Origin: Pseudomonadota bacterium
GTDB taxonomy: Bacteria; Desulfobacterota; Binatia; Binatales; Binataceae
Assembly: GCA_021323945.1 (NCBI GenBank)
Contig: JAJPKA010000020.1
Coordinates: 372,001 to 436,000, forward strand
DNA length: 64,000 nt
Reading direction: 5' to 3'
Positions 1 through 64,000 of the stretch are shown here, piece by piece. Below the pieces are notes generated by a model. The model searched no databases. It had not been told where the DNA came from and worked only from the letters and a program-made list of their open reading frames with translations. Position numbers and translations under genes: made by a program. Every line of letters begins with the position of its first letter. Positions within the stretch are counted from its first letter, which is position 1.

Positions 1-552
1 CATCTCGGCGAAAGGAAATCCATCGAGCATCCCGCTAATCGGTTCAAGGTATTTGCGTAAACTGGTTTCTGGTGAGGTTTGCAGGTGAACGAAGATGAAA
101 CCCTCCCAGACGTCCAGTGCGAGTGGAATCAAGCCCAGTTGCGCTCTATCGCAGCCGCGAAACTCACTCTCGAGAGGAATACCCACCAACGCTCCTTCAC
201 AATCATAGGTCCAGCCATGAAAGCCGCAGGTAAAGGCGCGCGCGGAGCCGTGGGGTTGGTTGACCAGCCGATTGCCGCGATGGCGGCAAAGATTGTGAAA
301 GGCGCGCAGCTGTCCATCGCGTCCGCGGACGACCAGGACCGAGGTGCCCAAGACCTCCAGCCGGCGGACGAAGAAATCACCCGGATTAGGAACTGCTTCA
401 GCTCGGCCGATCTGTAGCCAGACGCGTCTGAAAATTCTCTGACGCTCAAGCTCAAAATATTGGGCTGAAATGTTGGGGCCAACAGGAACATGTTGCGGTC
501 CCGGCAAAGGCTCGGATCCGTCGCTGTTGTTGACATCTATTTCTTCAACCAT
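1..552 (-). CDS. Rieske non-heme iron oxygenase, large subunit (5' part; cut by left window edge)
   Basis: The minus strand is open from an ATG at 552 to base 1, giving 184 residues with no stop, so the gene continues outside the window. The visible part is the N-terminal Rieske [2Fe-2S] domain of a ring-hydroxylating or demethylating oxygenase: Cys89-Arg-His91, seventeen residues, then Cys109-Gly-Phe-His112-Gly-Trp. The spacing is canonical. The catalytic mononuclear-iron domain lies off the edge. Such proteins take electrons from a reductase or ferredoxin and insert O2 into aromatic or related substrates; the substrate cannot be read here. It is the last visible gene of the long minus-strand catabolic block and follows the di-iron monooxygenase alpha gene. 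Family assignment is firm, specific function unknown. Confidence 0.9.
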   Translation of the reverse strand, partial: MVEEIDVNNSDGSEPLPGPQHVPVGPNISAQYFELERQRIFRRVWLQIGRAEAVPNPGDFFVRRLEVLGTSVLVVRGRDGQLRAFHNLCRHRGNRLVNQPHGSARAFTCGFHGWTYDCEGALVGIPLESEFRGCDRAQLGLIPLALDVWEGFIFVHLQTSPETSLRKYLEPISGMLDGFPFAEM

Positions 553-603
553 CGTGATACCCTGACGGCGTCACCCGGTGATTTTTTTGAAAGACAGTCA
601 GGT

Positions 604-945
604 TCAGCGAGTTAAGATTGCAAGACGTTCAGCCTCGATCGCGCCTGGTACGTCCGGGGTAGAGTACACCTCGACTGCTAGTGCCACCTCCATAAACGAA
701 AGCGCCAGGTTCAGGAGTCTACGTTCCTTTTCAGGAAGGTCGTCCAGGCTGAAAGCGCTCAAGTGTTCAGCGATTGCGGCCATCTCCGGAAGCATCGCGT
801 TATAAAACCGTCGAATCTCTTCCATCGAAGATGACCGACGCTTTCGATTGCGCTCCTGCTCGGTGGGCAGCGACCATGCGGATACGAACTGGCTTAGCGT
901 TCTGAATCTTTCTGGCAACTCATTGTCTTGCTGGGTCGCTGACAT
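604..945 (-). CDS. small hypothetical protein (113 aa) between di-iron monooxygenase and Rieske genes
   Basis: The reading frame is open further upstream, but the ATG at 945 is chosen because an AGGAAAG ribosome-binding site lies just before it; the upstream extension looks like untranslated low-complexity sequence. The protein is soluble, rich in Glu, Arg and Leu, and predicted mostly helical, with no signal peptide, membrane segment or cysteine pattern. I do not recognise the family. Its position between the monooxygenase alpha gene and a Rieske oxygenase, on the same strand, suggests a small accessory or subunit-like protein of the catabolic operon, but this is only context. It could also be an unrelated helical protein. 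Confidence 0.6.
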   Translation of the reverse strand: MSATQQDNELPERFRTLSQFVSAWSLPTEQERNRKRRSSSMEEIRRFYNAMLPEMAAIAEHLSAFSLDDLPEKERRLLNLALSFMEVALAVEVYSTPDVPGAIEAERLAILTR

Positions 946-1080
946 GGCTTTCCTTTCAATAGTTTGAGCAGCCGAATCGCTGGTGCACTTTCGGCCCAAA
1001 CTTCTACACAGCCGAGGCTGAGCTTGTGTCATTGCTTGCTCACCCGCACTAGACGGCTGCCCGAACCGAGGCTCTGTCAC

Positions 1081-1265
1081 GGCGCGGCGTTCTCTCTGGC
1101 CTATAGACTATCCCGCTGCCCGAGGCATCGCCGGAAAAGAAGTCGGCTCTAATCATCGCTAGAATCTGGCCGTCCTTCTGATGGAGGGGGCGGCGTCCAA
1201 TCGACTCGCTTGTGTGAGCTTGGGCCAGCTTCGAACACTTCCCTCGATCACCTCACGCAATATCA
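1081..1265. other. intergenic stretch in the catabolic block, no gene seen
   Basis: About 185 bases downstream of the alpha subunit stop and upstream of the small gene. I see no open frame with a ribosome-binding site, no tRNA and no clear T-tailed hairpin. Confidence 0.4.
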
Positions 1266-2777
1266 TCAAACATTGTGCTCTAGCGGGTTCTTGATTTCGT
1301 AGCCCACCCGTTCGATATCGTCGATAGTCCACATCCGGCAGTCACGACGGAGAGAGGGCTGCGCAATCAGCGTCTTGCCGTCTGGCCTGATGTAGCCCAG
1401 GTAACGAATCACGTCTGCCAGGTTCCAGCCATCGAATTTTTCGTACAGATGCACGTAGCTTTGATAGCGTCGCGGCTCGAGGTTAAAGGTCCACTCGCAC
1501 GCTTCGGAGCAGAATGCGATCTTGCGACCGTTGTGCTCTCGGATTCTGGCCGTCGAAATATCAGGGCGCGGGTAGATGCAAGGTAGCAGACACACCTGGC
1601 AGACTGGCGGTATCGTGGGGAAGAGCTTAAGGGGCAGCATGCCAGCGTCGGGATCGGTCATCTGGTTGTAGTTCTCCCAGAACTTACCGTAGTAGGTATG
1701 CCAACCCGTGTAATGCTTCTCGAACCACTCAATGTCCCGTTCGTTCGGAGGATCGAATCGCCAAAACATCAAGGGCCAACTGGCATAGACGAACATCGCC
1801 GTGGTATGGCTCATCCACTGCAGGTGCTTCGCATCTTCTTCGAGAAAGCGTGGCGGCTTGATGCCAAATTTTTCCAGCTTGCCAATATAACTATTCACCC
1901 AATCCTCAATCACCCAGTGCTTCCAGAGGTCGACATACGGTTCAATCTTGTGGACCGTAAAGTATTCAGTGAGCAGGGCTACCGCAGAATCCACGAAGCG
2001 CGAGAAACGCCAGAAGTGTTTATCCAACACTTGTTGAATCAGCGGGACATTGCGATCATCGCCGAGCAGCGTTACGAGCGTCGCATAGCCATTGGCCATG
2101 TGACGACTCTCGTCCGACTGAATACTTAGGAACACCGAGGGCACGGCGTGATCGCCGTTGGCCGCTGCTGCTTTGGGCACGCTAACGAACACCGGGTTGG
2201 TAAACGTCGTTGCGCCCATCACTTGGAGGCTGATGGCCCCTTCGATGGGATCGCATGCCAGGAACGACTCTGCTACGCCTCGCACCGCCGTGCCGAGAAG
2301 ATTGTTGCCCAGCGCCTTCATGGGAATGTCAAAACCCGCCGGGTCGTGGTAGTGTTTGAGGTAGTAGCGGCCCAGCGCGAGTTGTTGCTGGTAATGGCGG
2401 ATCTCGTCGAGCATCTGCGCCAAGTAGCCTTGCCGCAGCTCCTGGTTGTTCACGGCAGTGATCAACGCGCCCATCAACTTGATCGCCGTATACTCCGGGT
2501 AGGGGAACACCGCGGTGAAGGCCTTCATCACCTCCACCCAACGTTCCTCGGCTTGATTGGGGTTGTTCATCCGTACGGCACCGTCCAGGAAACCATACTG
2601 GCGGTCGTCCTTTTCCGCCTCCATCGTCATATAGTCACGGATCAAATGCCGAAACGGATCTTTGCCCTTTTTGGGAATATGGAACTTGGTGCGGATCGGT
2701 GATTCTGTAGAAGCATAAGAAAAGTCCCATTCCATCCCTTTGATTTTCTCATGCGCCTGGATCAGATTGGCTGCCAT
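1266..2777 (-). CDS. soluble di-iron monooxygenase hydroxylase alpha subunit with C-terminal YHS domain (cluster 1; one iron ligand substituted)
   Basis: 503 aa, family of the oxygenase subunits of toluene, phenol, alkene and methane monooxygenases. The four-helix-bundle ligands are visible: Glu95, Glu125-x-x-His128 (DEIRH) and Glu223-x-x-His226 (DESRH), with the expected 30-residue spacing between the first two glutamates. The residue 34 before Glu223, where the family has its fourth glutamate, is Ala189 (codon GCA, context GATTFTN); the paralogue at 18060-19610 has Glu190 there (context IETAYSN). A YHS-type cysteine domain (VCQVC, then FCSEAC) follows from about residue 390. AGGAGG lies just before the ATG. 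It is the third gene of a beta, coupling protein, alpha set. The family is certain; whether this copy is a normal hydroxylase is open because of the missing ligand. Confidence 0.93.
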   Translation of the reverse strand: MAANLIQAHEKIKGMEWDFSYASTESPIRTKFHIPKKGKDPFRHLIRDYMTMEAEKDDRQYGFLDGAVRMNNPNQAEERWVEVMKAFTAVFPYPEYTAIKLMGALITAVNNQELRQGYLAQMLDEIRHYQQQLALGRYYLKHYHDPAGFDIPMKALGNNLLGTAVRGVAESFLACDPIEGAISLQVMGATTFTNPVFVSVPKAAAANGDHAVPSVFLSIQSDESRHMANGYATLVTLLGDDRNVPLIQQVLDKHFWRFSRFVDSAVALLTEYFTVHKIEPYVDLWKHWVIEDWVNSYIGKLEKFGIKPPRFLEEDAKHLQWMSHTTAMFVYASWPLMFWRFDPPNERDIEWFEKHYTGWHTYYGKFWENYNQMTDPDAGMLPLKLFPTIPPVCQVCLLPCIYPRPDISTARIREHNGRKIAFCSEACEWTFNLEPRRYQSYVHLYEKFDGWNLADVIRYLGYIRPDGKTLIAQPSLRRDCRMWTIDDIERVGYEIKNPLEHNV

Positions 2778-2801
2778 CGTCTCCTCCTTTGGACGCCTTG
2801 G

Positions 2802-3116
2802 TTATTGCGGCCCTTCGAGGTCAAGCAATTCGGCATAGACTCCGAAGCGCTCGGCGTTGAAGTCGACGCGCCCGTAAAAACTGCTGAGCACAACCTGGAA
2901 GTCGGCCGGCGTTAGGCTTCGACCCAGGCGCTCGCCCAACTCATGCAGGTCGATTTCGATGTTTCCCACACCACTGATCGAGTAAAAACAGCCATCGTTG
3001 GTGATGGTTAGGTCGGGCCGTTTTTCGCGCAGCATGGCCACTACCGCCTCCGCCTCCTCACTACCCATTAGCACCATGCCCACGGTGTCTTGAGCCTCGT
3101 AGAGTTTGCCGCTCAT
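2802..3116 (-). CDS. di-iron monooxygenase coupling/regulatory protein (MmoB/DmpM family, cluster 1)
   Basis: 104 aa, the normal size of the cofactor-less effector proteins that bind the hydroxylase, gate substrate and O2 entry and tune electron transfer. The early GMVLMGSEEAEAV segment and the following beta-alpha pattern (NIEIDLHELGERLGR) match the family fold. It overlaps the beta gene stop by four bases (ATGA type), so the two are translationally coupled, and it ends 24 bases before the alpha start. The paralogue at 19623-19934 shares the same order and coupling. No catalytic residues are expected. Confidence 0.88.
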   Translation of the reverse strand: MSGKLYEAQDTVGMVLMGSEEAEAVVAMLREKRPDLTITNDGCFYSISGVGNIEIDLHELGERLGRSLTPADFQVVLSSFYGRVDFNAERFGVYAELLDLEGPQ

Positions 3117-4165
3117 ACCAACACCTCGTGATCCGGAACGGCAATTCCGATCTCGGCGCTCATCGCAACCTGTGCCTGGCGCACTTTGCCGAGCGCGTTA
3201 GCAAACGATTGGGCTTTGACCGTCGGGAGCTCGAACAGGGGAGCAAGCTGGCGAGCAGCCAGAAGACTCACCGGCGTCCAGTGATCGATCCAGCTTTGCA
3301 GCACCTTGCGGTTCTTAGCCGCATAGTTGGGATCCTCGACCAGAAACCGAAGAAAGGCCCACGTCCATCTGTGGTTCCGCTCCCAGTCTGCCTCCGCCGA
3401 CGCGACCAGTGCCGGAGTGACGCTGTCGCCGTTTAGCGGAGCAAAGCGCAGGAACAATTCCACGCGTACCATTTCGCCCACGAGCGGTTCAAAGACTGCG
3501 TTGGTTGCCACGATCACCTCGGCCCAGTCGCGGATGGCCATCAGCCGTTCCACGTTCTCTCGCACCCCTTGCCAGCGTGGGTCAGTGAGCCATGTGGATT
3601 TCGCCTCGCTATCGGAAAACCCGGGCAGCGCTTGCGCTAGTTCCATCCCGTACAGCGAGATTTCCTGTGCATAGCGGATCTTATCCGCCGCATTGAAGAC
3701 ACAAGGATTGCCGACCACTTCCGCCAGCGCCTCCCGTTGTGCGTAGGAGAAAGCTCGGAACAGGCCATACTCGAGAAACGCACACGAGGCATAGTGAAGG
3801 GCGAGCATTTCATCTGCCCAGGTTCGATCAAAGGCAGTGAAGAGGCCGCGAGCTTTTGCGGTCTCCAACGTCCGTTCCAGAGCCCGGCCCTGCTCAGCCT
3901 GGAGCTTCACATAGGGTCGTTGCCAGGTCTTGTTGGGATCGCGAAAAGCCCACCAGTCACTGGAACGGACCGCCGCGGTATCTTCGCTCCAGGTAGGGCG
4001 ACCCTCGGGCGTTAGGATCGGCCATCCTCCCCAGGCGAATTGTTTGGGATCCTGTTGGATATAAAGCGTCAGTTCTTCGTATTCAGTTGCCCGCCGGCCC
4101 TGACGCGGCTGTATGTAAGAAAACTCTCGTTTGCCGGAAAACTCGTCGTGCCGCGTTGTCGTCAC
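3113..4165 (-). CDS. soluble di-iron monooxygenase hydroxylase beta subunit (cluster 1)
   Basis: 350 aa, the non-catalytic beta subunit that forms the hydroxylase core with alpha. The start is a GTG at 4165 preceded by GGAGGAA at good spacing; no ATG is near. The N-terminus (REFSYIQP, TEYEELTLY) and the FAWGGWP / SEDTTAVR-like region with DWWAFRDPNKTWQRPYV are characteristic of beta subunits and are repeated in the paralogue at 19931-20974. It leads a beta, coupling, alpha operon, an order unlike the textbook methane or toluene systems, and follows the HpaB-like gene after a 144-base gap. No gamma subunit gene is present. Confidence 0.9.
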   Translation of the reverse strand: MTTTRHDEFSGKREFSYIQPRQGRRATEYEELTLYIQQDPKQFAWGGWPILTPEGRPTWSEDTAAVRSSDWWAFRDPNKTWQRPYVKLQAEQGRALERTLETAKARGLFTAFDRTWADEMLALHYASCAFLEYGLFRAFSYAQREALAEVVGNPCVFNAADKIRYAQEISLYGMELAQALPGFSDSEAKSTWLTDPRWQGVRENVERLMAIRDWAEVIVATNAVFEPLVGEMVRVELFLRFAPLNGDSVTPALVASAEADWERNHRWTWAFLRFLVEDPNYAAKNRKVLQSWIDHWTPVSLLAARQLAPLFELPTVKAQSFANALGKVRQAQVAMSAEIGIAVPDHEVLV

Positions 4166-4309
4166 AGTGCTTCCTCCGATTACTGGCTTTTAGCGGCGAC
4201 TACGCGCACGCTGCGAAGAACTCGCTCATATCATCACCTTGTATCGTCGGATCGTTTCAGTTTGCGGTGGCTTCGTCAGTTTCGTCGCAGAGGCGCGCTT
4301 TGCCGCGCA

Positions 4310-5872
4310 TCAAGCTTCGGTTAAATGGATGGAGCGGCCGCCGACATCGGCCGCGGTGTCGCGCGAAATCGCCTGATCGAGCAAACGCTCCGCCATGGCC
4401 TGGCATTCCGCTCGCCTCTGTGTGCTGCAGTAGACAATCCGACTGCTGAAAGGATCACCGGCAAAGAACCATTCATACATGAACTGTCGCCCGCCGAATT
4501 CTGTACCGACAATGTCCCACGCCATCTTCATGATCCGCAGCCGCTCCTCCGCCGACATATCCTTTCCGCGGAGATATTGGGCCAGAGATCGCTGCAGGTC
4601 GGGGTGAGTTAGGTCCTTCTCTGTCGGGGTTAGAATGAGGCCACTACTCCCCATCAGGCGAATAGCGTCGATCGCGCGAGTCATGGCCTGCGGGAAGAAC
4701 AGCCGCACCGCGGTGATAGAAAGCATTCCGCGACCAGACACTCCAAAGAGACTTCCTACGCCGGGGATCACTCCGCGATCGCTGGCACGCAAACTTAAGC
4801 TGCCTTCCTGCCCTTCGAGCGGATGATTGAAATTGTTCAGCACATCATGGGCCGATGCAGTGAGCAGGCCCTCGGCCAACTCGACAGTCCCAACTAGTTC
4901 ACCGAGGATCTCCTGGTAACGCGGCAGCTCCGTCCGCCCCACTGCTTTAGCGACCAGGAAGGCAAGGCCGGTCAGAAAACGTAGCTTGACGGTCCCTCGG
5001 ATAACTGCTTGAAGCGTCATGGTGCCGGCGAACGCCGGTCCCATCAGGTTATAAATTTCGATGTCGCGCGCGGCGAACACTCGCTCCCACGGGACCAGGA
5101 CATCGTCAAAGATCGCGATCGCGTCCCCCTCGTCGAAGCGGCTGCTCAGTGGTCGGTCGAACAAACTGCGGCCGGTATCGTAGGGTTCCCGGCAGACGAA
5201 CTTCAGTCCGGGCGTGGCCACAGGAACGGCAAAACTCAAGGCGTAATCTTCTTCGCCTGCTCTGCGCGGCATGTAGGGTCCCACCCAGAGCTCGTCGCTG
5301 AGCGGTGCCAGGGTGGAGAGCATGCGGGCACCACGTACAACAAGGCCCGCATCCGTCTCCCTAACCATACGTATGCTGTCCTGGGCTTGGGGTCCTTTGG
5401 ACCGGTCGATCTGCGGGTCGACGAGCGTATGGGTTAGACAGAGATCGCGTTCACGACACAGCTCGTAATAGCGCCATGCATTTTCTCCGAAGCGGCGCTC
5501 GCGGCGACCCAACAGTTCGCGGATCGCGGCCGCATCCGTAACAAACGCGTTCATGAAATCGGGCAGGCGACCCATTAAACCGTAGGTGAGCTCACATCGT
5601 GTCCGCTCGCCGCGAACCCGTCGCTCCATATCGTCCCAGGTCTTGGCGAGAATAAACGATGTACTGACGGGAGCGCCGGAGACAGGGGAAGGATACGTCA
5701 GCAGATCTCGGTAGGCGGGATCATGCTGACGATCGTACAGGTCCGCTAACGTTCTTATCACGCGCCGAAACGGCGGATATTGGGTTACATCGCGGACCAA
5801 CTCTCCATTGACATAGACACTGCGATCATCACGCAGGCCTTCGATATACTCCTGTCCCGTTCTTGCTCCCAT
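4310..5872 (-). CDS. HpaB-family FADH2-dependent aromatic hydroxylase (4-hydroxyphenylacetate 3-monooxygenase-like)
   Basis: 520 aa, full length for the large oxygenase of two-component flavin monooxygenases (HpaB, PvcC, TftD types), which ortho-hydroxylate phenols using FADH2 from a separate reductase. Family marks include the N-terminal TGQEYIEGLRD segment, the CRERDLCLTHTLVDPQID region near residue 140-160 and the C-terminal FAGDPFSSR block. No HpaC-type flavin reductase is encoded nearby. It sits between the LigB dioxygenase, 29 bases upstream, and the beta subunit, so a phenol-to-catechol step feeding ring cleavage is a sensible reading. A related acyl-CoA-dehydratase activity (4-hydroxybutyryl-CoA dehydratase) belongs to the same superfamily, but its iron-sulfur cysteine pattern is not evident here. 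Confidence 0.88.
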   Translation of the reverse strand: MGARTGQEYIEGLRDDRSVYVNGELVRDVTQYPPFRRVIRTLADLYDRQHDPAYRDLLTYPSPVSGAPVSTSFILAKTWDDMERRVRGERTRCELTYGLMGRLPDFMNAFVTDAAAIRELLGRRERRFGENAWRYYELCRERDLCLTHTLVDPQIDRSKGPQAQDSIRMVRETDAGLVVRGARMLSTLAPLSDELWVGPYMPRRAGEEDYALSFAVPVATPGLKFVCREPYDTGRSLFDRPLSSRFDEGDAIAIFDDVLVPWERVFAARDIEIYNLMGPAFAGTMTLQAVIRGTVKLRFLTGLAFLVAKAVGRTELPRYQEILGELVGTVELAEGLLTASAHDVLNNFNHPLEGQEGSLSLRASDRGVIPGVGSLFGVSGRGMLSITAVRLFFPQAMTRAIDAIRLMGSSGLILTPTEKDLTHPDLQRSLAQYLRGKDMSAEERLRIMKMAWDIVGTEFGGRQFMYEWFFAGDPFSSRIVYCSTQRRAECQAMAERLLDQAISRDTAADVGGRSIHLTEA

Positions 5873-5901
5873 GGCACTGGTCCCCGCCGCTCGAGTGCGT
5901 T

Positions 5902-6744
5902 TCAGTCAGCCGTCCACGCCATCACACCCGTACCCGTAGCCCACTGCGGTATCGGCTCGTAAGCGAGAACCTGCGGCTTCAGTTGTGGTGGCATTGCGCC
6001 CGCGACAGCTAACCAATCGCGTATTTCCTGTCCGCCATTGCCGGCAACCTTTTCCAGGTCTTCGGCATGACGATACTGTTCCCAGACCTCGCTGCCCCGC
6101 CCTCGGACCAGGCAATCAAGGAACCACCGATCAAATTCCTCGTTGACAGTTCCCGTCTCTGGGGGGCCGACCCAGTGAGAGAGGCCGCCTGTTCCAATAA
6201 CCGCGATGCGGCGGTTAGCGGGCGCACGTTCGATTACCGTGCGAACGAACATCCCGACGTCGAAGCATCGCTTGAGACTGGGCATCGGCGGTGCAAACGC
6301 GTTCACTACGATTGGTACCAACGGGACGTTCCATCCAGGTGTGATGAAGGACAACGGGACCACTTCGGCGTGATCAAGCGCCAGCTCCTGCGACGAGGCA
6401 AAGTCAACGCCATGTTCCATGCCCTCGCTAACAATGAGTTGTCCAAGGTCCGCGGCAAGCTTGACGCTGACCTTGGGCAGGTTCAGCCATTCATTGATGG
6501 GTCCCTCGGCTCGCTCGCCGGTGGCGACGAGAAAGGTCGGAAGGTTGTCGTAAAAGCAGCGATCGAAGTGGTCGGTGGAGAAGATCACGATAGCGTCGGG
6601 GCGCGTCCGTTCAATGATCTCTTTGGCGCGGTTCAAGCCTGCTACGACCTTGCTGCGCTGTGCTTCGCTGGCCATTTCGAACTGCGGATGCATCGCCAGA
6701 AAGGGCACGTGTGACGTGGCAATACCCGCGACAATCTCTGCCAT
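5902..6744 (-). CDS. LigB-type class III extradiol ring-cleavage dioxygenase, catalytic subunit
   Basis: 280 aa. The Fe(II) ligands and catalytic base of the protocatechuate 4,5-dioxygenase beta family are all present at nearly the same numbers: His12 (ATSHVP), His59 (STDHFD), Glu240 (NGGQEIRDW) and catalytic His190 (GGLSHW). The enzyme cleaves a catechol-type ring beside the hydroxyls. GAGGAGG precedes the ATG. It is 17 bases downstream of the small LigA-like subunit gene and directly upstream of the HpaB-like hydroxylase, making a hydroxylate-then-cleave module. Substrate specificity (protocatechuate, gallate, a substituted catechol) cannot be read from sequence. Confidence 0.9.
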   Translation of the reverse strand: MAEIVAGIATSHVPFLAMHPQFEMASEAQRSKVVAGLNRAKEIIERTRPDAIVIFSTDHFDRCFYDNLPTFLVATGERAEGPINEWLNLPKVSVKLAADLGQLIVSEGMEHGVDFASSQELALDHAEVVPLSFITPGWNVPLVPIVVNAFAPPMPSLKRCFDVGMFVRTVIERAPANRRIAVIGTGGLSHWVGPPETGTVNEEFDRWFLDCLVRGRGSEVWEQYRHAEDLEKVAGNGGQEIRDWLAVAGAMPPQLKPQVLAYEPIPQWATGTGVMAWTAD

Positions 6745-6761
6745 GGCCGCCTCCTCCTCGA

Positions 6762-7016
6762 TTACTTTTTCTCGTTTAATGCCGCTACGTACGAGCGCAT
6801 ATCCTGGCCCATAGCCATCGACGAGGTCAGCAGCAGAAGTGGGTTGACGCCCATCTCATAAAGGGCCCTGATCTGCCAGCGCTCGAGCGCCACCTTCTCT
6901 TGGGTTGTCAGATCGTAATCATTCAACACTGAGCCCAAACTGTTTTGACAGCGCTGGGCGAGGGTGGCGCTACGGCTTACATCTCGCAAAAATTTGTTTA
7001 CTTGGTAGAGGCTCAT
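6762..7016 (-). CDS. LigA-like small subunit of LigAB extradiol dioxygenase
   Basis: 84 aa, helical, matching the alpha (LigA) subunit of protocatechuate 4,5-dioxygenase-type enzymes, which caps the active site of LigB. The LTTQEKVALERWQIRALYEMG segment is the conserved helix pair with the ring-contacting loop; GVNPLLLL follows. Size is at the short end of the family. The start at 7016 has AAGGGGG upstream. Stop to LigB start is 17 bases, so the pair is co-translated. Assignment is supported by both sequence and neighbour. Confidence 0.85.
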   Translation of the reverse strand: MSLYQVNKFLRDVSRSATLAQRCQNSLGSVLNDYDLTTQEKVALERWQIRALYEMGVNPLLLLTSSMAMGQDMRSYVAALNEKK

Positions 7017-7072
7017 CAGCCCGACCCCCTTGTTTTCAAGAAAATTCTCGCGCGAAGGCGACCGAAACTGAG

Positions 7073-7780
7073 CTACGCGGCTAACTGTTTGGCCGGCGTT
7101 TCCGCCAGTGCGTCAAAGAAGCGCCACATGAGTTCGAGAGTGTTGCGGACCACCGCGCGCACTCGCTGCTGCTCTTCATCTGTGCGGGCGAGCTTGGCGA
7201 CGATTTCCATCGCGCCATTTCCGTGTTCGCGGTCTGCTTCCTCGTGAACCCACCAGAACGCGGACTGTTCATGCGTGAGGCCGTATTCCTGCTCCAGAAT
7301 GCGGGCAAACTCTTTAGCGGCACCGGGTACCTGTCCCTCGCCCGCCACGCTCACCGAGGCCAAGCCTTCAACAAAGGGCCGCTTCTCGACCAACCATATC
7401 CACCAGGTGCGCAGCGCGAGAGTCTCGGGCAGCGGTTGAATATTCAGCATCCTCTCGCGGGTACTGCCCAGAGCCTCGCCGAGCCGAATGTACAGCTCGG
7501 GATGTGGAGCGCTGCCGGACATCTTGCCGGTTTCCTCTTCAATCAGGTTATTGAGGATCTCGGCTCGGACCTGGGCGTCTTCGCAGTGAACGTACAGTGG
7601 TCCAATCAGGTCGTGGACTCTGCCGGTAAGGTAGAACTGTTGTTCTATCCAATGGCGGACCTGGTCTCTGCTCAGTTGCGCCCGCCGAAACTTTTCGACG
7701 AATGGATGGTCCCAAAAGACTCGTCTTGCGGCCACCATCTTCTGAAGCTCAGTGCTGAACTGTTCGCTTGTCAGGGCCAT
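7073..7780 (-). CDS. heme-oxygenase-like (TenA/PqqC-fold) iron-containing redox protein, copy 1
   Basis: 235 aa from the ATG at 7780, chosen over an upstream start because AAGGAGG lies 9 bases before it. The protein is all-helical with the PqqC/TenA signature. His179-x3-Asp183-x2-His186 (VHEEADREH) matches the metal-binding helix of heme-oxygenase-like di-iron oxidases (HOLDO, for example CADD and UndA), and an acidic EEETG stretch with HPEL follows at 81-93, the usual first-helix ligand area. HOLDO enzymes use O2 for C-C cleavage, desaturation or N-oxygenation; the reaction here is unknown. It lies 57 bases upstream of the LigA gene. A second member is at 8918-9595, with a luciferase-like gene between them. 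Confidence 0.8.
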   Translation of the reverse strand: MALTSEQFSTELQKMVAARRVFWDHPFVEKFRRAQLSRDQVRHWIEQQFYLTGRVHDLIGPLYVHCEDAQVRAEILNNLIEEETGKMSGSAPHPELYIRLGEALGSTRERMLNIQPLPETLALRTWWIWLVEKRPFVEGLASVSVAGEGQVPGAAKEFARILEQEYGLTHEQSAFWWVHEEADREHGNGAMEIVAKLARTDEEQQRVRAVVRNTLELMWRFFDALAETPAKQLAA

Positions 7781-7958
7781 GGTTTCAGCCTCCTTGCGGA
7801 TTAATTGCCGTCGCAACACTTATTTTTCGGCAAGCCATACACGGCCAAACGCAATGCAGACCTTCAAGCCCAAACGGCGAAGCGAGCATTTTGCGCAATC
7901 GACTCGGCACATCGAAAGTGCAAGCTGCCCTCTCGAACTCGCTCGCTTCGCCCTGCCT

Positions 7959-8840
7959 TCACAGCCTGGATGCTGGGACAACCAGGTTTTCGCCGAGCTG
8001 CTCAATGTCTCTTTTGACGCTCTCCGGCCGGGTCGCAACCGCTCCAATTATTACTTGGTCGACACCGGCATCGCGGTAACGTTTGAGCGAATCCAGTTCT
8101 ATCGGCACGCCGAGCCCGGGCGAGATGAAAAAGCGGAGTTTGTCCGGCTCCCGCCCTATCGCCCGCGCATACTCCTTAATGCGCTCTATTTTCCTCCGTG
8201 CCTCTTCAATCGTGACATTGACGCCAAACCAGCCGTCTCCGACCTCGCCGGCGCGTCTCAGCGCAGGAACGCTCTCGCCGCCAATAAGAATCGGTGGATG
8301 CGGTTTCTGAACCGGCTTGGGATACATTCGCACCTGCGGAAAATCACAGAACTCGCCCTTGAACTGAGGTTCTTCCTGCGTCCACAAAAGCTTCATCGCA
8401 GCCAGGTACTCACGTGTCCGCTCTGCTCTCCGCTCCCACGGTATCCCTAAGGCAGTGAATTCCTCCTTCAGCCACCCGATACCGACCCCAAAGTCGAATC
8501 TTCCGCCGGAAAGCTTGTCGACGCTTGCTACCTCCTTGGCGGTAATCAGAGGATTGCGTTCCGGGAGCAGACAGATGCCAGTGCCAAGCCGGATCGTTTT
8601 GGTGTGGGCCGCGGCGAAAGTCAGGGCGGTGAAAGGGTCGAGAAAATCGATCGTGGTTGGCATCGGCAGACGGCCATCCTCAGCGTACGGATAGCGCGCC
8701 GAGTATTGGTCGAACAGAACCACGTGTTCCGGCGCCCAAAGCGAGTGAAAACCGCATTCCTCGGTGGTTTGGGCAATCGTTCGCAACGCTTCCGGCTCCG
8801 CCGCCAGGCCAATTCCGATTGCGATAAACCCGATTTTCAT
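7959..8840 (-). CDS. luciferase-like (LLM class) oxidoreductase, probably F420-dependent
   Basis: 293 aa from ATG 8840 (MKIGFIAIGIG); an upstream in-frame ATG would overlap the preceding gene and lacks family homology. The TIM-barrel signatures are clear: GFHSLWAPEHV, TKTIRLGTGICLLPERNPL, LSGGRFDFGVGIGWLKEEF and the HPPILIGGES segment. These fit the F420-dependent branch related to Rv2161c. Members reduce or oxidise substrates with F420H2/F420 or FMN; the substrate is not predictable. It sits between two HOLDO genes in one minus-strand run. A 178-base gap separates it from the next gene downstream. Confidence 0.85.
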   Translation of the reverse strand: MKIGFIAIGIGLAAEPEALRTIAQTTEECGFHSLWAPEHVVLFDQYSARYPYAEDGRLPMPTTIDFLDPFTALTFAAAHTKTIRLGTGICLLPERNPLITAKEVASVDKLSGGRFDFGVGIGWLKEEFTALGIPWERRAERTREYLAAMKLLWTQEEPQFKGEFCDFPQVRMYPKPVQKPHPPILIGGESVPALRRAGEVGDGWFGVNVTIEEARRKIERIKEYARAIGREPDKLRFFISPGLGVPIELDSLKRYRDAGVDQVIIGAVATRPESVKRDIEQLGENLVVPASRL

Positions 8841-8917
8841 AAGCTCGTCCCTGGCCGAAGTAGGGCTTGTGCTCCGTTGGCCGAACCGGCCTCGTCTGCG
8901 TCCCGGCTCGCTCGGCG

Positions 8918-9595
8918 TCATTGCATCATGGCGTCCCAACCTCGCCAGTAAAGCTCCGCCATGCAACGCGCCTCCACGAGAAATTCCTGCCGATCACGAT
9001 CGTCCACCAGTAGACGGTCCACCAGTTTTCTCCCGGTCTTGGCGTGTTCGCGATCGGCTTCGATGTGGCCGGAGAAAAAGCGCAGCGCTTGCGGTTTCAA
9101 CCCATAATGAGTTTCCAGACCACTAAGCATCTTTGCGCAGGCATCCGAGAATCCGCCTTCGAGAATGCCCAGCACACCGGAATATTTGACTTTCTGGCTC
9201 ATCAGAAGCCAGAAGTAGGCATTGACCGCTCGCGCTGCTGGGGACGCTTGCGACCGTTCAAGCTCAGCACCAGGTAGGCCCAATCCCAGTTCCCAGAACT
9301 CGCGCAGGAGCATGGCGTGGCCCGCTGTATGAGTATAACCACCCATGGCTTCCTCAAAGAAATTCTCGGCCATCAGCGCAGCGCCTTCGACATCGAGCCG
9401 GCTCATGTTGATGAAACCCTGGGCGATGTACGGGCCCGAATCCCTGACGGTCATCTCATAATGCTCAACCGCGAAGCGTCTGAGATGATCGTGCGAGGCC
9501 TTTCCCTCGTTCACCAGCTTCACCAAGGGATGGCGTGCGATGCTGTATTCGGCCGCAATCTTTTCGACCTCGCCCCAGAAAGTCTCAGTGTTCAT
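8918..9595 (-). CDS. heme-oxygenase-like di-iron oxidase (HOLDO/PqqC-like) protein, copy 2
   Basis: 225 aa from the ATG at 9595, with GGAG 8 bases upstream; a longer frame exists but its extension is lysine and arginine rich and unsupported. The ligand pattern expected for HOLDO proteins is complete: Glu82 and His89 (EEAMGGYTH), Glu146 (LEGGFS), His177-x3-Asp181-x2-His184 (HIEADREH). Spacing is nearly that of Chlamydia CADD (Glu81, His88, Glu142, His174, Asp178, His181). This argues for a metal-dependent oxidase rather than a cofactorless PqqC. It alternates with luciferase-like genes, which may provide or use the same intermediates. Reaction unknown. Confidence 0.82.
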   Translation of the reverse strand: MNTETFWGEVEKIAAEYSIARHPLVKLVNEGKASHDHLRRFAVEHYEMTVRDSGPYIAQGFINMSRLDVEGAALMAENFFEEAMGGYTHTAGHAMLLREFWELGLGLPGAELERSQASPAARAVNAYFWLLMSQKVKYSGVLGILEGGFSDACAKMLSGLETHYGLKPQALRFFSGHIEADREHAKTGRKLVDRLLVDDRDRQEFLVEARCMAELYWRGWDAMMQ

Positions 9596-9685
9596 AGACC
9601 ATCTCCACTTGCTTAGCTTTTTCCGTCTGGACTGATTCCTTCGTGTCGCTGATTCCGTGTCTTTGCACGGCACCTAGTTGCGGCC

Positions 9686-10756
9686 TTATTTCCGGGCGTG
9701 GTTCGCGGCTGTGCAATGCGGCATAACGTGGCGAGCAAAGCGTTCGAGTGAAGCGATCACCCGCTCACGGCCGAGGCCGCCGAAATCCGCCAAGAGCCCC
9801 AACTGGGTCACACCCATTGCCTCGAGCTGGCGGATCCGCTTGAGGCACTGCTCCGGGTCGCCAAAAATCACACGCTCCGGATAAAGCATTCCCTCGTAGT
9901 CCATCATGGCTGACAGGCCTTCGCGCAGACGCGCGTAACGCCGATACTGTTCTGAGTAAGCAGCTTCGCGATTCGCTTCGGCGGCAGTCGCCAGATAGCG
10001 CAGCATCGCCGCTCGCGGCTCCTCGCGAGCCTTATCGGGGCTTTCGCCGCAATAAAAATGATAAACCGCCAGAATTTCCGGCTCGCTGGCGAAGCCGGCC
10101 GCCGAGCGTGCACAACGGAACGTGCAAAGATTGTCAACCAGCGTCTGAGGGTGCGGCACCGCGTAGGGGACGATCATTAAGTTGTGTCCCTTTCTTCCGG
10201 TCCATTCGAACGATTCCGGCGTGAAGATGCACGCCACAAAAATCGGCGGCAGTCGTTGGACCGGTCGTGGAAAAATCTGAAGATCATGAACTCGACGGAA
10301 CCGGCCGTTATGCGAAAACCGCTCACAGCTCCAGGCTTTCAGAATGATGTCGTGCGCCTCTTCGAACAGAGCACGGCTGTCCGCCATGTCTCGTTCGAAC
10401 GCGTCGTATTCCATTTTCTGGAAACCCCGACCGATGCCGAACTCCAGTCGCCCGCCCGACAGACAATCGAGCATGGCGAACTCCTCCGCCACTCTTACCG
10501 GATCCTGCAGTGGTAGCAGCACAATTCCTGAACCAATGCGGAGCCGCCGAGTACGCTGGGCAGCTGCCGCTCCGATTACCGGCACCGAAGGGAGGTGCCC
10601 GCCATAACGGTGGAAATGATGTTCGGCGAACCAAACGGCGTGAAAACCAAGCTTCTCCGCCAGTTCGGTCTCGGCGAGCATATCCTCGTAGAACTGGGCT
10701 TCACTCCCGTGATACTCCGGAAAAAACGTCGGCAAGTGAAATAATGAAAACTTCAT
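9686..10756 (-). CDS. bacterial luciferase-like flavin monooxygenase (LLM class)
   Basis: 356 aa from ATG 10756 (MKFSLFHLPTF). TIM-barrel LLM motifs: FHAVWFAEHHFHRYGG, RRLRIGSGIVLLPLQDPVRVAEE, LSGGRLEFGIGRGF and a C-terminal GDPEQCLKRI block used in this family for cofactor and dimer contacts. The EHHF motif and the length point to the LuxA-like, FMN or F420 monooxygenase branch rather than the short F420 reductase branch. It is followed 90 bases later by HOLDO copy 2. It is clearly related to the genes at 11067 and 12211, which suggests local duplication and specialisation. Substrate unknown. Confidence 0.86.
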   Translation of the reverse strand: MKFSLFHLPTFFPEYHGSEAQFYEDMLAETELAEKLGFHAVWFAEHHFHRYGGHLPSVPVIGAAAAQRTRRLRIGSGIVLLPLQDPVRVAEEFAMLDCLSGGRLEFGIGRGFQKMEYDAFERDMADSRALFEEAHDIILKAWSCERFSHNGRFRRVHDLQIFPRPVQRLPPIFVACIFTPESFEWTGRKGHNLMIVPYAVPHPQTLVDNLCTFRCARSAAGFASEPEILAVYHFYCGESPDKAREEPRAAMLRYLATAAEANREAAYSEQYRRYARLREGLSAMMDYEGMLYPERVIFGDPEQCLKRIRQLEAMGVTQLGLLADFGGLGRERVIASLERFARHVMPHCTAANHARK

Positions 10757-11066
10757 GTCAATCGCTTCAGCCGCTCTCAGCGGCACCCGCCCTTCTGTGG
10801 GCAATTGTCGGCGTCGAGGCGAATTCGGCCTTCTCTAACGCTGATCGCCGGTCCGGAGCGTCTGCGTTCTCCAAGATTGGCGCCTTACGCTGCTGCATAC
10901 CTCGACCTCGGGACCTCAGAGGCCGGCATAATCAAGCTGCATGGGGTTTTCAGTTTTTGAATTGCCGCTTGACGGTCGTGACCCACAAGGTTTTGGTCGG
11001 AACAGCGTGGCCGAGCTGGCAAACGATGTACGGTGTTTCATCGCCTGGGCTCCTGAGCCGCATTTA
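10757..11066. other. 310-base intergenic gap in the minus-strand catabolic run
   Basis: Small open frames here have no ribosome-binding site or family resemblance. The gap may hold a promoter for the luciferase-HOLDO-LigAB-HpaB run, but I see no convincing -35/-10 pair or palindrome. Confidence 0.4.
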
Positions 11067-12161
11067 TCAAGCGCGATTGGTTTCGCTCGCAGCTGCCTCT
11101 CGACCGGTTTCGAACACTGGCATCACATACTTGGCAAAGCGCTCGAGCGACTTCACCACCAAGTCGTGCGGTTCCCCTCCCTGAGCCACCTCGAATATCA
11201 GATAGTCAACGCCGTAGTAATCCTGCGCCCATTTAATGTGCTCGATAATGTATTCGGGATCGCCGATCATCAGCAGCCGCGCTTTCTCCAGGTCTTCGTA
11301 AGTCTTGCCTCCGAAGACGCGCGACACGCCCCCGCCGTAATGCTCGAAGGCCTTTGAGGTGTGTGGGCTGCGTTGGTCAAGCTCGCTGAAAAACTTGAAA
11401 TACTGCAGTGCGTAGCGGCCGCCTTCCCGCCGGGCCTCCTCGTTGCTCGCGCCGCAATAAAGCTGGTAGACGCCGGACACCTCTCTGGTCCGCGGATCGT
11501 GGCCGTGCTCGACCAATGTCTGTCGGTAGAGCTGAATAATATTGCGCACCTTTTCGGCAGCGGGAACGAATAATCCGGTAGACAGATGGAATCCGCACTT
11601 TCCGGCCCAAATCGCGCTTTCCGGTGTCAGCACAGCCGAGGCGTAGATAGGTGGATGCGGTTGTTGCAGCGGTTTGGGAAAGAAGGTGTAGTCGCGCAGT
11701 TGCCAGAACTTTCCCTCGTAGGAAAACGGTCCCGTCGAGGTCCAAGCCTTTACGATGATGTCGGTGCCTTCATGGTAACGAGCATGGTTCTCGTCCTCGC
11801 TGATGCCAAATATCTCGTGGGAGTATTTGAGGAAGCCGCGCCCGATGCCATATTCAAGCCGTCCACCGGAAAGAACATCCAGCATCGCATATTCCTCGGC
11901 CAACCTAATCGGATGGTTTAAGGGAACGAGCGAGACCCCCGTGCCGAGCTTGATCCTTTTCGTGCGGTCCGCCGCCGCCATCGCGATGACCGGCGGCGAG
12001 CCGAACGAATACCCGGAATAATGGTGCTCCCCAAACCAAACCGAACTGAAGCCGAGTTGTTCCTCGAGCTGCACTTGCTCCAGAATCTGGCCGTAATAGC
12101 GCGACGCCGAACCGTGGACTTCCGGATAATAGTCGGTGTTGTACAAGATGCCGAACCTCAT
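11067..12161 (-). CDS. bacterial luciferase-like flavin monooxygenase (LLM class)
   Basis: 364 aa, start ATG 12161 with AGAGGAG upstream. Motifs: FSSVWFGEHHYSGY, RIKLGTGVSLVPLNHPIRLAEEYAM, LSGGRLEYGIGRGFLK and the GDPEYIIEHIKWA C-terminal segment. Closely resembles the neighbours at 9686 and 12211. LLM enzymes use reduced flavin or F420 for oxygenation or hydride transfer; here the co-located di-iron monooxygenases and ring-cleavage genes suggest a role in degrading a hydrophobic or cyclic compound. The exact reaction is not readable. It has no obvious regulatory site of its own and lies 49 bases downstream of the next LLM gene. Confidence 0.86.
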   Translation of the reverse strand: MRFGILYNTDYYPEVHGSASRYYGQILEQVQLEEQLGFSSVWFGEHHYSGYSFGSPPVIAMAAADRTKRIKLGTGVSLVPLNHPIRLAEEYAMLDVLSGGRLEYGIGRGFLKYSHEIFGISEDENHARYHEGTDIIVKAWTSTGPFSYEGKFWQLRDYTFFPKPLQQPHPPIYASAVLTPESAIWAGKCGFHLSTGLFVPAAEKVRNIIQLYRQTLVEHGHDPRTREVSGVYQLYCGASNEEARREGGRYALQYFKFFSELDQRSPHTSKAFEHYGGGVSRVFGGKTYEDLEKARLLMIGDPEYIIEHIKWAQDYYGVDYLIFEVAQGGEPHDLVVKSLERFAKYVMPVFETGREAAASETNRA

Positions 12162-12210
12162 AATCGACTCCTCTTCCCACTAGTCGAGCAACAGTTTTCG
12201 CCCGAAAAGG

Positions 12211-13383
12211 CTAGTCCATGAATTCCGGCATGACTTTGGTCCCGAACGTCTCGAGTTGGTTCTTTACCTCATGTATCGGCAGGTAACCTTGATCGCACAG
12301 CCACAGAAAGTATTCAGGGTTCATCTGTTCCTGAACCAGCGACATCTTGCGGCGAATGTCATCCACCGTGCCCACAAAGGCTATTCCGCTGTCGATGTAC
12401 GGTTCGATCACGTCGGGAATGGTCTGCGGTTGAAACTTTGAATGGAAATTACGAAAGAGAAACACTGAGCCGTTGTGCGCGCTCTCGAGAGCTGCGGCAT
12501 AGCTCTCGCCGAGGTTGATCATCCGACACAACCCGACACTTCGGCCTAGTTGCAGCGAGCGTCCCGATTTGGCCGCTTCCTCGGCATAGATGCGCGCGCC
12601 ATTTATTGCCATGTCCGGGAAGGGAAGAAAGATAATCGGTATTACTCCCTCGCGCGCTGCCCATCTGATAGTGCCTTCGCTTACAGTAAGCGCCTGAAAC
12701 AGGGGCGGATGAGGCTTCTGGTAGGTCTTGGGAACCGGAGAGATCCGGCGCAACCGGTGTTTTTCGTCCAATTCGCCAGGCGCCCCGAACCGCTCGGTCG
12801 CTTCCCAGGCTAGCCATTCGTGTCCTTCGCTGGGGCAGGGAACCTGGTAGTATTTACCCTTGAAAGCGAACGGCTCATCACGCCAGCACAGCTTGACGAC
12901 CTGGAACAGCTCCTCGAAGACTTCGCGATTATGCTGCTCGGCCGCGGGACCTAGTACCGACGGCTGCGCGCCGTAATGCTGTCCCAACACGTTGACCCAC
13001 CGCGGGAAAAAACCGCGGGCGAACCCGACGATCACGCGTCCCTGGCTCATCTGATCGGCCCAGGCGACATCGCATGCCAGACGAATCGGATCCCACGTTG
13101 GCAACACAAACCCCAAAGGGCCGACCTTAATGCGCTTTGTTTTGGACAGGAGGTTGAGGAGATGTGGCGTTGGGGTGGAACCGGCCTCCATTCCTTCGGT
13201 ATAAAAATGATGCTCTGAGAAGGTGACGGCCTCGAAGCCGAGCTCCTCGGCCATCTGGGTTAGCTCAAGCATCTCCTGCAGCATTTGCTGAACCTTGTCC
13301 GTCCGATGTGCAATCGGGCGCAGGCGCTCCCGTTCGGTGGGAGAGGCCGGAACCACCGGATTGATGTGCAGCATGAATTTCAT
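12211..13383 (-). CDS. bacterial luciferase-like flavin monooxygenase (LLM class, long form)
   Basis: 390 aa, start ATG 13383 preceded by GAGGGA. LLM features: FEAVTFSEHHFYTEG, RIKVGPLGFVLPTWDPIRLACD, SQGRVIVGFARGFFPRWV, and a TYQKPHPPLFQALTVSEGTIRWA region. It is longer than its two downstream relatives, with insertions around residues 140-200. It directly follows the TetR gene by 168 bases, so it may be the first structural gene under that repressor. Specific substrate unknown; a flavin-dependent monooxygenase role is the family default. Confidence 0.85.
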   Translation of the reverse strand: MKFMLHINPVVPASPTERERLRPIAHRTDKVQQMLQEMLELTQMAEELGFEAVTFSEHHFYTEGMEAGSTPTPHLLNLLSKTKRIKVGPLGFVLPTWDPIRLACDVAWADQMSQGRVIVGFARGFFPRWVNVLGQHYGAQPSVLGPAAEQHNREVFEELFQVVKLCWRDEPFAFKGKYYQVPCPSEGHEWLAWEATERFGAPGELDEKHRLRRISPVPKTYQKPHPPLFQALTVSEGTIRWAAREGVIPIIFLPFPDMAINGARIYAEEAAKSGRSLQLGRSVGLCRMINLGESYAAALESAHNGSVFLFRNFHSKFQPQTIPDVIEPYIDSGIAFVGTVDDIRRKMSLVQEQMNPEYFLWLCDQGYLPIHEVKNQLETFGTKVMPEFMD

Positions 13384-13551
13384 CGTGTCTCGATCCCTCG
13401 TCGCCTACCGGCTCTGCCCTTTTTGCAACCCATCGTAAGAGCGCCGGGACTGCGGCTTACTCAGCAGCTGCCAAACACATCGATTAGACCGGGGTTGTCC
13501 AGGGCGAAGTCGAGTGCCTCCTGGCAGATTTATGGATTGCCGTTTCGCACT

Positions 13552-14370
13552 TTAATAACAGCGTGCCCGAGTCGTTCTGCGCGAATCGTCGAGCGTCTCC
13601 TTAAGATCTTCGTGCAACATCGAAGCTGGCGAACCCGAAAAATCTCGAATACTCGTTTGGTGCCGTCGCCCTCGCCTCAAGGAGCCGGCTTTAACCTCGC
13701 GGCTCTGCTCGTTGTGCTCCAGCATCGCGAGCAGCAGAGGACGCAGGAACCGAATATATTGGTCGACCGAATCCATCGCTGGCACGAAAACCCAGCGGCG
13801 CAGTGCCCAGGCGTGCCCGAGCACCATGACGTTATGGGCTTTTAACTCGAGCGAACCTGGGGCGAATCGTCCGCGTTCGACGCCGTACTGGATCGCTTGG
13901 AGCAGAATCTGCTGAACTCGCCGTTCGCGCTCCTTCAATGCTTCCCTGGCGCTTTTGTTGAGTGATTTGGTTTCCTGATAAGCGAGCAAAATAAAATGTC
14001 GCAGTTCGTGCACGGCTCGCATGAACGTGTCGAACACCGCGCTGAACACGGCTACAGGGTCGGCGTTCCCGTTGGCGGTTTCCTTGAACTGTCGTTGGAG
14101 CGCCTCGACCATTTGCCGCTCGGCCCGCTCCTGCTGATGAGTGATGATGTGGACCAGTATCTGCTCCTTGTCCTCGAAGTAAGTGAATAGCGCCCCCGTG
14201 CTGATACCCGCCTGTTGGGCTATCGCCCGGGTTGTGGTGCCATGGAAGCCGTCTCTGAGGAACAGCGTGAGGGCGACTGCGCATATCTCCTCCCGCCTTT
14301 CCTCGAGCAGGACTCGGTCGCGAACAAGAGAGCCTTGGCGTTTTCTGGTTTGTAAGACTTTGCGAGCCAT
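13552..14370 (-). CDS. TetR/AcrR family transcriptional regulator
   Basis: 272 aa. The N-terminal helix-turn-helix is classic: FLRDGFHGTTTRAIAQQAG then STGALFTYFEDKEQIL at about residues 38-72. The C-terminal ligand domain is less conserved, as usual, with an extra basic tail of about 60 residues (REVKAGSLRRGRRHQ) that is longer than the typical 200-residue family member and could be disordered. A perfect palindrome at 14376-14389, six bases upstream of the ATG, is a likely operator for autoregulation. It is placed between the CaiB/BaiF fusion and the luciferase-like genes, all in the same direction, so it probably governs the downstream catabolic run. Confidence 0.88.
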   Translation of the reverse strand: MARKVLQTRKRQGSLVRDRVLLEERREEICAVALTLFLRDGFHGTTTRAIAQQAGISTGALFTYFEDKEQILVHIITHQQERAERQMVEALQRQFKETANGNADPVAVFSAVFDTFMRAVHELRHFILLAYQETKSLNKSAREALKERERRVQQILLQAIQYGVERGRFAPGSLELKAHNVMVLGHAWALRRWVFVPAMDSVDQYIRFLRPLLLAMLEHNEQSREVKAGSLRRGRRHQTSIRDFSGSPASMLHEDLKETLDDSRRTTRARCY

Positions 14371-14375
14371 GTGAC

Positions 14376-14389
14376 TGAGCGCCCGCTCA
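14376..14389 (-). promoter_or_regulatory. palindromic operator candidate upstream of the TetR gene
   Basis: A perfect 14-base palindrome, TGAGCGGGCGCTCA on the minus strand, starts 6 bases before the TetR ATG. A TTGACA hexamer (14414-14419) lies 24 bases upstream, so the palindrome would sit over or just after a weak -10 (around 14390-14396). This is the usual layout for TetR autorepression. Binding is inferred, not shown. Confidence 0.6.
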
Positions 14390-14413
14390 ACATTCGATCA
14401 AAAACCGGCTCCC

Positions 14414-14419
14414 TGTCAA
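14414..14419 (-). promoter_or_regulatory. -35 element candidate for the TetR gene
   Basis: A perfect TTGACA on the minus strand upstream of the TetR gene. The -10 at 17-18 bases spacing (GAATGT or CGAATG) is poor, consistent with a weak or regulated promoter. Confidence 0.4.
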
Positions 14420-14487
14420 GTCCCGCTACAGGGGCGCTAACCCAAAACTGCCCCAGACCGTTGGGTGAGAGCCGACTTCGCCTCACC

Positions 14488-16893
14488 TCAGTACAAAACC
14501 CGCTCACGCTTGAGGCGTTCGATCTCGTCTTTCTCGTACCCCAGCAGTTCACTCATGACCCAGTCCGTATGCTGTCCAAGGAGTGGCGCGGGAGAGTGCA
14601 CGCCGTTGGGCCCGTTGGTAAGCCGCCATTGGACGCCCGCGTGGGTGCGCACGCCAACCTCCGGATGGGGCAAACGAGCGAAGAAGCCGCGCTCGTTCAA
14701 ATGGACGTCCTCCGCAAGGTCGCGGCTGTTCATCGACGGAAACGCGGCGACGCCTGCTTGCTGCAGCAGGTGCGTCACTTCCCATTTGGTGCGGGTACGG
14801 GTCCACGAGCTCAGAAGAGCTGTCAGTTCATCCTCGTTGGTTTTGCGACCCGCCACATCCGAAAACCGTTGGTCGTTGGCCAGCTCCGGCATGCCCGTAG
14901 CGGCGCACAGCCGTCGCCACTCATCGTCGTTGCCGCATGCGATCGTTACCCATTCATCGTTGCCCGCACAGGGAAAGCAATCATGGGGCGCCATGATCGC
15001 GTCGCGGTTCCCGATTCTGGGCGGCTCAACCCCGTTCATCGCGTACTCCATCCAGCCTTCAGGCGTCAGGGCAGCCATCGCTTCCAACAAGGAAACATCG
15101 ATGTACTGCCCGCGACCGCTACGTGCGCGCATCGCGAGCGCAGCGCAGATTGCTACCGCTGCGTGGATGCCCCCGTTGGGATCACCGTACGAGATGCCAA
15201 CCTCCTGGGGCGAGCCGCCGACGTAGCCTGTAAGCGATGACAGACCACTCATTGCAACAATCGCCGGACCGTATCCCATGTAGCCCTTGTACGGACCGGT
15301 GTGGCCGAAGCCTGAGATCGACGCCGCAATAATGTCGGGTTTGATCTTTTTCAAGTCCTCGTATGCGAGCCCAAGTCGCTCCATTACGCCGGTGGCAAAG
15401 TTGTCGAGCACGACGTCGCACTTGCTAATCAACTGTTTGGCAATGGCGATTGCCTCGGGTCTGCGCAGGTTAAGCAGCAGGCTTTTCTTGCCCTGATTCC
15501 ATTGGTTGAAATAGCCACAGCGATTCGGACCAGGTTCCATGTCGGTCGGATAAATCGGAAGTCGACGACCAAGGTCGAGACGAGTATGAGACTCAATTTT
15601 AATGACCTCGGCCCCGAGGTGGGCTAGCAACATGCCGCAGAACGGCCCCGCCCACGCCCAGCTGAAGTCGGCCACGCGCACTCCTTCGAGTGGTCGCCCA
15701 CCCGGCGCGCGTGATGAGGGCGCTCGCTCGCGCTCGCGATTGTTGCTGGCGAGCATCTGCGCCACCTCGTCGTCGTGTTGACCTTTGAGCGGCGCGGGCC
15801 GGGTGATGTTCCACGCCCCGCCGCTAATTCGATAAGGTGCCCCGGGCTGCAGCAGTCTGCCCACACGTGGGTGTGTGACTTCGACAAAGAAGCCGCGCTC
15901 CTTGAGTTGGCGCTCGTTGGCGAGTGAAGCCATCGATGATACCGGGACCATGCAGATGCGCTTTGCCTGCGCGGCTCGGAACAGTTCGTCCACCGTCCAA
16001 GTTCTGGTCCATTCTTCAATATAAATCCTGAGCACGTCGGAGTTTTCCGAGCGTTTGTAGCCGTCGGCAAAGATTTCCCATTCCGCCCATTCAGGATTCC
16101 CCATTAACTCCATTAGGCGCTGCCATTGGTCCGCTTCGGCTACCACGATGAAGATCGTTCCGTCGCGGCACGGAAAGAAGCCCCATGGATAGAGCAGCCG
16201 TCGTCCGAGCCGTGAAGCAACCTGGCCCGCGTAGGTGAAGTGGACGAAATTCTGCTCCAGTAGCGATGCTACGGCTTCCTGTGAGGAAACGTCGATATGC
16301 TCGCCCTCGCCCGAGCGTAATGCTCGGAAATAGGCGGCGACAGAGGTCAAAGCAGCGACTAGGCCGGCCTGAAAATCAGCCTGATGACCCGCTGCCTTGA
16401 GCGGCGGCAGATCGGGACGGTCCGAGGAGTTAGGACTCAGCCAGGCCCAGCCTCCGCCATGCGCGATCGTCAGCTCATAAGCCGCATAGTCCCGGTAGGG
16501 CCCGGTGAGACCAAACGGCGTGATCGAGCACATCACAAGCGGCGGATTGATTTCACGCAAGCGGCTATAATCAAGTCCGAGCTCGTGCATGCGCCGCGGC
16601 GGATAGTTATGAATGAGAACATCGGCCCAACCAACCAGGCGTTCGAGCTTTCCATTTTGATCGGGCAAATCAAGTATCACACCGCGTTTGTTCGTGTTCA
16701 GATAGAGAAACAAGCCACTTTTCTCAGGATCAGGCTTGCCGCCGGGAAAAGGTCCGCGCGAGCGGGCGGCATCGCCCGCCGGCTCTTCTGCCTTGATAAC
16801 GTCCGCCCCGAGGTCGGCTAGAAGCTTACCGGCGTAGGCCGCTGCGACCATGTGGCCAAGCTCCAGGACGCGCATGCCTTCCAGTCCTGCCAT
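14488..16893 (-). CDS. tandem-fused CaiB/BaiF family class III CoA transferase
   Basis: 801 aa, about twice the length of a normal family member, made of two complete CaiB/BaiF domains: residues about 1-385 (GMRVLELGHMVAAAYAGKLLADLGADVIK) and about 395-801 (GVRVADFSWAWAGPFCGMLLAHLGAEVIK). Each half has an aspartate at the position of the acyl-anhydride nucleophile: HQADFQAG in the first and SYGDPNGG in the second. Class III transferases move CoA between carboxylic acids. Natural enzymes are interlocked dimers, so one chain may supply both subunits. It is 16 bases downstream of the reductase gene, hence co-transcribed with monooxygenase cluster 2. Substrate unknown. Confidence 0.9.
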   Translation of the reverse strand: MAGLEGMRVLELGHMVAAAYAGKLLADLGADVIKAEEPAGDAARSRGPFPGGKPDPEKSGLFLYLNTNKRGVILDLPDQNGKLERLVGWADVLIHNYPPRRMHELGLDYSRLREINPPLVMCSITPFGLTGPYRDYAAYELTIAHGGGWAWLSPNSSDRPDLPPLKAAGHQADFQAGLVAALTSVAAYFRALRSGEGEHIDVSSQEAVASLLEQNFVHFTYAGQVASRLGRRLLYPWGFFPCRDGTIFIVVAEADQWQRLMELMGNPEWAEWEIFADGYKRSENSDVLRIYIEEWTRTWTVDELFRAAQAKRICMVPVSSMASLANERQLKERGFFVEVTHPRVGRLLQPGAPYRISGGAWNITRPAPLKGQHDDEVAQMLASNNRERERAPSSRAPGGRPLEGVRVADFSWAWAGPFCGMLLAHLGAEVIKIESHTRLDLGRRLPIYPTDMEPGPNRCGYFNQWNQGKKSLLLNLRRPEAIAIAKQLISKCDVVLDNFATGVMERLGLAYEDLKKIKPDIIAASISGFGHTGPYKGYMGYGPAIVAMSGLSSLTGYVGGSPQEVGISYGDPNGGIHAAVAICAALAMRARSGRGQYIDVSLLEAMAALTPEGWMEYAMNGVEPPRIGNRDAIMAPHDCFPCAGNDEWVTIACGNDDEWRRLCAATGMPELANDQRFSDVAGRKTNEDELTALLSSWTRTRTKWEVTHLLQQAGVAAFPSMNSRDLAEDVHLNERGFFARLPHPEVGVRTHAGVQWRLTNGPNGVHSPAPLLGQHTDWVMSELLGYEKDEIERLKRERVLY

Positions 16894-16909
16894 CTGGGTC
16901 CCCCAATGC

Positions 16910-17947
16910 TTACCTTGCGTTATCAGCCTTGGTCACGAACTTGTCGTAGTAAATACGATCTTCGTTCACGCCGAGCTGTGCCAGAACTGCGAGCGCGGCG
17001 TCGATCATCGCGCTGGGTCCGCACAGGTAAGCTTCCCGTTCGCAAGCGTCGGGCACTTCCTGAGCGACCACCTCGGTGATAAGACCGGTCGCGCCTGTCC
17101 AATTGTCCTGTGCCGCTGGTTCGGAAAGGGCCGGTACAAAGCGAAAGGAGGGTAGCGACTTTTCGAAGCCGAACAGTTCATCCAACTGGAACAGGTCGCG
17201 TTTTGCCCGCGCGCCGTAGAAGAAAGTCACGGATCGTGCAATCTTTCTCTCCTTCATGTCTCGCAGTATCGAAAGCATCGGCGCCATGCCCGAACCACCG
17301 GCAATAAGCAGCGCGGGCCGCTCGGTTGGCCGCAGATAAAAGCCGCCATATGGCCCCTCGAGCGTCATGCGGTCGCCTGCTTTGACTCGTTGGCGGAGGT
17401 ATTCTGAAAACAGCCCGCCAGCCATCAGTTTCACCATCAGCTCAACTTCGGTGTTTCGGCTCGGTGGGTTCGCCATCGAGTACGCACGGGTTTCGCTGGT
17501 TCCCGGAACCAACACATCGACGTACTGTCCCGCTTTGAAGGAAATCTGCGCCGGTTTGACCAGTCCGAGCTTGAGTCCAACGATGTCGTGAGTCAGATAG
17601 TCGATCGCTGCAACCTCGGCGAGGAACTTCTCAATGGGCGCGCCGCCCTCAAGTTCCGACTCCTCGTAATCGGAAAGCTCGATCGCAATGTCGCCGAGCG
17701 GATAGGCGGAACAGAGCAGCGCCATCCCTTGCTCGCGCTCGAAGTCCATCAGGGCGAAAGTTGAAGCCTCTGACTGATCGACCTCGCCTTCGACGATGAG
17801 CGCCTTGCAGGTGCCGCAGCCGCCGTGCTTGCACCCGTATCGCAGATTGATTCCGTGGCGCAAGGCAGCGGCGAGGATAGTCTCGTCTTCGCCACAGGTG
17901 AACCGCTTATCAAACGGCAGGAGGGTGATCGTATACTCGTGCACCAT
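16910..17947 (-). CDS. NADH-dependent FAD/[2Fe-2S] reductase of the di-iron monooxygenase (MmoC/DmpP type)
   Basis: 345 aa. The N-terminal plant-type ferredoxin domain carries Cys39, Cys44, Cys47 and Cys79 (GCKHGGCGTC, LLCSAY). The FAD domain has RAYSMANPP and the NAD domain LLIAGGSGMAPMLSILR; the end (YLCGPSAMIDAALAVL) is the usual pyridine-nucleotide terminus. It passes electrons from NADH to the hydroxylase. It lies 112 bases downstream of the cluster 2 alpha gene and is the only such reductase in the window, so it may serve both hydroxylases. No Rieske ferredoxin gene of the TmoC type is present, which fits a three-component system. Confidence 0.92.
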   Translation of the reverse strand: MVHEYTITLLPFDKRFTCGEDETILAAALRHGINLRYGCKHGGCGTCKALIVEGEVDQSEASTFALMDFEREQGMALLCSAYPLGDIAIELSDYEESELEGGAPIEKFLAEVAAIDYLTHDIVGLKLGLVKPAQISFKAGQYVDVLVPGTSETRAYSMANPPSRNTEVELMVKLMAGGLFSEYLRQRVKAGDRMTLEGPYGGFYLRPTERPALLIAGGSGMAPMLSILRDMKERKIARSVTFFYGARAKRDLFQLDELFGFEKSLPSFRFVPALSEPAAQDNWTGATGLITEVVAQEVPDACEREAYLCGPSAMIDAALAVLAQLGVNEDRIYYDKFVTKADNAR

Positions 17948-18059
17948 CTGAGCTCAGTGCAAACATCTAAGCGCTCGCCGTCGACCTACCGTTAATGTGC
18001 TGCGCGGCATCTTCAGCCTCCGCCCGGCCGACGCGAGGAGCCGTTTAGCCAACACCTCT

Positions 18060-19610
18060 TCAAGGAACTGCGCTATGGGGAGAACCTCCTGCAGACACGC
18101 CCGCTGTCTTTCGGAGGGGTGAGGTTACCTCGTAACGGCAGCGCCGAATATCGTCGACGGTCCACATGCGCCTGGGCTCAAGTACCGGCTGGGCCATCAG
18201 GGTCTTGCCATCCTCGCGCACGTAGCCGAGGTCGACAATTACGTCGGCCAGGTCCCAGCCGTCGTAAAGATCGTAAAAGGTCTTGAAACCTGAATAATGG
18301 TTGGGATCGTTTTCGAAGATCGATTTGCAGGCGGGCGAGCAGAACGCGATGGTGCGGCCCTCGCGCTCGATCGTGGAACCCGTGCTTGCATCAGGGCGCG
18401 GGAAAATCCAGGGCAGTTGGCAGACCTGGCAGAATGCCGGCAATCCGCCCAACTCCTTGGTAACCAACATCCCCGCATCGGCGTCAGTCATCTGTTGGTA
18501 CGCCTCCCAGAATTTGCCGTAATGGCTGTACCAGCCGGGATATTTTTTCTCGAACCATTCCATTTCGCGTTCGTCGATCGGATCATAGCGGTGATAGAAA
18601 ACCGGCCAGGCGCCGAACAGGTAAACCGCCGCCGTGTGCGACGCCCATTCGCTATTGCGAATGACGTCCGGCAGCCAGCGCGGCTCCTTGATGCCGTACT
18701 TTGCGAGTTTCTTGTAGAAGCCGCCATAGAAATCGTCGAGAAGCCAGCGTTGGGACATTTCCCTGGCCGATTCGGTTTTGTGCTTGACGAAATAATCAGC
18801 GAACAACGACAGCCCGACTTCGAACCCCATATGGCCGCGCCAGCTCCATTTGTCGAAGGCTTCCTGGATTAGCGGAATATTCCGGTCGTCCTGCAGCAAC
18901 GTCATTAGAGTGGCGTAGCCGTTGGCCATGTGACGCGACTCGTCGGACTGAATCGTGAGCATGGTCGAAGCCATTACCTGATCGCCGCTTTGCGCCGCAG
19001 CACTCGAGAGGCCGACAAAGAAAATGTTGGAGTAGGCGGTCTCGATCAGAACCTGTAATCCAAGCGAGGTCTCGACCGCGTCACAGGTCGAGAAGTCCTC
19101 GGCCAGCGCCCGGAAGATGCCGGCGCCGACGCTGTTGCCGGCCGCTTTCAAGGCGATGTCGTAGCCGCTCGGATCCTGCCACGAGCGCATATGATGACGT
19201 AGCGCGTTCAGTTCGAGCTGAGTATGGCGCATCTCATCGAGCACCTGCATCATGTAGCCCTGCCTGAGCTCCATCGGCGCCACCACCCGTGCCATCCGTC
19301 CCATCTGGCGGCCCGCCGAGTATTCAATCGCCGACAGATTGGAGAGCGCGAACTTCATTCCCTCCATCCAGCGCGGCTCCGGATTGGACCCTTGAAGACG
19401 GCTCGCCGCCTCCAGCAAGGCGTAGTGACGGCTTTCCTTTTCGCGTTCCATCAAGAAATATTCGCGGATGAAAGTCTTGAAGGGATCGAGCGCCTTCTTA
19501 GGGAGATAAAAGCGGGTCGCTTCGACGTACTTATCCGCCGCGGAGATGTAGCTCGGCTCCCAATCGATATTTTTTACCCGCTCGTAGGCTTTGGTCAGAC
19601 TGCGTGCCAT
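18060..19610 (-). CDS. soluble di-iron monooxygenase hydroxylase alpha subunit with YHS domain (cluster 2)
   Basis: 516 aa. All six di-iron ligands are present: Glu96, Glu126-x-x-His129 (DEMRH), Glu190 (IETAYSN) and Glu224-x-x-His227 (DESRH), with canonical spacings of 30 and 34. The C-terminal YHS-type domain has FCQVCQLP and FCSPAC. This should be the catalytic subunit of an NADH-dependent alkane, alkene or aromatic hydroxylase. Its gene order beta, coupling, alpha, reductase repeats that of cluster 1 with the reductase added. Overall resemblance to the cluster 1 alpha is high in the active-site helices but the proteins are clearly diverged. The substrate class cannot be fixed by eye; a phylogeny would be needed. 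Confidence 0.94.
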   Translation of the reverse strand: MARSLTKAYERVKNIDWEPSYISAADKYVEATRFYLPKKALDPFKTFIREYFLMEREKESRHYALLEAASRLQGSNPEPRWMEGMKFALSNLSAIEYSAGRQMGRMARVVAPMELRQGYMMQVLDEMRHTQLELNALRHHMRSWQDPSGYDIALKAAGNSVGAGIFRALAEDFSTCDAVETSLGLQVLIETAYSNIFFVGLSSAAAQSGDQVMASTMLTIQSDESRHMANGYATLMTLLQDDRNIPLIQEAFDKWSWRGHMGFEVGLSLFADYFVKHKTESAREMSQRWLLDDFYGGFYKKLAKYGIKEPRWLPDVIRNSEWASHTAAVYLFGAWPVFYHRYDPIDEREMEWFEKKYPGWYSHYGKFWEAYQQMTDADAGMLVTKELGGLPAFCQVCQLPWIFPRPDASTGSTIEREGRTIAFCSPACKSIFENDPNHYSGFKTFYDLYDGWDLADVIVDLGYVREDGKTLMAQPVLEPRRMWTVDDIRRCRYEVTSPLRKTAGVSAGGSPHSAVP

Positions 19611-19622
19611 GGAGTTGTTCCC

Positions 19623-19934
19623 TTATTCTGGTCGTACGATTTCGCTGCTCAGGGTAATGCGATCATCGTCCACGTTGATGCGCCCGTGATAAGAGGACAT
19701 GATCACCAGAAAGGTCGGAGCGTCGTACGGACGCCCCAGCCGTTCGCTGATTTGTCGAAGGTCGAAGACAACCTCCTTGGGCGCCTCGATCGACAAATAG
19801 GCCGGATAGCGCTCAATTACCGCATCCGGATAGGATTCGGAGATCACGGCGGCTGCCGCTTCGGCCTCCTCGCCGGCGATGAGTTTGACGCCAACGATGT
19901 CGCGCTCCTCGATCCACATTTTTTCGGTACTCAT
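19623..19934 (-). CDS. di-iron monooxygenase coupling/regulatory protein (MmoB/DmpM family, cluster 2)
   Basis: 103 aa. DIVGVKLIAGEEAEAAAAVI and the following beta strand with PDAVIERYPAYLSIEAP show the effector-protein fold, and KEVVFDLRQISERLGR parallels the cluster 1 protein. It starts four bases inside the end of the beta gene (overlap), so translation is coupled, and it ends 12 bases before the alpha start. It binds the hydroxylase and controls turnover; no cofactor is expected. Confidence 0.88.
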   Translation of the reverse strand: MSTEKMWIEERDIVGVKLIAGEEAEAAAAVISESYPDAVIERYPAYLSIEAPKEVVFDLRQISERLGRPYDAPTFLVIMSSYHGRINVDDDRITLSSEIVRPE

Positions 19935-20974
19935 TGCGGCATCACCTCGATCCTTGGAGCCTCAAGTCCGAGCTGCTGAATCTGCGCAGCCCACGCGGCG
20001 GATACGCGCTGCCACGCCTCGATGAAGTTGACCGGCTTCTCGTCGGTCATCTCGAACAACGGCGCGAAGGCGTGCGCAGCCCGCGCCGCGAGCGGAGTCC
20101 ATTGTGAGAGCCATTGCTGCGCCACCGTGGCATTGGCGGGATCCTCGCGCATCAGAAAACGGAGCAGTTCCACGGTCGCGCCGCGACTTCGCCGCCGGTC
20201 CGCCTCGGCAGTCGCAAGAATCACTGGGGTCACAGAATCGCCGTGGTGTGCAGCAAAGCGCGCGAGAAACTCCTGTCCGAACATCGGCGCCGCCAGGGCT
20301 TCGAAAATCAGGTTGACCGCGATAGTGATCTCGCCCCAGTCGCGGCAAGCGAGCAATCGCTCGATATATTCGCGCGTCGGTTGATAGACGGGGTCCTCGA
20401 GCCACACTCGCTCGGCTGCGCGGTCGGAAAAATCCGGCAGACTCTCCTCGAGGTCCATACAATAAAGCGCGATCGCCTGCGCGTGCCGGTCCTTGTCGAG
20501 GCCTTCGAAAACCAGTGGCGTGGCGACCACGTCGGACAGCGCCTCGCGCTGCACGTAGCAGAAACAGAGGAACAGGCCGTATTCGACATAGCGGTAAGCG
20601 GCGTAGTAATGCGAAAGAATTCGGCGCCAGACGGGCGCGAATTCGGCAAACAGCCCCGACTGCTTCGCCCCCTCCACCGCCAGCTCAATCGCTTCTTCCT
20701 GCCGGGCCTGCAACTCTACGTAAGGGCGAAACCAGAGCTGGGCAGGATCCCGATAAGCCCACCAATCTAGCGCTCGCAACCGAGTCGAGTCTTCGCTCCA
20801 CATCGGCCGTCCGTTGGAACCGGGTGAAAACCAACCCTGCGCCGCGAAGTTTCTCGGGCTCCATTGCGTATGCAGCGTAACTTCCTCGTATTGCGTTGGT
20901 CGCCGACCGGCCGGCGTTAGGTAGCGAAACTCCACGTTTGGAGGGCGTCGTCGTTCGACGCCGGTGTTCGTCAT
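19931..20974 (-). CDS. soluble di-iron monooxygenase hydroxylase beta subunit (cluster 2)
   Basis: 347 aa from ATG 20974, chosen because GAGGTG precedes it and the upstream extension (from 21049) would run into the promoter-like repeat. NVEFRYLTPAGRRPTQYEEVTLH, NFAAQGWF and DWWAYRDPAQLWFRPYVELQARQEEA are shared with the cluster 1 beta subunit. It is the first gene of the cluster 2 operon. Immediately upstream lies copy 1 of an element also found before the membrane protein and MarR genes. Structural, non-catalytic partner of alpha. Confidence 0.9.
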   Translation of the reverse strand: MTNTGVERRRPPNVEFRYLTPAGRRPTQYEEVTLHTQWSPRNFAAQGWFSPGSNGRPMWSEDSTRLRALDWWAYRDPAQLWFRPYVELQARQEEAIELAVEGAKQSGLFAEFAPVWRRILSHYYAAYRYVEYGLFLCFCYVQREALSDVVATPLVFEGLDKDRHAQAIALYCMDLEESLPDFSDRAAERVWLEDPVYQPTREYIERLLACRDWGEITIAVNLIFEALAAPMFGQEFLARFAAHHGDSVTPVILATAEADRRRSRGATVELLRFLMREDPANATVAQQWLSQWTPLAARAAHAFAPLFEMTDEKPVNFIEAWQRVSAAWAAQIQQLGLEAPRIEVMPQ

Positions 20975-21001
20975 GGTGGCCGCACCTCGATTCGGAACCT
21001 C

Positions 21002-21083
21002 GGCAAGAGTTTCCGCGTGGTAACTTTTGATCGCACTTTTGCGCCGCAATTGTCAATAGGAATGATTTCCTAAAAGAAATAGT
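21002..21083 (-). promoter_or_regulatory. duplicated promoter/operator element, copy 1 (upstream of monooxygenase cluster 2)
   Basis: About 80 bases nearly repeated at 22211-22290. Shared blocks on the plus strand are GGCAAGAGTTTC, TGGTAACTTTTGA, TTGTCAATAGGAATGATTTCC and AAGAAAT. Read on the minus strand it contains a perfect TTGACA and, upstream of it, inverted repeat arms ATTTC and GAAAT six bases apart, next to GGAA-ATCA-TTCC. It ends 28 bases before the beta gene start. I infer a regulated promoter controlled by the nearby MarR-type protein. Confidence 0.65.
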
Positions 21084-21350
21084 GGCCATCCGGAAAATTA
21101 CTGACAGCTACTGGCCTGGCCTTGATGAAAACTTCGGACCTGAACTCTCGAGGCAGGTTTCCTTCACGCTGCTCGGCACCCTCGGCGGATTTTTCACCGC
21201 GACTAGTAATACCATCGCTGCTCGAAAAACCTTCCGCTCAAGCCCTCTTGTCCACCCAGCAGGCGTTTTGATCCAGACCAGGCTCGGTGCTGAGTCGCAA
21301 ACCGGGCGGTCGAGCAAAACCGGTCGCGAACGGGGAGCCGGATAAGATTC
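21084..21350. other. intergenic region between cluster 2 promoter and membrane protein gene, nothing recognised
   Basis: About 265 bases beyond the duplicated element. The small open frames are unsupported. No tRNA, clear terminator or further copy of the repeat was seen. Confidence 0.4.
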
Positions 21351-22100
21351 TTATGACGCCTTAAGGGCGGAGCGGGGGTGGGACAGTTCGCGCTCGCGCT
21401 CGGCGCCCAGCCGCTGGCTGGCGTCCTTTACCATGCAATAGCCCATTGACGCAGTCCAGACAAAATAGGTGCCGAACAGCCCCCAGAAGCAAATCGCACC
21501 GTTCCAGGCCAGCGGGCCGGTTTTGAAAAACGGCATCGCCGTCAGCGGAACGAAACTGAATCCAGCGAAGATCGCCCATGCGCAGACCCAGCGTGGGAAC
21601 ACCGGATGCTCGCTCTGATCGGCAAGGCCGACCAGTCCCGCCGCAATCGCCTGCACCGATGTCACCGCGTAAGTGATGTTGAACAGGATAAAGCCGAGGT
21701 CGTTGACCATCCGGAGCGTATTCGGCTCGATATCCGGACGGAATGCAGCGACCGCCCAGATCGCCGGACAGAATATCAGCACCCAAGCCGTCAGGATTCC
21801 GCCGATCAGTTGGATTATGGTCAGGACCGGGCTTGGGCCTTCGATGCGGCGCATCACAACCGTCAACTGCGCCGTCCATGGAATCCATAGCACCGCGACC
21901 AGCGCCGTCATACTGTTACCGAAGAGAATTGATGTGTGATGACGGGCAAAGTGGGCCGCCAGCTCCGGCCCGGTCAGATTCGGCGAGACCGGAGGCAGAT
22001 TGTGGCCAAAAACTCCCCAAAAGATGGTAAAGAGAATTTCGAAGGCGAAGCCACTCGAGGCGGCCATGAGCTGATATTTCAGATTCTGTTTGGCGGTCAT
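21351..22100 (-). CDS. hypothetical multi-pass membrane protein associated with the monooxygenase cluster
   Basis: 249 aa with about six hydrophobic segments, for example near residues 12-32, 58-78, 92-112, 135-160, 172-190 and 200-222, and a charged cytoplasmic tail (DASQRLGAERERELSH). GGAGAG precedes the ATG at 22100. I do not recognise a named family; no transporter signature or redox motif is evident. It is expressed away from the MarR gene and carries an upstream copy of the same promoter-like element as monooxygenase cluster 2, so it is probably co-regulated with it. Substrate uptake, membrane stress response or product export are possibilities only. Confidence 0.7.
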   Translation of the reverse strand: MTAKQNLKYQLMAASSGFAFEILFTIFWGVFGHNLPPVSPNLTGPELAAHFARHHTSILFGNSMTALVAVLWIPWTAQLTVVMRRIEGPSPVLTIIQLIGGILTAWVLIFCPAIWAVAAFRPDIEPNTLRMVNDLGFILFNITYAVTSVQAIAAGLVGLADQSEHPVFPRWVCAWAIFAGFSFVPLTAMPFFKTGPLAWNGAICFWGLFGTYFVWTASMGYCMVKDASQRLGAERERELSHPRSALKAS

Positions 22101-22210
22101 TCGGTTAACTCTCCGCCGGTAGGGAGTTTTGAGCGGCGCAATCCACGTTGGCGCGCGTCTGCGTCAGCTCCTGTGGCGGCCCTGCTCGCGCCACGTCAAT
22201 TCATAACTTA

Positions 22211-22290
22211 GGCAAGAGTTTCAGTTTGGTAACTTTTGACCACACTTATGGGATGATTGTCAATAGGAATGATTTCCCATAAGAAATGGT
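22211..22290. promoter_or_regulatory. duplicated promoter/operator element, copy 2 (divergent region of membrane protein and MarR genes)
   Basis: Second copy of the element at 21002-21083, in the same orientation and two bases shorter in the middle. It retains TTGACA on the minus strand and the ATTTC-TTATGG-GAAAT inverted repeat. It lies 110 bases upstream of the membrane protein start (minus strand) and ends about 20 bases before the MarR start (plus strand), a typical place for a MarR operator governing both directions. Confidence 0.65.
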
Positions 22291-22311
22291 AGCATGTAGG
22301 AAATCAGGTGA

Positions 22312-22881
22312 ATGAAACACACCGCCGACGATACTGCCGCAGCGTTTCTCGAACTCTTTTATCCGATCCACTATCGGCTTGGGATGGCCCTGGAAGACGC
22401 ATTGCGGATCGGCGCGCTCAGCCGTAAGCAAGTTGCGATTCTATGGCTCATCCGTTGTGAAGGTGAGAAAGGCCGGTCAATCCGCCGCAAAGACGTGCAA
22501 CGGTTGCTCACCGAATGGTTTGAGATCAGTAGCCCCAGCGTTTCAAAAGCGCTGCGTTCGATGTCCAAGCCACCTCTGGATCTAATAAGGATTCTGGAAG
22601 ACCCGCGCTCGGGACGGGAGAAACGGCTCGTGCTGACAAACAAGGGTGAGCAGTTCCTTGCAGCCATGGCGGAGCGAGGCCGGGCGTTCTTTGCACCGAT
22701 CATTACTGAACTTAGTGCCAAGGAGGCCGATGAGGGGCTACGCTTCCTGCAAAACGTGACCGCGATTCTCGAGCGCTCGCTGCAAAGAAGCCGCCTAGCG
22801 GCAGCGAATAGGGATCCCGTTGCCACATCCGGGAACCGTCAGAGCGCCTTCAAGCGGGTCGAAGCTCCTGTTTTTAAATGA
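22312..22881 (+). CDS. MarR-family winged-helix transcriptional regulator
   Basis: 189 aa. The winged helix spans about residues 35-110: LSRKQVAILWLIR, RKDVQRLLTEWFEISSPSVSKAL as recognition region, then wing DPRSGREKRLVLTNKGEQFL. Flanking helices would form the dimer. MarR proteins usually repress neighbouring and own genes and release on binding a phenolic or similar ligand. Divergent from the membrane protein; the duplicated element at 22211-22290 in the shared promoter and at 21002-21083 before monooxygenase cluster 2 is the likely binding site. A start slightly downstream is possible as the Shine-Dalgarno is weak. Confidence 0.85.
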   Translation: MKHTADDTAAAFLELFYPIHYRLGMALEDALRIGALSRKQVAILWLIRCEGEKGRSIRRKDVQRLLTEWFEISSPSVSKALRSMSKPPLDLIRILEDPRSGREKRLVLTNKGEQFLAAMAERGRAFFAPIITELSAKEADEGLRFLQNVTAILERSLQRSRLAAANRDPVATSGNRQSAFKRVEAPVFK

Positions 22882-23152
22882 CAGCCGCGCATTGGGCCCC
22901 AATCGGTAAAATGCCGACAGTGTGAGGAGTGCTAGTCCGCACAAGTGGAACTTGGTTCCGGACCGACGCTAAATCTGGATAGGAGCCGAAGGCGAGCGGC
23001 CCCGTCGGTTCGGTTTGGCAGCGAGTTCGGCCTCTAGCAGCGTTGGTGATTCAACTCAGCTTCGGAGCTAACCTCACCGCAAGTTAGCGGCATCTACCCG
23101 AAACGCTTCTGGAAGCCGCAGCAGAGGCTTGAAGCAGGTTTGCTTGCGCGAA
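22882..23152. other. intergenic region between MarR gene and moaC, nothing recognised
   Basis: About 270 bases between convergent genes marking the right border of the catabolic island. I found no tRNA, attachment-site-like repeat or clear intrinsic terminator. Confidence 0.4.
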
Positions 23153-23734
23153 TTATCCTGAGAGTCGGTCTGACAGGCCTTGCCATTCGCGCTCGCCGGC
23201 GCGAATGAATTCGCCGCTGCGCCCGCCGGTTTTGCGGATTAGCCGGATGTTGCCGATGAGCATCGCACGATCGATCGCCTTGGCCATATCATAAATGGTC
23301 AATGCGGCGGCAGCCACCGCCACGAGCGCTTCCATTTCTACCCCGGTTCGGGCTCGAGTGACAGCCCGGGCCTCGATTTCCAATTCAGACCGTTCCGGCA
23401 GAGGAGAGAAATCGATTTCGACAAGTTCCAAGGGAATCTGGTGACACAGTGGGATCAACTCATGGGTACGTTTGGCGGCCATGATGCCGGCGAGTCGCGC
23501 CGCCGCCAATGCTTCCCCTTTTTTGAGCGAGTTATCGACAATTGCCTGAAGAGTCGTTGGCTGCATCGTAACTGCACCGCGCGCGACCGCTTCGCGGCGC
23601 GTCACAAGTTTTTCGCCAATATCAACCATCTGGATTCGGCCCCGGCGATCGAGATGGGTGAGTTCAGACTCGCGGGCTTTTTTCCCCGTGCTCGCTGGTT
23701 TAGGTGACGGAGTTTGTGCTCGGTTCCTTTTCAT
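23153..23734 (-). CDS. moaC: cyclic pyranopterin monophosphate synthase MoaC
   Basis: 193 aa. Core MoaC features: LTHLDRRGRIQMVDIGEK, the IMAAKRTHELIPLCHQIPL block with catalytic-pocket residues (Lys88, His98), TGVEMEALVAVAAAALTIYDMAKA with Asp149 and Lys152 as catalytic acid/base pair. It converts the MoaA product to cyclic pyranopterin monophosphate in molybdenum cofactor synthesis. The first 25 residues are a basic, Pro/Lys-rich extension lacking in most homologues, so translation may begin later. It stands alone here with no other moa genes; implies molybdoenzymes elsewhere. Confidence 0.95.
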   Translation of the reverse strand: MKRNRAQTPSPKPASTGKKARESELTHLDRRGRIQMVDIGEKLVTRREAVARGAVTMQPTTLQAIVDNSLKKGEALAAARLAGIMAAKRTHELIPLCHQIPLELVEIDFSPLPERSELEIEARAVTRARTGVEMEALVAVAAAALTIYDMAKAIDRAMLIGNIRLIRKTGGRSGEFIRAGEREWQGLSDRLSG

Positions 23735-23866
23735 TCAGTTGTCTGAAAGGTTACGCGTCGGTTTACACAGTGTACAATATTTGGCAATCCGTAGGGGCGC
23801 GCACTCCGTGCCCCGGCGCACGAGATCGCGGCTTTGACCGCAAGCAGCAGCGACGACACTTAGATT

Positions 23867-24802
23867 ATGGACGAACTTAATCGGCTCGTGATTCTAGGAT
23901 CTGGCCCGGCCGGATTGACCGCGGCGCTGTATTCTGCGCGCGCAAATCTTTCGCCCCTTTTGATTGAAGGTCTCACGCCTGGCGGCCAGCTTACTATCAC
24001 TACCGAGGTCGAGAACTACCCCGGTTTTGAACATGGGATCCAAGGTCCCGAAATGATGGAGGTTTTCCGCCGTCAGGCGGCGCGCTTTGGTACCCGCTTT
24101 ATGGCTGGCAGCGTTACGGCCGCGAATCTGCTCGTTTGGCCCTTTGAATTAACGGTCGAAGATCAAATCGTCCGCTGCGAGGCTTTAATCATTTCAACCG
24201 GGGCCTCGGCGAAGCTGCTCGGCCTGGAGTCGGAACAGCGGATGATGGGCTACGGTGTGAGTGCCTGCGCCACCTGTGACGGGGCGTTTTTCAAGGATAA
24301 GGAAGTGGTGGTTGTAGGCGGGGGAGATACCGCCATGGAAGAAGCGCTCTTCCTTACGCGCTTTTGCCGCAGGGTAACCATTGTACACCGACGTAACCAG
24401 CTGCGCGCCTCCAAGATTATGCAGGACCGTGCTTTTAAAAACCCCAAGATTGGCTTTATTTGGGACTCGGTGGTTGAGGAGATTTTCGGCGAGCCGCGAT
24501 CCGGGGTGAGCGGTGTCCGACTGCGTAACGTGCTCACCGGCGCCGTCTCCCATTTCCGAACCGACGGGGTTTTTATGGCGATCGGCCATCAGCCGAATAC
24601 CGCGATCTTTGCTAACCAGCTGGAAATGGACGAGCTCGGCTACATAAAAGTTCGACCTGGCTCGACCCGCACCAATATCGACGGTGTGTTTGCAGCAGGC
24701 GATGTGGCGGACCGTGTTTATCGACAAGCTGTCACAGCAGCTGGTACTGGCTGCATGGCAGCGATAGACGCCGAACGCTGGCTCGAGGCCCGACAGCATT
24801 AA
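23867..24802 (+). CDS. trxB: thioredoxin reductase TrxB
   Basis: 311 aa, full length. FAD-binding GSGPAGLTAALYSARA near residue 11, the redox-active Cys134-Ala-Thr-Cys137, the NADPH-binding VVVGGGDTAMEEALFL and the C-terminal GVFAAGDVADRVYRQAVTAAG FAD segment are all present. It reduces thioredoxin with NADPH in the cytoplasm. Transcribed on the plus strand and followed 20 bases later by an ICMT-like methyltransferase gene. Both redox cysteines are ordinary codons, not selenocysteine. Confidence 0.96.
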   Translation: MDELNRLVILGSGPAGLTAALYSARANLSPLLIEGLTPGGQLTITTEVENYPGFEHGIQGPEMMEVFRRQAARFGTRFMAGSVTAANLLVWPFELTVEDQIVRCEALIISTGASAKLLGLESEQRMMGYGVSACATCDGAFFKDKEVVVVGGGDTAMEEALFLTRFCRRVTIVHRRNQLRASKIMQDRAFKNPKIGFIWDSVVEEIFGEPRSGVSGVRLRNVLTGAVSHFRTDGVFMAIGHQPNTAIFANQLEMDELGYIKVRPGSTRTNIDGVFAAGDVADRVYRQAVTAAGTGCMAAIDAERWLEARQH

Positions 24803-24822
24803 CAACCCCTGGCGGACCGGGT

Positions 24823-25578
24823 TTGCTGCCGCCTTGGTTTTCACCTTCAAGCTTCCTGTTGAGTGCTTTGGAAGACAACCTGAAAACGCAGTTTGTGCCC
24901 CAAGCCACAACAATGCCGGTATCCAGCCGTGATTTCACGGTGCGTCTGGCTGAGTTGATCGTTCAGCTGAGCGCTATCATTGGCGCCATCGCTCTGGGCC
25001 TCGGGATCAGTGCCTACCTCAGTTCTCATCGCCGAGTGATGGCCTATCTAATAGCGTATGCTGCATTTCGTTTGGCAGACCTGCTACTGCGGGATCGAGC
25101 CGAGCTCGGTATGGACCCGGTGCGATTTTCGCGGCGGATGATTTACGAACTACCGCTTCTTGCGCTGTTTTTTGGCGCTCCCTTCGAGCGCACCTTCATT
25201 TATGGCGGGGAAGCCTCGCGCTGGCTCGGCACGCTCGGCCTGATAATTGAACTCGCCGGTATTTGGTTGGCGCTGGGAGCACGGATTCAGCGGGAATATT
25301 TCGCTCCGGCCGGTGACCACGATCGGCGTCGAGCGCTGATCCAAAACGGTTTGTATCGATTTATCAGGCACCCGATTTACACCGGAGAATTTCTAGTGAT
25401 TCTGGGTTGGCCCTTCGAGTACGGTGCCCCCGTAACTCTGGTGGTAACCGCCGTGGTGGGTTTTGTCTTCTTCAACAGACGCATGCGCCGGGAGGAGGCT
25501 GAAATGATTGCCGAACATGGCGACGCTTACGCAGCCTACATGCGGGTGACCGATCGAATGATCCCGAATCTTTGGTGA
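24823..25578 (+). CDS. isoprenylcysteine carboxyl methyltransferase-like integral membrane methyltransferase
   Basis: Up to 251 aa; an in-frame ATG at 24913 may be the true start, since the first 30 residues are not membrane-like. Hydrophobic segments near residues 45-65, 70-90, 110-130 and 200-215 flank the SAM-binding signature LIQNGLYRFIRHPIYTGEF and a terminal EEAEMIAEHGDAYAAYM, the ICMT/PEMT hallmarks. It probably methylates a lipid or a prenyl-like group; bacterial substrates are generally unknown. It ends 50 bases before the convergent lnt gene. Confidence 0.85.
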   Translation: MLPPWFSPSSFLLSALEDNLKTQFVPQATTMPVSSRDFTVRLAELIVQLSAIIGAIALGLGISAYLSSHRRVMAYLIAYAAFRLADLLLRDRAELGMDPVRFSRRMIYELPLLALFFGAPFERTFIYGGEASRWLGTLGLIIELAGIWLALGARIQREYFAPAGDHDRRRALIQNGLYRFIRHPIYTGEFLVILGWPFEYGAPVTLVVTAVVGFVFFNRRMRREEAEMIAEHGDAYAAYMRVTDRMIPNLW

Positions 25579-25628
25579 GCGGCCGGCAGCGCCAGGGATT
25601 ACGTGGAAAGTCCTCGAGATTGCGCGAC

Positions 25629-27293
25629 CTAATCTTGGCGGCCGTTGACGGAGACCATTGTGCAGAGTTCGGGTCCCTGCCGGTCGGTGCTTTGCCCGTA
25701 TGCTGCTGTCAGAGCGAGCGCGACAAGAGTCAGGGCAAAGCAGCTTTCCGCAAAGACATCACCGATTTCTGTATAGAGCGTCCGTGTTGAGCGCCAATAG
25801 ACTCGCTCGGTTTCGGTACCGCGCTTGAACAACGCCGTGCGCGCTGTGATCGTGCCGTCCGCCTGGATCACCGCGCTGATTCCGGTGTTGGCGACTCGAA
25901 TCATTGGCACCTTGGTTTCCACCGAACGCATCGCTGCCATCGCCAGCAACTGATAGGGCGCGGAACTGGTGCCGTACCACGCATCGTTAGTTATGTTTAC
26001 CAGGATATCCGCCCCACGCTTGACCGCCATGCGCGTTAAATTCGGAAAGACGCTTTCGTAACAAATCAGGACGGCTAGTTTCGCACCGTGGATCGTAAAT
26101 AAGGTTTGCTCGTGGCCAGCGAACATGTCACCAAAGCCGGTGACAATTCGGTTTACCAGACCGCCCAACAACGCTCTAAACGGGACATACTCCCCGAAGG
26201 GTACAAGCCGGATCTTGTCGTACCAGGCCACCACCTGGCCCTGACCTGATACGAGATATGCCCGGTTATAAAAGCCCAGCCGATGGTTTTCTACTGCGAG
26301 CGCGGGTGCGCCGAACAGGATCGGTTCGTGAATGCGGGCGGCAAGCCCTAGTAGCCGTCGGCGATAGCTGGCATCCTCGACAAAACGTTCGGGGTAACGG
26401 TCATCCGGTTGAAAAAAGAAAGCGGCTGCAGCTTCAGGCCAAACGATCAGATCCGCCCCTCGTCCCGCTGCCATTTCGCTCTGCGAGCGATATATTTCAA
26501 AACTGGTTGCGAGGAAGTTCGGGTCCCATTTGAGAGACTGGGGTATATCTCCTTGAACCATTGCTACCTTGAGCGAACCTCGGGATGACACGGTTGACAA
26601 TTGGTGGGTTCGCCACGTGCCAAAGAGCAGTGCCAAAGCCATCGTAGCGGTAAGAGTGGCCAAGCCGATGCTCTGTTCGCGCCGCGAAAAGCCGCGAAAA
26701 ATAATCGCGTACGCGACGATATTGAAAAACATGATCAGGCCGGACACGCCATAGACGCCGCTGAATTCGGCAAATTGCACCAACTCAATGTTCCGATAGG
26801 CCGCATAGCCAAGTAGATTCCAGGGAAAGCCAATCGGAAAGTAGGTACGGACCCATTCCAGGGCCACCCATGCAATCGGTATGGTCAGAAGACGTGTTAT
26901 TCCGAGCCGCTGGCCGACCAGCTCGCCACTCCAGATCGCGACGCCGGTATAGATTCCCATAATAGCTGCCAAAAGGAGCATCGGCAGCACTGCGAGGGGC
27001 GTGGGGACATCGGCGAAATCGTGCAAGGCTATGACTACCCAATAAAGCGAGCCGACAAAACAGACGAACCCTTGCAGCCACGAATAACCAAAAACCGCCT
27101 TAAGTGAACCTCCGCGAATAGCACAAAATAAGGGAATAAAGGCTATCCAGGCTAGCAGACCCAGGTCAGCTTTAGGGAATGCTGCCGCCAATGCACCGCC
27201 ACTGACCGTCGCGAGCCCCAAACGCGTCCATTTGTCCGGCGAGAATTTCAACTGAGACCGAACAACTCGCGCAGGGGTAAAACTCCGGCGCAT
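25629..27293 (-). CDS. lnt: apolipoprotein N-acyltransferase Lnt
   Basis: 554 aa. About six N-terminal membrane segments are followed by the nitrilase-like domain with the catalytic triad Glu287 (IVWPEAAAA), Lys360 (WYDKIRLVPFGEYVPF) and Cys411 (LICYESVFP). It N-acylates the diacylglyceryl cysteine of outer-membrane lipoproteins, so it supports a diderm cell envelope. Its start overlaps the preceding gene by about 46 bases; the first roughly 20 residues are polar and a later start is possible. It is the last gene of a phoH-ybeY-unknown-lnt run, an arrangement close to the ybeZYX-lnt operon of proteobacteria but lacking the CorC/YbeX gene. Confidence 0.95.
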   Translation of the reverse strand: MRRSFTPARVVRSQLKFSPDKWTRLGLATVSGGALAAAFPKADLGLLAWIAFIPLFCAIRGGSLKAVFGYSWLQGFVCFVGSLYWVVIALHDFADVPTPLAVLPMLLLAAIMGIYTGVAIWSGELVGQRLGITRLLTIPIAWVALEWVRTYFPIGFPWNLLGYAAYRNIELVQFAEFSGVYGVSGLIMFFNIVAYAIIFRGFSRREQSIGLATLTATMALALLFGTWRTHQLSTVSSRGSLKVAMVQGDIPQSLKWDPNFLATSFEIYRSQSEMAAGRGADLIVWPEAAAAFFFQPDDRYPERFVEDASYRRRLLGLAARIHEPILFGAPALAVENHRLGFYNRAYLVSGQGQVVAWYDKIRLVPFGEYVPFRALLGGLVNRIVTGFGDMFAGHEQTLFTIHGAKLAVLICYESVFPNLTRMAVKRGADILVNITNDAWYGTSSAPYQLLAMAAMRSVETKVPMIRVANTGISAVIQADGTITARTALFKRGTETERVYWRSTRTLYTEIGDVFAESCFALTLVALALTAAYGQSTDRQGPELCTMVSVNGRQD

Positions 27294-27799
27294 GGTGGTG
27301 CGCCATCAAAGCGGTCGTAGAGTTCGTCGACATCGCGCCAACTTTCCACCAATGCGACCGAGCCTTGGTCGGGCAGCTTTAGTTGCTCCGGAACCCGCCA
27401 CTCGCGTTCGAAAGTCCAATCTACTGGTGGGGTCTGGGTCAGATCGATGGCTACGACCCGCCACAACTCGCGCTCGTCAAGCATCTGACAAGCTTCCGGC
27501 CACGGCATATAGATGACCGGACGCGCCCCCATCGAGAAGGCGTAGCGTTTGTCCACGGCGATCCCGAACGGCTCATAACGTCTCCGGTTGGCGGGCACTA
27601 GCAGCCGGTTGAGTTCGGACCATTGAGCGTCGAACAGACAAACGACACAACGCGTGGTACGCACCATCCGGCTCGATCCCTTGATGATGCGCGAACGCAG
27701 GATAGCTTCAAGATTGTCCATCGCGTCGCCTTGCACTGACCGGCGTGTGAAATGAGTCAACATCGACCCTGAAGGAACCAATACCGGCTTTTCAGTCAT
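27248..27799 (-). CDS. hypothetical protein in the ybeY-lnt operon
   Basis: 183 aa, soluble. It begins with a LTHFTRRS segment and NLEAILRSRIIKGSSRMVR, then RRYEPFGIAVDKRYAFSMGARPVIY and later DWTFEREWRVP. This layout (leading LTHFT, a GIA or GIG strand, a conserved EREWR) reminds me of AbiGi/DUF2971-type or DarT-like ADP-ribosyltransferase-fold proteins, but I would not assign function. It overlaps ybeY by eight bases upstream and lnt by about 46 bases downstream, so it is tightly embedded in the operon at the place where other bacteria carry ybeX/corC. Confidence 0.6.
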   Translation of the reverse strand: MTEKPVLVPSGSMLTHFTRRSVQGDAMDNLEAILRSRIIKGSSRMVRTTRCVVCLFDAQWSELNRLLVPANRRRYEPFGIAVDKRYAFSMGARPVIYMPWPEACQMLDERELWRVVAIDLTQTPPVDWTFEREWRVPEQLKLPDQGSVALVESWRDVDELYDRFDGAPPCAGVLPLRELFGLS

Positions 27800-28397
27800 C
27801 TGCTTTATTCAGCCGCGCAGGTAGAGGTCGACAGACCTCAAGGATGGAGCTGGTTGCGAGGTGTTTAGAATGTTTCAGTTTCGCTCGAGGCGATCTATCC
27901 CGCGCCTGGAGTGCTGTCGACAACTCGCGCTCGAGCGCAAACATGCGGCGCGCTTCCGCCCGCGATCTCTCGTGATCGTAACCCAGCAAATGCAGCACAC
28001 CATGGATCAGGAGCGAACGTAAGCGGAACTCGAGTGGAACCGCCATTCGTATCGCCTGGCGCAGCGCGGTATCAACCGAGATCACCACGTCTCCCAGTGG
28101 GCGCGGTAAGATGGCGTGGGGAAGCTGCAGTCCCCCACTGGACGGCCGGTGTTCGAGTTGTGGAAATGACAGGACATCGGTGGGGCGGTCCTTCCCACGA
28201 AAGCTCCGGTTCAACTGCCTGATTGCCTCGTCACCAGTCAGCACCACCGAAAGCTCGTAATCCTGTAGGCACAGCAGCTTTAAAAGAGCGCGCGCGTCGC
28301 TGATGACCGTGCGCTTAAGGTGGCGCGGGCCTGATGTTTCATGCTTGACAGTGACGGCCCCCACCACGACTTCGGCTCCGAACCTGATGACGCTCAA
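27792..28397 (-). CDS. ybeY: endoribonuclease YbeY (rRNA maturation factor)
   Basis: 201 aa. The zinc-binding signature HGVLHLLGYDHE is present at about residue 132-143, preceded by the conserved SFRGKDRPTDVLSFP and LGDVVISVDTA. YbeY processes 16S rRNA 3' ends and takes part in ribosome quality control. The last 40 residues after ALERELS are a basic, variable tail longer than usual. Lies 15 bases downstream of phoH and overlaps the next gene, in the conserved phoH-ybeY order. Confidence 0.95.
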   Translation of the reverse strand: MSVIRFGAEVVVGAVTVKHETSGPRHLKRTVISDARALLKLLCLQDYELSVVLTGDEAIRQLNRSFRGKDRPTDVLSFPQLEHRPSSGGLQLPHAILPRPLGDVVISVDTALRQAIRMAVPLEFRLRSLLIHGVLHLLGYDHERSRAEARRMFALERELSTALQARDRSPRAKLKHSKHLATSSILEVCRPLPARLNKADD

Positions 28398-28412
28398 CTA
28401 CCTGGGCAAAGC

Positions 28413-29408
28413 TCAGTCGCCTGAATCCGTCGTCGCCGTGCCTTCGTTGAAGGATTCGTATGCGGTAATGATTGCCTGCACGAGTCGATGCCGGACCACA
28501 TCGCGCTCGTTGAAGTAAATAAAGCGAATACCCTCGGTATTTGCCAAGACGGTCCGTGCTTCTTTTAGCCCGGAGAGTTTCCCGCTCGGCAGATCGATTT
28601 GCGTGATATCACCGGTGATGACAGCCTTCGAACCATAACCTAGACGGGTCAGAAACATCTTCATCTGTTCCGAAGTGGTGTTCTGCGCTTCGTCCAGGAT
28701 GATGAAAGAGTCATTCAAGGTTCGCCCGCGCATAAAGGCCAGAGGTGCGACTTCGATTGTGCCCCTTTCGAGCATCCGGCGCGCCCGGTCGAAGTCAACC
28801 ATATCGTGCAGCGCATCATACAATGGCCTCAGGTAGGGATTAACTTTCTCGGCCAGGTCACCGGGTAAAAACCCAAGTTTCTCGCCAGCTTCAACTGCCG
28901 GGCGGCATAAGACCATGCGCGTTACCTGGTTTTTCATTAGTGCCGCCAAGGCCATTGCCATAGCCAAATAAGTTTTTCCAGTGCCAGCGGGTCCTATACC
29001 AAAGACGATATCGTGAGTCCGAATCGCATCGATATAGGCCTTTTGATTGAGGCTCTTGGGAGAAATTATTCGCTTATGCGCCGAGACGTAGACCGTGTCC
29101 AGGAAAATATCCTTGAGGTCGACGTTGTGGTCCGCACGTAGGATGCGGATCGCGTACTCGACGTCGCCGGAGTATATCGGGTAGCCTCGCTTCAACAAGT
29201 CATAAAGCTCGCTTAGCAGCTTCCCTGACAGTGCCTGCTCGGCGTGGTTTCCGGAGATTTTGAGGCTGCTCCCATTCACCCCGATCTGCACGCCCAGCGC
29301 CTGCTCGATAGTCCGGATGTGGCTATCGTGCTGGCCGAGCAGCTCCGTAAAGAAACGATGATCGTCGAAATGAATTTCGAGGGAATCTTGGTTGGTTACC
29401 TGAGGAAT
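28413..29408 (-). CDS. PhoH family ATPase (YbeZ type), apparently with a non-canonical start
   Basis: The P-loop domain is clear: [19 protein letters not shown] and [19 protein letters not shown]. The nearest usual start is a GTG at 29291, giving 292 aa, but the reading frame upstream encodes the family's N-terminal KH-like part ([16 protein letters not shown] then [15 protein letters not shown]) back to about 29400. Between there and the TAA upstream there is no in-frame ATG, GTG or TTG; the first candidate is ATT at 29408 preceded by GAGAGG about 12 bases away. I therefore annotate from ATT, giving 331 aa, with the start uncertain. PhoH/YbeZ partners YbeY in RNA metabolism. Confidence 0.85.
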
Positions 29409-29587
29409 GGTTCCGTTAAACCTCTCAAATAATTATGAATAGTTCCCGAACGCCAGACTTAAACCAGTTTCGACTCTATCATAATCATTTGGTGTCCTGA
29501 TGGGAATCCCGACAAGAACTCAGACAGATGGGACGCGTCGGGTCCCGGAACCGCCATACACTTAACGCCTTCGCTCCAGCAGGTGAC

Positions 29588-32272
29588 TTACAGCAGCGAC
29601 GCCACCTTGGCGAGTGCTTCATTGAGCCGACTGGCGTCCCGGCCGCCAGCCTGGGCCAATTCCGGTCGTCCCCCACCAGCGCCGCCCACCACGGGTGCAA
29701 TTTGCTTGATGATATCGCCCGCCCTAATCCGCTTTGCCAGGTCGGGAGTCACCGCCACCAAGAGAAGAACCTTGCCGTCGCCCAAGTTCGAACCCAAAGC
29801 GACGACTGCGGACTGGTACTGCTGACGCAAGCGGTCGGCGATGGCTCTCAGTCCTGCCGCGTCAACTCCGTCTACCCGCCGGGTAATGACCTTGACGCCA
29901 CGCACCTCCTGCACCCTTTCACTGCCAACCGTCGGACTCTCGGCTGTGACAAGTTTCTGCTCTAGGGCGCGGAGCTTTCTTTCCAACTCCTTTTCGCGTG
30001 CGACAAGACGCTCCAACCGGACAATAGTCTCGGTATCTCGCGCGCCGAGTTGGCTGTCGATTTGGCGCAGAATCTGCTCGCGCCGGCGAATGCGCTCAAG
30101 CGCCCCCTCACCTGTCAGGGCCTCGATTCGACGGATTCCGGCAGCAACCCCCGTTTCGTTTTCAAGCTTGAACAGACCAATGTCGCCAGTGCGCCGGACA
30201 TGGGTGCCGCCGCATAGTTCGATCGAGAAATCGCCCATTCGAACGACGCGGACCCGATCACCATATTTATCGCCAAAGAATGCCAGCGCCCCAGCCTTTA
30301 TGGCCTCATCGTAGGGCATCTCTTCGACGGTAACATCCGCATTCTCACGAATGCGCGCATTGATCTCTTCTTCGATGGTTTCCAGGTCTTGCGGTGAAAC
30401 GGGACCTCGATGAGAGAAATCGAAACGCAGCCGTTCCGGCGCTACCAGCGAGCCAGCTTGATGCACCTGCCTGCCCAGAATCTCCCGCAAGGCGTAATGC
30501 AACAGATGAGTCGCTGAATGATTTAGCATCGCCGCGTCGCGTCGCGCCCGATCGATCCTCAAGTGAACGCGGCGTCCGCGTTCGAACTCGGCGGCATCAC
30601 CACGCAGCAGCCGGCCCAGGTGAACGATGGCGCCATTGTAGCGGCGCGTGTCAGTAACTTCGATTAGTCCTCCCTCCGCACTTTCGATAACTCCACGGTC
30701 GCCAATCTGGCCGCCACCTTCAGGATAAAAGGGGGTTTCGGCCGTAACAACGCTGATCTGGCCAGGCCCAGCCTGTGCGGTAATAATTTCAGAGTCAGCC
30801 TCATAAAGCGCGTAAAGGAAATGCGAGCGAGTGCCATCGCTGAGCCTAATGTCCGGGGCTGATGCCTCTTCTCGGCGTGCGCCTCGCGCCCGCTCGCGCT
30901 GATCCTGCATCAGACGATTGAACTCGTCGAGATCTACGATGATTCCGTCATCGCGCAGGACGTCCTGGGTCAGGTCGATCGGGAACCCGTAAGTGTCATA
31001 GAGCTTGAATGCAACTTGACCCGGAAAGAGGTTGGATCCGGAATCCCGAATCTTGCGTTTTTCCGACTGAAGGAACTCCAGGCCGCGTTCCAGCGTCTCA
31101 CCAAATTGGTGTTCCTCCTGAGTGATGACTTCCTTAATAACATCTGCCTGCTCCCGGAGCTCTGGGTATGCATCACTCATCGACCGGATTACTCCTTCCG
31201 CAACCATCGACAAAAATGGCTGCTGAACCGAGAGATAGCGGCCGTGTCGGGCGGCGCGCCGAATCAGTCTGCGCAGCACGTATTCCCTGTCGGTGTTGCC
31301 AGGCCGCACTCCGTCGACAATCAAGAAGCACATCGCTCTGGCGTGATCGGCGATGGCCCTGAACGAAACATCCAAACGCGCTTGAGTTGCTGCTTCCCCA
31401 CTGCCGGGCGCAAACCGCTGACCGTACCTGGGGCTGTGGTTGCCGAAAGTTGATGCGGCCAACTCGATGTGCGCGATGATAGTCTTGAAAACATCAATAT
31501 CGTAATTGCCGAGCAACTGACCGGTTTCGAAACCTTGCAAAACTGACGCGACCCGTTCCAGTCCGGTGCCGGTATCAACATGCTTCATCGGTAGTGGCGT
31601 CAGCTTGCCGCTCGTATCCCGGTTATACTGAATGAACACCAGGTTGCCGAGCTCGATAAAACGGGCACAACCGTCGACGTTGACGCCGCAGCTCTTGCCG
31701 CCGTGAGTGCAATGGGCCGAAGCTTCAGGACCGCGGTCAATATGAATTTCTGAGCAGGGTCCGCAGGGCCCCGTTTCACCCATTTCCCAGAAATTGTCCT
31801 TTTCGCCAAAACGCAGGACGCGCTCTTTAGGCAGAACCCCTAATTGGAGCCATAGCTGTTCGGCTTCTTGATCGTCCTGGAAGACGGTCACCCAGAGTCG
31901 CTCTCGCGGAATCTGCCAAATTCTGGTCACCAGCTCCCAGTGCCACTCGATCGCTTCGGCCTTGTAGTAGTCGCCGAAGGACCAATTCCCGAGCATCTCA
32001 AAAAAAGTGTGATGATAACTGTCTCGGCCCACCGCTTCGAGGTCATTGTGTTTGCCAGAAATGCGCAAACATTTTTGGCAGTCGGCGACGCGCGGCGAGG
32101 AAGGAGTGCGAATGCCCAAGAAATAGTCTTTGAATTGAACCATCCCAGCGTTGGTGAAAAGCAGGCTCGGATCGCCTTTAGGGATCAGGGAGGCCGACGG
32201 CACAATGGTGTGATTGTGGCCGGCAAAAAAATCGAGGAAAGATTGGCGGATCCGATTAGTTGTCCAACGCAT
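29588..32272 (-). CDS. alaS: alanyl-tRNA synthetase
   Basis: 894 aa from ATG 32272 (a GTG one codon earlier is also possible). Catalytic domain begins RQSFLDFFAGHNHTIVPSASLIP and continues with LLFTNAGMVQFKDYFLG; the editing domain has the zinc-binding HSATHLLHYALR and CGGTHVRRTGDIG; the C-Ala domain ends with the DGGxx-like GGAGGGRPELAQAGG. Charges tRNA-Ala with alanine and edits mischarged Ser and Gly. Full length for the family. It is downstream of the OsmC-like selenoprotein gene with a 77-base gap and upstream of phoH with 179 bases. Confidence 0.97.
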   Translation of the reverse strand: MRWTTNRIRQSFLDFFAGHNHTIVPSASLIPKGDPSLLFTNAGMVQFKDYFLGIRTPSSPRVADCQKCLRISGKHNDLEAVGRDSYHHTFFEMLGNWSFGDYYKAEAIEWHWELVTRIWQIPRERLWVTVFQDDQEAEQLWLQLGVLPKERVLRFGEKDNFWEMGETGPCGPCSEIHIDRGPEASAHCTHGGKSCGVNVDGCARFIELGNLVFIQYNRDTSGKLTPLPMKHVDTGTGLERVASVLQGFETGQLLGNYDIDVFKTIIAHIELAASTFGNHSPRYGQRFAPGSGEAATQARLDVSFRAIADHARAMCFLIVDGVRPGNTDREYVLRRLIRRAARHGRYLSVQQPFLSMVAEGVIRSMSDAYPELREQADVIKEVITQEEHQFGETLERGLEFLQSEKRKIRDSGSNLFPGQVAFKLYDTYGFPIDLTQDVLRDDGIIVDLDEFNRLMQDQRERARGARREEASAPDIRLSDGTRSHFLYALYEADSEIITAQAGPGQISVVTAETPFYPEGGGQIGDRGVIESAEGGLIEVTDTRRYNGAIVHLGRLLRGDAAEFERGRRVHLRIDRARRDAAMLNHSATHLLHYALREILGRQVHQAGSLVAPERLRFDFSHRGPVSPQDLETIEEEINARIRENADVTVEEMPYDEAIKAGALAFFGDKYGDRVRVVRMGDFSIELCGGTHVRRTGDIGLFKLENETGVAAGIRRIEALTGEGALERIRRREQILRQIDSQLGARDTETIVRLERLVAREKELERKLRALEQKLVTAESPTVGSERVQEVRGVKVITRRVDGVDAAGLRAIADRLRQQYQSAVVALGSNLGDGKVLLLVAVTPDLAKRIRAGDIIKQIAPVVGGAGGGRPELAQAGGRDASRLNEALAKVASLL

Positions 32273-32349
32273 CACTTAAATTTTATCGCATCGCTGGCCA
32301 AACGTGGACCTTGATATTGCATGAACCTCACTGGATGATCCGCGCAAGA

Positions 32350-32802
32350 TCAAGCCTCAGTCTCGTTGATCACCTTCAATTCAACTACAGTATCAGGGGT
32401 CGCGACCGCGACCGAACCGAACAGTGGTCAGCGCCTCTTGTAGGTAGCGACAAATTCTTCGGCTTGAGCTCGCGAAATCCCGCTAATCAGAAACTCCAGC
32501 CGTGCACGTACGAATACAGCAGGCCCTTCGCTGTGCGCCGCCGTGTCTATCACGCCTTCCATTGCAGCTTCGACCCATTTGAGCGGCGCGTTGGCCGCCC
32601 GCGCCAGCCTTTCGATCATCAGGGTGGCGCATCCGGTGATGCCAGCCAGGAACAACTCCGCCGGCCCCGGCGCCTCGCCAGGACCTTCATGTGCCGGGCT
32701 ATCATCGATGACAAAGTGATTGTGACGCGCCGTCCAGATGTGACGGCCAGGCAGGCCGCTACTGACAGTCCTCACCCGCGGACGAATGTAACGCTCTGGC
32801 AT
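32350..32802 (-). CDS. OsmC-like peroxiredoxin-related protein, probable selenoprotein (Sec at codon 125)
   Basis: 150 aa when an in-frame TGA at 32428-32430 is read as selenocysteine. Residues 1-124 are a recognisable OsmC fold with the first conserved cysteine at 58 (AGITGCATLMIERL). At the TGA, the family has its second redox Cys in a C-P motif; the frame continues without interruption as PLFGSVAVATPDTVVEL and ends with TGA at 32350-32352, giving the expected OsmC length. A hairpin with a 6-bp stem and GGTC loop lies 14 bases after the TGA. OsmC/Ohr proteins reduce organic hydroperoxides through a Cys pair. ATG 32802 is the start before the family homology. A truncated 124-aa form would lose the active site. 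Confidence 0.85.
32398..32413 (-). promoter_or_regulatory. SECIS-like hairpin downstream of the in-frame TGA
   Basis: On the mRNA strand, GGTCGC, loop GGTC, then GCGACC: a perfect six-base-pair stem with a guanosine-led apical loop. It begins 14 bases after the TGA, placing the loop 20 bases from it. This agrees with the published bacterial SECIS rules (short GC stem, small loop with G in the first two positions, loop 16-37 bases from the UGA). It lies inside the coding sequence, as bacterial SECIS elements do. Confidence 0.7.
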
Positions 32803-32877
32803 AGATTTGCACCGGGATCGCAGTTGCTCAACTCTAGCATGACAGGACAGGACGGGCGCACGGAAAGGAGGACGGTC

Positions 32878-33240
32878 ATGATAGCGATCAAGCGGGCGTA
32901 CGACCCTCCCAGCCGGGCCGATGGAACACGTATCCTGGTGGACCGGATCTGGCCGCGCGGCCTTAAGAAGCAGGAGCTCCAGATAGACCAATGGATGCGC
33001 GACCTGGGGCCGAGCGACGAGCTCCGAAAGTTCTTCGGCCATGAGCCATCTCGATGGGATGAGTTTCGCAGCCGCTATCGTCAAGAGCTCAAACGCCCGG
33101 AGAAGGCAAAGCTTCTGAGAGAGCTGGTCCGGGTTGCTCGCCTGGGGCGTTTGACGCTGGTCTACGGCGCGAAAGATGAGGTACACAACCAGGCGGTCGT
33201 CCTAAAAGAATTCCTTGAGGAGATGCTAACTCGGGAGTAA
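32878..33240 (+). CDS. DUF488 family protein
   Basis: 120 aa. Typical DUF488 text: IKRAYDPPSRADGTRILVDRIWPRGLKK, FGHEPSRWDEFRSRYRQEL and LTLVYGAKDEVHNQAVVL. The strong AGGAGG before ATG 32878 sets the start. Function is not established; members are small alpha/beta proteins often near stress or nucleotide-related genes. It is divergent from the OsmC-like selenoprotein gene across a 75-base shared promoter region, so the two may be co-regulated. No catalytic residue can be proposed with confidence. Confidence 0.88.
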   Translation: MIAIKRAYDPPSRADGTRILVDRIWPRGLKKQELQIDQWMRDLGPSDELRKFFGHEPSRWDEFRSRYRQELKRPEKAKLLRELVRVARLGRLTLVYGAKDEVHNQAVVLKEFLEEMLTRE

Positions 33241-33283
33241 TGCGTTGCGGTTGGCGTGGCAGCGGCTCGCGCGATGTGAGCGG

Positions 33284-35116
33284 CTACTCAACGGTCACCG
33301 ATTTGGCCAGATTACGTGGTTGATCCACGTCCGTGCCACGGTAGCAGGCAATATGGTAGGCCAGTAACTGAAGAGGCACGGTCGTCAGTACGGGCATCAA
33401 AAACCGGTTGCTGGTAGGCACGTCAATAATTTCCCAGGCTACTTCCTCGAGTTCGGGAGTGCGATGGTCAGTGACCGCAATGATCCGGCCATTGCGGGAC
33501 TCCACTTCCTTCAGGTTGGAAAGAGTTTTGTCGAAAACATTGTCATTCGGAATTATGACCACCACCGGCATCTCTTCATCAATGAGCGCGATCGGCCCGT
33601 GCTTCATCTCGCCGGCGGCATAGCCTTCGGCATGGATGTACGAAATTTCCTTGAGCTTCAGCGCGCCCTCGAGTGCGACCGGATAGTTAATGCCGCGGCC
33701 CAGGTAGAGAAAATCGCGCGCTTTACCATACTTGCGAGCGATTTTCTCGATGTGACGCTCCTGCCCGAGGATCGCCTCGATCTGAGTGGGAATCGCAAAC
33801 GCCGGTTGCAGAAGCTCCTGGGCCTGTGCCGGCCTGAGTCGTCCGATTCGCGACGCGATATGAATTGCCAATAGGTAGAAGGCCTCGATCTGGGTCAGAA
33901 AGCATTTGGTGGTCGTCACGCTAATCTCGGGTCCGCAGCGCGTGTACAACTGCGCATCCGCCTTGCGAGCGATTGACGAATCGACGGTGTTGGTAATCGC
34001 AAGGACATAGGCGCCCCGTCGCTTGGCTTCCTCCATTGCCGCCAAGGTGTCAGCGGTTTCACCCGATTGCGACACTGCGACCACGAATGTGCCGGAATCG
34101 ATTGCGGGGCTGCGGTAGCGGAACTCGGCCGAATAATCGACTTCGGCCGGAATTCCGCACAATTCTTCCACCATGAATTTGCCAATCAGCGAGGAAATCC
34201 ACGAAGCCCCGGCTGAGACCATTACCATCCGGCTGATCGTTTGTGGCCCCGCCGGTGGCAACAGCTCGGTTTCGAAATGTACCTCGGCCGAACCGGTGCT
34301 GACGCGTCCGCTGAGCGTATCGATCCAGGCTTGCGGCTGCTCGCTGATTTCTTTGCGCAGGTAGTGTTGATAGCCACCCTTGGTGGCTTTGACTGGGTCC
34401 CACTCAATCAGACGAGCCGACCGTTGTACCGGCGCACCATCAAACTTGAATAGACTTGCCGAATCAGCGCCGATCTCTGCGAGCTCACCATCCTCCAGAA
34501 CGATTGTACGTCTCGTGTGTTCGAGAATCGCGGGAATATCCGAGGCCACGAAATTCTCGCCGTCGCCCAGGCCGAGTACCAACGGGGTTGCAGTCTTGGC
34601 GGCCACCAATTTGTTGGGTTCCGTTTCGGAAATGACGACGATTGAGAACGAACCACGCAGTTCCGAGACTGCAGCCCGAACTGCGGCGACTAGCGTCTCT
34701 TCCTGTTTGAGTCGCTCTTCTATCAAGTGGGAAATGAGTTCGGTATCGGTCTCTGAGCTGAGTTTGTGGCCACGCTTGAGCAGCACTTCTCGCAGCGCAA
34801 CATAGTTTTCGATAATTCCGTTGTGAATGACTGCAACCGGGCCGGCTTTGTGCGGATGAGCGTTGGTTTCGGAGGGCCGGCCATGTGTCGCCCATCTCGT
34901 GTGGCCGATGCCGATACGGCCGTCCACCGGCATTTCTTGCAGGGTGCGGCGAAGCTTTTCGAGTTTACCGACGGCTCTCCGTATCTCGAGCCTGCCGGCT
35001 CCGCTCAACGTCGCGATCCCCGCGGAGTCGTAACCACGATATTCAAGCCGCTGCAGCCCTCCCAGCAGTATGGGCGCGGCCTCCCGGGAGCCGACGTATC
35101 CAATGATCCCACACAC
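33284..35116 (-). CDS. glmS: glutamine--fructose-6-phosphate aminotransferase (isomerizing) GlmS
   Basis: 610 aa with GTG start at 35116 and GAGGAG upstream. The N-terminal nucleophile Cys2 (MCGIIGYVGSREA), two SIS domains, and the C-terminal LAKSVTVE motif are canonical. It makes glucosamine-6-phosphate, first step to UDP-GlcNAc for peptidoglycan and lipopolysaccharide. It is 28 bases downstream of the glmU 3' half, so the UDP-GlcNAc genes form one unit. No glmS ribozyme-like leader is visible. Confidence 0.97.
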   Translation of the reverse strand: MCGIIGYVGSREAAPILLGGLQRLEYRGYDSAGIATLSGAGRLEIRRAVGKLEKLRRTLQEMPVDGRIGIGHTRWATHGRPSETNAHPHKAGPVAVIHNGIIENYVALREVLLKRGHKLSSETDTELISHLIEERLKQEETLVAAVRAAVSELRGSFSIVVISETEPNKLVAAKTATPLVLGLGDGENFVASDIPAILEHTRRTIVLEDGELAEIGADSASLFKFDGAPVQRSARLIEWDPVKATKGGYQHYLRKEISEQPQAWIDTLSGRVSTGSAEVHFETELLPPAGPQTISRMVMVSAGASWISSLIGKFMVEELCGIPAEVDYSAEFRYRSPAIDSGTFVVAVSQSGETADTLAAMEEAKRRGAYVLAITNTVDSSIARKADAQLYTRCGPEISVTTTKCFLTQIEAFYLLAIHIASRIGRLRPAQAQELLQPAFAIPTQIEAILGQERHIEKIARKYGKARDFLYLGRGINYPVALEGALKLKEISYIHAEGYAAGEMKHGPIALIDEEMPVVVIIPNDNVFDKTLSNLKEVESRNGRIIAVTDHRTPELEEVAWEIIDVPTSNRFLMPVLTTVPLQLLAYHIACYRGTDVDQPRNLAKSVTVE

Positions 35117-35144
35117 GGTTGCGCTCCTCGAGGGTACTGCGAGG

Positions 35145-35822
35145 TTAATCGCTGCGGCGCTTGGCGTTGGTCAGCATTTTGGGATGATTGGCGTGGCGCG
35201 CGTGCCATGTGCGCGTCCAGCCCGGTTTCTCCCGCTGTGGGTGATGAGACATGACCAACGAGCCATCGGCCACATCGTGAAGGATTGTCGTGCCGGAGGC
35301 GACATAGACGTCGTCGCCGAGCGTTACGGGCGCAACCAATTGCGTATCGCAACCCACCATGCAGCGCGCACCGATTCGGGTCAGGTGTTTGTCATAGCCA
35401 TCATAGTTAACGGTGATGACCCCACACCCGACGTTGGTATCTGGGCCAATAACCGCGTCCCCCAAGTAGCTAAGATGGCTGGCTTTGGTGCCGGACCCGA
35501 TTGTCGCCTTTTTGGTCTCGACGAAGTTGCCGATGCGATTGTGACCCTCCAGACGAGTGCCTTCACGCAAATTTGCGAACGGGCCAACCTCGCATTCTTC
35601 GCCGATAAAGCACTGTTCGGCGCGGACACCGAGCTTCAGGTGCGAACGGTCGCAGATAGTGACGTCGCGCAGCCAGGCGGTACCTTCGATCATCACGCCT
35701 CTACCGATGTGGCTTTTGCCCAGGATCTGCACATTGGGGCCGATAATTGTATCCTCGCCAATAGTCACCTCAGGACCGATATAAGCGGTTGCAGGATCGA
35801 CTAGCGTAACTCCAGCGTCCAT
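35145..35822 (-). CDS. glmU: GlmU C-terminal acetyltransferase domain, separated from N-terminal part by an in-frame stop
   Basis: 225 aa starting at the first ATG after the stop. It starts with LMDAGVTLVDPATAYI, normally the linker-to-left-handed-beta-helix junction of GlmU, and continues with hexapeptide repeats (IGEDTIIGPNVQIL, GPFANLREGT, VGCGVITVNYDGYDKH) ending in SHHPQREKPGW. It acetylates glucosamine-1-phosphate with acetyl-CoA. It is in the same frame as the upstream half, with 11 codons between the TAA and this ATG. No clear Shine-Dalgarno precedes it, so expression may depend on re-initiation. Confidence 0.9.
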   Translation of the reverse strand: MDAGVTLVDPATAYIGPEVTIGEDTIIGPNVQILGKSHIGRGVMIEGTAWLRDVTICDRSHLKLGVRAEQCFIGEECEVGPFANLREGTRLEGHNRIGNFVETKKATIGSGTKASHLSYLGDAVIGPDTNVGCGVITVNYDGYDKHLTRIGARCMVGCDTQLVAPVTLGDDVYVASGTTILHDVADGSLVMSHHPQREKPGWTRTWHARHANHPKMLTNAKRRSD

Positions 35823-35855
35823 CAGGCGCCGATTAATCTCGAGACGTACTTGAGC

Positions 35856-36587
35856 TTACACTTGTGCAAGCTCCTCGCGCGAATTGATCCCAATGAACTC
35901 GGCAGGGTTGGGCGCGACCCACGCTTTAACCTTCACCCCGCTTCCCCGAGCGATTGCAATCACGTCGGTCAGATAATATTCGCCTTGCGTATTGTTCGAC
36001 TGAACTTGATCGAGTGCCCAACGAAGAAACTTAGCCTCTATCAGATAAATCCCGGTATTGACCTCGGTGATCGCCAGCTGAGCCGGAGTTGCATCGCGAG
36101 CTTCGACGATCGCTTCAACCTCGCCGCTGGTGTTGCGTAGCACACGTCCATATGCGCCGCCCTTGTCGCTCTGAATGCTGATGAAAGAGACTAGGCTGGA
36201 GCTCGCGCGGTGCTCTTTTAGGAATTCGCGCAGTGTTGCCGGTTTTAGCAAGGGCAGGTCGCCATAACAAATAAGGACATCACCAGAAAATTCGGTCGGC
36301 AGGATACGCATGCCGGCGTAGGCTGCGTGGGCTGTACCGAGCTGTCGATCCTGCCGGCTGACAACCAATTTGCAATCAGGCAAAGCCTGCCGAGCCACTT
36401 TTTCGACGTCGCGCGCTTGATGACCAACGACAAGAACCAATAGTTCGGGTTTGACCGCCGCGACGGCCTGGACCGCATGGCTCACCATGGGTTTTCCGGC
36501 AATCTCATGCAAAACCTTGGCACATTGGGACCTCATGCGGGTGCCACGTCCGGCAGCAAGCACAATCGCAGCGAGCGACGGTTTCAT
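35856..36587 (-). CDS. glmU: GlmU N-terminal uridylyltransferase domain, terminated early by an in-frame TAA
   Basis: 243 aa. GlmU pyrophosphorylase signature LAAIVLAAGRGTRMRS with KVLHEIAGKPM, GTAHAAYAG and VNTGIYLIEAKFLRWAL. It transfers UMP to GlcNAc-1-phosphate. A TAA at 35856-35858 ends it after GINSREELAQV, exactly in the domain linker; the downstream codons stay in frame (AQVRLEINRRL, then the ATG of the acetyltransferase half). A single-chain protein would be 480 aa, a normal GlmU length. Either the cell makes two polypeptides or the stop is a mutation or assembly error. Confidence 0.92.
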   Translation of the reverse strand: MKPSLAAIVLAAGRGTRMRSQCAKVLHEIAGKPMVSHAVQAVAAVKPELLVLVVGHQARDVEKVARQALPDCKLVVSRQDRQLGTAHAAYAGMRILPTEFSGDVLICYGDLPLLKPATLREFLKEHRASSSLVSFISIQSDKGGAYGRVLRNTSGEVEAIVEARDATPAQLAITEVNTGIYLIEAKFLRWALDQVQSNNTQGEYYLTDVIAIARGSGVKVKAWVAPNPAEFIGINSREELAQV

Positions 36588-36699
36588 AAACGTGCCTATT
36601 ATAGCCCAAGGATGGGCGTGAGGCAGGGCACAATCAAAGGTGAGCGGTATGACGAGAGCGGAAAGAATAGGGACGACGCATTGCGTCCCGTGTAGATGC

Positions 36700-37470
36700 T
36701 CAAACGTCGACTTTCATACCATCGGCGGCGAGCTCAATTTTGACTCGGGACCTGTTATCGAGCACTTCCCGACCGACGTGCGTCAGGATCATGCGCTTTA
36801 CGTCAAAACACTGACGCTTGGATTGCAGCAAGGCGTAGCTCAAATGAACTCCAAGAGGATTTTCGTAATAGGTGCATTCGCACAGAAACAAATCGGTTCC
36901 GGCCGTGAAACCGACCAGTTCGTCGGTCCATCCGGTGTCACCGCTAAACACGATCTTCTTGCCCGCGATTTTTAACTTCAGTGCAAAGCACAAGTCGTGC
37001 TTCATGTGGGGAACGCGCAGGGTCTCGACGCTAACCCGTCCTAACTGTACCTTCCGGGAGGGTGCTAGCTGAATGAATTGGAGCTTTCGCCTCACCGCTT
37101 CCAGGTCGCCGCTGGAAAAGGGAAACATGGTCTTGAACAGCCGCCATGTTCGTTTCTCCAATCCTGGTGGTCCGGCGATTTTCAATGGTTTGTGGAGCTC
37201 ACTCTCCCATAAGTACTCGAGAATCAGGAACGGTAATCCACCGAAATGGTCTCCGTGCAGGTGACTGATAAGGACGAGATCCAGGTCCGCCGGTACAACG
37301 CCCATCCGCTTCATTGCGCACAGGGCGGTCGGCCCGGCTTCCATCAAGACCTGATAGGCGTCAGCTTGAATGAAGTACCCGGATTGAAAGCGACCATGAC
37401 TGGCAAACGCGTCGCCCGTACCTAGGAAAGTAACTCGAACACGGGATGAACCTTTTGGCATTTGACGCAT
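36700..37470 (-). CDS. metallo-beta-lactamase fold hydrolase, RNase Z-like
   Basis: 256 aa from ATG 37470; an ATG 9 bases later and longer in-frame starts also exist. VTFLGTGDAF leads, the zinc motif is SHLHGDHFGG, further ligands are in VFSGDTGW and LTHVGRE near the end. The pattern fits the tRNase Z / arylsulfatase-like branch. It may trim tRNA 3' trailers, but the exosite arm is not obvious, so a general MBL hydrolase is possible. Convergent with nothing; it is divergent from the LLM gene at 37523 with 52 bases between. Confidence 0.85.
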   Translation of the reverse strand: MRQMPKGSSRVRVTFLGTGDAFASHGRFQSGYFIQADAYQVLMEAGPTALCAMKRMGVVPADLDLVLISHLHGDHFGGLPFLILEYLWESELHKPLKIAGPPGLEKRTWRLFKTMFPFSSGDLEAVRRKLQFIQLAPSRKVQLGRVSVETLRVPHMKHDLCFALKLKIAGKKIVFSGDTGWTDELVGFTAGTDLFLCECTYYENPLGVHLSYALLQSKRQCFDVKRMILTHVGREVLDNRSRVKIELAADGMKVDV

Positions 37471-37522
37471 AGAGCTTGTTAATAACATCGGGTCTTGGCC
37501 AAGCATAGCAGGAGATAGCACT

Positions 37523-38473
37523 ATGAAACCAATCAAGATTGGAGTGGGCTTCGGGCTCTTTCGGCTCGGGCTTCCTTCGGTCGCAGATATTGTCCGGGTG
37601 GCTCAAAAAGCTGAACAATGGGGCCTGGATTCCTTCTGGCTCTCCGACCATCTGCTCGCGCCGTCGCCCGAGTTGGATGTCATTGCCACGCTGGCACTGT
37701 TAGCTTCTCATACCGAGCGAATCAAATTGGGGCCGAGTGTATTCTTGCTTAATCTGCGTCACCCGCTGATCGCGGCGAAATCATTCGCCACGCTCGATTT
37801 TCTCTCTAATGGCCGCATAGTTGTGGCAGTCGGTACAGGCGCAAATTTAGCGGATTACACCGCCTGTGGTATTCCGACAGAGGGCCGCGGGCGTCGGCTT
37901 GACGAGGGTATTCTGGTTTTGCGGAAGGTTTGGACCGAAACTGACTGCAGCTTCCACGGCAAGTTCTTTGAGTTTGATCATGTCACGATTGAGCCCCGCC
38001 CGGCCAAACGGACGAACAATGATTCCGGCACGATCGACCTCTGGGTCGGCGGTCGTTCCGAGGCCGCGCTAAAGCGTACGGCCAAGCTTGCCGATGGCTA
38101 TTTTGCGTCATTTCAGACGCCCCAGGAATTGGCATCCAACATGTCCGCGGTGCGCGCCTATGCCAAGCAGTTCGGGCGCGAAAATGCAAGGATTGAGTAC
38201 GGCCTGATTCTGTTTTGTCGGCTTGCAGCCAGCCGCCAGCAAGCACGCGAAGAGATGCAGCCGCTCCTTGCGGCGATGGGACGCGGCACCGATGCGTTTT
38301 TGCAACGAACGTTATATGGCTCGCCGGACGACATTATCGCTCGTTTGCGGGATTACGTAGCGCTGGGTCTGGACAAGTTCGTTTTATGGCCGGTCGCCGA
38401 GCCAGCGGCTTGGGCGCGACAGATCGAGCTGATTGGCCGGGAAGTGGCGACCTACTACCAAGGTCTCGCTTGA
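37523..38473 (+). CDS. luciferase-like (LLM class) F420-dependent oxidoreductase
   Basis: 316 aa, AGGAGA upstream of ATG 37523. Motifs: WGLDSFWLSDHLLAPSPE, RIKLGPSVFLLNLRHPLIAAKSFATLD, LSNGRIVVAVGTG and a DLWVGGRSEAALKRTAKLADGYF segment, the latter typical of F420-binding members such as methylenetetrahydromethanopterin reductase relatives. The C-terminal GSPDDIIARLRDYVALGLDKFVLWP completes the barrel. It stands outside the catabolic island, so this lineage uses LLM enzymes widely. Cofactor F420 is inferred from family; no F420 biosynthesis gene is in the window. Confidence 0.86.
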   Translation: MKPIKIGVGFGLFRLGLPSVADIVRVAQKAEQWGLDSFWLSDHLLAPSPELDVIATLALLASHTERIKLGPSVFLLNLRHPLIAAKSFATLDFLSNGRIVVAVGTGANLADYTACGIPTEGRGRRLDEGILVLRKVWTETDCSFHGKFFEFDHVTIEPRPAKRTNNDSGTIDLWVGGRSEAALKRTAKLADGYFASFQTPQELASNMSAVRAYAKQFGRENARIEYGLILFCRLAASRQQAREEMQPLLAAMGRGTDAFLQRTLYGSPDDIIARLRDYVALGLDKFVLWPVAEPAAWARQIELIGREVATYYQGLA

Positions 38474-38567
38474 TGAGCTTTTAGAGCTGGACGTCTTCCA
38501 CGTCCCGATCGAACGAGCCATTCGATCTGCGGACTCCGAAACTATTTTGGATTCGTGCAGCGTTTGG

Positions 38568-39059
38568 CTATTTTGCCAAGGCCGAAGATGACAATACTAA
38601 TCGAAGACCTGTCGCTTCAACCGTGCGGAGAAGAATTGCGACGCGTTCGGCGCCTGACAGATAACGCTCGAAAATCGCGTCAAATCCGCGAAAAGGACCT
38701 GCGACCACACGCACTAGCTCGCCGGCATCAAACGGTTTCGGTGCGATTCTGACTACGCCGTTGACCCCCCGTTTCTTAATCTCGGCCACTACCGCGGCGG
38801 GAACGATCAGGGGATCGGCACCGGCAGAGACTATTGCCTGGACTCCCGCCATGTATTTGATTGCAAAGTAGCGCGCTTCCAGCTCACATCGAGCAAAGAC
38901 GTAACACGGAAACAATGGCATGATCGACCACGCCATTTTGCCCCAGCGCGGGCTTCGAGCCTCTAGCAGCGGTAGAAAAACCTCTTCCACTATCGACGAA
39001 AGCTGATCGGAGACCCACCGTTCTTTGCCCGGTTTGGTCCGAACCAAGTACCAGTCCAC
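38568..39059 (-). CDS. NusG/RfaH-family transcription elongation factor paralogue
   Basis: 163 aa. The NGN domain starts WYLVRTKPGKERWVSDQL, then FLPLLEARSP, PLFPCYVFARCELEARYF and GVQAIVSAGADPLIVP; a short KOW domain follows (FDAGELVRVVAGPFRGFDAIFERYLSG). The length and the divergent sequence fit a specialised NusG paralogue (RfaH/UpxY/LoaP-like) rather than the housekeeping NusG, which normally sits with secE and ribosomal protein genes. Such factors recruit to long operons and suppress termination. Its target is unknown; the glycan genes at 54-60 kb are one candidate. Confidence 0.85.
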   Translation of the reverse strand: MDWYLVRTKPGKERWVSDQLSSIVEEVFLPLLEARSPRWGKMAWSIMPLFPCYVFARCELEARYFAIKYMAGVQAIVSAGADPLIVPAAVVAEIKKRGVNGVVRIAPKPFDAGELVRVVAGPFRGFDAIFERYLSGAERVAILLRTVEATGLRLVLSSSALAK

Positions 39060-39403
39060 GACGTCGCTCGTCAGTATCTAATATCGCGTGTTTTGGTTAT
39101 ATAGTGCTGAAAAACACTGGGCAAGGCAATTGGAAGTGAGTTAGCTACTAAGGTACTACTGCAACGGCGGTTTCGCGGCTAAATCTACATATGAAATAAT
39201 TGTGAAAAGTGCATTTGCCCATTCTCGATTGTGCTGATTGATCCTAATAGCCGTCTACGCTCCGCGACGGATCGAGCGGGCCTTGAATCCGCAGGAAAAA
39301 GCGGCGAGTGTGATGCTGGGCTGCATTGGCGAGCGTGCCTGTGGTGCCGATCTGAAAAAACCGTTGCGAGCCAATAAGTTCTGATTAATCCTCGCCTTAG
39401 GAG
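39060..39403. other. 344-base intergenic region upstream of the NusG paralogue
   Basis: AT-rich compared with its surroundings near 39075-39200 and probably containing the divergent promoters of the NusG paralogue (minus) and the small membrane protein (plus). I could not fix a convincing -35/-10 pair. No RNA gene recognised. Confidence 0.4.
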
Positions 39404-39748
39404 ATGAGTACTCGCCGCAATTATCCTTCCTGGCTGCCGCCCAGTCCGAGAGAGCGCGCGGAATTGCTGCGCATGCGGCGTCGTCAGCATTTACTGCTCG
39501 CCTGGATGGTTGGTCTAATACCGAGCGGCTGGATAGTTGTGCTCCTGGCACCCGACGAGTCCTTCTTTGTGCCCTTTACGCTCTTGTGGGTTGCGGTCGG
39601 CCTGTGGTTTGCCGAACGATTGGGCGCGGCACGATGCCCACGCTGCGGTTGTGACTTTTGCGACAAGCACGAGCTGGCCTATTGGGCGGGCCTATTTAGC
39701 CACCGCTGTGAGAATTGCGGGCTAACCCTTGAAAACCGAGAGCGTTGA
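39404..39748 (+). CDS. small membrane protein with C-terminal zinc-ribbon
   Basis: 114 aa. A basic N-terminus (RERAELLRMRRRQHLL) leads to two hydrophobic segments (about residues 28-47 and 53-70), then CPRCGCDFCDKH and CENCGLTLE, four or more cysteines arranged as a zinc ribbon. TAGGAG lies before the ATG. No assigned family. It lies 150 bases upstream of nadK on the plus strand. A membrane-anchored zinc-ribbon protein is all that can be said. Confidence 0.7.
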   Translation: MSTRRNYPSWLPPSPRERAELLRMRRRQHLLLAWMVGLIPSGWIVVLLAPDESFFVPFTLLWVAVGLWFAERLGAARCPRCGCDFCDKHELAYWAGLFSHRCENCGLTLENRER

Positions 39749-39902
39749 GCATCTGGATCCTGGCCGGGTGCAGACGACTCTTGTTTGCAGCTGAGCCGAT
39801 GATCAGAAATTCGGGAGCTGGCAGGTAGGCCCACGGCGTGTTTTTTTGATTCACAAGTCGGCTCATCGGCTGCCTTGCTGACTTTCTTCATATGCTAAAT
39901 TG

Positions 39903-40787
39903 ATGAAAAGCACGGTGAAGCAAAAGCAAGCTATACGTTCTATCGGCTTGGTCCTACGTCCTGATCGACCACAGCACGCTATAACGCTTGCTACAGACCT
40001 TACCAGCTGGATAAAGGCCCGCGGACTTGACGCTATCAGCGAACCCTTGACCGCTCCGATCATCGGCGCACGACCGGCCGAACCCGCCCAACTTGGGCGT
40101 GAGGCTGATCTGGTGGTGGTGCTGGGAGGAGATGGGACGTTTCTCGGTGCAGCACGCATGATGGGCGAGCGTGAAACGCCGATTCTGGGAATTAATCTGG
40201 GCGGCCTCGGTTTCCTCACCGAGATCCCGATCGAAGAAGCGCGCTCGGCCCTCTCGCGCGTGATCGAAGGCGATTACGAAGTCGATCGTCGTATCACTCT
40301 CGAAGCAGTGGTGGCCCGATCGGCCAAGAATGGTGGTCAACAGGAACAGTTTCGCGCCCTTAATGATGTCGTGATGGTAAAGCGCGCCTTCGGCCGCATG
40401 CTCGAAGTCGAGGTAATCGCCGATCACAAGCCTTTCTGCGCGTATCGAGCCGATGGCCTGATTGTCGCGACACCCACGGGGTCGACTGCTCATGCGCTGA
40501 GCGCAGGTGGACCAATCGTGTTCCCGAGCCTCAGAGTGGTCGTATTGGCCGCCATCTGCCCCCACACTCTCAGCCATCGTCCTGTTGTGCTGCCTGATTC
40601 ATTCGAACTGGAAATGCGCATTAAAAGCGACGATCAAGGCGCGTTGCTTACCTGCGACGGCCAGGAAGTCGCCCATCTCGACCAAAGCGACGTTATATAT
40701 ATTCGCCGTGCGAAACACGTGGTCGTGCTGGTTCGCTCAGCACATCCCTATTTCGAGATCTGGCGTGACAAACTTCGCTGGGGCTGA
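39903..40787 (+). CDS. nadK: ATP-NAD kinase
   Basis: 294 aa from ATG 39903 (TTG at 39900 also possible). Diagnostic GGDGT (VVVLGGDGTFLGAARMM), INLGGLGFLTEI, then TPTGSTAHALSAGGPIV and ICPHTLSHRP, all expected for NadK. It phosphorylates NAD+ to NADP+. The gene ends three bases before recN, the usual bacterial pair nadK-recN. Full length. Confidence 0.96.
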   Translation: MKSTVKQKQAIRSIGLVLRPDRPQHAITLATDLTSWIKARGLDAISEPLTAPIIGARPAEPAQLGREADLVVVLGGDGTFLGAARMMGERETPILGINLGGLGFLTEIPIEEARSALSRVIEGDYEVDRRITLEAVVARSAKNGGQQEQFRALNDVVMVKRAFGRMLEVEVIADHKPFCAYRADGLIVATPTGSTAHALSAGGPIVFPSLRVVVLAAICPHTLSHRPVVLPDSFELEMRIKSDDQGALLTCDGQEVAHLDQSDVIYIRRAKHVVVLVRSAHPYFEIWRDKLRWG

Positions 40788-40790
40788 AGG

Positions 40791-42482
40791 ATGCTGACCG
40801 AGCTGCACATCCGCAACTTTGCAGTAATCGAGGAGGCAACCCTATCCTTCGATGCGGGGCTTAACGTGCTGTCTGGAGAAACCGGTGCGGGCAAAACCAT
40901 TGTTATGACCGCGCTGGCCCTGCTGCTCGGCGGTCGCGCCTCGCCTGAATTCGTTCGCCGCGGCGCGCGCGAGGCGGTCGTCGAGGGTGTTTTTGAGCTC
41001 GAAGGCGAGGCCCCGATTAACAACGCCGCGGAATGGCTCGACCCTGATAATCCCCGCGAACTCATAGTCCGACGCACGGTCGGCGAGGGAGGTCGCTCGC
41101 GAGCGTCAATTAACGGCAAGCTTGCTTCGCTGCAGTCACTGGCCCAGCTCGGTCCGGCTTTGGTTCAGGTTTACGGACAGCATGAGCAACATTCGCTGCT
41201 GCAGCGCGAAAATCACTTGCTTATTCTCGATCGGCACGCTGGCCTGGAGCCTGAGCTCAGTGCCTACCGCGAGCTTTATCAACGGGCAGTCGAAAGCCGG
41301 CAGCGGTTGGCCGAACTTGAACGCCGCGAGCGCGAGCGTCGCGAGCTGCTCGAACTGGCCAGCTTTCGCCTGAGTGAGCTCGAAGCCGCCCATCTCGTCG
41401 CTGGGGAAGATAAGGATCTTGCCGCGGAGCGCGAAGTCTTGCTTAACGCCGCCCGCCTGGCAGAAGCAGCTAATCTGGCCGAGCAGCTGCTGTATGGGGG
41501 CGAAGGTGCCGCGATCGACTTGATTTCTACCGCGCAGAATCGCTTGGCCGAGGCGGCTGCAATCGATCCAACCCTGGAGGGACCGCTCGAGATGGTCGTT
41601 GAGGCCAAAACTAACCTCGAAGAAGCGGCGCGCACCCTGTCCGCCTATGCGGCGCGGATCGAGGCCGATCCGGCAAGGCTGGAAGAAATCGATGCCCGCC
41701 TGCAAGAGCTTTCACGGCTCAAGCGCAAGTACGGTGGCACGATCGAAGCTGCTCTTGAGACCCTTGCCCGGACACGAATCGAGATCACCGAGCTCACAAA
41801 CGCCTCAGAGACCAGAGCCACCGCACAACTCGAAACTGAGCGTCTGATTAAAGAGTTGCTGGAGGCTGCCAAGCGGCTTAGTGCCCGTCGTGAGCATGAC
41901 GCAATCGAGCTTAAGCGTGGCATGGAAGCCGAACTGAAAGCGTTAGGTATGCGCAACGCTGCATTTGACGTCCGCGTGTCGCGGCTTGCGGCTGGTGAAT
42001 TTAACGAAAACGGAATCGCCGCCGGGCCTTCAGGCATCGATACCGTCGAATTCTATCTCTCTCCTAACCTGGGTCAGCCGGCTGTCCCGATTCAGCGTAT
42101 AGCCTCCGGCGGTGAGTTGTCCCGCGTGATGCTGGGCCTCAAGCGATTGGAGGCTCAACGCCGAGGCATTGCCACGCTCATATTCGATGAAGTGGATGCG
42201 GGTATTGGCGGTGCGGCGGCCGAAGTTGTGGGACGCAAGCTCAAGCAGCTGGCACGCTTCCATCAAATCCTCTGTGTCACCCATCTTGCACAAATTGCGG
42301 CATTTGCCGACCGCCACTTTGTGGTTGAAAAAGAGGAACGCGGTGGGACAACGCGCAGCCGGGTAAGTGAGCTTCATCCGTCCGATCGTACTGCTGAGCT
42401 CGCTCGGATGCTCGCTGGTGACGAAAGCAATGAAAAATTCCTGCGGGCTGCTCGTGAGCTGATAAACCGTGCGCGCTCGTAG
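40791..42482 (+). CDS. recN: DNA repair ATPase RecN
   Basis: 563 aa. SMC-like ATPase: Walker A GETGAGKT at about residue 28, a central coiled coil (about 150-370), signature GGELSRVMLGLKRLE and Walker B LIFDEVDAGIGG, then VTHLAQIAAFADRHFVVEK. RecN acts in early double-strand break repair. It starts three bases after nadK and so is co-translated. The coiled coil is somewhat Glu/Arg/Ala rich, as usual. Confidence 0.97.
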   Translation: MLTELHIRNFAVIEEATLSFDAGLNVLSGETGAGKTIVMTALALLLGGRASPEFVRRGAREAVVEGVFELEGEAPINNAAEWLDPDNPRELIVRRTVGEGGRSRASINGKLASLQSLAQLGPALVQVYGQHEQHSLLQRENHLLILDRHAGLEPELSAYRELYQRAVESRQRLAELERRERERRELLELASFRLSELEAAHLVAGEDKDLAAEREVLLNAARLAEAANLAEQLLYGGEGAAIDLISTAQNRLAEAAAIDPTLEGPLEMVVEAKTNLEEAARTLSAYAARIEADPARLEEIDARLQELSRLKRKYGGTIEAALETLARTRIEITELTNASETRATAQLETERLIKELLEAAKRLSARREHDAIELKRGMEAELKALGMRNAAFDVRVSRLAAGEFNENGIAAGPSGIDTVEFYLSPNLGQPAVPIQRIASGGELSRVMLGLKRLEAQRRGIATLIFDEVDAGIGGAAAEVVGRKLKQLARFHQILCVTHLAQIAAFADRHFVVEKEERGGTTRSRVSELHPSDRTAELARMLAGDESNEKFLRAARELINRARS

Positions 42483-42932
42483 CTAATGAACTTCTGATGC
42501 CTGCCGCTTTTTGAACTCAGGCTAGAGACCTTAAGGTGTTTGCCCAAACCTGGCGGATGACCTCGCAGATGATCCACCGACGCCTCCAAGGGCCACCTGG
42601 TGCGCAGGATTCAGAAGACATTAGGCTCTGATGGCATTGCCGAACGATAGGCACGGTTCATTCTCAGTCCAAATGCCGATTGGTTCCACCTTAACGATCC
42701 CCCAACCTGATAGCCGACAACCGACCGCAGAGGAGAAGCGCTTGGAATAGTATTGGTCGTGACACGGGAAAGGTTCGCTTTAGCTCTCGTCTCAATACCG
42801 TACCCACCAGGATGAGCTCACACTGTTGCCTTACCGGAGTCCGAGCTGTCGAAGCGTCGGGGTTGCAGCTGACAGAGCAAGTGTTGGGTCTACCGCGACT
42901 CTGGTCTAGATAATTGCCCCAGGGCGAGAGGC
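42483..42932. other. 450-base region between recN and the glyoxalase-like pseudogene, no gene seen
   Basis: No supported open frame. The stretch ends in an AGGGCGAGAGG ribosome-binding site belonging to the pseudogene start at 42933. It may be further decayed sequence. Confidence 0.4.
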
Positions 42933-43561
42933 ATGCTAACTGCCATCGATCATGTGGTGGTTGTCCTTTAGGATCTGGCGGCTGCGGTCAAGCGCTGGAC
43001 CAGTCTGGGTTTTACTGTAACAGCCAGCGGAAAACATCAGATTGTCAGCGAGAACGCTCTCATTCCTTTCGCTGGCGGTTCCTATCTCGAATTCAGCGGT
43101 CCCGACTTCGGATTGCTTTGGCAGCGTCGACTAAAGCAAGGTGGCTGGACCGTGGATTACTGCGCGCGATGCCAGAGTTTGAAAGACCATGTGGAGCTGC
43201 TGCGTGGAGCAGGAGCCGCGATTGATGAACTGACGCCTCTCAGTCGAACGCGCCCTGACGGCTCGTTGTTCAATGGCTGCTCGCGATGCAACAGCCACCT
43301 TGGGCCGGGATTATTCCGTTCTTGATAGAAGGCGTAACACTGTGCGAGGAACGGATTCCCTCCGCCATGCATCCTGAAAACACCGCGTTGGGGATCGGTA
43401 CAATCATAGTTGCAGTCAGGGATGCTCTTAGGCTGGCGCGATTTTTTGAAACTGTGCCTGGCCGCCAAAGCCTGCCAACTGAGCTCCGAGGGCTCAAGGC
43501 GGCGGGCTTTACGGTTGAGATCGGGCCACACACACGGTGTGATGCTCTCGCCGACCAGTGA
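42933..43561 (+). pseudogene. glyoxalase-like (VOC/Glyoxalase_3) protein, disrupted by a TAG and a frameshift
   Basis: The translation from ATG 42933 reads MLTAIDHVVVVL, TAG at 42969-42971, then DLAAAVKRWTSLGFTVTASG and ENALIPFAGGSYLEF, text typical of VOC/glyoxalase-like domains. The frame ends at 43325, but homology continues in another frame from about 43286: PPWAGIIPFLIEGVTLCEERIPS, then HPENTALGIGTIIVAVRDALRLARFFE, the second half of the domain pair. One nonsense codon plus one frameshift make a gene that was about 210 aa. A good ribosome-binding site survives, so decay looks recent. Substrate unknown. Confidence 0.8.
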
Positions 43562-43769
43562 CGACGGTCCTATCGTGGAATGATTGAACGATCGCGGTCC
43601 TTCAATCTATTCGGCAACTCTCAGAAGCTCGTCCCAGGCTTTGATGGAGTTGAATATGAGCCAAACCGAGAACGCCCGGCTTTCTTTGGGTGTGAAGCGG
43701 GAGGCTCGATGTGCGCCACGGCCGTGTACCTTTTAATTTCACTTTACCTGAGTGAGGCGTGTTTTTCGG

Positions 43770-43857
43770 TATAATCGCTCAGGCCGGGCTAATTCAGTCG
43801 GTGCTGCTTCTCCGACGAAGACCGGACCGCCACAAACCTGGGGAGCCCGCACATGCG
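43770..43857 (+). promoter_or_regulatory. TATAAT box followed by a self-complementary stretch, possible small RNA or leader (tentative)
   Basis: A perfect TATAAT at 43770-43775 is followed by a roughly 70-base segment closed by GGGCT (43786-43790) and AGCCC, with an inner GTCGG-to-CCGAC hairpin. It lies between the pseudogene and the convergent amidohydrolase. No coding frame fits. No -35 at ideal distance is visible. I considered SRP RNA on the other strand, which is not convincing. Confidence 0.25.
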
Positions 43858-43898
43858 GCCGCTAGCGCTGGATGAATTCTTCGCGGCGTCGGGTCTCT

Positions 43899-45098
43899 CT
43901 AATCCGGAGTGATTGGGTAGAGTCGTAGCGCATTATCCCACATGATTTTGCGCTTACTCTCCTCCGAGACACCGGGCAACTCGAGCAGTTCGTTGACGGC
44001 GTTGAGATAGCGACGCCCTTCCGGATGACCGAAATCTGTCGCAGTGACAATGTTGTCGTCGCCTATGACTTCAATCACCTGCTTGATCCCTGGGTCGTCC
44101 TGGTCCGCCGAGATATAGCATTGGCGCTGAAAATACTCGATGGGACTCAATTTCAAGCCCGGAATCTCGAGACCACGGAATCCGCCCTGTACACTGGCGG
44201 CGAGACGATCGAGCCAGAACGCAACCCAGCCGGCGCCTGACTCCAGGTGGACGACGCGCAATTTCGGATGGCGCTCCAGAACCCCGCCCATAATCAGCGC
44301 GGCGCATGCCAGCATGTTGCCGATCGTGAATGCGACCGTGGTCTGAGCGGTCCTCAAGCCAGGAATATAGTGATAAAGCATTTCGTCCGCGGCGGTGCCG
44401 GTCCCGGTATGAATCGCAAGCGGTACGTCGAGCTCTTCCAGTTCGTTCCAAAGCGGTTCGTAGAAATCATCGTACAGGCGATACGGACCCACCGGGACAG
44501 GATTAATGTGTACCGCCTTAAAGCCAAATTGCTTGACACAACGCCGCGCTTCACGAGCGGCTTCTTCTGCATCCCGAAGATCGACTGACGCCGCTCCGAA
44601 GATCCGCCCCCCCGCTTCTGAACAGAAATCGTGCAGCCAATTGTTGTAGGCGCGTCGATAAGCGGCGGCGGTACTTGCATCAAGATTCGGAACGGCCGTT
44701 GCCAATAACCCGGTCGTCGGATAGACGACCATGTAATCAATCCCAGTTCGCTCCAGTGCCATGCGGTAGCTCGACGGCGCGAAGTTGGTTCGTGCAAAGT
44801 CCGCGTATGCTTCGTCATGGCCCGGAAGTGCGACGCGTTCCCCTCCGTCAAAACCGATACCCCCGAACCGCGCACGTCGCTCGGCATTCAAGGGGTCGCG
44901 CCCGAACGGCATCACGTATTGTTTACCGTCTGCGGATGGAATAACGAGGCGGAAACCGAAAGCGAGCGGCTCACCGGCGTACCCTGACCAGGCACTCGGC
45001 ATTGGCGAACGAAAGGCTGGTTCGAGATATTTCTCGAACATATCAGGCGGCTCCAGTACGTGAGCGTCACTATCGATAAAGCGGTATCGAGCTGACAT
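43899..45098 (-). CDS. amidohydrolase family 2 (ACMSD-like) metal-dependent hydrolase
   Basis: 399 aa from ATG 45098, where GAGGAG precedes; an upstream in-frame extension is not homologous. YRFIDSDAHVLEPPDMFEKYL carries the N-terminal metal-binding DxH, then GFKAVHINPVP, LAIHTGTG (metal His), VHLESGAGWVAFWLDR, and ATDFGHPEGR with the catalytic Asp. These proteins decarboxylate or hydrolyse cyclic and aromatic acids. The large ACMSD-like subgroup is common near CoA transferases and LLM genes in such genomes. Isolated here; substrate unknown. Confidence 0.88.
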   Translation of the reverse strand: MSARYRFIDSDAHVLEPPDMFEKYLEPAFRSPMPSAWSGYAGEPLAFGFRLVIPSADGKQYVMPFGRDPLNAERRARFGGIGFDGGERVALPGHDEAYADFARTNFAPSSYRMALERTGIDYMVVYPTTGLLATAVPNLDASTAAAYRRAYNNWLHDFCSEAGGRIFGAASVDLRDAEEAAREARRCVKQFGFKAVHINPVPVGPYRLYDDFYEPLWNELEELDVPLAIHTGTGTAADEMLYHYIPGLRTAQTTVAFTIGNMLACAALIMGGVLERHPKLRVVHLESGAGWVAFWLDRLAASVQGGFRGLEIPGLKLSPIEYFQRQCYISADQDDPGIKQVIEVIGDDNIVTATDFGHPEGRRYLNAVNELLELPGVSEESKRKIMWDNALRLYPITPD

Positions 45099-45725
45099 CT
45101 TCAGCACTCCTCGTTCGGGGCAGACTTGCCAGGCGCTGCCGAATCCGATCTCCTTCGCGTCTCCTATGCGATTTTTGTAGCTGATTTGCCGGGCCTGCCC
45201 AAGTGGGGTGGTCGCCCTAAAATCAAGGCTTGGAAGCATCGCAGCCCGGTATCTTTGGGTGTCCGAAAAGAGCCCTGCGAGATTTCGCCAGCAGCATTGT
45301 TCGCTCGTGCCCAAGGGAAATGCGTTGGCACGATGCGAGCGAGGCCGAATAAACGCGTGTCAATCGGCGCGTACTTTTGCTCATCTGACAGGTCTTGAAG
45401 CTGTCTGGGTTGCGCGCTTGTCACCATCGACTGAGTCTCATAACTGCTCATCGCATCGCAGCCCGATTGCAAGGCCGTTCCCATCAGTGTCGGCACTCTC
45501 GTGATTTAGTCGTCTGCTTGAAAAGGTTGACCGTCATGCCGTGGGGTAGAACTCGCTCAGTTCGTGCTTTGGCCAGTCTCTTTGAAGTGTGATAAGCAAT
45601 GCACGTTGAAACCGAGCGAGGCATCCGAGCTCACACCAGAGCCAGGTAATCCTGCTAATACTGCGGCATCAGGCCATTGATTTTTTGTCAAACCAGTTGA
45701 TCGAGTACGATGCGGTTTAGAAATC
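45099..45725. other. 627-base intergenic region, no supported gene
   Basis: Candidate frames on both strands lack a ribosome-binding site and show mixed, unsupported composition. It must contain the divergent promoters of the amidohydrolase and the DUF1028 gene, but none could be fixed. No repeats or RNA genes were recognised. Confidence 0.4.
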
Positions 45726-46655
45726 ATGCACTCCCACGAGTTACCCGTTAGTACTTATTCAATCGTTGCGCGTGATCCCAAAACAGGCCAGCTTGGAGTA
45801 GCGGTCCAGTCCCACTATTTCGGCGTGGGAGTGATAGTTCCATGGGCGGAGGCGGGAGTTGGCGTGGTGGCGACGCAGGCCTTTGCTGAACTGTCTTATG
45901 GTCGTCGGGGACTTGAACTGATGCGCGCGGGCGGCGCGGCGCCCGACGTATTAAACCAACTTGTCACGCAAGACCCGTTAAACAACATCCGCCAGGTGGC
46001 GATGGTAGATGCTCACGGCCACGCTGTTGCGCATACCGGCTCATCAACCATTGCCGAAGCCGGCCATATCATCGGCGATGGATTTTCAGTTCAGGCCAAC
46101 ATGATGTTGCGCAGCAGCGTTTGGGGAGCTATGGCTGACGCCTATCGTTCAACCAGAGCTGAGTTCGTGGAGCGGCTCCTAGCCGCGCTCGAAGCTGCCG
46201 AGGCCGAGGGTGGTGATATTCGCGGCCGCCAATCGGCCGCTTTGCTTGTCGTTGGGGGGCAATCCTCCGGGCAGTTGCAGGCCGGCAAGCTGTTGGATTT
46301 GCGTGTCGACGATGCCCCTGAGCCATTAACTGAACTGCGGCGCCTCGTCCGGATAAGTCGCGGATATGATCATCTGAGGCAGGCCCAGGCCGCGACTGAG
46401 CGTGGCGATTTGCAGGCTGTCAATGACCAATATGAAAAGGCGGCAGCCCTGCTGGGGGATAACCATGAGGCGCGATTCTGGCAGGCGGTCACACTTATGC
46501 AGATGGGCCAAGTTGACGCAGGGCTCGCGATCCTCGGCGCGATCGCCGCGGGCAACGCGAACTGGCGTGAGCTTGCGCTGCGCTTACCCAACTTCATACT
46601 ACGCGATCGTGATGGTCTGTTCGAGCGAATTCGAAAGCTCGAATTGGTTAAATAG
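45726..46655 (+). CDS. DUF1028 domain protein with C-terminal TPR-like helices
   Basis: 309 aa. The N-terminal half is DUF1028, an Ntn-hydrolase-like fold: TYSIVARDPKTGQLGVAVQSHYFGVG, AGVGVVATQAFAELSYG, and GDGFSVQANMM. Residues about 220-309 are TPR-like (YDHLRQAQAATERGDLQAVNDQYEKAAALL, then DNHEARFWQAVTLMQMGQVDAGLAIL). Function is unproven; a role in peptidase or amidohydrolase-like chemistry has been proposed for the family. It is followed on the other strand by aroA. Confidence 0.85.
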   Translation: MHSHELPVSTYSIVARDPKTGQLGVAVQSHYFGVGVIVPWAEAGVGVVATQAFAELSYGRRGLELMRAGGAAPDVLNQLVTQDPLNNIRQVAMVDAHGHAVAHTGSSTIAEAGHIIGDGFSVQANMMLRSSVWGAMADAYRSTRAEFVERLLAALEAAEAEGGDIRGRQSAALLVVGGQSSGQLQAGKLLDLRVDDAPEPLTELRRLVRISRGYDHLRQAQAATERGDLQAVNDQYEKAAALLGDNHEARFWQAVTLMQMGQVDAGLAILGAIAAGNANWRELALRLPNFILRDRDGLFERIRKLELVK

Positions 46656-46715
46656 CTGATCAGCAGGAGGGGTGCTTAAGATAAGCTGGTGCCGCGGAGC
46701 GCCTGATTTAGAGTT

Positions 46716-48026
46716 TCAACCTGGCAAAGGCGCCGAGTCAGGGGGGCGGGTGAGCGCAAAGAGGTGGTCGAAAAACTCCGGATAAGTCTTTGCGACACAT
46801 CCTGGATTTTTTATCCTGAGCCCGCGAAGCTTCAGGCCGGCGACCCCGAAAGCCATTGCAATGCGGTGGTCGTCGTGGCTGTCGATCGTAGCTGGGTGAA
46901 GAACAGAAGGTGAGATCTCTAGCCCATCGTCGAAGATCCGCACGCCGGCCCCGATACGTCTCAGTTCCGTTGCCAACGCCTGGATACGATCGCTTTCGTG
47001 GTAGCGAATAAATCCCACCCGCCGGATACGTGTGGGCGAGCTGGCAAAAGGGGCAATTGCGGCCAATGTGGGAGCTACATCGGGCATCGTGTTCATCTCC
47101 GCGTCCACCCCGACAGGCCGCCCTGAGCCGATAATTTCAACACCGGTGCTATCCCACTGAATCTGCGCTCCCATTCGTTCGAGGATTTGCAGAAATCCCC
47201 AATCGCCCTGTACCGAATTGCGACCGATCCCGTGGATCTTGACCTTCCCCCCTACCAGTGCAGCGGCTGCTGCGAAGTAGCTGGCAGCTGTTGCATCAGG
47301 CTCAACATCAAAGCTGCCGGCTTTATATTGCTGGCGGCCGGGCACCACATACAGATCCCGTTCAAGGAAGGTTTCGATCCCCCATAACCGCATCAACCTA
47401 AGCGTCATGCCAATGAATGCAGTTCCGGCTTCCCCCAGTACCGTCAACTTCAATCCGTTGCTCCACAAAGGTGCGGGCATCAGTAAAGCCGAGGCAAATT
47501 GTGACGACAGGCTCGCGTCAATTACGAGCGAACCGCCGCTTACTTGGCGCGGTGAGTTCTTGATGACGATAGGCGGACATCCGTCGTCATTCTCGGAGTG
47601 TGCTGTAATCCCCAGTTGATTGAGTACCGCTAGCAAAGGACCAATCGGCCGCTGGCGCATGCGCGAATTCCCGTCGAGGCGGAACTGACCGTGACCCAAA
47701 GTAAGGAAGCCAGCCAGGAATCGCATTGCCGTCCCAGCCCCGCCGACGTTGAGATCAACGCTGCGAGCCGGAATAGTTCCGTTGAGCCCACGAACCGTGA
47801 CTCTCCGGCCGACCTCATCCACGCTCAGCTCAAAACCTAACTGAAGCAACGCTGTGATCATGGCGCGAGTATCATCGCTGAGCAGAATGCCGTTAATGGT
47901 AGAGCTGCCGGTTGCCATTGCCGCCAGCAAAATCGCGCGGTTGGTAATACTTTTGGAGCCGGGGACGCGCACGATATGTGCGAGTGGAAGCTCAGCAGGT
48001 GGTATTTCCAGTTCGGCCGAAAGCAC
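46716..48026 (-). CDS. aroA: 3-phosphoshikimate 1-carboxyvinyltransferase (EPSP synthase)
   Basis: 436 aa. HIVRVPGSKSITNRAILLAAMATG at the start, LNVGGAGTAMRFLAGFLTLG, RMRQRPIGPLL, and the C-terminal DSHDDHRIAMAFGVAGL are the expected phosphate- and PEP-binding motifs. It joins PEP to shikimate-3-phosphate in the shikimate pathway. The glycine-alanine region is GGAGTAMR, hence the class I/II distinction is not clear by eye. Downstream of the hypothetical repeat protein by 62 bases. Confidence 0.96.
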   Translation of the reverse strand: MLSAELEIPPAELPLAHIVRVPGSKSITNRAILLAAMATGSSTINGILLSDDTRAMITALLQLGFELSVDEVGRRVTVRGLNGTIPARSVDLNVGGAGTAMRFLAGFLTLGHGQFRLDGNSRMRQRPIGPLLAVLNQLGITAHSENDDGCPPIVIKNSPRQVSGGSLVIDASLSSQFASALLMPAPLWSNGLKLTVLGEAGTAFIGMTLRLMRLWGIETFLERDLYVVPGRQQYKAGSFDVEPDATAASYFAAAAALVGGKVKIHGIGRNSVQGDWGFLQILERMGAQIQWDSTGVEIIGSGRPVGVDAEMNTMPDVAPTLAAIAPFASSPTRIRRVGFIRYHESDRIQALATELRRIGAGVRIFDDGLEISPSVLHPATIDSHDDHRIAMAFGVAGLKLRGLRIKNPGCVAKTYPEFFDHLFALTRPPDSAPLPG

Positions 48027-48088
48027 GTTACCTCTCTGTTGCGGCTGTAGACCTCAGTTTGGCGCTGCCACAGCCTAGTCGGGTTGCT

Positions 48089-48544
48089 TTAGGGCAACTC
48101 GCGAAGCAACTTGCCCTCTTCCGAATAAAAGTCGAGCGCCGCTTCGCCTTCCGGGTCAACCCCGAGCAGAGCGCGCGGTCTACGCTGTGCGTCAAACAAA
48201 CGGACGGCGGGTATCTGATAACCGTTGATAAGCATCGAAATCCGCAGTCTTCCTGAGCTATCAAAGAGTTTGAATCCCAGGCCTTCATCACCGCTGATTT
48301 CGAGCGCGGTCCGCAGTGTACCGTGGTGATCGTAGAGCGACAGCGCCGCGTTACCATCTTTGTTTACGCCGAAAAAGCCCCGCCGTCGATGCTCGCCATC
48401 AACCAGGACAATCTCCTGGGCTTCGAGACTCGGTGGAATCAGTTGCCCGGCGGCGCTAGCCTTCGACCCAAGGCGGCCGCCGGCAAAGCCGCCAACCACG
48501 CCCCCTGCGAGGGCCAATACACCATACAGCCATTGTCGTCTCAT
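48089..48544 (-). CDS. membrane-anchored protein with internal beta repeats
   Basis: 151 aa. Residues 5-28 form a hydrophobic glycine-rich anchor or signal segment (ALAGGVVGGFAGGRLG). The rest contains a repeated unit: RRRGFFGVNKDGNAALSLYD (about 52-71) matches RPRALLGVDPEGEAALDFYS (about 122-141), with two weaker intermediate copies (FKLFDSSGRLRISML and AVRLFDAQRRPR). That pattern implies a small beta-rich periplasmic domain. No catalytic motif. It lies upstream of aroA on the same strand. Family not recognised. Confidence 0.7.
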   Translation of the reverse strand: MRRQWLYGVLALAGGVVGGFAGGRLGSKASAAGQLIPPSLEAQEIVLVDGEHRRRGFFGVNKDGNAALSLYDHHGTLRTALEISGDEGLGFKLFDSSGRLRISMLINGYQIPAVRLFDAQRRPRALLGVDPEGEAALDFYSEEGKLLRELP

Positions 48545-48582
48545 GATCGTATCAGCGATTGGTTATTCTCGGGCTAGTGCGT

Positions 48583-50373
48583 CTACTCAGGCGATGAGGT
48601 TCGGTAAAGTGCTTCAATTTGATCACGATAATGTTCTTGAACCGCTCGTCGGCGTACCTTGAGCGTGGGTGTCAGTTCGCCATTTTCCTGTGAAAATGGT
48701 CGGTCAGTCAGGATAAAATCAACAATCCGCTCGGCATCCGACAGCGGACGGTTGAATTCGCGTATCCGGCGGCGAAAGAAATCGCGCAGTGCCGGGTCGT
48801 TTATCAGATCCGTCGGCCGCCGTTCTCTTATGCGGAGCTCATCGCGTGGTTGCGCTGACAACGCTTCGAAGTCGGGCACGAGGATCGCCGTGAGATGCTT
48901 GCGGCGATCACCAACGACGCATGCTTGAGCAATGAATGGATCTGAAATGAGCCGGTTTTCAAGATTGGCGGCAGAAACGTTCTTTCCCCCTGAAAGCACG
49001 ATGATGTCTTTTTTGCGATCGATGATTTTGATGTAGCCGTCGTCGTCGAGTTGCGCGATATCCCCGGTATGGAGCCAACCCTCAGGGTCTATCGCTTCCC
49101 GCGTTTCGTGCTGGCGATTGTAATAGCCTTTCATCACGTTTGGGCCGCGCACCAGCAGCTCGCCGTCCGCCGCCGTACGTACTTCGATATTCTTGAGCGG
49201 ACGGCCCACAGTACCGATTCGGGTCTGGCCATGAAGGTTGCATGAAACCACGGGTGACGCTTCGGTCAGGCCGTAGCCTTCAACAATCGGAATCTCGGCC
49301 GCAGCAAGCAACCAATTGATCTCGGTCGACAGTGGCGCCCCACCGGAAACCAGATACCTCAGGCGTGAGCCAAATATCGAGCGGATCCGGCTAAAAACAA
49401 GCCGACGCGCCAGCACCATTGTAGCCGCCAACCAGGGTGGGACAGAGTGTCCGCGATGACGGTATTCGGCCGCTCGGCGTCCGATCGCAACAGCGGTGTG
49501 GAAGATCCGCTGGCGGAGCGCCGTCGAACTGGCGACCGTACGCATGACCCGGTTGTAGACCGCCTCGAGCACGCGAGGGACGGCCAGCACCACCGTTGGT
49601 TGGACCTCAACCAGGTCAGCGGCGATATGCGCCAGGCCTTGGGAGTATGTGATCGTGCCACCCGCCAACATTACTGTGTAATAGCCGGCAGTCCGCTCAA
49701 AAGAATGTGCCACCGGCAAAAACGACAAGACCGAGTCTTTATCGTTCAGCCCGAGGGCGTCACGGTTTGACTCACAGTTAGCAATGATGTTGCCGTGAGA
49801 CAGCATCACGCCTTTGGCCGATCCGGTCGTGCCGGAAGTATAAATAAATGTTGCCACTTGATCGGGGTCGACCGGCCGCACCGCCATCGGCGCGTTCGCG
49901 GTCGCCTGCTCCAGCGGCACAACCTGAAAACCATTTCCCCGCTCCAACGCCGCCGAATTCAGCGAAAGAATGGTTTCCAGCGCAGGCAATGGGCCGAGGC
50001 TGCAAATCTTTTCCAGACGCGATTGGCTATCCACTGCCACCAACCGTGCTCCCGAATCGCTGAGCACGTGGCGAGTCTCTTCCGTGCCACCAGTTGTGTA
50101 GAGGGGGACGACGATCGCACCCAATCCGAGAGCCGCCATATCCACCTCCACCCACCCCGGGGAGTTGTCAGCCAGGATGGCGATGCGGTCGCCCGCTTTG
50201 ACCCCCATCTGGTGAAGACCTGTACGAAGGCGCGCAGCGCGATCAGCAATGTCGACCCAGGAGTGATCGCGCCAGTTTTTATTGGATTTGTCGCGAAGGA
50301 AAACGCGCGCACCATAACGACGAGCCTGTTGCTCGAGGATGCTGGCTAGCGTTCGGTCCTTGTGCGCCATCAT
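48583..50373 (-). CDS. long-chain acyl-CoA synthetase (AMP-forming)
   Basis: 596 aa. AMP-binding motif IYTSGTTGSAKGVMLSHGN, the GYGLTEASPVVSCN motif, WLHTGDIAQLDDDGYIKIIDRKKDIIVLSGGKNVS as the A8 hinge, and a C-terminal lid with the PTLKVRR lysine region. It fits the FAA1/FadD15-like class that activates fatty acids to acyl-CoA through acyl-AMP at the membrane. It ends 38 bases before the repeat protein gene. Upstream gap of 220 bases holds the promoter region. A related carboxylic acid substrate is possible, given the catabolic context. Confidence 0.93.
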   Translation of the reverse strand: MMAHKDRTLASILEQQARRYGARVFLRDKSNKNWRDHSWVDIADRAARLRTGLHQMGVKAGDRIAILADNSPGWVEVDMAALGLGAIVVPLYTTGGTEETRHVLSDSGARLVAVDSQSRLEKICSLGPLPALETILSLNSAALERGNGFQVVPLEQATANAPMAVRPVDPDQVATFIYTSGTTGSAKGVMLSHGNIIANCESNRDALGLNDKDSVLSFLPVAHSFERTAGYYTVMLAGGTITYSQGLAHIAADLVEVQPTVVLAVPRVLEAVYNRVMRTVASSTALRQRIFHTAVAIGRRAAEYRHRGHSVPPWLAATMVLARRLVFSRIRSIFGSRLRYLVSGGAPLSTEINWLLAAAEIPIVEGYGLTEASPVVSCNLHGQTRIGTVGRPLKNIEVRTAADGELLVRGPNVMKGYYNRQHETREAIDPEGWLHTGDIAQLDDDGYIKIIDRKKDIIVLSGGKNVSAANLENRLISDPFIAQACVVGDRRKHLTAILVPDFEALSAQPRDELRIRERRPTDLINDPALRDFFRRRIREFNRPLSDAERIVDFILTDRPFSQENGELTPTLKVRRRAVQEHYRDQIEALYRTSSPE

Positions 50374-50596
50374 CTGCCCTCATCTGTTTTTAAGCCCGCT
50401 GGAGCAAATTCGAGCATCTAGTTTCTTCCAGAGAAAGGGTTCGCATAAAGAGAAATTCAGCCACACCGCGTCAAATCTGTGCCATAAGCTGCGATCGATG
50501 GGAGATCTATAAAAATTTTAAGCTTGGTTCGCGAACAAAACATCTCTGAGCCTCACTAAGCTCGTCGTAATTAATCTTAAAATCTAGGCATATACG
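50374..50596. other. intergenic region between acyl-CoA synthetase and response regulator
   Basis: Divergent promoter region of about 220 bases; AT-rich around 50500-50570. No clear promoter pair or RNA. Confidence 0.35.
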
Positions 50597-51112
50597 TTGC
50601 ATGCGAGAGCACGGGGTGCCCTGCCCGTGGCAAGATCGGACGACCAACCAACCAATACCAATAGCGCCCTGATTCTGCTCGTCGAGGATGACACCAGCAC
50701 CAGGGAGAGCTTATGCGAAATCCTCGAGCATGAGGGCTATTCGGTCCTTGCAGCTGAAAACGGCAAGCGCGCCCTCGAATGCGTTGAAACGGCGGCGACA
50801 ACGCCAGTTTTGATCCTGCTCGATCTCGCAATGCCCGTCATGGACGGATTCGGCTTTGTTTCTCAAATTCCTGATTGTGCCAAGCTTGCCTCGGTTCCGG
50901 TGATTGTGATGAGCGCTGATTCACGGGCCTCCCAGCTGCGTCTCCAGCGGCCTGAGAACGTCAAGGAGATACTCTCGAAACCCGTTGACCTGCGTCTCAT
51001 GATGGAGCTGGTTGGCAGGTATGCTCAACGCTCGCAAACCGTCGCGCGCAGCCACGCTAAACCGCAGCAGGGAAGCCGTTCCGTCGGGACCAACCCTTCC
51101 AATTTGCGTTAA
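50597..51112 (+). CDS. single-domain response regulator (receiver protein)
   Basis: 171 aa from TTG 50597, or 161 aa from GTG 50627; both starts are plausible. One CheY-like receiver domain: acidic pocket LVEDDTS, phospho-acceptor Asp in LLDLAMPVMDG (about residue 76), switch Ser in VIVMSADS, and Lys in LSKPVD. The 45-residue tail is polar and without an output domain. It is likely to pass a phosphoryl signal to a protein partner. No histidine kinase is adjacent. Confidence 0.85.
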   Translation: MHARARGALPVARSDDQPTNTNSALILLVEDDTSTRESLCEILEHEGYSVLAAENGKRALECVETAATTPVLILLDLAMPVMDGFGFVSQIPDCAKLASVPVIVMSADSRASQLRLQRPENVKEILSKPVDLRLMMELVGRYAQRSQTVARSHAKPQQGSRSVGTNPSNLR

Positions 51113-51257
51113 GACTGCCATCAAATCTACAGTCCCTTTTTAGACATCAACGTCCGAGCTGATTAAGCGTTCCGCTTCAAGCTCACAGGATGGGCCTATC
51201 GCTGGTTTTGGGACCCGGCGTTGTCCCGAGTTTGCGCCGGCGGTTGAGCCCGTTAAA

Positions 51258-52280
51258 ATGCATCAGGCGTTTGACTGGAAATTTGAGTGGTTTCGTCTCG
51301 TGAACATTGATGGTTCGTCATCGGTTGCGCTTCATCGCTTCGCGGTGATGTGCGTGGCCGCGACCTTCGTGCTGATCTTCGTGGGGGGGCTGGTGACCTC
51401 GACGGGTTCGGCCTTGGCAGTTCCCGATTGGCCGCTAGCGTTCGGCAAATTTATTCCACCCCTGGTAGGCGGTGTACGATTCGAATGGGGACACCGGTTG
51501 GTCGCCGGGATGGTGACAGTTCTTACAGCGATTCTTGCGGCCTGGACCTGCCTCAAAGAGCGACGCCGATGGGTGCGGCTGACCGCCTTAGCCGGCGTCG
51601 GGTTGATCCTGCTCCAAGCCGTACTCGGCGGTCTTACCGTCCTGATGTTGCTGCCGTTGCCTTTGGCGGTCGCACATGCCGCTACTGCCCAGGCATTCTT
51701 TTGTCTGATGATCGCGATGGCTTCGTTCACTCGTCCGAACTTTGGTCGCGCTTATTGTGAGTCGCGTCGCTCCTCTCAGGCCAGATCTTTGGTGGGAATA
51801 GCGACGGCCACCACGATTGCGATCTACGTCCAGATCCTGATAGGAGCCGTGATGAGGCATCTAGGTGCTGGTCTCGCGATTCCTGATTTTCCAACCTCTT
51901 ACGGCCATCTGATCCCTCCTTTTCATTCATTGGCCATTGATATCAACTTCGCCCATCGTTGCGGCGCGGTCGTGGTCGCCACACTCGCGAGTTGGACATT
52001 CTTCCGGGCAGCTCGCTATTACCCCGGGACTCAGCCGTTTCGCAGTGCGCTTCTGATGCTGGGATTAACAGTTCTGCAAATAACCCTGGGCGCTTTAACC
52101 GTCTGGAGCGGGCGGGCCGTTATTCCGACCACAGCGCACGTGGCGGTTGGAGCTGCCGTCTTGGGAGCCAGCGTAGCAGTCTTGATCCGGGCTCACGAGA
52201 TACGGGCGCTAAACATTTCCCGGGATTTTGCCTCGTCCCCGTCAAAAGTTGAGCTGTTAGCTCGGCAGGTATCAGGGTGA
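51258..52280 (+). CDS. ctaA: heme A synthase (COX15/CtaA family)
   Basis: 340 aa, about eight membrane helices in two related halves. First half: FVGGLVTSTGSALAVPDWPL and the heme-binding FEWGHRLVAG; second half: IGAVMRHLGAGLAIPDFP and FAHRCGAVVVA. It oxidises heme O to heme A for an aa3-type cytochrome oxidase. Its last codons overlap the ctaB start (GTGA), so the two are coupled. Confidence 0.93.
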   Translation: MHQAFDWKFEWFRLVNIDGSSSVALHRFAVMCVAATFVLIFVGGLVTSTGSALAVPDWPLAFGKFIPPLVGGVRFEWGHRLVAGMVTVLTAILAAWTCLKERRRWVRLTALAGVGLILLQAVLGGLTVLMLLPLPLAVAHAATAQAFFCLMIAMASFTRPNFGRAYCESRRSSQARSLVGIATATTIAIYVQILIGAVMRHLGAGLAIPDFPTSYGHLIPPFHSLAIDINFAHRCGAVVVATLASWTFFRAARYYPGTQPFRSALLMLGLTVLQITLGALTVWSGRAVIPTTAHVAVGAAVLGASVAVLIRAHEIRALNISRDFASSPSKVELLARQVSG

Positions 52281-53179
52281 ACAGTAACACAGCCGCGACG
52301 GTGGATCTTGCTGCCATGCTGCGGAGCCGCGCCCGAGCGTATCTAGAGCTCACGAAACCGCGGGTGCTCAGCATGATCCTGGTTACGGCATTGGCGGGCT
52401 TTTACATGGGCTGCACGAGCGAGTTTGATTTGGGTCTGGCCGTGAGACTGCTATTCGGCACAGCCCTGGCGGCCGGTGGCACGCTTGCGCTCAATCAGTA
52501 TTTGGAGCGAGATGTTGACGCGATTATGCATCGTACCCAGGGCCGCCCCATACCTTCGCGCCGAGTGCAGCCGTCCGAGGCCCTCATCTTCGGTTTACTT
52601 TTGAGTGCTGCCGGCATCGCTTATCTCTACGCAGAGGTGAATCGGCTTTCGGCTTTGGTAACGTCGGTCATCAGCCTGCTTTACCTGGGTGGCTACACTC
52701 CAATGAAGCGATTCACGTGGTTGTGCCACGTAATCGGTGCCATCCCAGGCGCTCTGCCGCCAGTAATCGGCTGGGCTGCCTCGCGGGGCAATGTGAGAGC
52801 AGAGGCGTTCGTTCTCTTTGGCATCATGGCGCTTTGGCAGTTGCCACATTCCCTCTCGATCGCCCGAATCTATCAAGACGACTATTCACGCGCCGGACTG
52901 TCGCTGCTGCCTTTGGCCGGCACGGGCGGTAACCCGGTCAATTTGGTAATGGTTGCCGCAAGCGCACTTCTGGTTGGCTTTGGGGCTGTTCCCACCTGGG
53001 TTGGCTTGGCTGGGCGAGCCTATTTGGTCTTTGCTCTGGCCCTGGGGGTGTGGATGTTCTATCGGGCGATTCGGCTGGCTTGGGGTGAAAATAGCATCGT
53101 TGCCGCGCGTAGCGTGATGTTCGTCTCGCTAATATACTTGCCTACTCTGTTGCTAATCATGGTCTGTGATAAAGCCTAG
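52277..53179 (+). CDS. ctaB: protoheme IX farnesyltransferase (heme O synthase)
   Basis: 300 aa, GTG start at 52277 overlapping ctaA. UbiA-family motifs: LTKPRVLSMILVTALAGFYMG, NQYLERDVDAIMHRTQGRPIPS (first Asp-rich motif) and IYQDDYSRAG (second). Multiple membrane helices. It attaches a farnesyl group to heme B, giving heme O. Together with ctaA this implies a heme-A-type terminal oxidase and aerobic respiration. Confidence 0.95.
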   Translation: MNSNTAATVDLAAMLRSRARAYLELTKPRVLSMILVTALAGFYMGCTSEFDLGLAVRLLFGTALAAGGTLALNQYLERDVDAIMHRTQGRPIPSRRVQPSEALIFGLLLSAAGIAYLYAEVNRLSALVTSVISLLYLGGYTPMKRFTWLCHVIGAIPGALPPVIGWAASRGNVRAEAFVLFGIMALWQLPHSLSIARIYQDDYSRAGLSLLPLAGTGGNPVNLVMVAASALLVGFGAVPTWVGLAGRAYLVFALALGVWMFYRAIRLAWGENSIVAARSVMFVSLIYLPTLLLIMVCDKA

Positions 53180-53195
53180 TCGAGACCTTACCATC

Positions 53196-53486
53196 ATGGC
53201 TCATTGCGATTTGTGCGAGTTAAAAGAATACACTCCTTGGTATGCACGATTTACTTTGCCTTTTCGATTTACGCTACTGGATTGCGACTCGTGCGATACA
53301 CCGATGGCGGTGCTCGGGGAACATCGTAAACACCCGACCCCCGAGGAACGAGCATTTATGATCGAGGCGCTTAGCCTAATCGGGCGCAAAAAATACGGGG
53401 AGGGAGAATTCATCATCGACGACGTCATGAGGCAGATTCCCGACCACTGTCATATCCATCTTCGCCCAAAACGCTGGCGAGGATGA
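53196..53486 (+). CDS. conserved hypothetical small protein with CxxC motifs
   Basis: 96 aa from ATG 53196; a GTG at 53166 would overlap ctaB. CDLCEL and LDCDSCDTPMAVLGEHRKHPTPEE, then MRQIPDHCHIHLRP at the end. This resembles a recurrent, uncharacterised HIT-like small family with two CxxC and a terminal HxHxRP, often near metabolic genes. The function is not known. It is 17 bases downstream of ctaB and ends the ctaAB operon before a hairpin at 53570. Confidence 0.75.
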   Translation: MAHCDLCELKEYTPWYARFTLPFRFTLLDCDSCDTPMAVLGEHRKHPTPEERAFMIEALSLIGRKKYGEGEFIIDDVMRQIPDHCHIHLRPKRWRG

Positions 53487-53569
53487 ACCTAAAGAATGTT
53501 TGTGATTGTCTGAGATTTTCTGGGCTAGATTCTGAGTAAATAATCATTAGTCTGGTGTTGTCAGCTACA

Positions 53570-53590
53570 AAAAGCTGGTATTCAGCTTTT
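53570..53590 (+). terminator. hairpin terminator candidate after the ctaAB operon
   Basis: AAAAGCTG and CAGCTTTT form a perfect eight-base stem with a five-base loop. The 3' arm ends in TTTT and the 5' arm begins with an A run, giving a possible bidirectional intrinsic terminator; GC content of the stem is low, so strength is uncertain. Confidence 0.5.
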
Positions 53591-53659
53591 CGGTTCGCTA
53601 TCAGCCTCTTGGAGCCGGTCGATGAATCTGATATATGCGCACGTGCTAGTTGGTCGCTG

Positions 53660-53674
53660 GCCCGCTCAGCGGGC
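53660..53674 (+). promoter_or_regulatory. hairpin in the cold-shock mRNA leader
   Basis: GCCCGC-TCA-GCGGGC forms a compact GC hairpin 60-75 bases before the cold-shock ATG. It is in the probable untranslated leader and could affect temperature-dependent translation, as known for csp leaders generally; this is inference. Confidence 0.35.
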
Positions 53675-53735
53675 GAGAGGAGCAGCGACTTGATTGCGTG
53701 AGCACGTTCGGTTCTAGCAGGAGGTTGTCGGGGGA

Positions 53736-53936
53736 ATGGCGACTGGAGTAGTTAAGTGGTTCAGTCCGAAAAAGGGCTACGGCTTCATTACCATGGAAGA
53801 CGGTCAGGAAGTCTTTGTCCATTATAGTGCGATTGACGGCAACGGCTTCCGTTCACTCGACCAGGGTGAGCAAGTCAAGTTTGAGGTTTCCCAAGGGCCC
53901 AAAGGACTCCAAGCCTCCAAAGTTGTGCGCGCGTGA
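53736..53936 (+). CDS. cold-shock domain protein
   Basis: 66 aa, one CSD. GVVKWFSPKKGYGFITMEDG carries RNP-1 (KGYGFI) and VFVHYSAI RNP-2; ends with GPKGLQASKVVRA. An RNA chaperone of CspA type. The start has AGGAGG 11 bases upstream. It stands alone, with a roughly 145-base leader after the upstream hairpin and a hairpin at 53958-53975 after it. Confidence 0.95.
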   Translation: MATGVVKWFSPKKGYGFITMEDGQEVFVHYSAIDGNGFRSLDQGEQVKFEVSQGPKGLQASKVVRA

Positions 53937-53957
53937 TTCGTGGCTCAGCGCTGCCTA

Positions 53958-53975
53958 CCGCAGTTATAGCTGCGG
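53958..53975 (+). terminator. hairpin downstream of the cold-shock gene
   Basis: CCGCAG-TTATAG-CTGCGG, a six-base-pair stem about 20 bases after the stop, followed only by GTGATTTCT. A weak intrinsic terminator candidate. Confidence 0.4.
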
Positions 53976-54088
53976 CGTGATTTCTAACAGGTAAGGTCCG
54001 GACCGGTTCCTTTTTACTCCAGCCGGCCCGGACCATCTCGTCCGTGGTGAACAATTAACCTCGAATTCCCAACGCCATCCGGAACCTC

Positions 54089-55858
54089 GTGACTGCCAGC
54101 AGGGTCTGGCGGTCAACTGTGGTTGCGGCTATAGCTTCGATTATGTTGTTCGCCATGTCGGGCCTGCCGGTTACCAGTGATCTGAATCCTCCCCAGCAAA
54201 CCGACGGGTTATGCCTAGGCTTGTCCCGGCGTGAGATTGAAATTCTGATAGCCGTTACCGGAGTTGCCTTGATCATCCGGCTCTATCTCACGGCAACGAG
54301 CTTTTGCATCTCCGGCGACGGAGTCGCCTATTTGGCGATGGCACGTGGCTTTGCCGACGGCAACTGGCAGGCGTCTCTCGCGGCGGTGTACTCACCTTTG
54401 TATCCGCTCCTGATTTCACTGATGCATAGGTGCGTTACGAGTTGGGAATTGGCCGGTGACTTGGTGTCAGCGATTCTGGGTACCGCTGCAGTGGCGACCA
54501 CTTACCTTATGACGCGCGAGGCGTTCGGCTCCCACTTGCTTGCCGTTGGAGCGGCAATCCTGCTGACCATCCACCCTGGCGCGGCCGCCTACGCCGCCTC
54601 GGTTCGCACCGAGGCCGGCTACATGTTTTTCACAACCGCTGCATGCTGGTTAATGTTCGTGGCCATAAGGAGCGAACGTGTTTGCTGGGCAATGACCGCC
54701 GGGCTGGCGGCCGGACTGGGTTATCTTTATCGGACCGAAGGAGTGGGCTTCCTGCCGTTGGGCGTGGCCCTGTTCGTTGGAACTCACTGGCTGGGCAAGA
54801 AGCTTCGGTGTCGTTCTGCTTGGCTTTCTGCGTCCGCGTTTGCTCTCAGCTTTTTAACCATCGCTGCCCCTTATATGGCTTATCTGCGAGTGGCTTCGGG
54901 CCACTGGACCGTGGGCAGGGAATTCAATGCTGCAATGATGTATGGAATGGGCGACGTTGCGCGAAATGGCGATACTTGGCGGCAGATTGGCTGGGATGCG
55001 AGTATCTCGCCGTTTCGGGCTATCTGCTCAAATCCTGAGCTCTACGCAGAAAAAGTTGCTCGATACCTTGTTGTTTCCATTTATAGCCTAGTGCAGGCAA
55101 TGGAGCCGCTATTGGTGGCCATGTGCGCGATCGGCTTGTGGGCGCGGCCCCGGATGCCAGGCGACTGGCACTTGGGATGTCCTATTGCTGTCGATCCTCT
55201 CAAAACCGGCACCGCTGCGACACCCGATGTGCTGCGAACTAGCGGTCGCCGCAGCCGCCTTTTAGAAGCCTTCCTTGGGGCGATCGTGTTGTTCTACTTC
55301 GTTGGTTTCGTGCTTTCCTATACGGGCACACGATTTATGGTACACCTCGTGCCGTTTATGCTCGGATGGGTGGCGGCTGGGATTATCTTTGTCAGCGAGA
55401 AGATCGCCCATGTGTGCAGGCTCTTAAACCCTAAAGTTGCCTATGCGCTGGTAGCCGCGCTGATTGCGATGAGCCTCCTTCCGCGAACCCTTTGGCCACT
55501 CGGCTATGATATGCGCGGTCTGCGCTCGGCCGGCATCGACATCGCGCAGCTGAAAAGGGGCTCGACAGCGGTCGCGGCACGGGATGGCCGTGTAGCCTAT
55601 TACGCGGCAGCACGGTTTATCCAGTTGCCGACGCAAGCTCCGCGTGATCTATGCGCCTGGCTGCGGGCGAAAGGTGGCGATTTCCTGATGATCGCAAGTC
55701 GTGACGAGAAGCTCTTCAACGTCGCAGGTAGTCAGCGCTGCCTCGACCTACTTAAGCGCTATCCACGTTATGGCAGCAGCTATTACGACTTGTATTGGGT
55801 AGCTTCCCATCAGGCGGATGGCTCGCGTCGATCCCGTGGAGAAACAATCCGTCGTTGA
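54089..55858 (+). CDS. multi-pass glycosyltransferase (GT39/ArnT-PMT-like), copy 1
   Basis: 589 aa, GTG start (54089); a later start is possible. Many hydrophobic helices. A periplasmic-loop acidic motif occurs early (SFCISGDGVAYLAMARGFADGNW with YSPLYPLL), then VRTEAGYMFFTTAACWLMF and YRTEGVGFLPL. These match the PMT_2/GT39 superfamily, which move a sugar from polyprenyl phosphate to lipid or protein at the outer face of the inner membrane. Overlaps the next gene by one base (TGATG), so it is coupled with the GT2 that may make its donor. Confidence 0.82.
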   Translation: MTASRVWRSTVVAAIASIMLFAMSGLPVTSDLNPPQQTDGLCLGLSRREIEILIAVTGVALIIRLYLTATSFCISGDGVAYLAMARGFADGNWQASLAAVYSPLYPLLISLMHRCVTSWELAGDLVSAILGTAAVATTYLMTREAFGSHLLAVGAAILLTIHPGAAAYAASVRTEAGYMFFTTAACWLMFVAIRSERVCWAMTAGLAAGLGYLYRTEGVGFLPLGVALFVGTHWLGKKLRCRSAWLSASAFALSFLTIAAPYMAYLRVASGHWTVGREFNAAMMYGMGDVARNGDTWRQIGWDASISPFRAICSNPELYAEKVARYLVVSIYSLVQAMEPLLVAMCAIGLWARPRMPGDWHLGCPIAVDPLKTGTAATPDVLRTSGRRSRLLEAFLGAIVLFYFVGFVLSYTGTRFMVHLVPFMLGWVAAGIIFVSEKIAHVCRLLNPKVAYALVAALIAMSLLPRTLWPLGYDMRGLRSAGIDIAQLKRGSTAVAARDGRVAYYAAARFIQLPTQAPRDLCAWLRAKGGDFLMIASRDEKLFNVAGSQRCLDLLKRYPRYGSSYYDLYWVASHQADGSRRSRGETIRR

Positions 55859-56892
55859 TGATGAGCCAAATCAACCGGCCGGAAGCGAGTCTTGTCTCGA
55901 CAGCTGCTGCTAACCATTTGTCTCGCGGCCAAATCGAGCTGTCGGTCATCGTTCCTATTCACAATGAAAACGCCGGTCTAAAGGAATTCTTCGCTCGCCT
56001 GGTTCCGGTCCTTGAAGGGCTGCACCTAACCTACGAGATTATCTGCGTAGACGACGGCAGTGATGACGGAAGCCTCGAGCTGCTACTCGCGATTCGTGAG
56101 CAATTGCCGAATCTTAAGGTACTAAGCCTCTCGCGCAATTTCGGCAAGGACGTAGCGCTCACTGCCGGGTTTGAACACGTGAGCGGAGCGGCTGCGGTGC
56201 CGATTGATGCAGACTTGCAGGATCCCCCCGAGTTGATTCCACAGCTGGTGGCGAAATGGCGCGAGGGATTCGATGTAGTATACGCTACTCGCGCCCGCCG
56301 TGACGAAGAGAGCCTTCTGCGGCGCTTCTCGGCCAAGTATTTTTACCGCTTATTCGACCTGATCACCGACATTCCCATACCGCCTGACACCGGTGACTTT
56401 CGCCTGCTCGATCGCCGAGTCGTCGACGTTCTGGTTCGTCTGCCTGAGCGGACACGCTTCATGAAAGGTTTGTTTGCCTGGGTCGGGTTTCGGCAGACCG
56501 CCGTGGTTTACGACCGGCCGGAGCGGCACGCTGGACGGACGAACTGGACCTATTGGCGCTTGTGGAATTTTGCGCTGGATGCAATCACGTCGTTTAGCTC
56601 AGTGCCGCTTAAGATATGGAGCTACGTCGGCGTGGCGGTTTCGATTTTCGCCTTTCTTTATGCCTTATTTTTGGCGGGGCTGACCCTGATTCGAGGGGTG
56701 GTCGTACCCGGGTATGCTTCGATCATGGTCGCAGTATTGTTTTTGGGTGGCGTTCAGTTAATAACCCTGGGAATTGTCGGCGAATATCTCGCACGCGTCT
56801 ATAACGAGGTTAAAGGGCGGCCACTCTATTTGCTTCGCGGACGCTGGGGCTTCATCGACGACGCCTCTGACCGTCACCATCCCCCGAGGTAA
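55858..56892 (+). CDS. GT2 polyprenyl-phosphate glycosyltransferase (DPM1/GtrB/ArnC-like)
   Basis: 344 aa from ATG 55858, which overlaps the previous stop (55861 also possible). GT-A domain: LSVIVPIHNENAGLKEFFARL, CVDDGSDDGS, LSRNFGKDVALTAGFEH, IDADLQDPPELI (DxD) and GDFRLLDRRVVDVL; two C-terminal membrane helices (about 265-290 and 295-320). These are the hallmarks of enzymes that load a sugar (often glucose, mannose or Ara4N) on undecaprenyl phosphate. Next to two GT39 proteins, it likely supplies them. Confidence 0.93.
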   Translation: MMSQINRPEASLVSTAAANHLSRGQIELSVIVPIHNENAGLKEFFARLVPVLEGLHLTYEIICVDDGSDDGSLELLLAIREQLPNLKVLSLSRNFGKDVALTAGFEHVSGAAAVPIDADLQDPPELIPQLVAKWREGFDVVYATRARRDEESLLRRFSAKYFYRLFDLITDIPIPPDTGDFRLLDRRVVDVLVRLPERTRFMKGLFAWVGFRQTAVVYDRPERHAGRTNWTYWRLWNFALDAITSFSSVPLKIWSYVGVAVSIFAFLYALFLAGLTLIRGVVVPGYASIMVAVLFLGGVQLITLGIVGEYLARVYNEVKGRPLYLLRGRWGFIDDASDRHHPPR

Positions 56893-56938
56893 ACCCATGG
56901 CTGCACCTGCCCCGGGTCGCGCGCGCATTTAAACCTGA

Positions 56939-57673
56939 ATGGACGCTGAGCTCTATCCGCAAGTTGCTGCTTTGGAAGACGCTCATTGGTGGTTTGTCGG
57001 GCGACGAGCGATTTGCGCGCAGTTGCTCGACCGGATTGTGTTGCCGGCCGATGCGCTAATCCTTGATGTGGGCTGTGGCACCGGCGGAAATTTTTCGATG
57101 CTCGCGCGACGTGGTCAGCTTTATGCAATTGATCCGGATGCTTCGGCGCTTCGCTTTGCGGCGGCGCGAGGATTGGCGCGGCTGGCGCGCGGCTGCTTGC
57201 CGTCCGAGTTCCCATTCACCCCCTCGCGTTTCCATCTGGTCGTCATGACCGACGTATTGGAGCATCTGGATGACGACCTAGGCTCTCTGCGCACCGTGGC
57301 TTCAAGCCTGGTACCCGGCGGATGGCTGCTGACCACAGTGCCTGCGTTTAACTGGCTGTGGAGTCAACACGATGTCGCTCATCATCACCGGCGCCGTTAT
57401 CGGGCGGCAGGGCTGCGCAGCCTGCTCACGGCGGCGGGTTTCAAAATCGACTTCCTGAGCTATTACAACTCCCTCTTGTTCCCAGCCATCGCCCTTGTGC
57501 GACTATTGCAGAATGTTTGCCCGATCGTGCGCAAGAATCGTGCGCACGACCTCACGATGCCGTGGCGATACACAAACTCAGTCTTATTCCGGATTTTCTC
57601 TTTGGAGCGGTTCCTGCTCGGTCGGTTTCGCCTGCCGCTGGGGGTTTCGCTAATCGCGCTCGCACGAATTTGA
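56939..57673 (+). CDS. class I SAM-dependent methyltransferase
   Basis: 244 aa. Motif I ILDVGCGTGGNFSML, motif II/IV region VVMTDVLEHLDDDLGSL, LVPGGWLLTTVPAFNWLW, then the typical HDVAHHHRRRYRAAGLRSLLTAAGF. A C-terminal hydrophobic stretch (YYNSLLFPAIALVRLLQNV) is common in glycan or lipid-associated members. It sits between GT2 and the second GT39 gene, 7 bases before the latter, so is likely to act on a sugar or lipid intermediate of the same pathway. Confidence 0.9.
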   Translation: MDAELYPQVAALEDAHWWFVGRRAICAQLLDRIVLPADALILDVGCGTGGNFSMLARRGQLYAIDPDASALRFAAARGLARLARGCLPSEFPFTPSRFHLVVMTDVLEHLDDDLGSLRTVASSLVPGGWLLTTVPAFNWLWSQHDVAHHHRRRYRAAGLRSLLTAAGFKIDFLSYYNSLLFPAIALVRLLQNVCPIVRKNRAHDLTMPWRYTNSVLFRIFSLERFLLGRFRLPLGVSLIALARI

Positions 57674-57680
57674 GTTTAGA

Positions 57681-59432
57681 TTGCGCGTGCGTATTCTTTG
57701 GACGAAATCCCGACGCTTCCAATCGTTGCTTCAATCGATCCTCCTATTCCTGACCGCTTCGGGCTTTCTCTTCAGTCTGGCGCCATCGGCCCCATTCACC
57801 AAGGAGCTCGGTGTGTGCGAGTCGGGTGCCGTTCGGGACGTGCTCGCGGGCAACTTAATTTTACCGCGCTTTTTGCCCGGTCCGATTGTCCATGTACCGC
57901 CCCTCTACTGGTGGCTGGCGGCTTTATGCGTGAAGGCGGTTGGATGGAACGAACTGGCGTTGCGCGTGCCTTCTCTAGTCGCAGCGGCACTGACTTGCGC
58001 CATTGTGTTTGCTTGGACCAGCAAGACGATCGGAAAGCGCCCTGGTTTGTGGGCCGCTGGTGCTTTATTGTTCTGCCATTTTTTTCTTGATGCAGCCCGT
58101 CAGCCACGGATGGATTCGCTGCTTACGTTATTCGTCAGCGCTGCGGCACTCAGTCTTGAACGAGCACTTTGCGCGGCAGCCCAACCACGGCCTGCATGGT
58201 GGTATTTTGCCGCTGCTGGGGCGATGGGCCTGGGAGCATTGAGTAAGGGCATCCTCGGTGTCGCGTTGCCCGGCGCGGTGGTGGCGCTCTTCGTGACGAC
58301 ACGCCGTCGATTCCGCGACTTGCTTGGCCCCGCGATGATCACCGCATTTCTCGCGGCTTCAGGGATCGGGCTTGCCTGGTATGTTGCCGCTTACCGACTT
58401 GGTGGGAGCAAATTCCTTGAATGGCAATTGCGAATGAATCTCTGGAGCCGGTTTGTGCCAGCCTCTGCGGGTGGTGCGCAGTACTGCGTTCATCCTTTCT
58501 GGTATTTCATACCGCACGTGCTGAGTGGATTTCTACCATGGAGCTTGTATCTGCCCGCGTTTGTTTTGGCGGTATGGCCTTCGGGCGAGCGCAAATTGCC
58601 GGAACCAATCGTGTACGCGATATGCTGGTTTGCGGCCTTGTTTATCTTTTTTTCCTCCTCACATGGCAAATGTCTTATCTATGTCTTGCCGGTGTTTCCG
58701 CCGCTGGCGATTCTTGTTGGGTGGACGGTCGAACAAGCCGGCGCCGCGTTCAGCGACCGGAGATGGGTTCGGCAAGTCTTCGCCAGCGGTGCTGTCTGTG
58801 TAGCGTTAGGCATCACGAGTCTGGTGGCAATGGCATTCGCCCTCGTTGGTCATGGCATGCCGACAAACTGGGCGATGCGGTTGCATTCCACTGACCGACG
58901 CTTCCTCGAACTTCTTGCCCGACAGGGACTTGCCTCGGAACTGGTTATTTGGGGAGGGTTGTCAATTTTGGGTTGCGCAGCGATTTTACTCGGCGTCATA
59001 CGAAGAATGGCCACCATTGAGGCTGCCGGTACGCTGATGGTGGCGGCGATCGGGGGATGGTTTTGGTTCGCGGTTATGAACCCCGCGTTGGCTCGCGCCG
59101 AAACCCTGAGAAACTTCGCACTTCAGGCTGACCGTGTGGTTCCTGCCGGCGCCCCGATCGATCACTTTGGGCTTGGTGACTGCGAGTTGAACTTCTATTG
59201 CTCTCGCCCACTCAGGCCAATTTCTGAGATTTCGTGCGCAGGCCAGGACAGGAGTGATCGCTACATTTTGATCCGCGAGGTCGATTTTAAGGCACTTCCT
59301 GACGCACGGCGCCGATGCTTCACAATCGAATTGCGCGCGACCCCCGACGACAGCGTCGGTGCTCGTCTGCTGTTAAGGCGCACCGCAGCTGACGAGTCGG
59401 CGCGCAGTTTACACAGTCGCCCGTCCTTGTAG
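57681..59432 (+). CDS. multi-pass glycosyltransferase (GT39/ArnT-like), copy 2
   Basis: 583 aa. ArnT-like features: GVCESGAVRDVLAGNLILPRFLPGP and PPLYWWLAALCVKAVGWNELALRVPSLVAAAL, then QPRMDSLLTLFVSAAALS, FSSSHGKCLIYVLPVFPPLAILVG. ArnT family members transfer a polyprenyl-linked amino sugar to lipid A or another acceptor. The C-terminal 130 residues are a soluble periplasmic domain. It begins 7 bases after the methyltransferase gene; convergent with a methyltransferase at 59483. Confidence 0.87.
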   Translation: MRVRILWTKSRRFQSLLQSILLFLTASGFLFSLAPSAPFTKELGVCESGAVRDVLAGNLILPRFLPGPIVHVPPLYWWLAALCVKAVGWNELALRVPSLVAAALTCAIVFAWTSKTIGKRPGLWAAGALLFCHFFLDAARQPRMDSLLTLFVSAAALSLERALCAAAQPRPAWWYFAAAGAMGLGALSKGILGVALPGAVVALFVTTRRRFRDLLGPAMITAFLAASGIGLAWYVAAYRLGGSKFLEWQLRMNLWSRFVPASAGGAQYCVHPFWYFIPHVLSGFLPWSLYLPAFVLAVWPSGERKLPEPIVYAICWFAALFIFFSSSHGKCLIYVLPVFPPLAILVGWTVEQAGAAFSDRRWVRQVFASGAVCVALGITSLVAMAFALVGHGMPTNWAMRLHSTDRRFLELLARQGLASELVIWGGLSILGCAAILLGVIRRMATIEAAGTLMVAAIGGWFWFAVMNPALARAETLRNFALQADRVVPAGAPIDHFGLGDCELNFYCSRPLRPISEISCAGQDRSDRYILIREVDFKALPDARRRCFTIELRATPDDSVGARLLLRRTAADESARSLHSRPSL

Positions 59433-59482
59433 TACTCGGGTGACCCGTTCTACTCGACTGGCATCTTTACGTCGCGGCCTGG

Positions 59483-60247
59483 TCAGGATTGAGCGACATA
59501 ATACTGGGTCCACAACATCCAACTAAGCGGACCTCGACGCAACCGCTGTTCCAACCATCGCGCGAAACGCATCCCCGCAGGTCCCGCGAACTCGGCTATC
59601 AGTGGAAGATAAAGGCCTGACTTAAATTGCTGGCGAATCCGGAAACCCGCACCTTCCAGGGCATCACGCATTTGTCGACCGGTCATGAGACTGATATGGC
59701 CGGTTTCAAGTACCGGCTCAGCATAAATGCGGCGAACCAGCTCGATAATCCCGGGCATGAACGCCACCTTGCAGGTGAGCTCCATCAGACTATAACGTTG
59801 GGGCGTTGACACAAGAACCAGGCCCCCAGGCGCGATTACCCGCCGGATACCGTCGATTGCACGGCGCGGATCGGCGATGTGCTCCAAGACCTCGCTGCAA
59901 ACCACGAGATCAAAGCTGCGTTCAGGCAACCGAGTATCGGTGATGTCATCGATCAAAAGCCGTACATTGTCCAGGCCGGCAACCTGGGCTCGAGCGTGGT
60001 CGATCTGGTAGTCGTTCAGATCAGTCGCATACACCTCGTCATAATGAGAGGCCAGCGTCTTCAGGTAGATGCCCGCACCAAAACCGACCTCCAAAGCCCG
60101 TCCCGGTCTCTCTTGCGCACATTCGGCAATCCTGGCCATGATCCAGTCGCGGCGGGTGCAGTGAAGCCAACGGCGCGTTGGATTGCGCGAATTATATAAC
60201 GTCTCGTACAAGTCGACCCGTTGTGCTTCCGGTGTTTGTGCGCCCAT
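59483..60247 (-). CDS. class I SAM-dependent methyltransferase (methyltransf_11 type)
   Basis: 254 aa. Motif I ALEVGFGAGIYLKTLASHYD, then LLIDDITDTRLPERSFDLVVCSEVLEHI and PGGLVLVSTPQRYSLMEL. The C-terminal half is longer and hydrophobic, like glycolipid or quinone-type methyltransferases. Convergent with the second GT39 gene and thus possibly a border member of the glycan locus. No specific substrate. Confidence 0.88.
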   Translation of the reverse strand: MGAQTPEAQRVDLYETLYNSRNPTRRWLHCTRRDWIMARIAECAQERPGRALEVGFGAGIYLKTLASHYDEVYATDLNDYQIDHARAQVAGLDNVRLLIDDITDTRLPERSFDLVVCSEVLEHIADPRRAIDGIRRVIAPGGLVLVSTPQRYSLMELTCKVAFMPGIIELVRRIYAEPVLETGHISLMTGRQMRDALEGAGFRIRQQFKSGLYLPLIAEFAGPAGMRFARWLEQRLRRGPLSWMLWTQYYVAQS

Positions 60248-60418
60248 CTTAAGGGAGCATCGAGGTTGTCGAGCCCATCACGAATATTAGCCAAATGGCA
60301 ATTCAGCCGAAGTACGACATAGCTACGTGGCCAGGGATTAGTCGAAAGGCACGATCGAGGCGGCGCTTTTCGAACGATTTTAGACGCGCGGTGGGCAGGT
60401 CCTGTCGTAAGCCGACGC

Positions 60419-60453
60419 GCCGATGGCCTGCCGAAAGCTGGCAGGCCATCGGC
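60419..60453. repeat. perfect 14-base inverted repeat with 7-base loop
   Basis: GCCGATGGCCTGCC, loop GAAAGCT, then its exact reverse complement. It starts just downstream of the cupin gene (minus strand) but lacks a T-tract, so it is either a Rho-assisted or non-intrinsic hairpin, or a REP-like palindromic element. No second copy was found by eye. Confidence 0.75.
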
Positions 60454-60461
60454 CTGCGAGT

Positions 60462-60899
60462 TCAGCGCTCTGGTGGCGCGAAGATCGTTAGACCGAACAA
60501 CGGTTCATTGCCGGTGCGCAGTGTGTGCATAGCACCTGCCGGAATTGTCAAAACGTCACCGGCCTTGATCTCCTGCTCTCTGCCGGAGACGCGTGCGGTC
60601 GCGCGGCCGTCAATGACGTAGATTATCTGATCGCCACGATGGCTGTTTTCGCGGTCGTTGTGGAAGTTGGCCGGAATAGTAAACACCATTGATTCGGTTT
60701 GCGGGGTCTTCGCCAGATTGCGGGCTGATGGCTTGTCGGGATTGCCCCGATGAGCGAATACATTTTCAACTCCGAGCCCTGCGCCTCCATTGCTGCCACC
60801 CGCCAGTTCCATCATCTGTTGCTCGAACAGTTCGTCCGAGATCAAGCCCTTGCGATAAGCCTTAAGTAGCTGCCGCACCTCGAAATCCTTGTTCGCCAT
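60462..60899 (-). CDS. cupin-domain protein
   Basis: 145 aa from ATG 60899 with GGAGGAC upstream. The N-terminal 45 residues are helical (RQLLKAYRKGLISDELFEQQMMELA); the cupin barrel follows, with HRGDQIIYVIDGRATARVSG as motif 1 and AGDVLTIPAGAMHTLRTG as motif 2. Histidine and glutamate-like ligands are partly present (HRG, MHTL), which would bind a metal. Function not assigned; possibly a small-molecule isomerase or sensor. The upstream gap to the PAP2 gene is about 200 bases. Confidence 0.8.
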   Translation of the reverse strand: MANKDFEVRQLLKAYRKGLISDELFEQQMMELAGGSNGGAGLGVENVFAHRGNPDKPSARNLAKTPQTESMVFTIPANFHNDRENSHRGDQIIYVIDGRATARVSGREQEIKAGDVLTIPAGAMHTLRTGNEPLFGLTIFAPPER

Positions 60900-61100
60900 T
60901 TGATTGTCCTCCGTCTGTCTTTCGCGCCGAAACAACCACCGTGAATCAACCGACCCATATCACGGATGCCGACGAACCCGCTACGCCAAGAAAGCGACAG
61001 AAAATAAGCCTGCCACGACCAAGGCGCTTATCGCTCGCAGCCTAATGCGCAACAGGTGGCGACATCGGTAAACATCGTGGTCTCGGTCCTGACCGAGTGG

Positions 61101-61970
61101 CTACCAGCGATATGAGATGCCAATCCCCAGGGACGAAATGGTGCCTGGCCGCGGGCCGTTGAGCGGAAAAATTCGCCATCGCTCTGGGGATAACGCCTGC
61201 CGCTTGTGCAACCACAGCAGGGCTTTCGCCGTCGTCCAGCCCAATAGCGCGCCCCCTATTACATCTGAGAACCACTGGGAGTTGTTACCGGTCAGGGTGA
61301 ATCCCTCGAGCAAGACCAGTGAATATAGCGGGATAGCGACGTACCATCGATCGCCGTAGTATGCGCTCGTGCCGGTTGCTAGCGCCGATTCAATCACCGC
61401 GTCCTGGGCTGTGAAGGACTTTCCTCCGGCAAAGAAAGCGGTGGAACTGCGCGTCTGAAAGGGACGCAACCTGCCGGTTGCTCGTTCCACCAGCTCGTTA
61501 ATTGCTACCGCCAATCCGGCTGCTTCCACCCCGGTCAGCGCATCGCGGCGGGCCACCGGATCATCGATGTAATAGCCATAAAGACCCGTTCCGGCCACTG
61601 CGCTGATGAGCATCGCGTAGCTGAGGCTCTCCATTATGTCATGGGCGCTATGCGCCAAATGACCTTGCTCGGTCTGGATCGTTTTGTCGAGTCCGAAGGA
61701 AGCTCCCCATACAACCCCGGCCACACCGAGGTCGAGATAAAACCTGCTTGAGCGCAATGGGCTCTGGGCGGCGGCTGCGTACAACGGTGCCGTCAGAACG
61801 TCTTCGACGTCCAGTTGCATACTGTCGATTAACCAACGTGAATCGTCGAAGACCTCGTGACCGATTTTTGAAAATGTCGGAGGAGGTGGGAAAGCCGTCA
61901 CCGTCCCGACCGTCAGCAGCACGAGCAAAACGCATCCAGGAGCAGCGTAAACGATGCCGAAAAGCCGCAT
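61101..61970 (-). CDS. PAP2-like membrane protein lacking canonical catalytic histidines
   Basis: 289 aa from ATG 61970, where AGGAGG is ideally placed; an ATG at 62030 lacks it. Residues 1-27 look like a signal peptide (VLLVLLTVGTVTAF). PAP2 layout is recognisable: ELVERATGRLRPF for the Arg-Pro motif, GGKSFTAQDAVIESALATGTS where PSGH is expected, and NNSQWFSDVIGGALLG where an H-x-SDVxxG motif is expected. The first histidine is Phe and the second is Gln or Trp, so phosphatase activity is doubtful. It may be a structural or carrier-type relative. Confidence 0.8.
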   Translation of the reverse strand: MRLFGIVYAAPGCVLLVLLTVGTVTAFPPPPTFSKIGHEVFDDSRWLIDSMQLDVEDVLTAPLYAAAAQSPLRSSRFYLDLGVAGVVWGASFGLDKTIQTEQGHLAHSAHDIMESLSYAMLISAVAGTGLYGYYIDDPVARRDALTGVEAAGLAVAINELVERATGRLRPFQTRSSTAFFAGGKSFTAQDAVIESALATGTSAYYGDRWYVAIPLYSLVLLEGFTLTGNNSQWFSDVIGGALLGWTTAKALLWLHKRQALSPERWRIFPLNGPRPGTISSLGIGISYRW

Positions 61971-62094
61971 CGGAGACCTCCTGCTTGGACGGGGCGTCGA
62001 TCGGTCGGGCGATGTATTAACCATCTCCAATTAGCGGCGTTAGTCAAGCGCTGCGCGAGCAGCAACTATGGACTCGAACGTGGTGGTGCACTAA

Positions 62095-62136
62095 TGGCCG
62101 AGCATGAGAGGCACCCTCTGACCTGATGCTCGGCCA
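62095..62136. repeat. nested inverted repeat between PAP2-like and msrA genes
   Basis: TGGCCGAGCAT and its exact reverse complement ATGCTCGGCCA enclose an inner AGAGG-CAC-CCTCT hairpin, making a cruciform of about 42 bases. It lies in the divergent promoter region, where a terminator for those two genes is not expected. Possible operator or REP-like element. Confidence 0.7.
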
Positions 62137-62219
62137 CTCAGAACGCGGTTGTAGAGCGTCACGCCCGGGGTCTTGCGCACAATAGACATCCGGGGGAATT
62201 CCGGAATATTCTGAGGATT

Positions 62220-62798
62220 ATGGAACCTCGTACCGAAATTGCCGTCTTTGCAGGAGGATGCTTTTGGTGCACTGAGGCCGTCTTCAGCCGGCTGAAGGGT
62301 GTTGTTTCAGTGGTGCCCGGTTATACGGGTGGCTCCCTGCCGAATCCGCGATACGAGCAGGTGTGTACCGGCAGAACAGGACATGCCGAGAGTGTTCGAG
62401 TGGAATTCGATCCAGCAGAGATTTCCTACCGCGATTTACTCTCGGTATTTTTTGCGACCCACGACCCCACCTCGCTCAATCGCCAGGGCGCCGACGTAGG
62501 TACCGAATATCGTTCAGCGATCTTCTACACTTCAGACGAGCAGCGCAAAGCCGCCGAAGCCTTTATCAAGGAACTGGACACCCAACTTCCACAGCGGGTG
62601 GTCACAGAGGTGAGTCCTTTAGGCGAATTCTATGAAGCTGAGGACTATCACCACCAATACTATGACCGAAATAGCTTTGCGCCCTACTGCCAATTCGTCA
62701 TAGAGCCGAAGTTGCGGAAGCTCTATAAGAACTTCGGGGAAATGGTAGCGGGGCGTAGCAAGGCCGTGGAGGATGGACCTTCAAAGATTGGTGGATGA
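62220..62798 (+). CDS. msrA: peptide methionine sulfoxide reductase MsrA
   Basis: 192 aa. GGCFWCTEAVFSRLKGVVSV with catalytic Cys14, then GYTGGSLPNPRYEQVCTGRTGHAE, FFATHDPTSLNRQGADVGTEYRSAIFY, EDYHHQYYDRN. It reduces methionine-S-sulfoxide in proteins using thioredoxin, linking to trxB elsewhere in this window. Resolving cysteines in the C-terminus are not conserved; Cys17 may act. Start at 62220 has a GAGG spaced 5-6 bases away. Confidence 0.96.
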   Translation: MEPRTEIAVFAGGCFWCTEAVFSRLKGVVSVVPGYTGGSLPNPRYEQVCTGRTGHAESVRVEFDPAEISYRDLLSVFFATHDPTSLNRQGADVGTEYRSAIFYTSDEQRKAAEAFIKELDTQLPQRVVTEVSPLGEFYEAEDYHHQYYDRNSFAPYCQFVIEPKLRKLYKNFGEMVAGRSKAVEDGPSKIGG

Positions 62799-62849
62799 TT
62801 TCGGCCTTCACATCGTACCGTTCATGGAATCCGATAATGGCTAAATCGC

Positions 62850-64000
62850 TCAATAGATAACCTTTTCCTCAATCAGCATTTTTATTTCAGCGTTGCTCAG
62901 TCCGAGTAACCCGCCGAATACTTCATAATTGTGCTGACCGACGTCAGGAGGATAGGAGTAGTTAAGCTCTGGCACGTTACTTAGTTTGACAGGAATTCCT
63001 GGCATGATTCGCTCTCCAACTTCGTGATGATTCATCTTCCACCAGTAACCCCACTCCCAAAGGTGCTGGTCCGCGAAAATTTCGATACTGTCCAGAACCG
63101 GCGCCGCCGGAACTCCGGCCTGCTGAAGTGTAGCGGCCAGGCTCAGGTGATCTTGGTTGCGAGTCCATTCACGCAGATAGCGATCGATTTCATCGCGGTT
63201 ACTCAAACGGCCAAACTGGTCAGCAAACTTCGGTGCGTGCGTCCAAGCCGGATCGCCCATCACCTTGCATAGCGCTTTCCACTCAGAATCATTGCTCACG
63301 GCGATGGCAATCCAATTATCGTCGCCCCGACATTTGTAAGTGTTGTGGGGTGCCATCAGATCGTCATGATTACCCCGTTGGCGCCGATCACGCCCGTTCA
63401 TGAAATAGTCCATGAACCACTCGTGCATTTGGCCAATCACGGTTTCTCCCATACTCGCGTCAATCCATTGACCTTCGCCAGTTCGGTTGCGATAGCGCAA
63501 AGCGGCGAGCGCATGAAACACTACAGTCGATGCGATTGAGTAATCTGGCCAAGTTCCACCAGTTTGGCGCGGAGGTCCACCGGGGTAGCCCTGTGCGTCG
63601 AACATCCCGACGAAGCAGCAGGCCATTGGGCCCCACCCGACCCAAGTGGAGGGCTCGGCGCCTGTTTTGCCGAGCAGCGAGACCGAAATCATGATGATAT
63701 CGTGCTTGACAGCCTTGATCTTCTCGTAAGTGAGCCCGAGCCGCTCGGCGACGGGACGCGGAAAGCATTCGAGGACGAAGTCACTTTTTTTGATCAACTC
63801 GCAGGCAAGTTCATAGCCTTTCGTGGTGCGCAGATTCAGATTTACCGCTTTCTTCCCATAATTGAGCATGTGGTAGAAGCCGTTGCGATTCGGGCCCGGT
63901 TTTCGCTCGGCCATTCCCGCGGGATTGGTGCGGCTTATATCCATGTAGACCTGCGATTCAATCTTGATAACCTCGGCTCCCATTGCAGCGAACCACTGGG
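62850..64000 (-). CDS. CaiB/BaiF class III CoA transferase (5' end cut by right window edge)
   Basis: The open frame runs off the right edge; the last bases still encode QWFAAMGAEVIKIES, a motif that normally sits about 30 residues into the domain. The visible part is about 383 aa. Motifs: DISRTNPAGMAERKPGPNRNGFYHMLNYGKKAVNLNL, FVLECFPRPVAERLGL and the nucleophile region TWPDYSIA. It resembles the second half of the tandem fusion at 14488-16893 in having the APHNTYKCRGDDNWIAIA segment, so it could itself be part of a longer fused protein. Confidence 0.9.
   Translation of the reverse strand, partial: QWFAAMGAEVIKIESQVYMDISRTNPAGMAERKPGPNRNGFYHMLNYGKKAVNLNLRTTKGYELACELIKKSDFVLECFPRPVAERLGLTYEKIKAVKHDIIMISVSLLGKTGAEPSTWVGWGPMACCFVGMFDAQGYPGGPPRQTGGTWPDYSIASTVVFHALAALRYRNRTGEGQWIDASMGETVIGQMHEWFMDYFMNGRDRRQRGNHDDLMAPHNTYKCRGDDNWIAIAVSNDSEWKALCKVMGDPAWTHAPKFADQFGRLSNRDEIDRYLREWTRNQDHLSLAATLQQAGVPAAPVLDSIEIFADQHLWEWGYWWKMNHHEVGERIMPGIPVKLSNVPELNYSYPPDVGQHNYEVFGGLLGLSNAEIKMLIEEKVIY

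Follow-up and report, generated by a model that had tools for sequence, protein, structure and literature searches.

The window, by which we mean the whole stretch of 64,000 nucleotides that was analysed, carries on its minus strand (32802-32350, stop codon included) an OsmC-family gene in which the in-frame TGA at codon 125 is almost certainly read as selenocysteine, with a probability that we put at about 0.97, and the gene product is then a selenoprotein. In the full explanation, which we hold to be very likely, the gene specifies a protein of 150 residues with the OsmC/Ohr fold, in which Sec125 would be inserted under the direction of a hairpin downstream of the UGA and would share with Cys58 a redox chemistry modelled on that of Ohr and OsmC. 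What the DNA itself shows is the reading frame with its OsmC homology, a UGA that is conserved, a hairpin that covaries and a genome with genes for Sec machinery. This is more than chance, since TGA occupies the codon in all 53 homologous loci of other assemblies, the published limits for a bacterial SECIS element hold in 53 of 55 family sequences as against 93 of the 1959 TGA triplets of the window, and the helix covaries. An initial annotation of the same DNA had called the gene a probable selenoprotein, a proposal that the conserved TGA, the covarying hairpin and the Sec machinery support.

The predicted protein and its relatives

The frame opens with ATG at 32802 and runs through 124 sense codons to the TGA at 32430-32428; past it, the same frame continues for 25 further codons to the TGA at 32352-32350 that terminates translation, as the initial annotation had described. 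The Pfam OsmC domain (PF02566) covers residues 40-132, spanning the in-frame TGA, and scores 46.2 bits against a cut-off of 27.5. The AlphaFold model of the 150-residue protein has a mean pLDDT of 92.4 and matches the OsmC/Ohr-fold structures 1lql (Z 15.4, rmsd 3.6, 142 residues) and 6mjn (Z 15.0, rmsd 2.6, 136 residues). The 33 rows of structure matches with Z above 10 are titled OsmC, Ohr, putative redox or osmotic stress protein, or hypothetical, and the matches below Z 10 are other folds. A score above the gathering cut-off together with this fold places the protein in the OsmC superfamily.

The two redox positions are well defined. Cys58 (TGC, 32631-32629), already noted as kept, is the first conserved cysteine, and in a profile of 36 family proteins it falls in the column of the first Cys of OsmC/Ohr proteins of solved structure. 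The same profile sets Sec125-Pro126 opposite CP[YV], the site of the second, resolving Cys, in each of the five such proteins for which an alignment was listed, which agrees with the earlier proposal that the TGA replaces the second conserved cysteine. Arg20, Glu49, Cys58 and Sec125 are invariant in all 36 of the aligned family proteins (54 are known).

The 53 homologous loci emerged when named genomes were scanned with the family alignment; each has TGA at the codon, and the protein segment that follows it is conserved. According to record titles, which are MAG labels and may carry binning errors, 21 of the loci belong to Chloroflexota including SAR202, 16 to Alphaproteobacteria and 4 to Actinomycetota, the remaining 12 being titled Binataceae, Deltaproteobacteria or Proteobacteria or bearing no taxon. 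Among 57 related genomes, the host genome included, ten carry the gene at an identity of at least 48%, all ten with the in-frame TGA; with the window's own gene set aside, this leaves nine of nine close orthologues, eight of which apparently lie on the same contigs as eight of the 12 Binataceae-type loci among the 53. The motif at the TGA is UPLYGS in the relatives and UPLFGS in the window. Other matches in the 57 genomes reach at most 34% identity (38% in one 60-residue stretch), and in these the TGA is absent. When 395 genomes of the phylum, a sample drawn from a larger group, were searched with a profile, the gene turned up in three, all from the window's family and all with TGA, and there were five further matches at 38.5 bits or less without a stop. 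Named genomes scanned with the single protein as query gave no confirmed relative, and tblastn against plasmids gave no match. The listed orthologues end in the same region by TGA, TAG or TAA at differing places, that of L055 running on for 14 codons after its match.

The peptide patterns that were used to find loci exclude the Sec residue, so that they would also have picked up a cysteine form with identical flanks. None was present among the 53 loci of named genomes, and no close cysteine form appeared in the searches of named genomes and relatives.

Proposed redox roles of Cys58 and Sec125

The function of the protein is most likely that of a hydroperoxide (or related) reductase of the Ohr/OsmC fold acting through a Cys58-Sec125 selenenylsulfide, a chemistry that we infer from these relatives. 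Cys58 would attack the hydroperoxide, or a related electrophile, in the manner of the N-terminal Cys of Ohr and OsmC; Sec125 would resolve the oxidised Cys58, giving the Cys58-Sec125 selenenylsulfide, and a dithiol donor, presumably of the lipoyl type, would reduce this bond as it does in Ohr and OsmC. Arg20 is aligned with the GR motif of Vibrio cholerae Ohr, and Glu49 aligns one residue off the glutamate of Ohr; these are the Ohr residues that we take to be catalytic. The peroxidase mechanism described for Ohr/OsmC places one Arg and one Glu beside the peroxidatic Cys, and re-reduction is ascribed there to a lipoyl-type dithiol (PMC8945050). As to the substrate, the chances that it is an organic hydroperoxide are about even.

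The assignment of the resolving role to Sec125 is somewhat favoured by analogy. The roles could be swapped, with Sec125 attacking the peroxide and Cys58 resolving, and this arrangement would suit both the lack of a cysteine form among the 53 loci and the fact that in selenoperoxidases Sec is usually the attacking residue. We nevertheless regard it as rather unlikely, as Cys58 is invariant in 36 of 36 proteins and as the N-terminal Cys of Ohr/OsmC is the peroxidatic one, the C-terminal Cys being resolving (PMC4069020).

Relation to the published UxxT selenoprotein

An OsmC-like selenoprotein with the motif UxxT was listed for the Sargasso Sea in 2005 (PMC1088965, Table 3) and is also listed in PMC2398784 and PMC9312934, and PMC7435645 gives OsmC-like among its listed selenoproteins with no motif. 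Table 1 of a 2026 inventory (PMC13188914) gives OsmC only as UxxT, and this inventory treats forms that differ in Sec position as separate subfamilies. The initial annotation had linked the window gene to OsmC-like selenoproteins of marine origin; such a family is indeed published, but the window's protein differs from it in carrying Sec at the second position and in its score. The model NF041052 (OsmC_like_Se), which we equate with the published family by its name and the UxxT motif, gives the window protein 33.7 bits and two other family members 16.3 and 20.5 bits, against a cut-off of 95. A search with this model of 16 genomes that bear a window-type gene recovered six members over the cut-off. 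These six genes (L103-L107 and L117) lie in five genomes, which carry the mirror-image family as well, and all six carry U as the first redox residue (UEMT in five, ULLT in one) and Cys as the second.

It is very improbable that the window protein is a member of the published family and by that already known. Both are OsmC selenoproteins, the 33.7-bit match is a weak resemblance, and the two profiles can be aligned (E 0.0003, probability 40), but in this very alignment Cys58 stands opposite the U of the UxxT family and Sec125 opposite its Cys. The score far under the cut-off and the first-position Sec of the members led us to reject membership in NF041052, and the presence of both kinds in five of 16 genomes likewise speaks against identity.

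In a tree of 80 rows each Sec group is single, with support of 90/81 for the window family and 98/98 for the UxxT clade. None of 200 bootstrap trees puts the Cys rows on one side of a branch, and therefore the two Sec groups stay apart. The UxxT group joins with three Cys rows (98/84), a join that unites long branches and could be an artefact. The tree includes 36 of the 54 family proteins, namely the window's and those of 35 of the 53 loci; L111, L122, L126, L128 and L131 were dropped, and L116, L129, L133, L134 and L136-L139 were not extracted. The protein of L082, from a record titled Thermoleophilia, sits on a long branch among Chloroflexota rows, a placement that hints at gene transfer or faulty binning.

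Decoding of the in-frame UGA

SelB and tRNA-Sec would decode UGA125 as selenocysteine, directed by a hairpin 15-30 nt downstream. The initial annotation had pointed to a SECIS-like hairpin of six base pairs beginning 14 bases after the TGA, and this stem is present (GGUCGC-GGUC-GCGACC, 32413-32398): 20 nt separate the UGA from the loop, which is of four nt and contains G, and the calculated energy is -9.6 kcal/mol. The first and last bases of the GGUC loop covary and act as a seventh pair. By the published bacterial SECIS limits (PMC13188914), as coded here with G-U pairs allowed, the window hairpin falls within range, and of the family sequences only L062 and L079 fall outside. Folding energy of the single sequence is unexceptional (z 0.07 in one run, -0.91 in another), so the hairpin alone would be weak evidence; the fold predicted for 33 nt of L082 departs from the family helix. 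Within the window neither Rfam, at the gathering score, nor ARAGORN gave a hit.

The stronger argument comes from comparison. Over 54 aligned sequences, 47 of them distinct, 99.4% of the cells of the seven-pair helix hold a pair, as against 28-78% in slid controls. Compared with shuffles, in which the relatedness of the sequences remains, changes on both sides occur in four of seven pairs (shuffled mean 2.1, one of 500 as high), double changes amount to 30 cells (mean 6.5, reached in 0 of 500), and the covariation score is 0.307 (0.109 when shuffled, again reached in 0 of 500). A weaker measure, the number of further pair types, gives 9 against 7.1, with 28 of 500 shuffles as high. The basal pair, formed by the third codon letters of Ser130 and Thr135, occurs as GC, AU, UA and CG, and these four types cannot stem from a single event. 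The pair that closes the loop lies at the third codon positions of Ala132 and Val133. Double changes are synonymous in 28 of the 30 cells, and the other two (pair 19/32, GC to AU) alter residues.

By default an in-frame TGA is a stop, and the unexceptional folding energy of the downstream RNA would suit a plain 124-residue OsmC protein, a pseudogene or a sequencing error. We reject these explanations, which have at best a very slight chance, on the grounds of conservation and covariation: in other assemblies TGA recurs at all 53 loci and is followed by conserved protein sequence, the hairpin covaries and the Pfam match crosses the codon. The alignment with homologues that had been proposed as a check gives Cys in the TGA column of the five solved OsmC/Ohr proteins listed. 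Decoding of the UGA in some other way, such as near-cognate readthrough or a Trp code, is less probable still, given the Cys at this column in solved relatives, the Sec genes of the genome and the gene's own end at TGA.

The in-frame UGA conserved in orthologues at the position of a redox Cys, the hairpin downstream of it within the published limits and the presence of selA, selB, selC and selD in the genome all mark the gene as that of a selenoprotein. That the lineage possesses Sec machinery had been assumed in the initial annotation, and the genome search found it: a tRNA-Sec with anticodon TCA (74.2 bits against a cut-off of 47 for RF01852, which a tRNA-Ser of the same genome also passes at 50.5 bits), SelA (572 bits), SelB (360 bits) and SelD (379 bits). 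The gene of this SelD (L101, G000:C1:158949-159872) contains one in-frame TGA close to the N-terminus, and the genome's SelD is for that reason likely to be a selenoprotein itself.

Within the set of relatives, tRNA-Sec was found in eight of the ten genomes that bear the gene (the two others, G001 and G011, both have SelA) and in 35 of the 47 that lack it, so that among relatives its almost equal frequency with and without the gene makes co-occurrence uninformative. The search among other gene-bearing genomes took 44 of 45, leaving out that of L090, and found tRNA-Sec in 37; the same threshold gave a signal in three of 14 named control genomes.

Gene neighbourhood

In nine loci alaS follows closely after the Sec-OsmC gene, namely in the window (alaS at 29588-32275), L047-L052, L054 and L055. 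The other neighbours in the window are a gene with SIS and GATase domains, taken for glmS, and a divergent DUF488 gene (32878-33240, plus strand), whose best Pfam model is the inactive DUF488-N3 subclade; no substrate is named by these neighbours. In up to 17 Chloroflexota loci a gene for a periplasmic-binding protein (Peripla_BP_2) lies downstream, and no partner gene common to all groups was found in the neighbourhoods.

In five loci of Chloroflexota/SAR202 (L066, L071, L075, L077 and L080) the next gene encodes a Peripla_BP_2 protein with an in-frame TGA in the motif CEVU. That of L075 scores 92.1 bits with Peripla_BP_2 and 39.3 bits with the BtuF model, under its cut-off of 234. A BtuF selenoprotein that binds cobalamin and has the motif CxxU is among the entries of the 2026 inventory (PMC13188914), so two selenoprotein genes may adjoin in these organisms.

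A probable subfamily with selenium at the second position

Our searches of openly licensed PMC papers turned up no description of an OsmC form with Sec at the second position, nor a paper that joins a selenoprotein with Binatota or SAR202. We think it quite probable that the genes represent an unlisted OsmC subfamily of about four phyla, in which Sec is seemingly obligate and selenium resolves rather than attacks, and that this subfamily and the UxxT family are a mirror pair that arose independently in one fold, sometimes in one genome. OsmC is absent from the main text of the deep-Sep paper (PMC12013277), which states that its own method may miss selenoproteins without Cys homologues. An overlooked Sec-second family would fit such a limit, and the family may have been missed where homology methods depend on Cys forms.

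What leads an enzyme to carry selenium at the attacking or the resolving position is, in our judgement, a standing question of selenium biochemistry. As both arrangements occur in one small fold, side by side in five of 16 genomes, a direct comparison becomes possible. The family further suggests that current inventories can miss selenoproteins that lack close Cys relatives, and it is a pointer to the use of selenium by Binatota and SAR202.

Comparison with known systems

With the Ohr/OsmC thiol peroxidases (TIGR03561, TIGR03562, PF02566) the window protein has the fold and the two redox positions in common, and the Arg of the GR motif in V. cholerae Ohr has its counterpart in Arg20. It differs from them in having Sec in place of the C-terminal Cys, and its scores are under the cut-offs of both Ohr (TIGR03561, 22.5 against 88.85 bits), to which it is not assigned, and OsmC (TIGR03562, 12.7 against 85.8 bits). 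The genome's own Cys-type OsmC paralogue (L043) shares the OsmC domain and has Cys at each position, but it is only 28% identical over residues 38-136 and falls into a separate, starred clade; its best NCBIfam match is the SACOL1771 family (51.7 bits, under the cut-off of 166.15). The UxxT selenoprotein of NF041052 likewise has the OsmC domain and an in-frame UGA, and its two conserved redox positions hold a Sec and a Cys. Its Sec comes first and its Cys second, whereas in the window family, which forms a separate clade, Cys comes first and Sec second.
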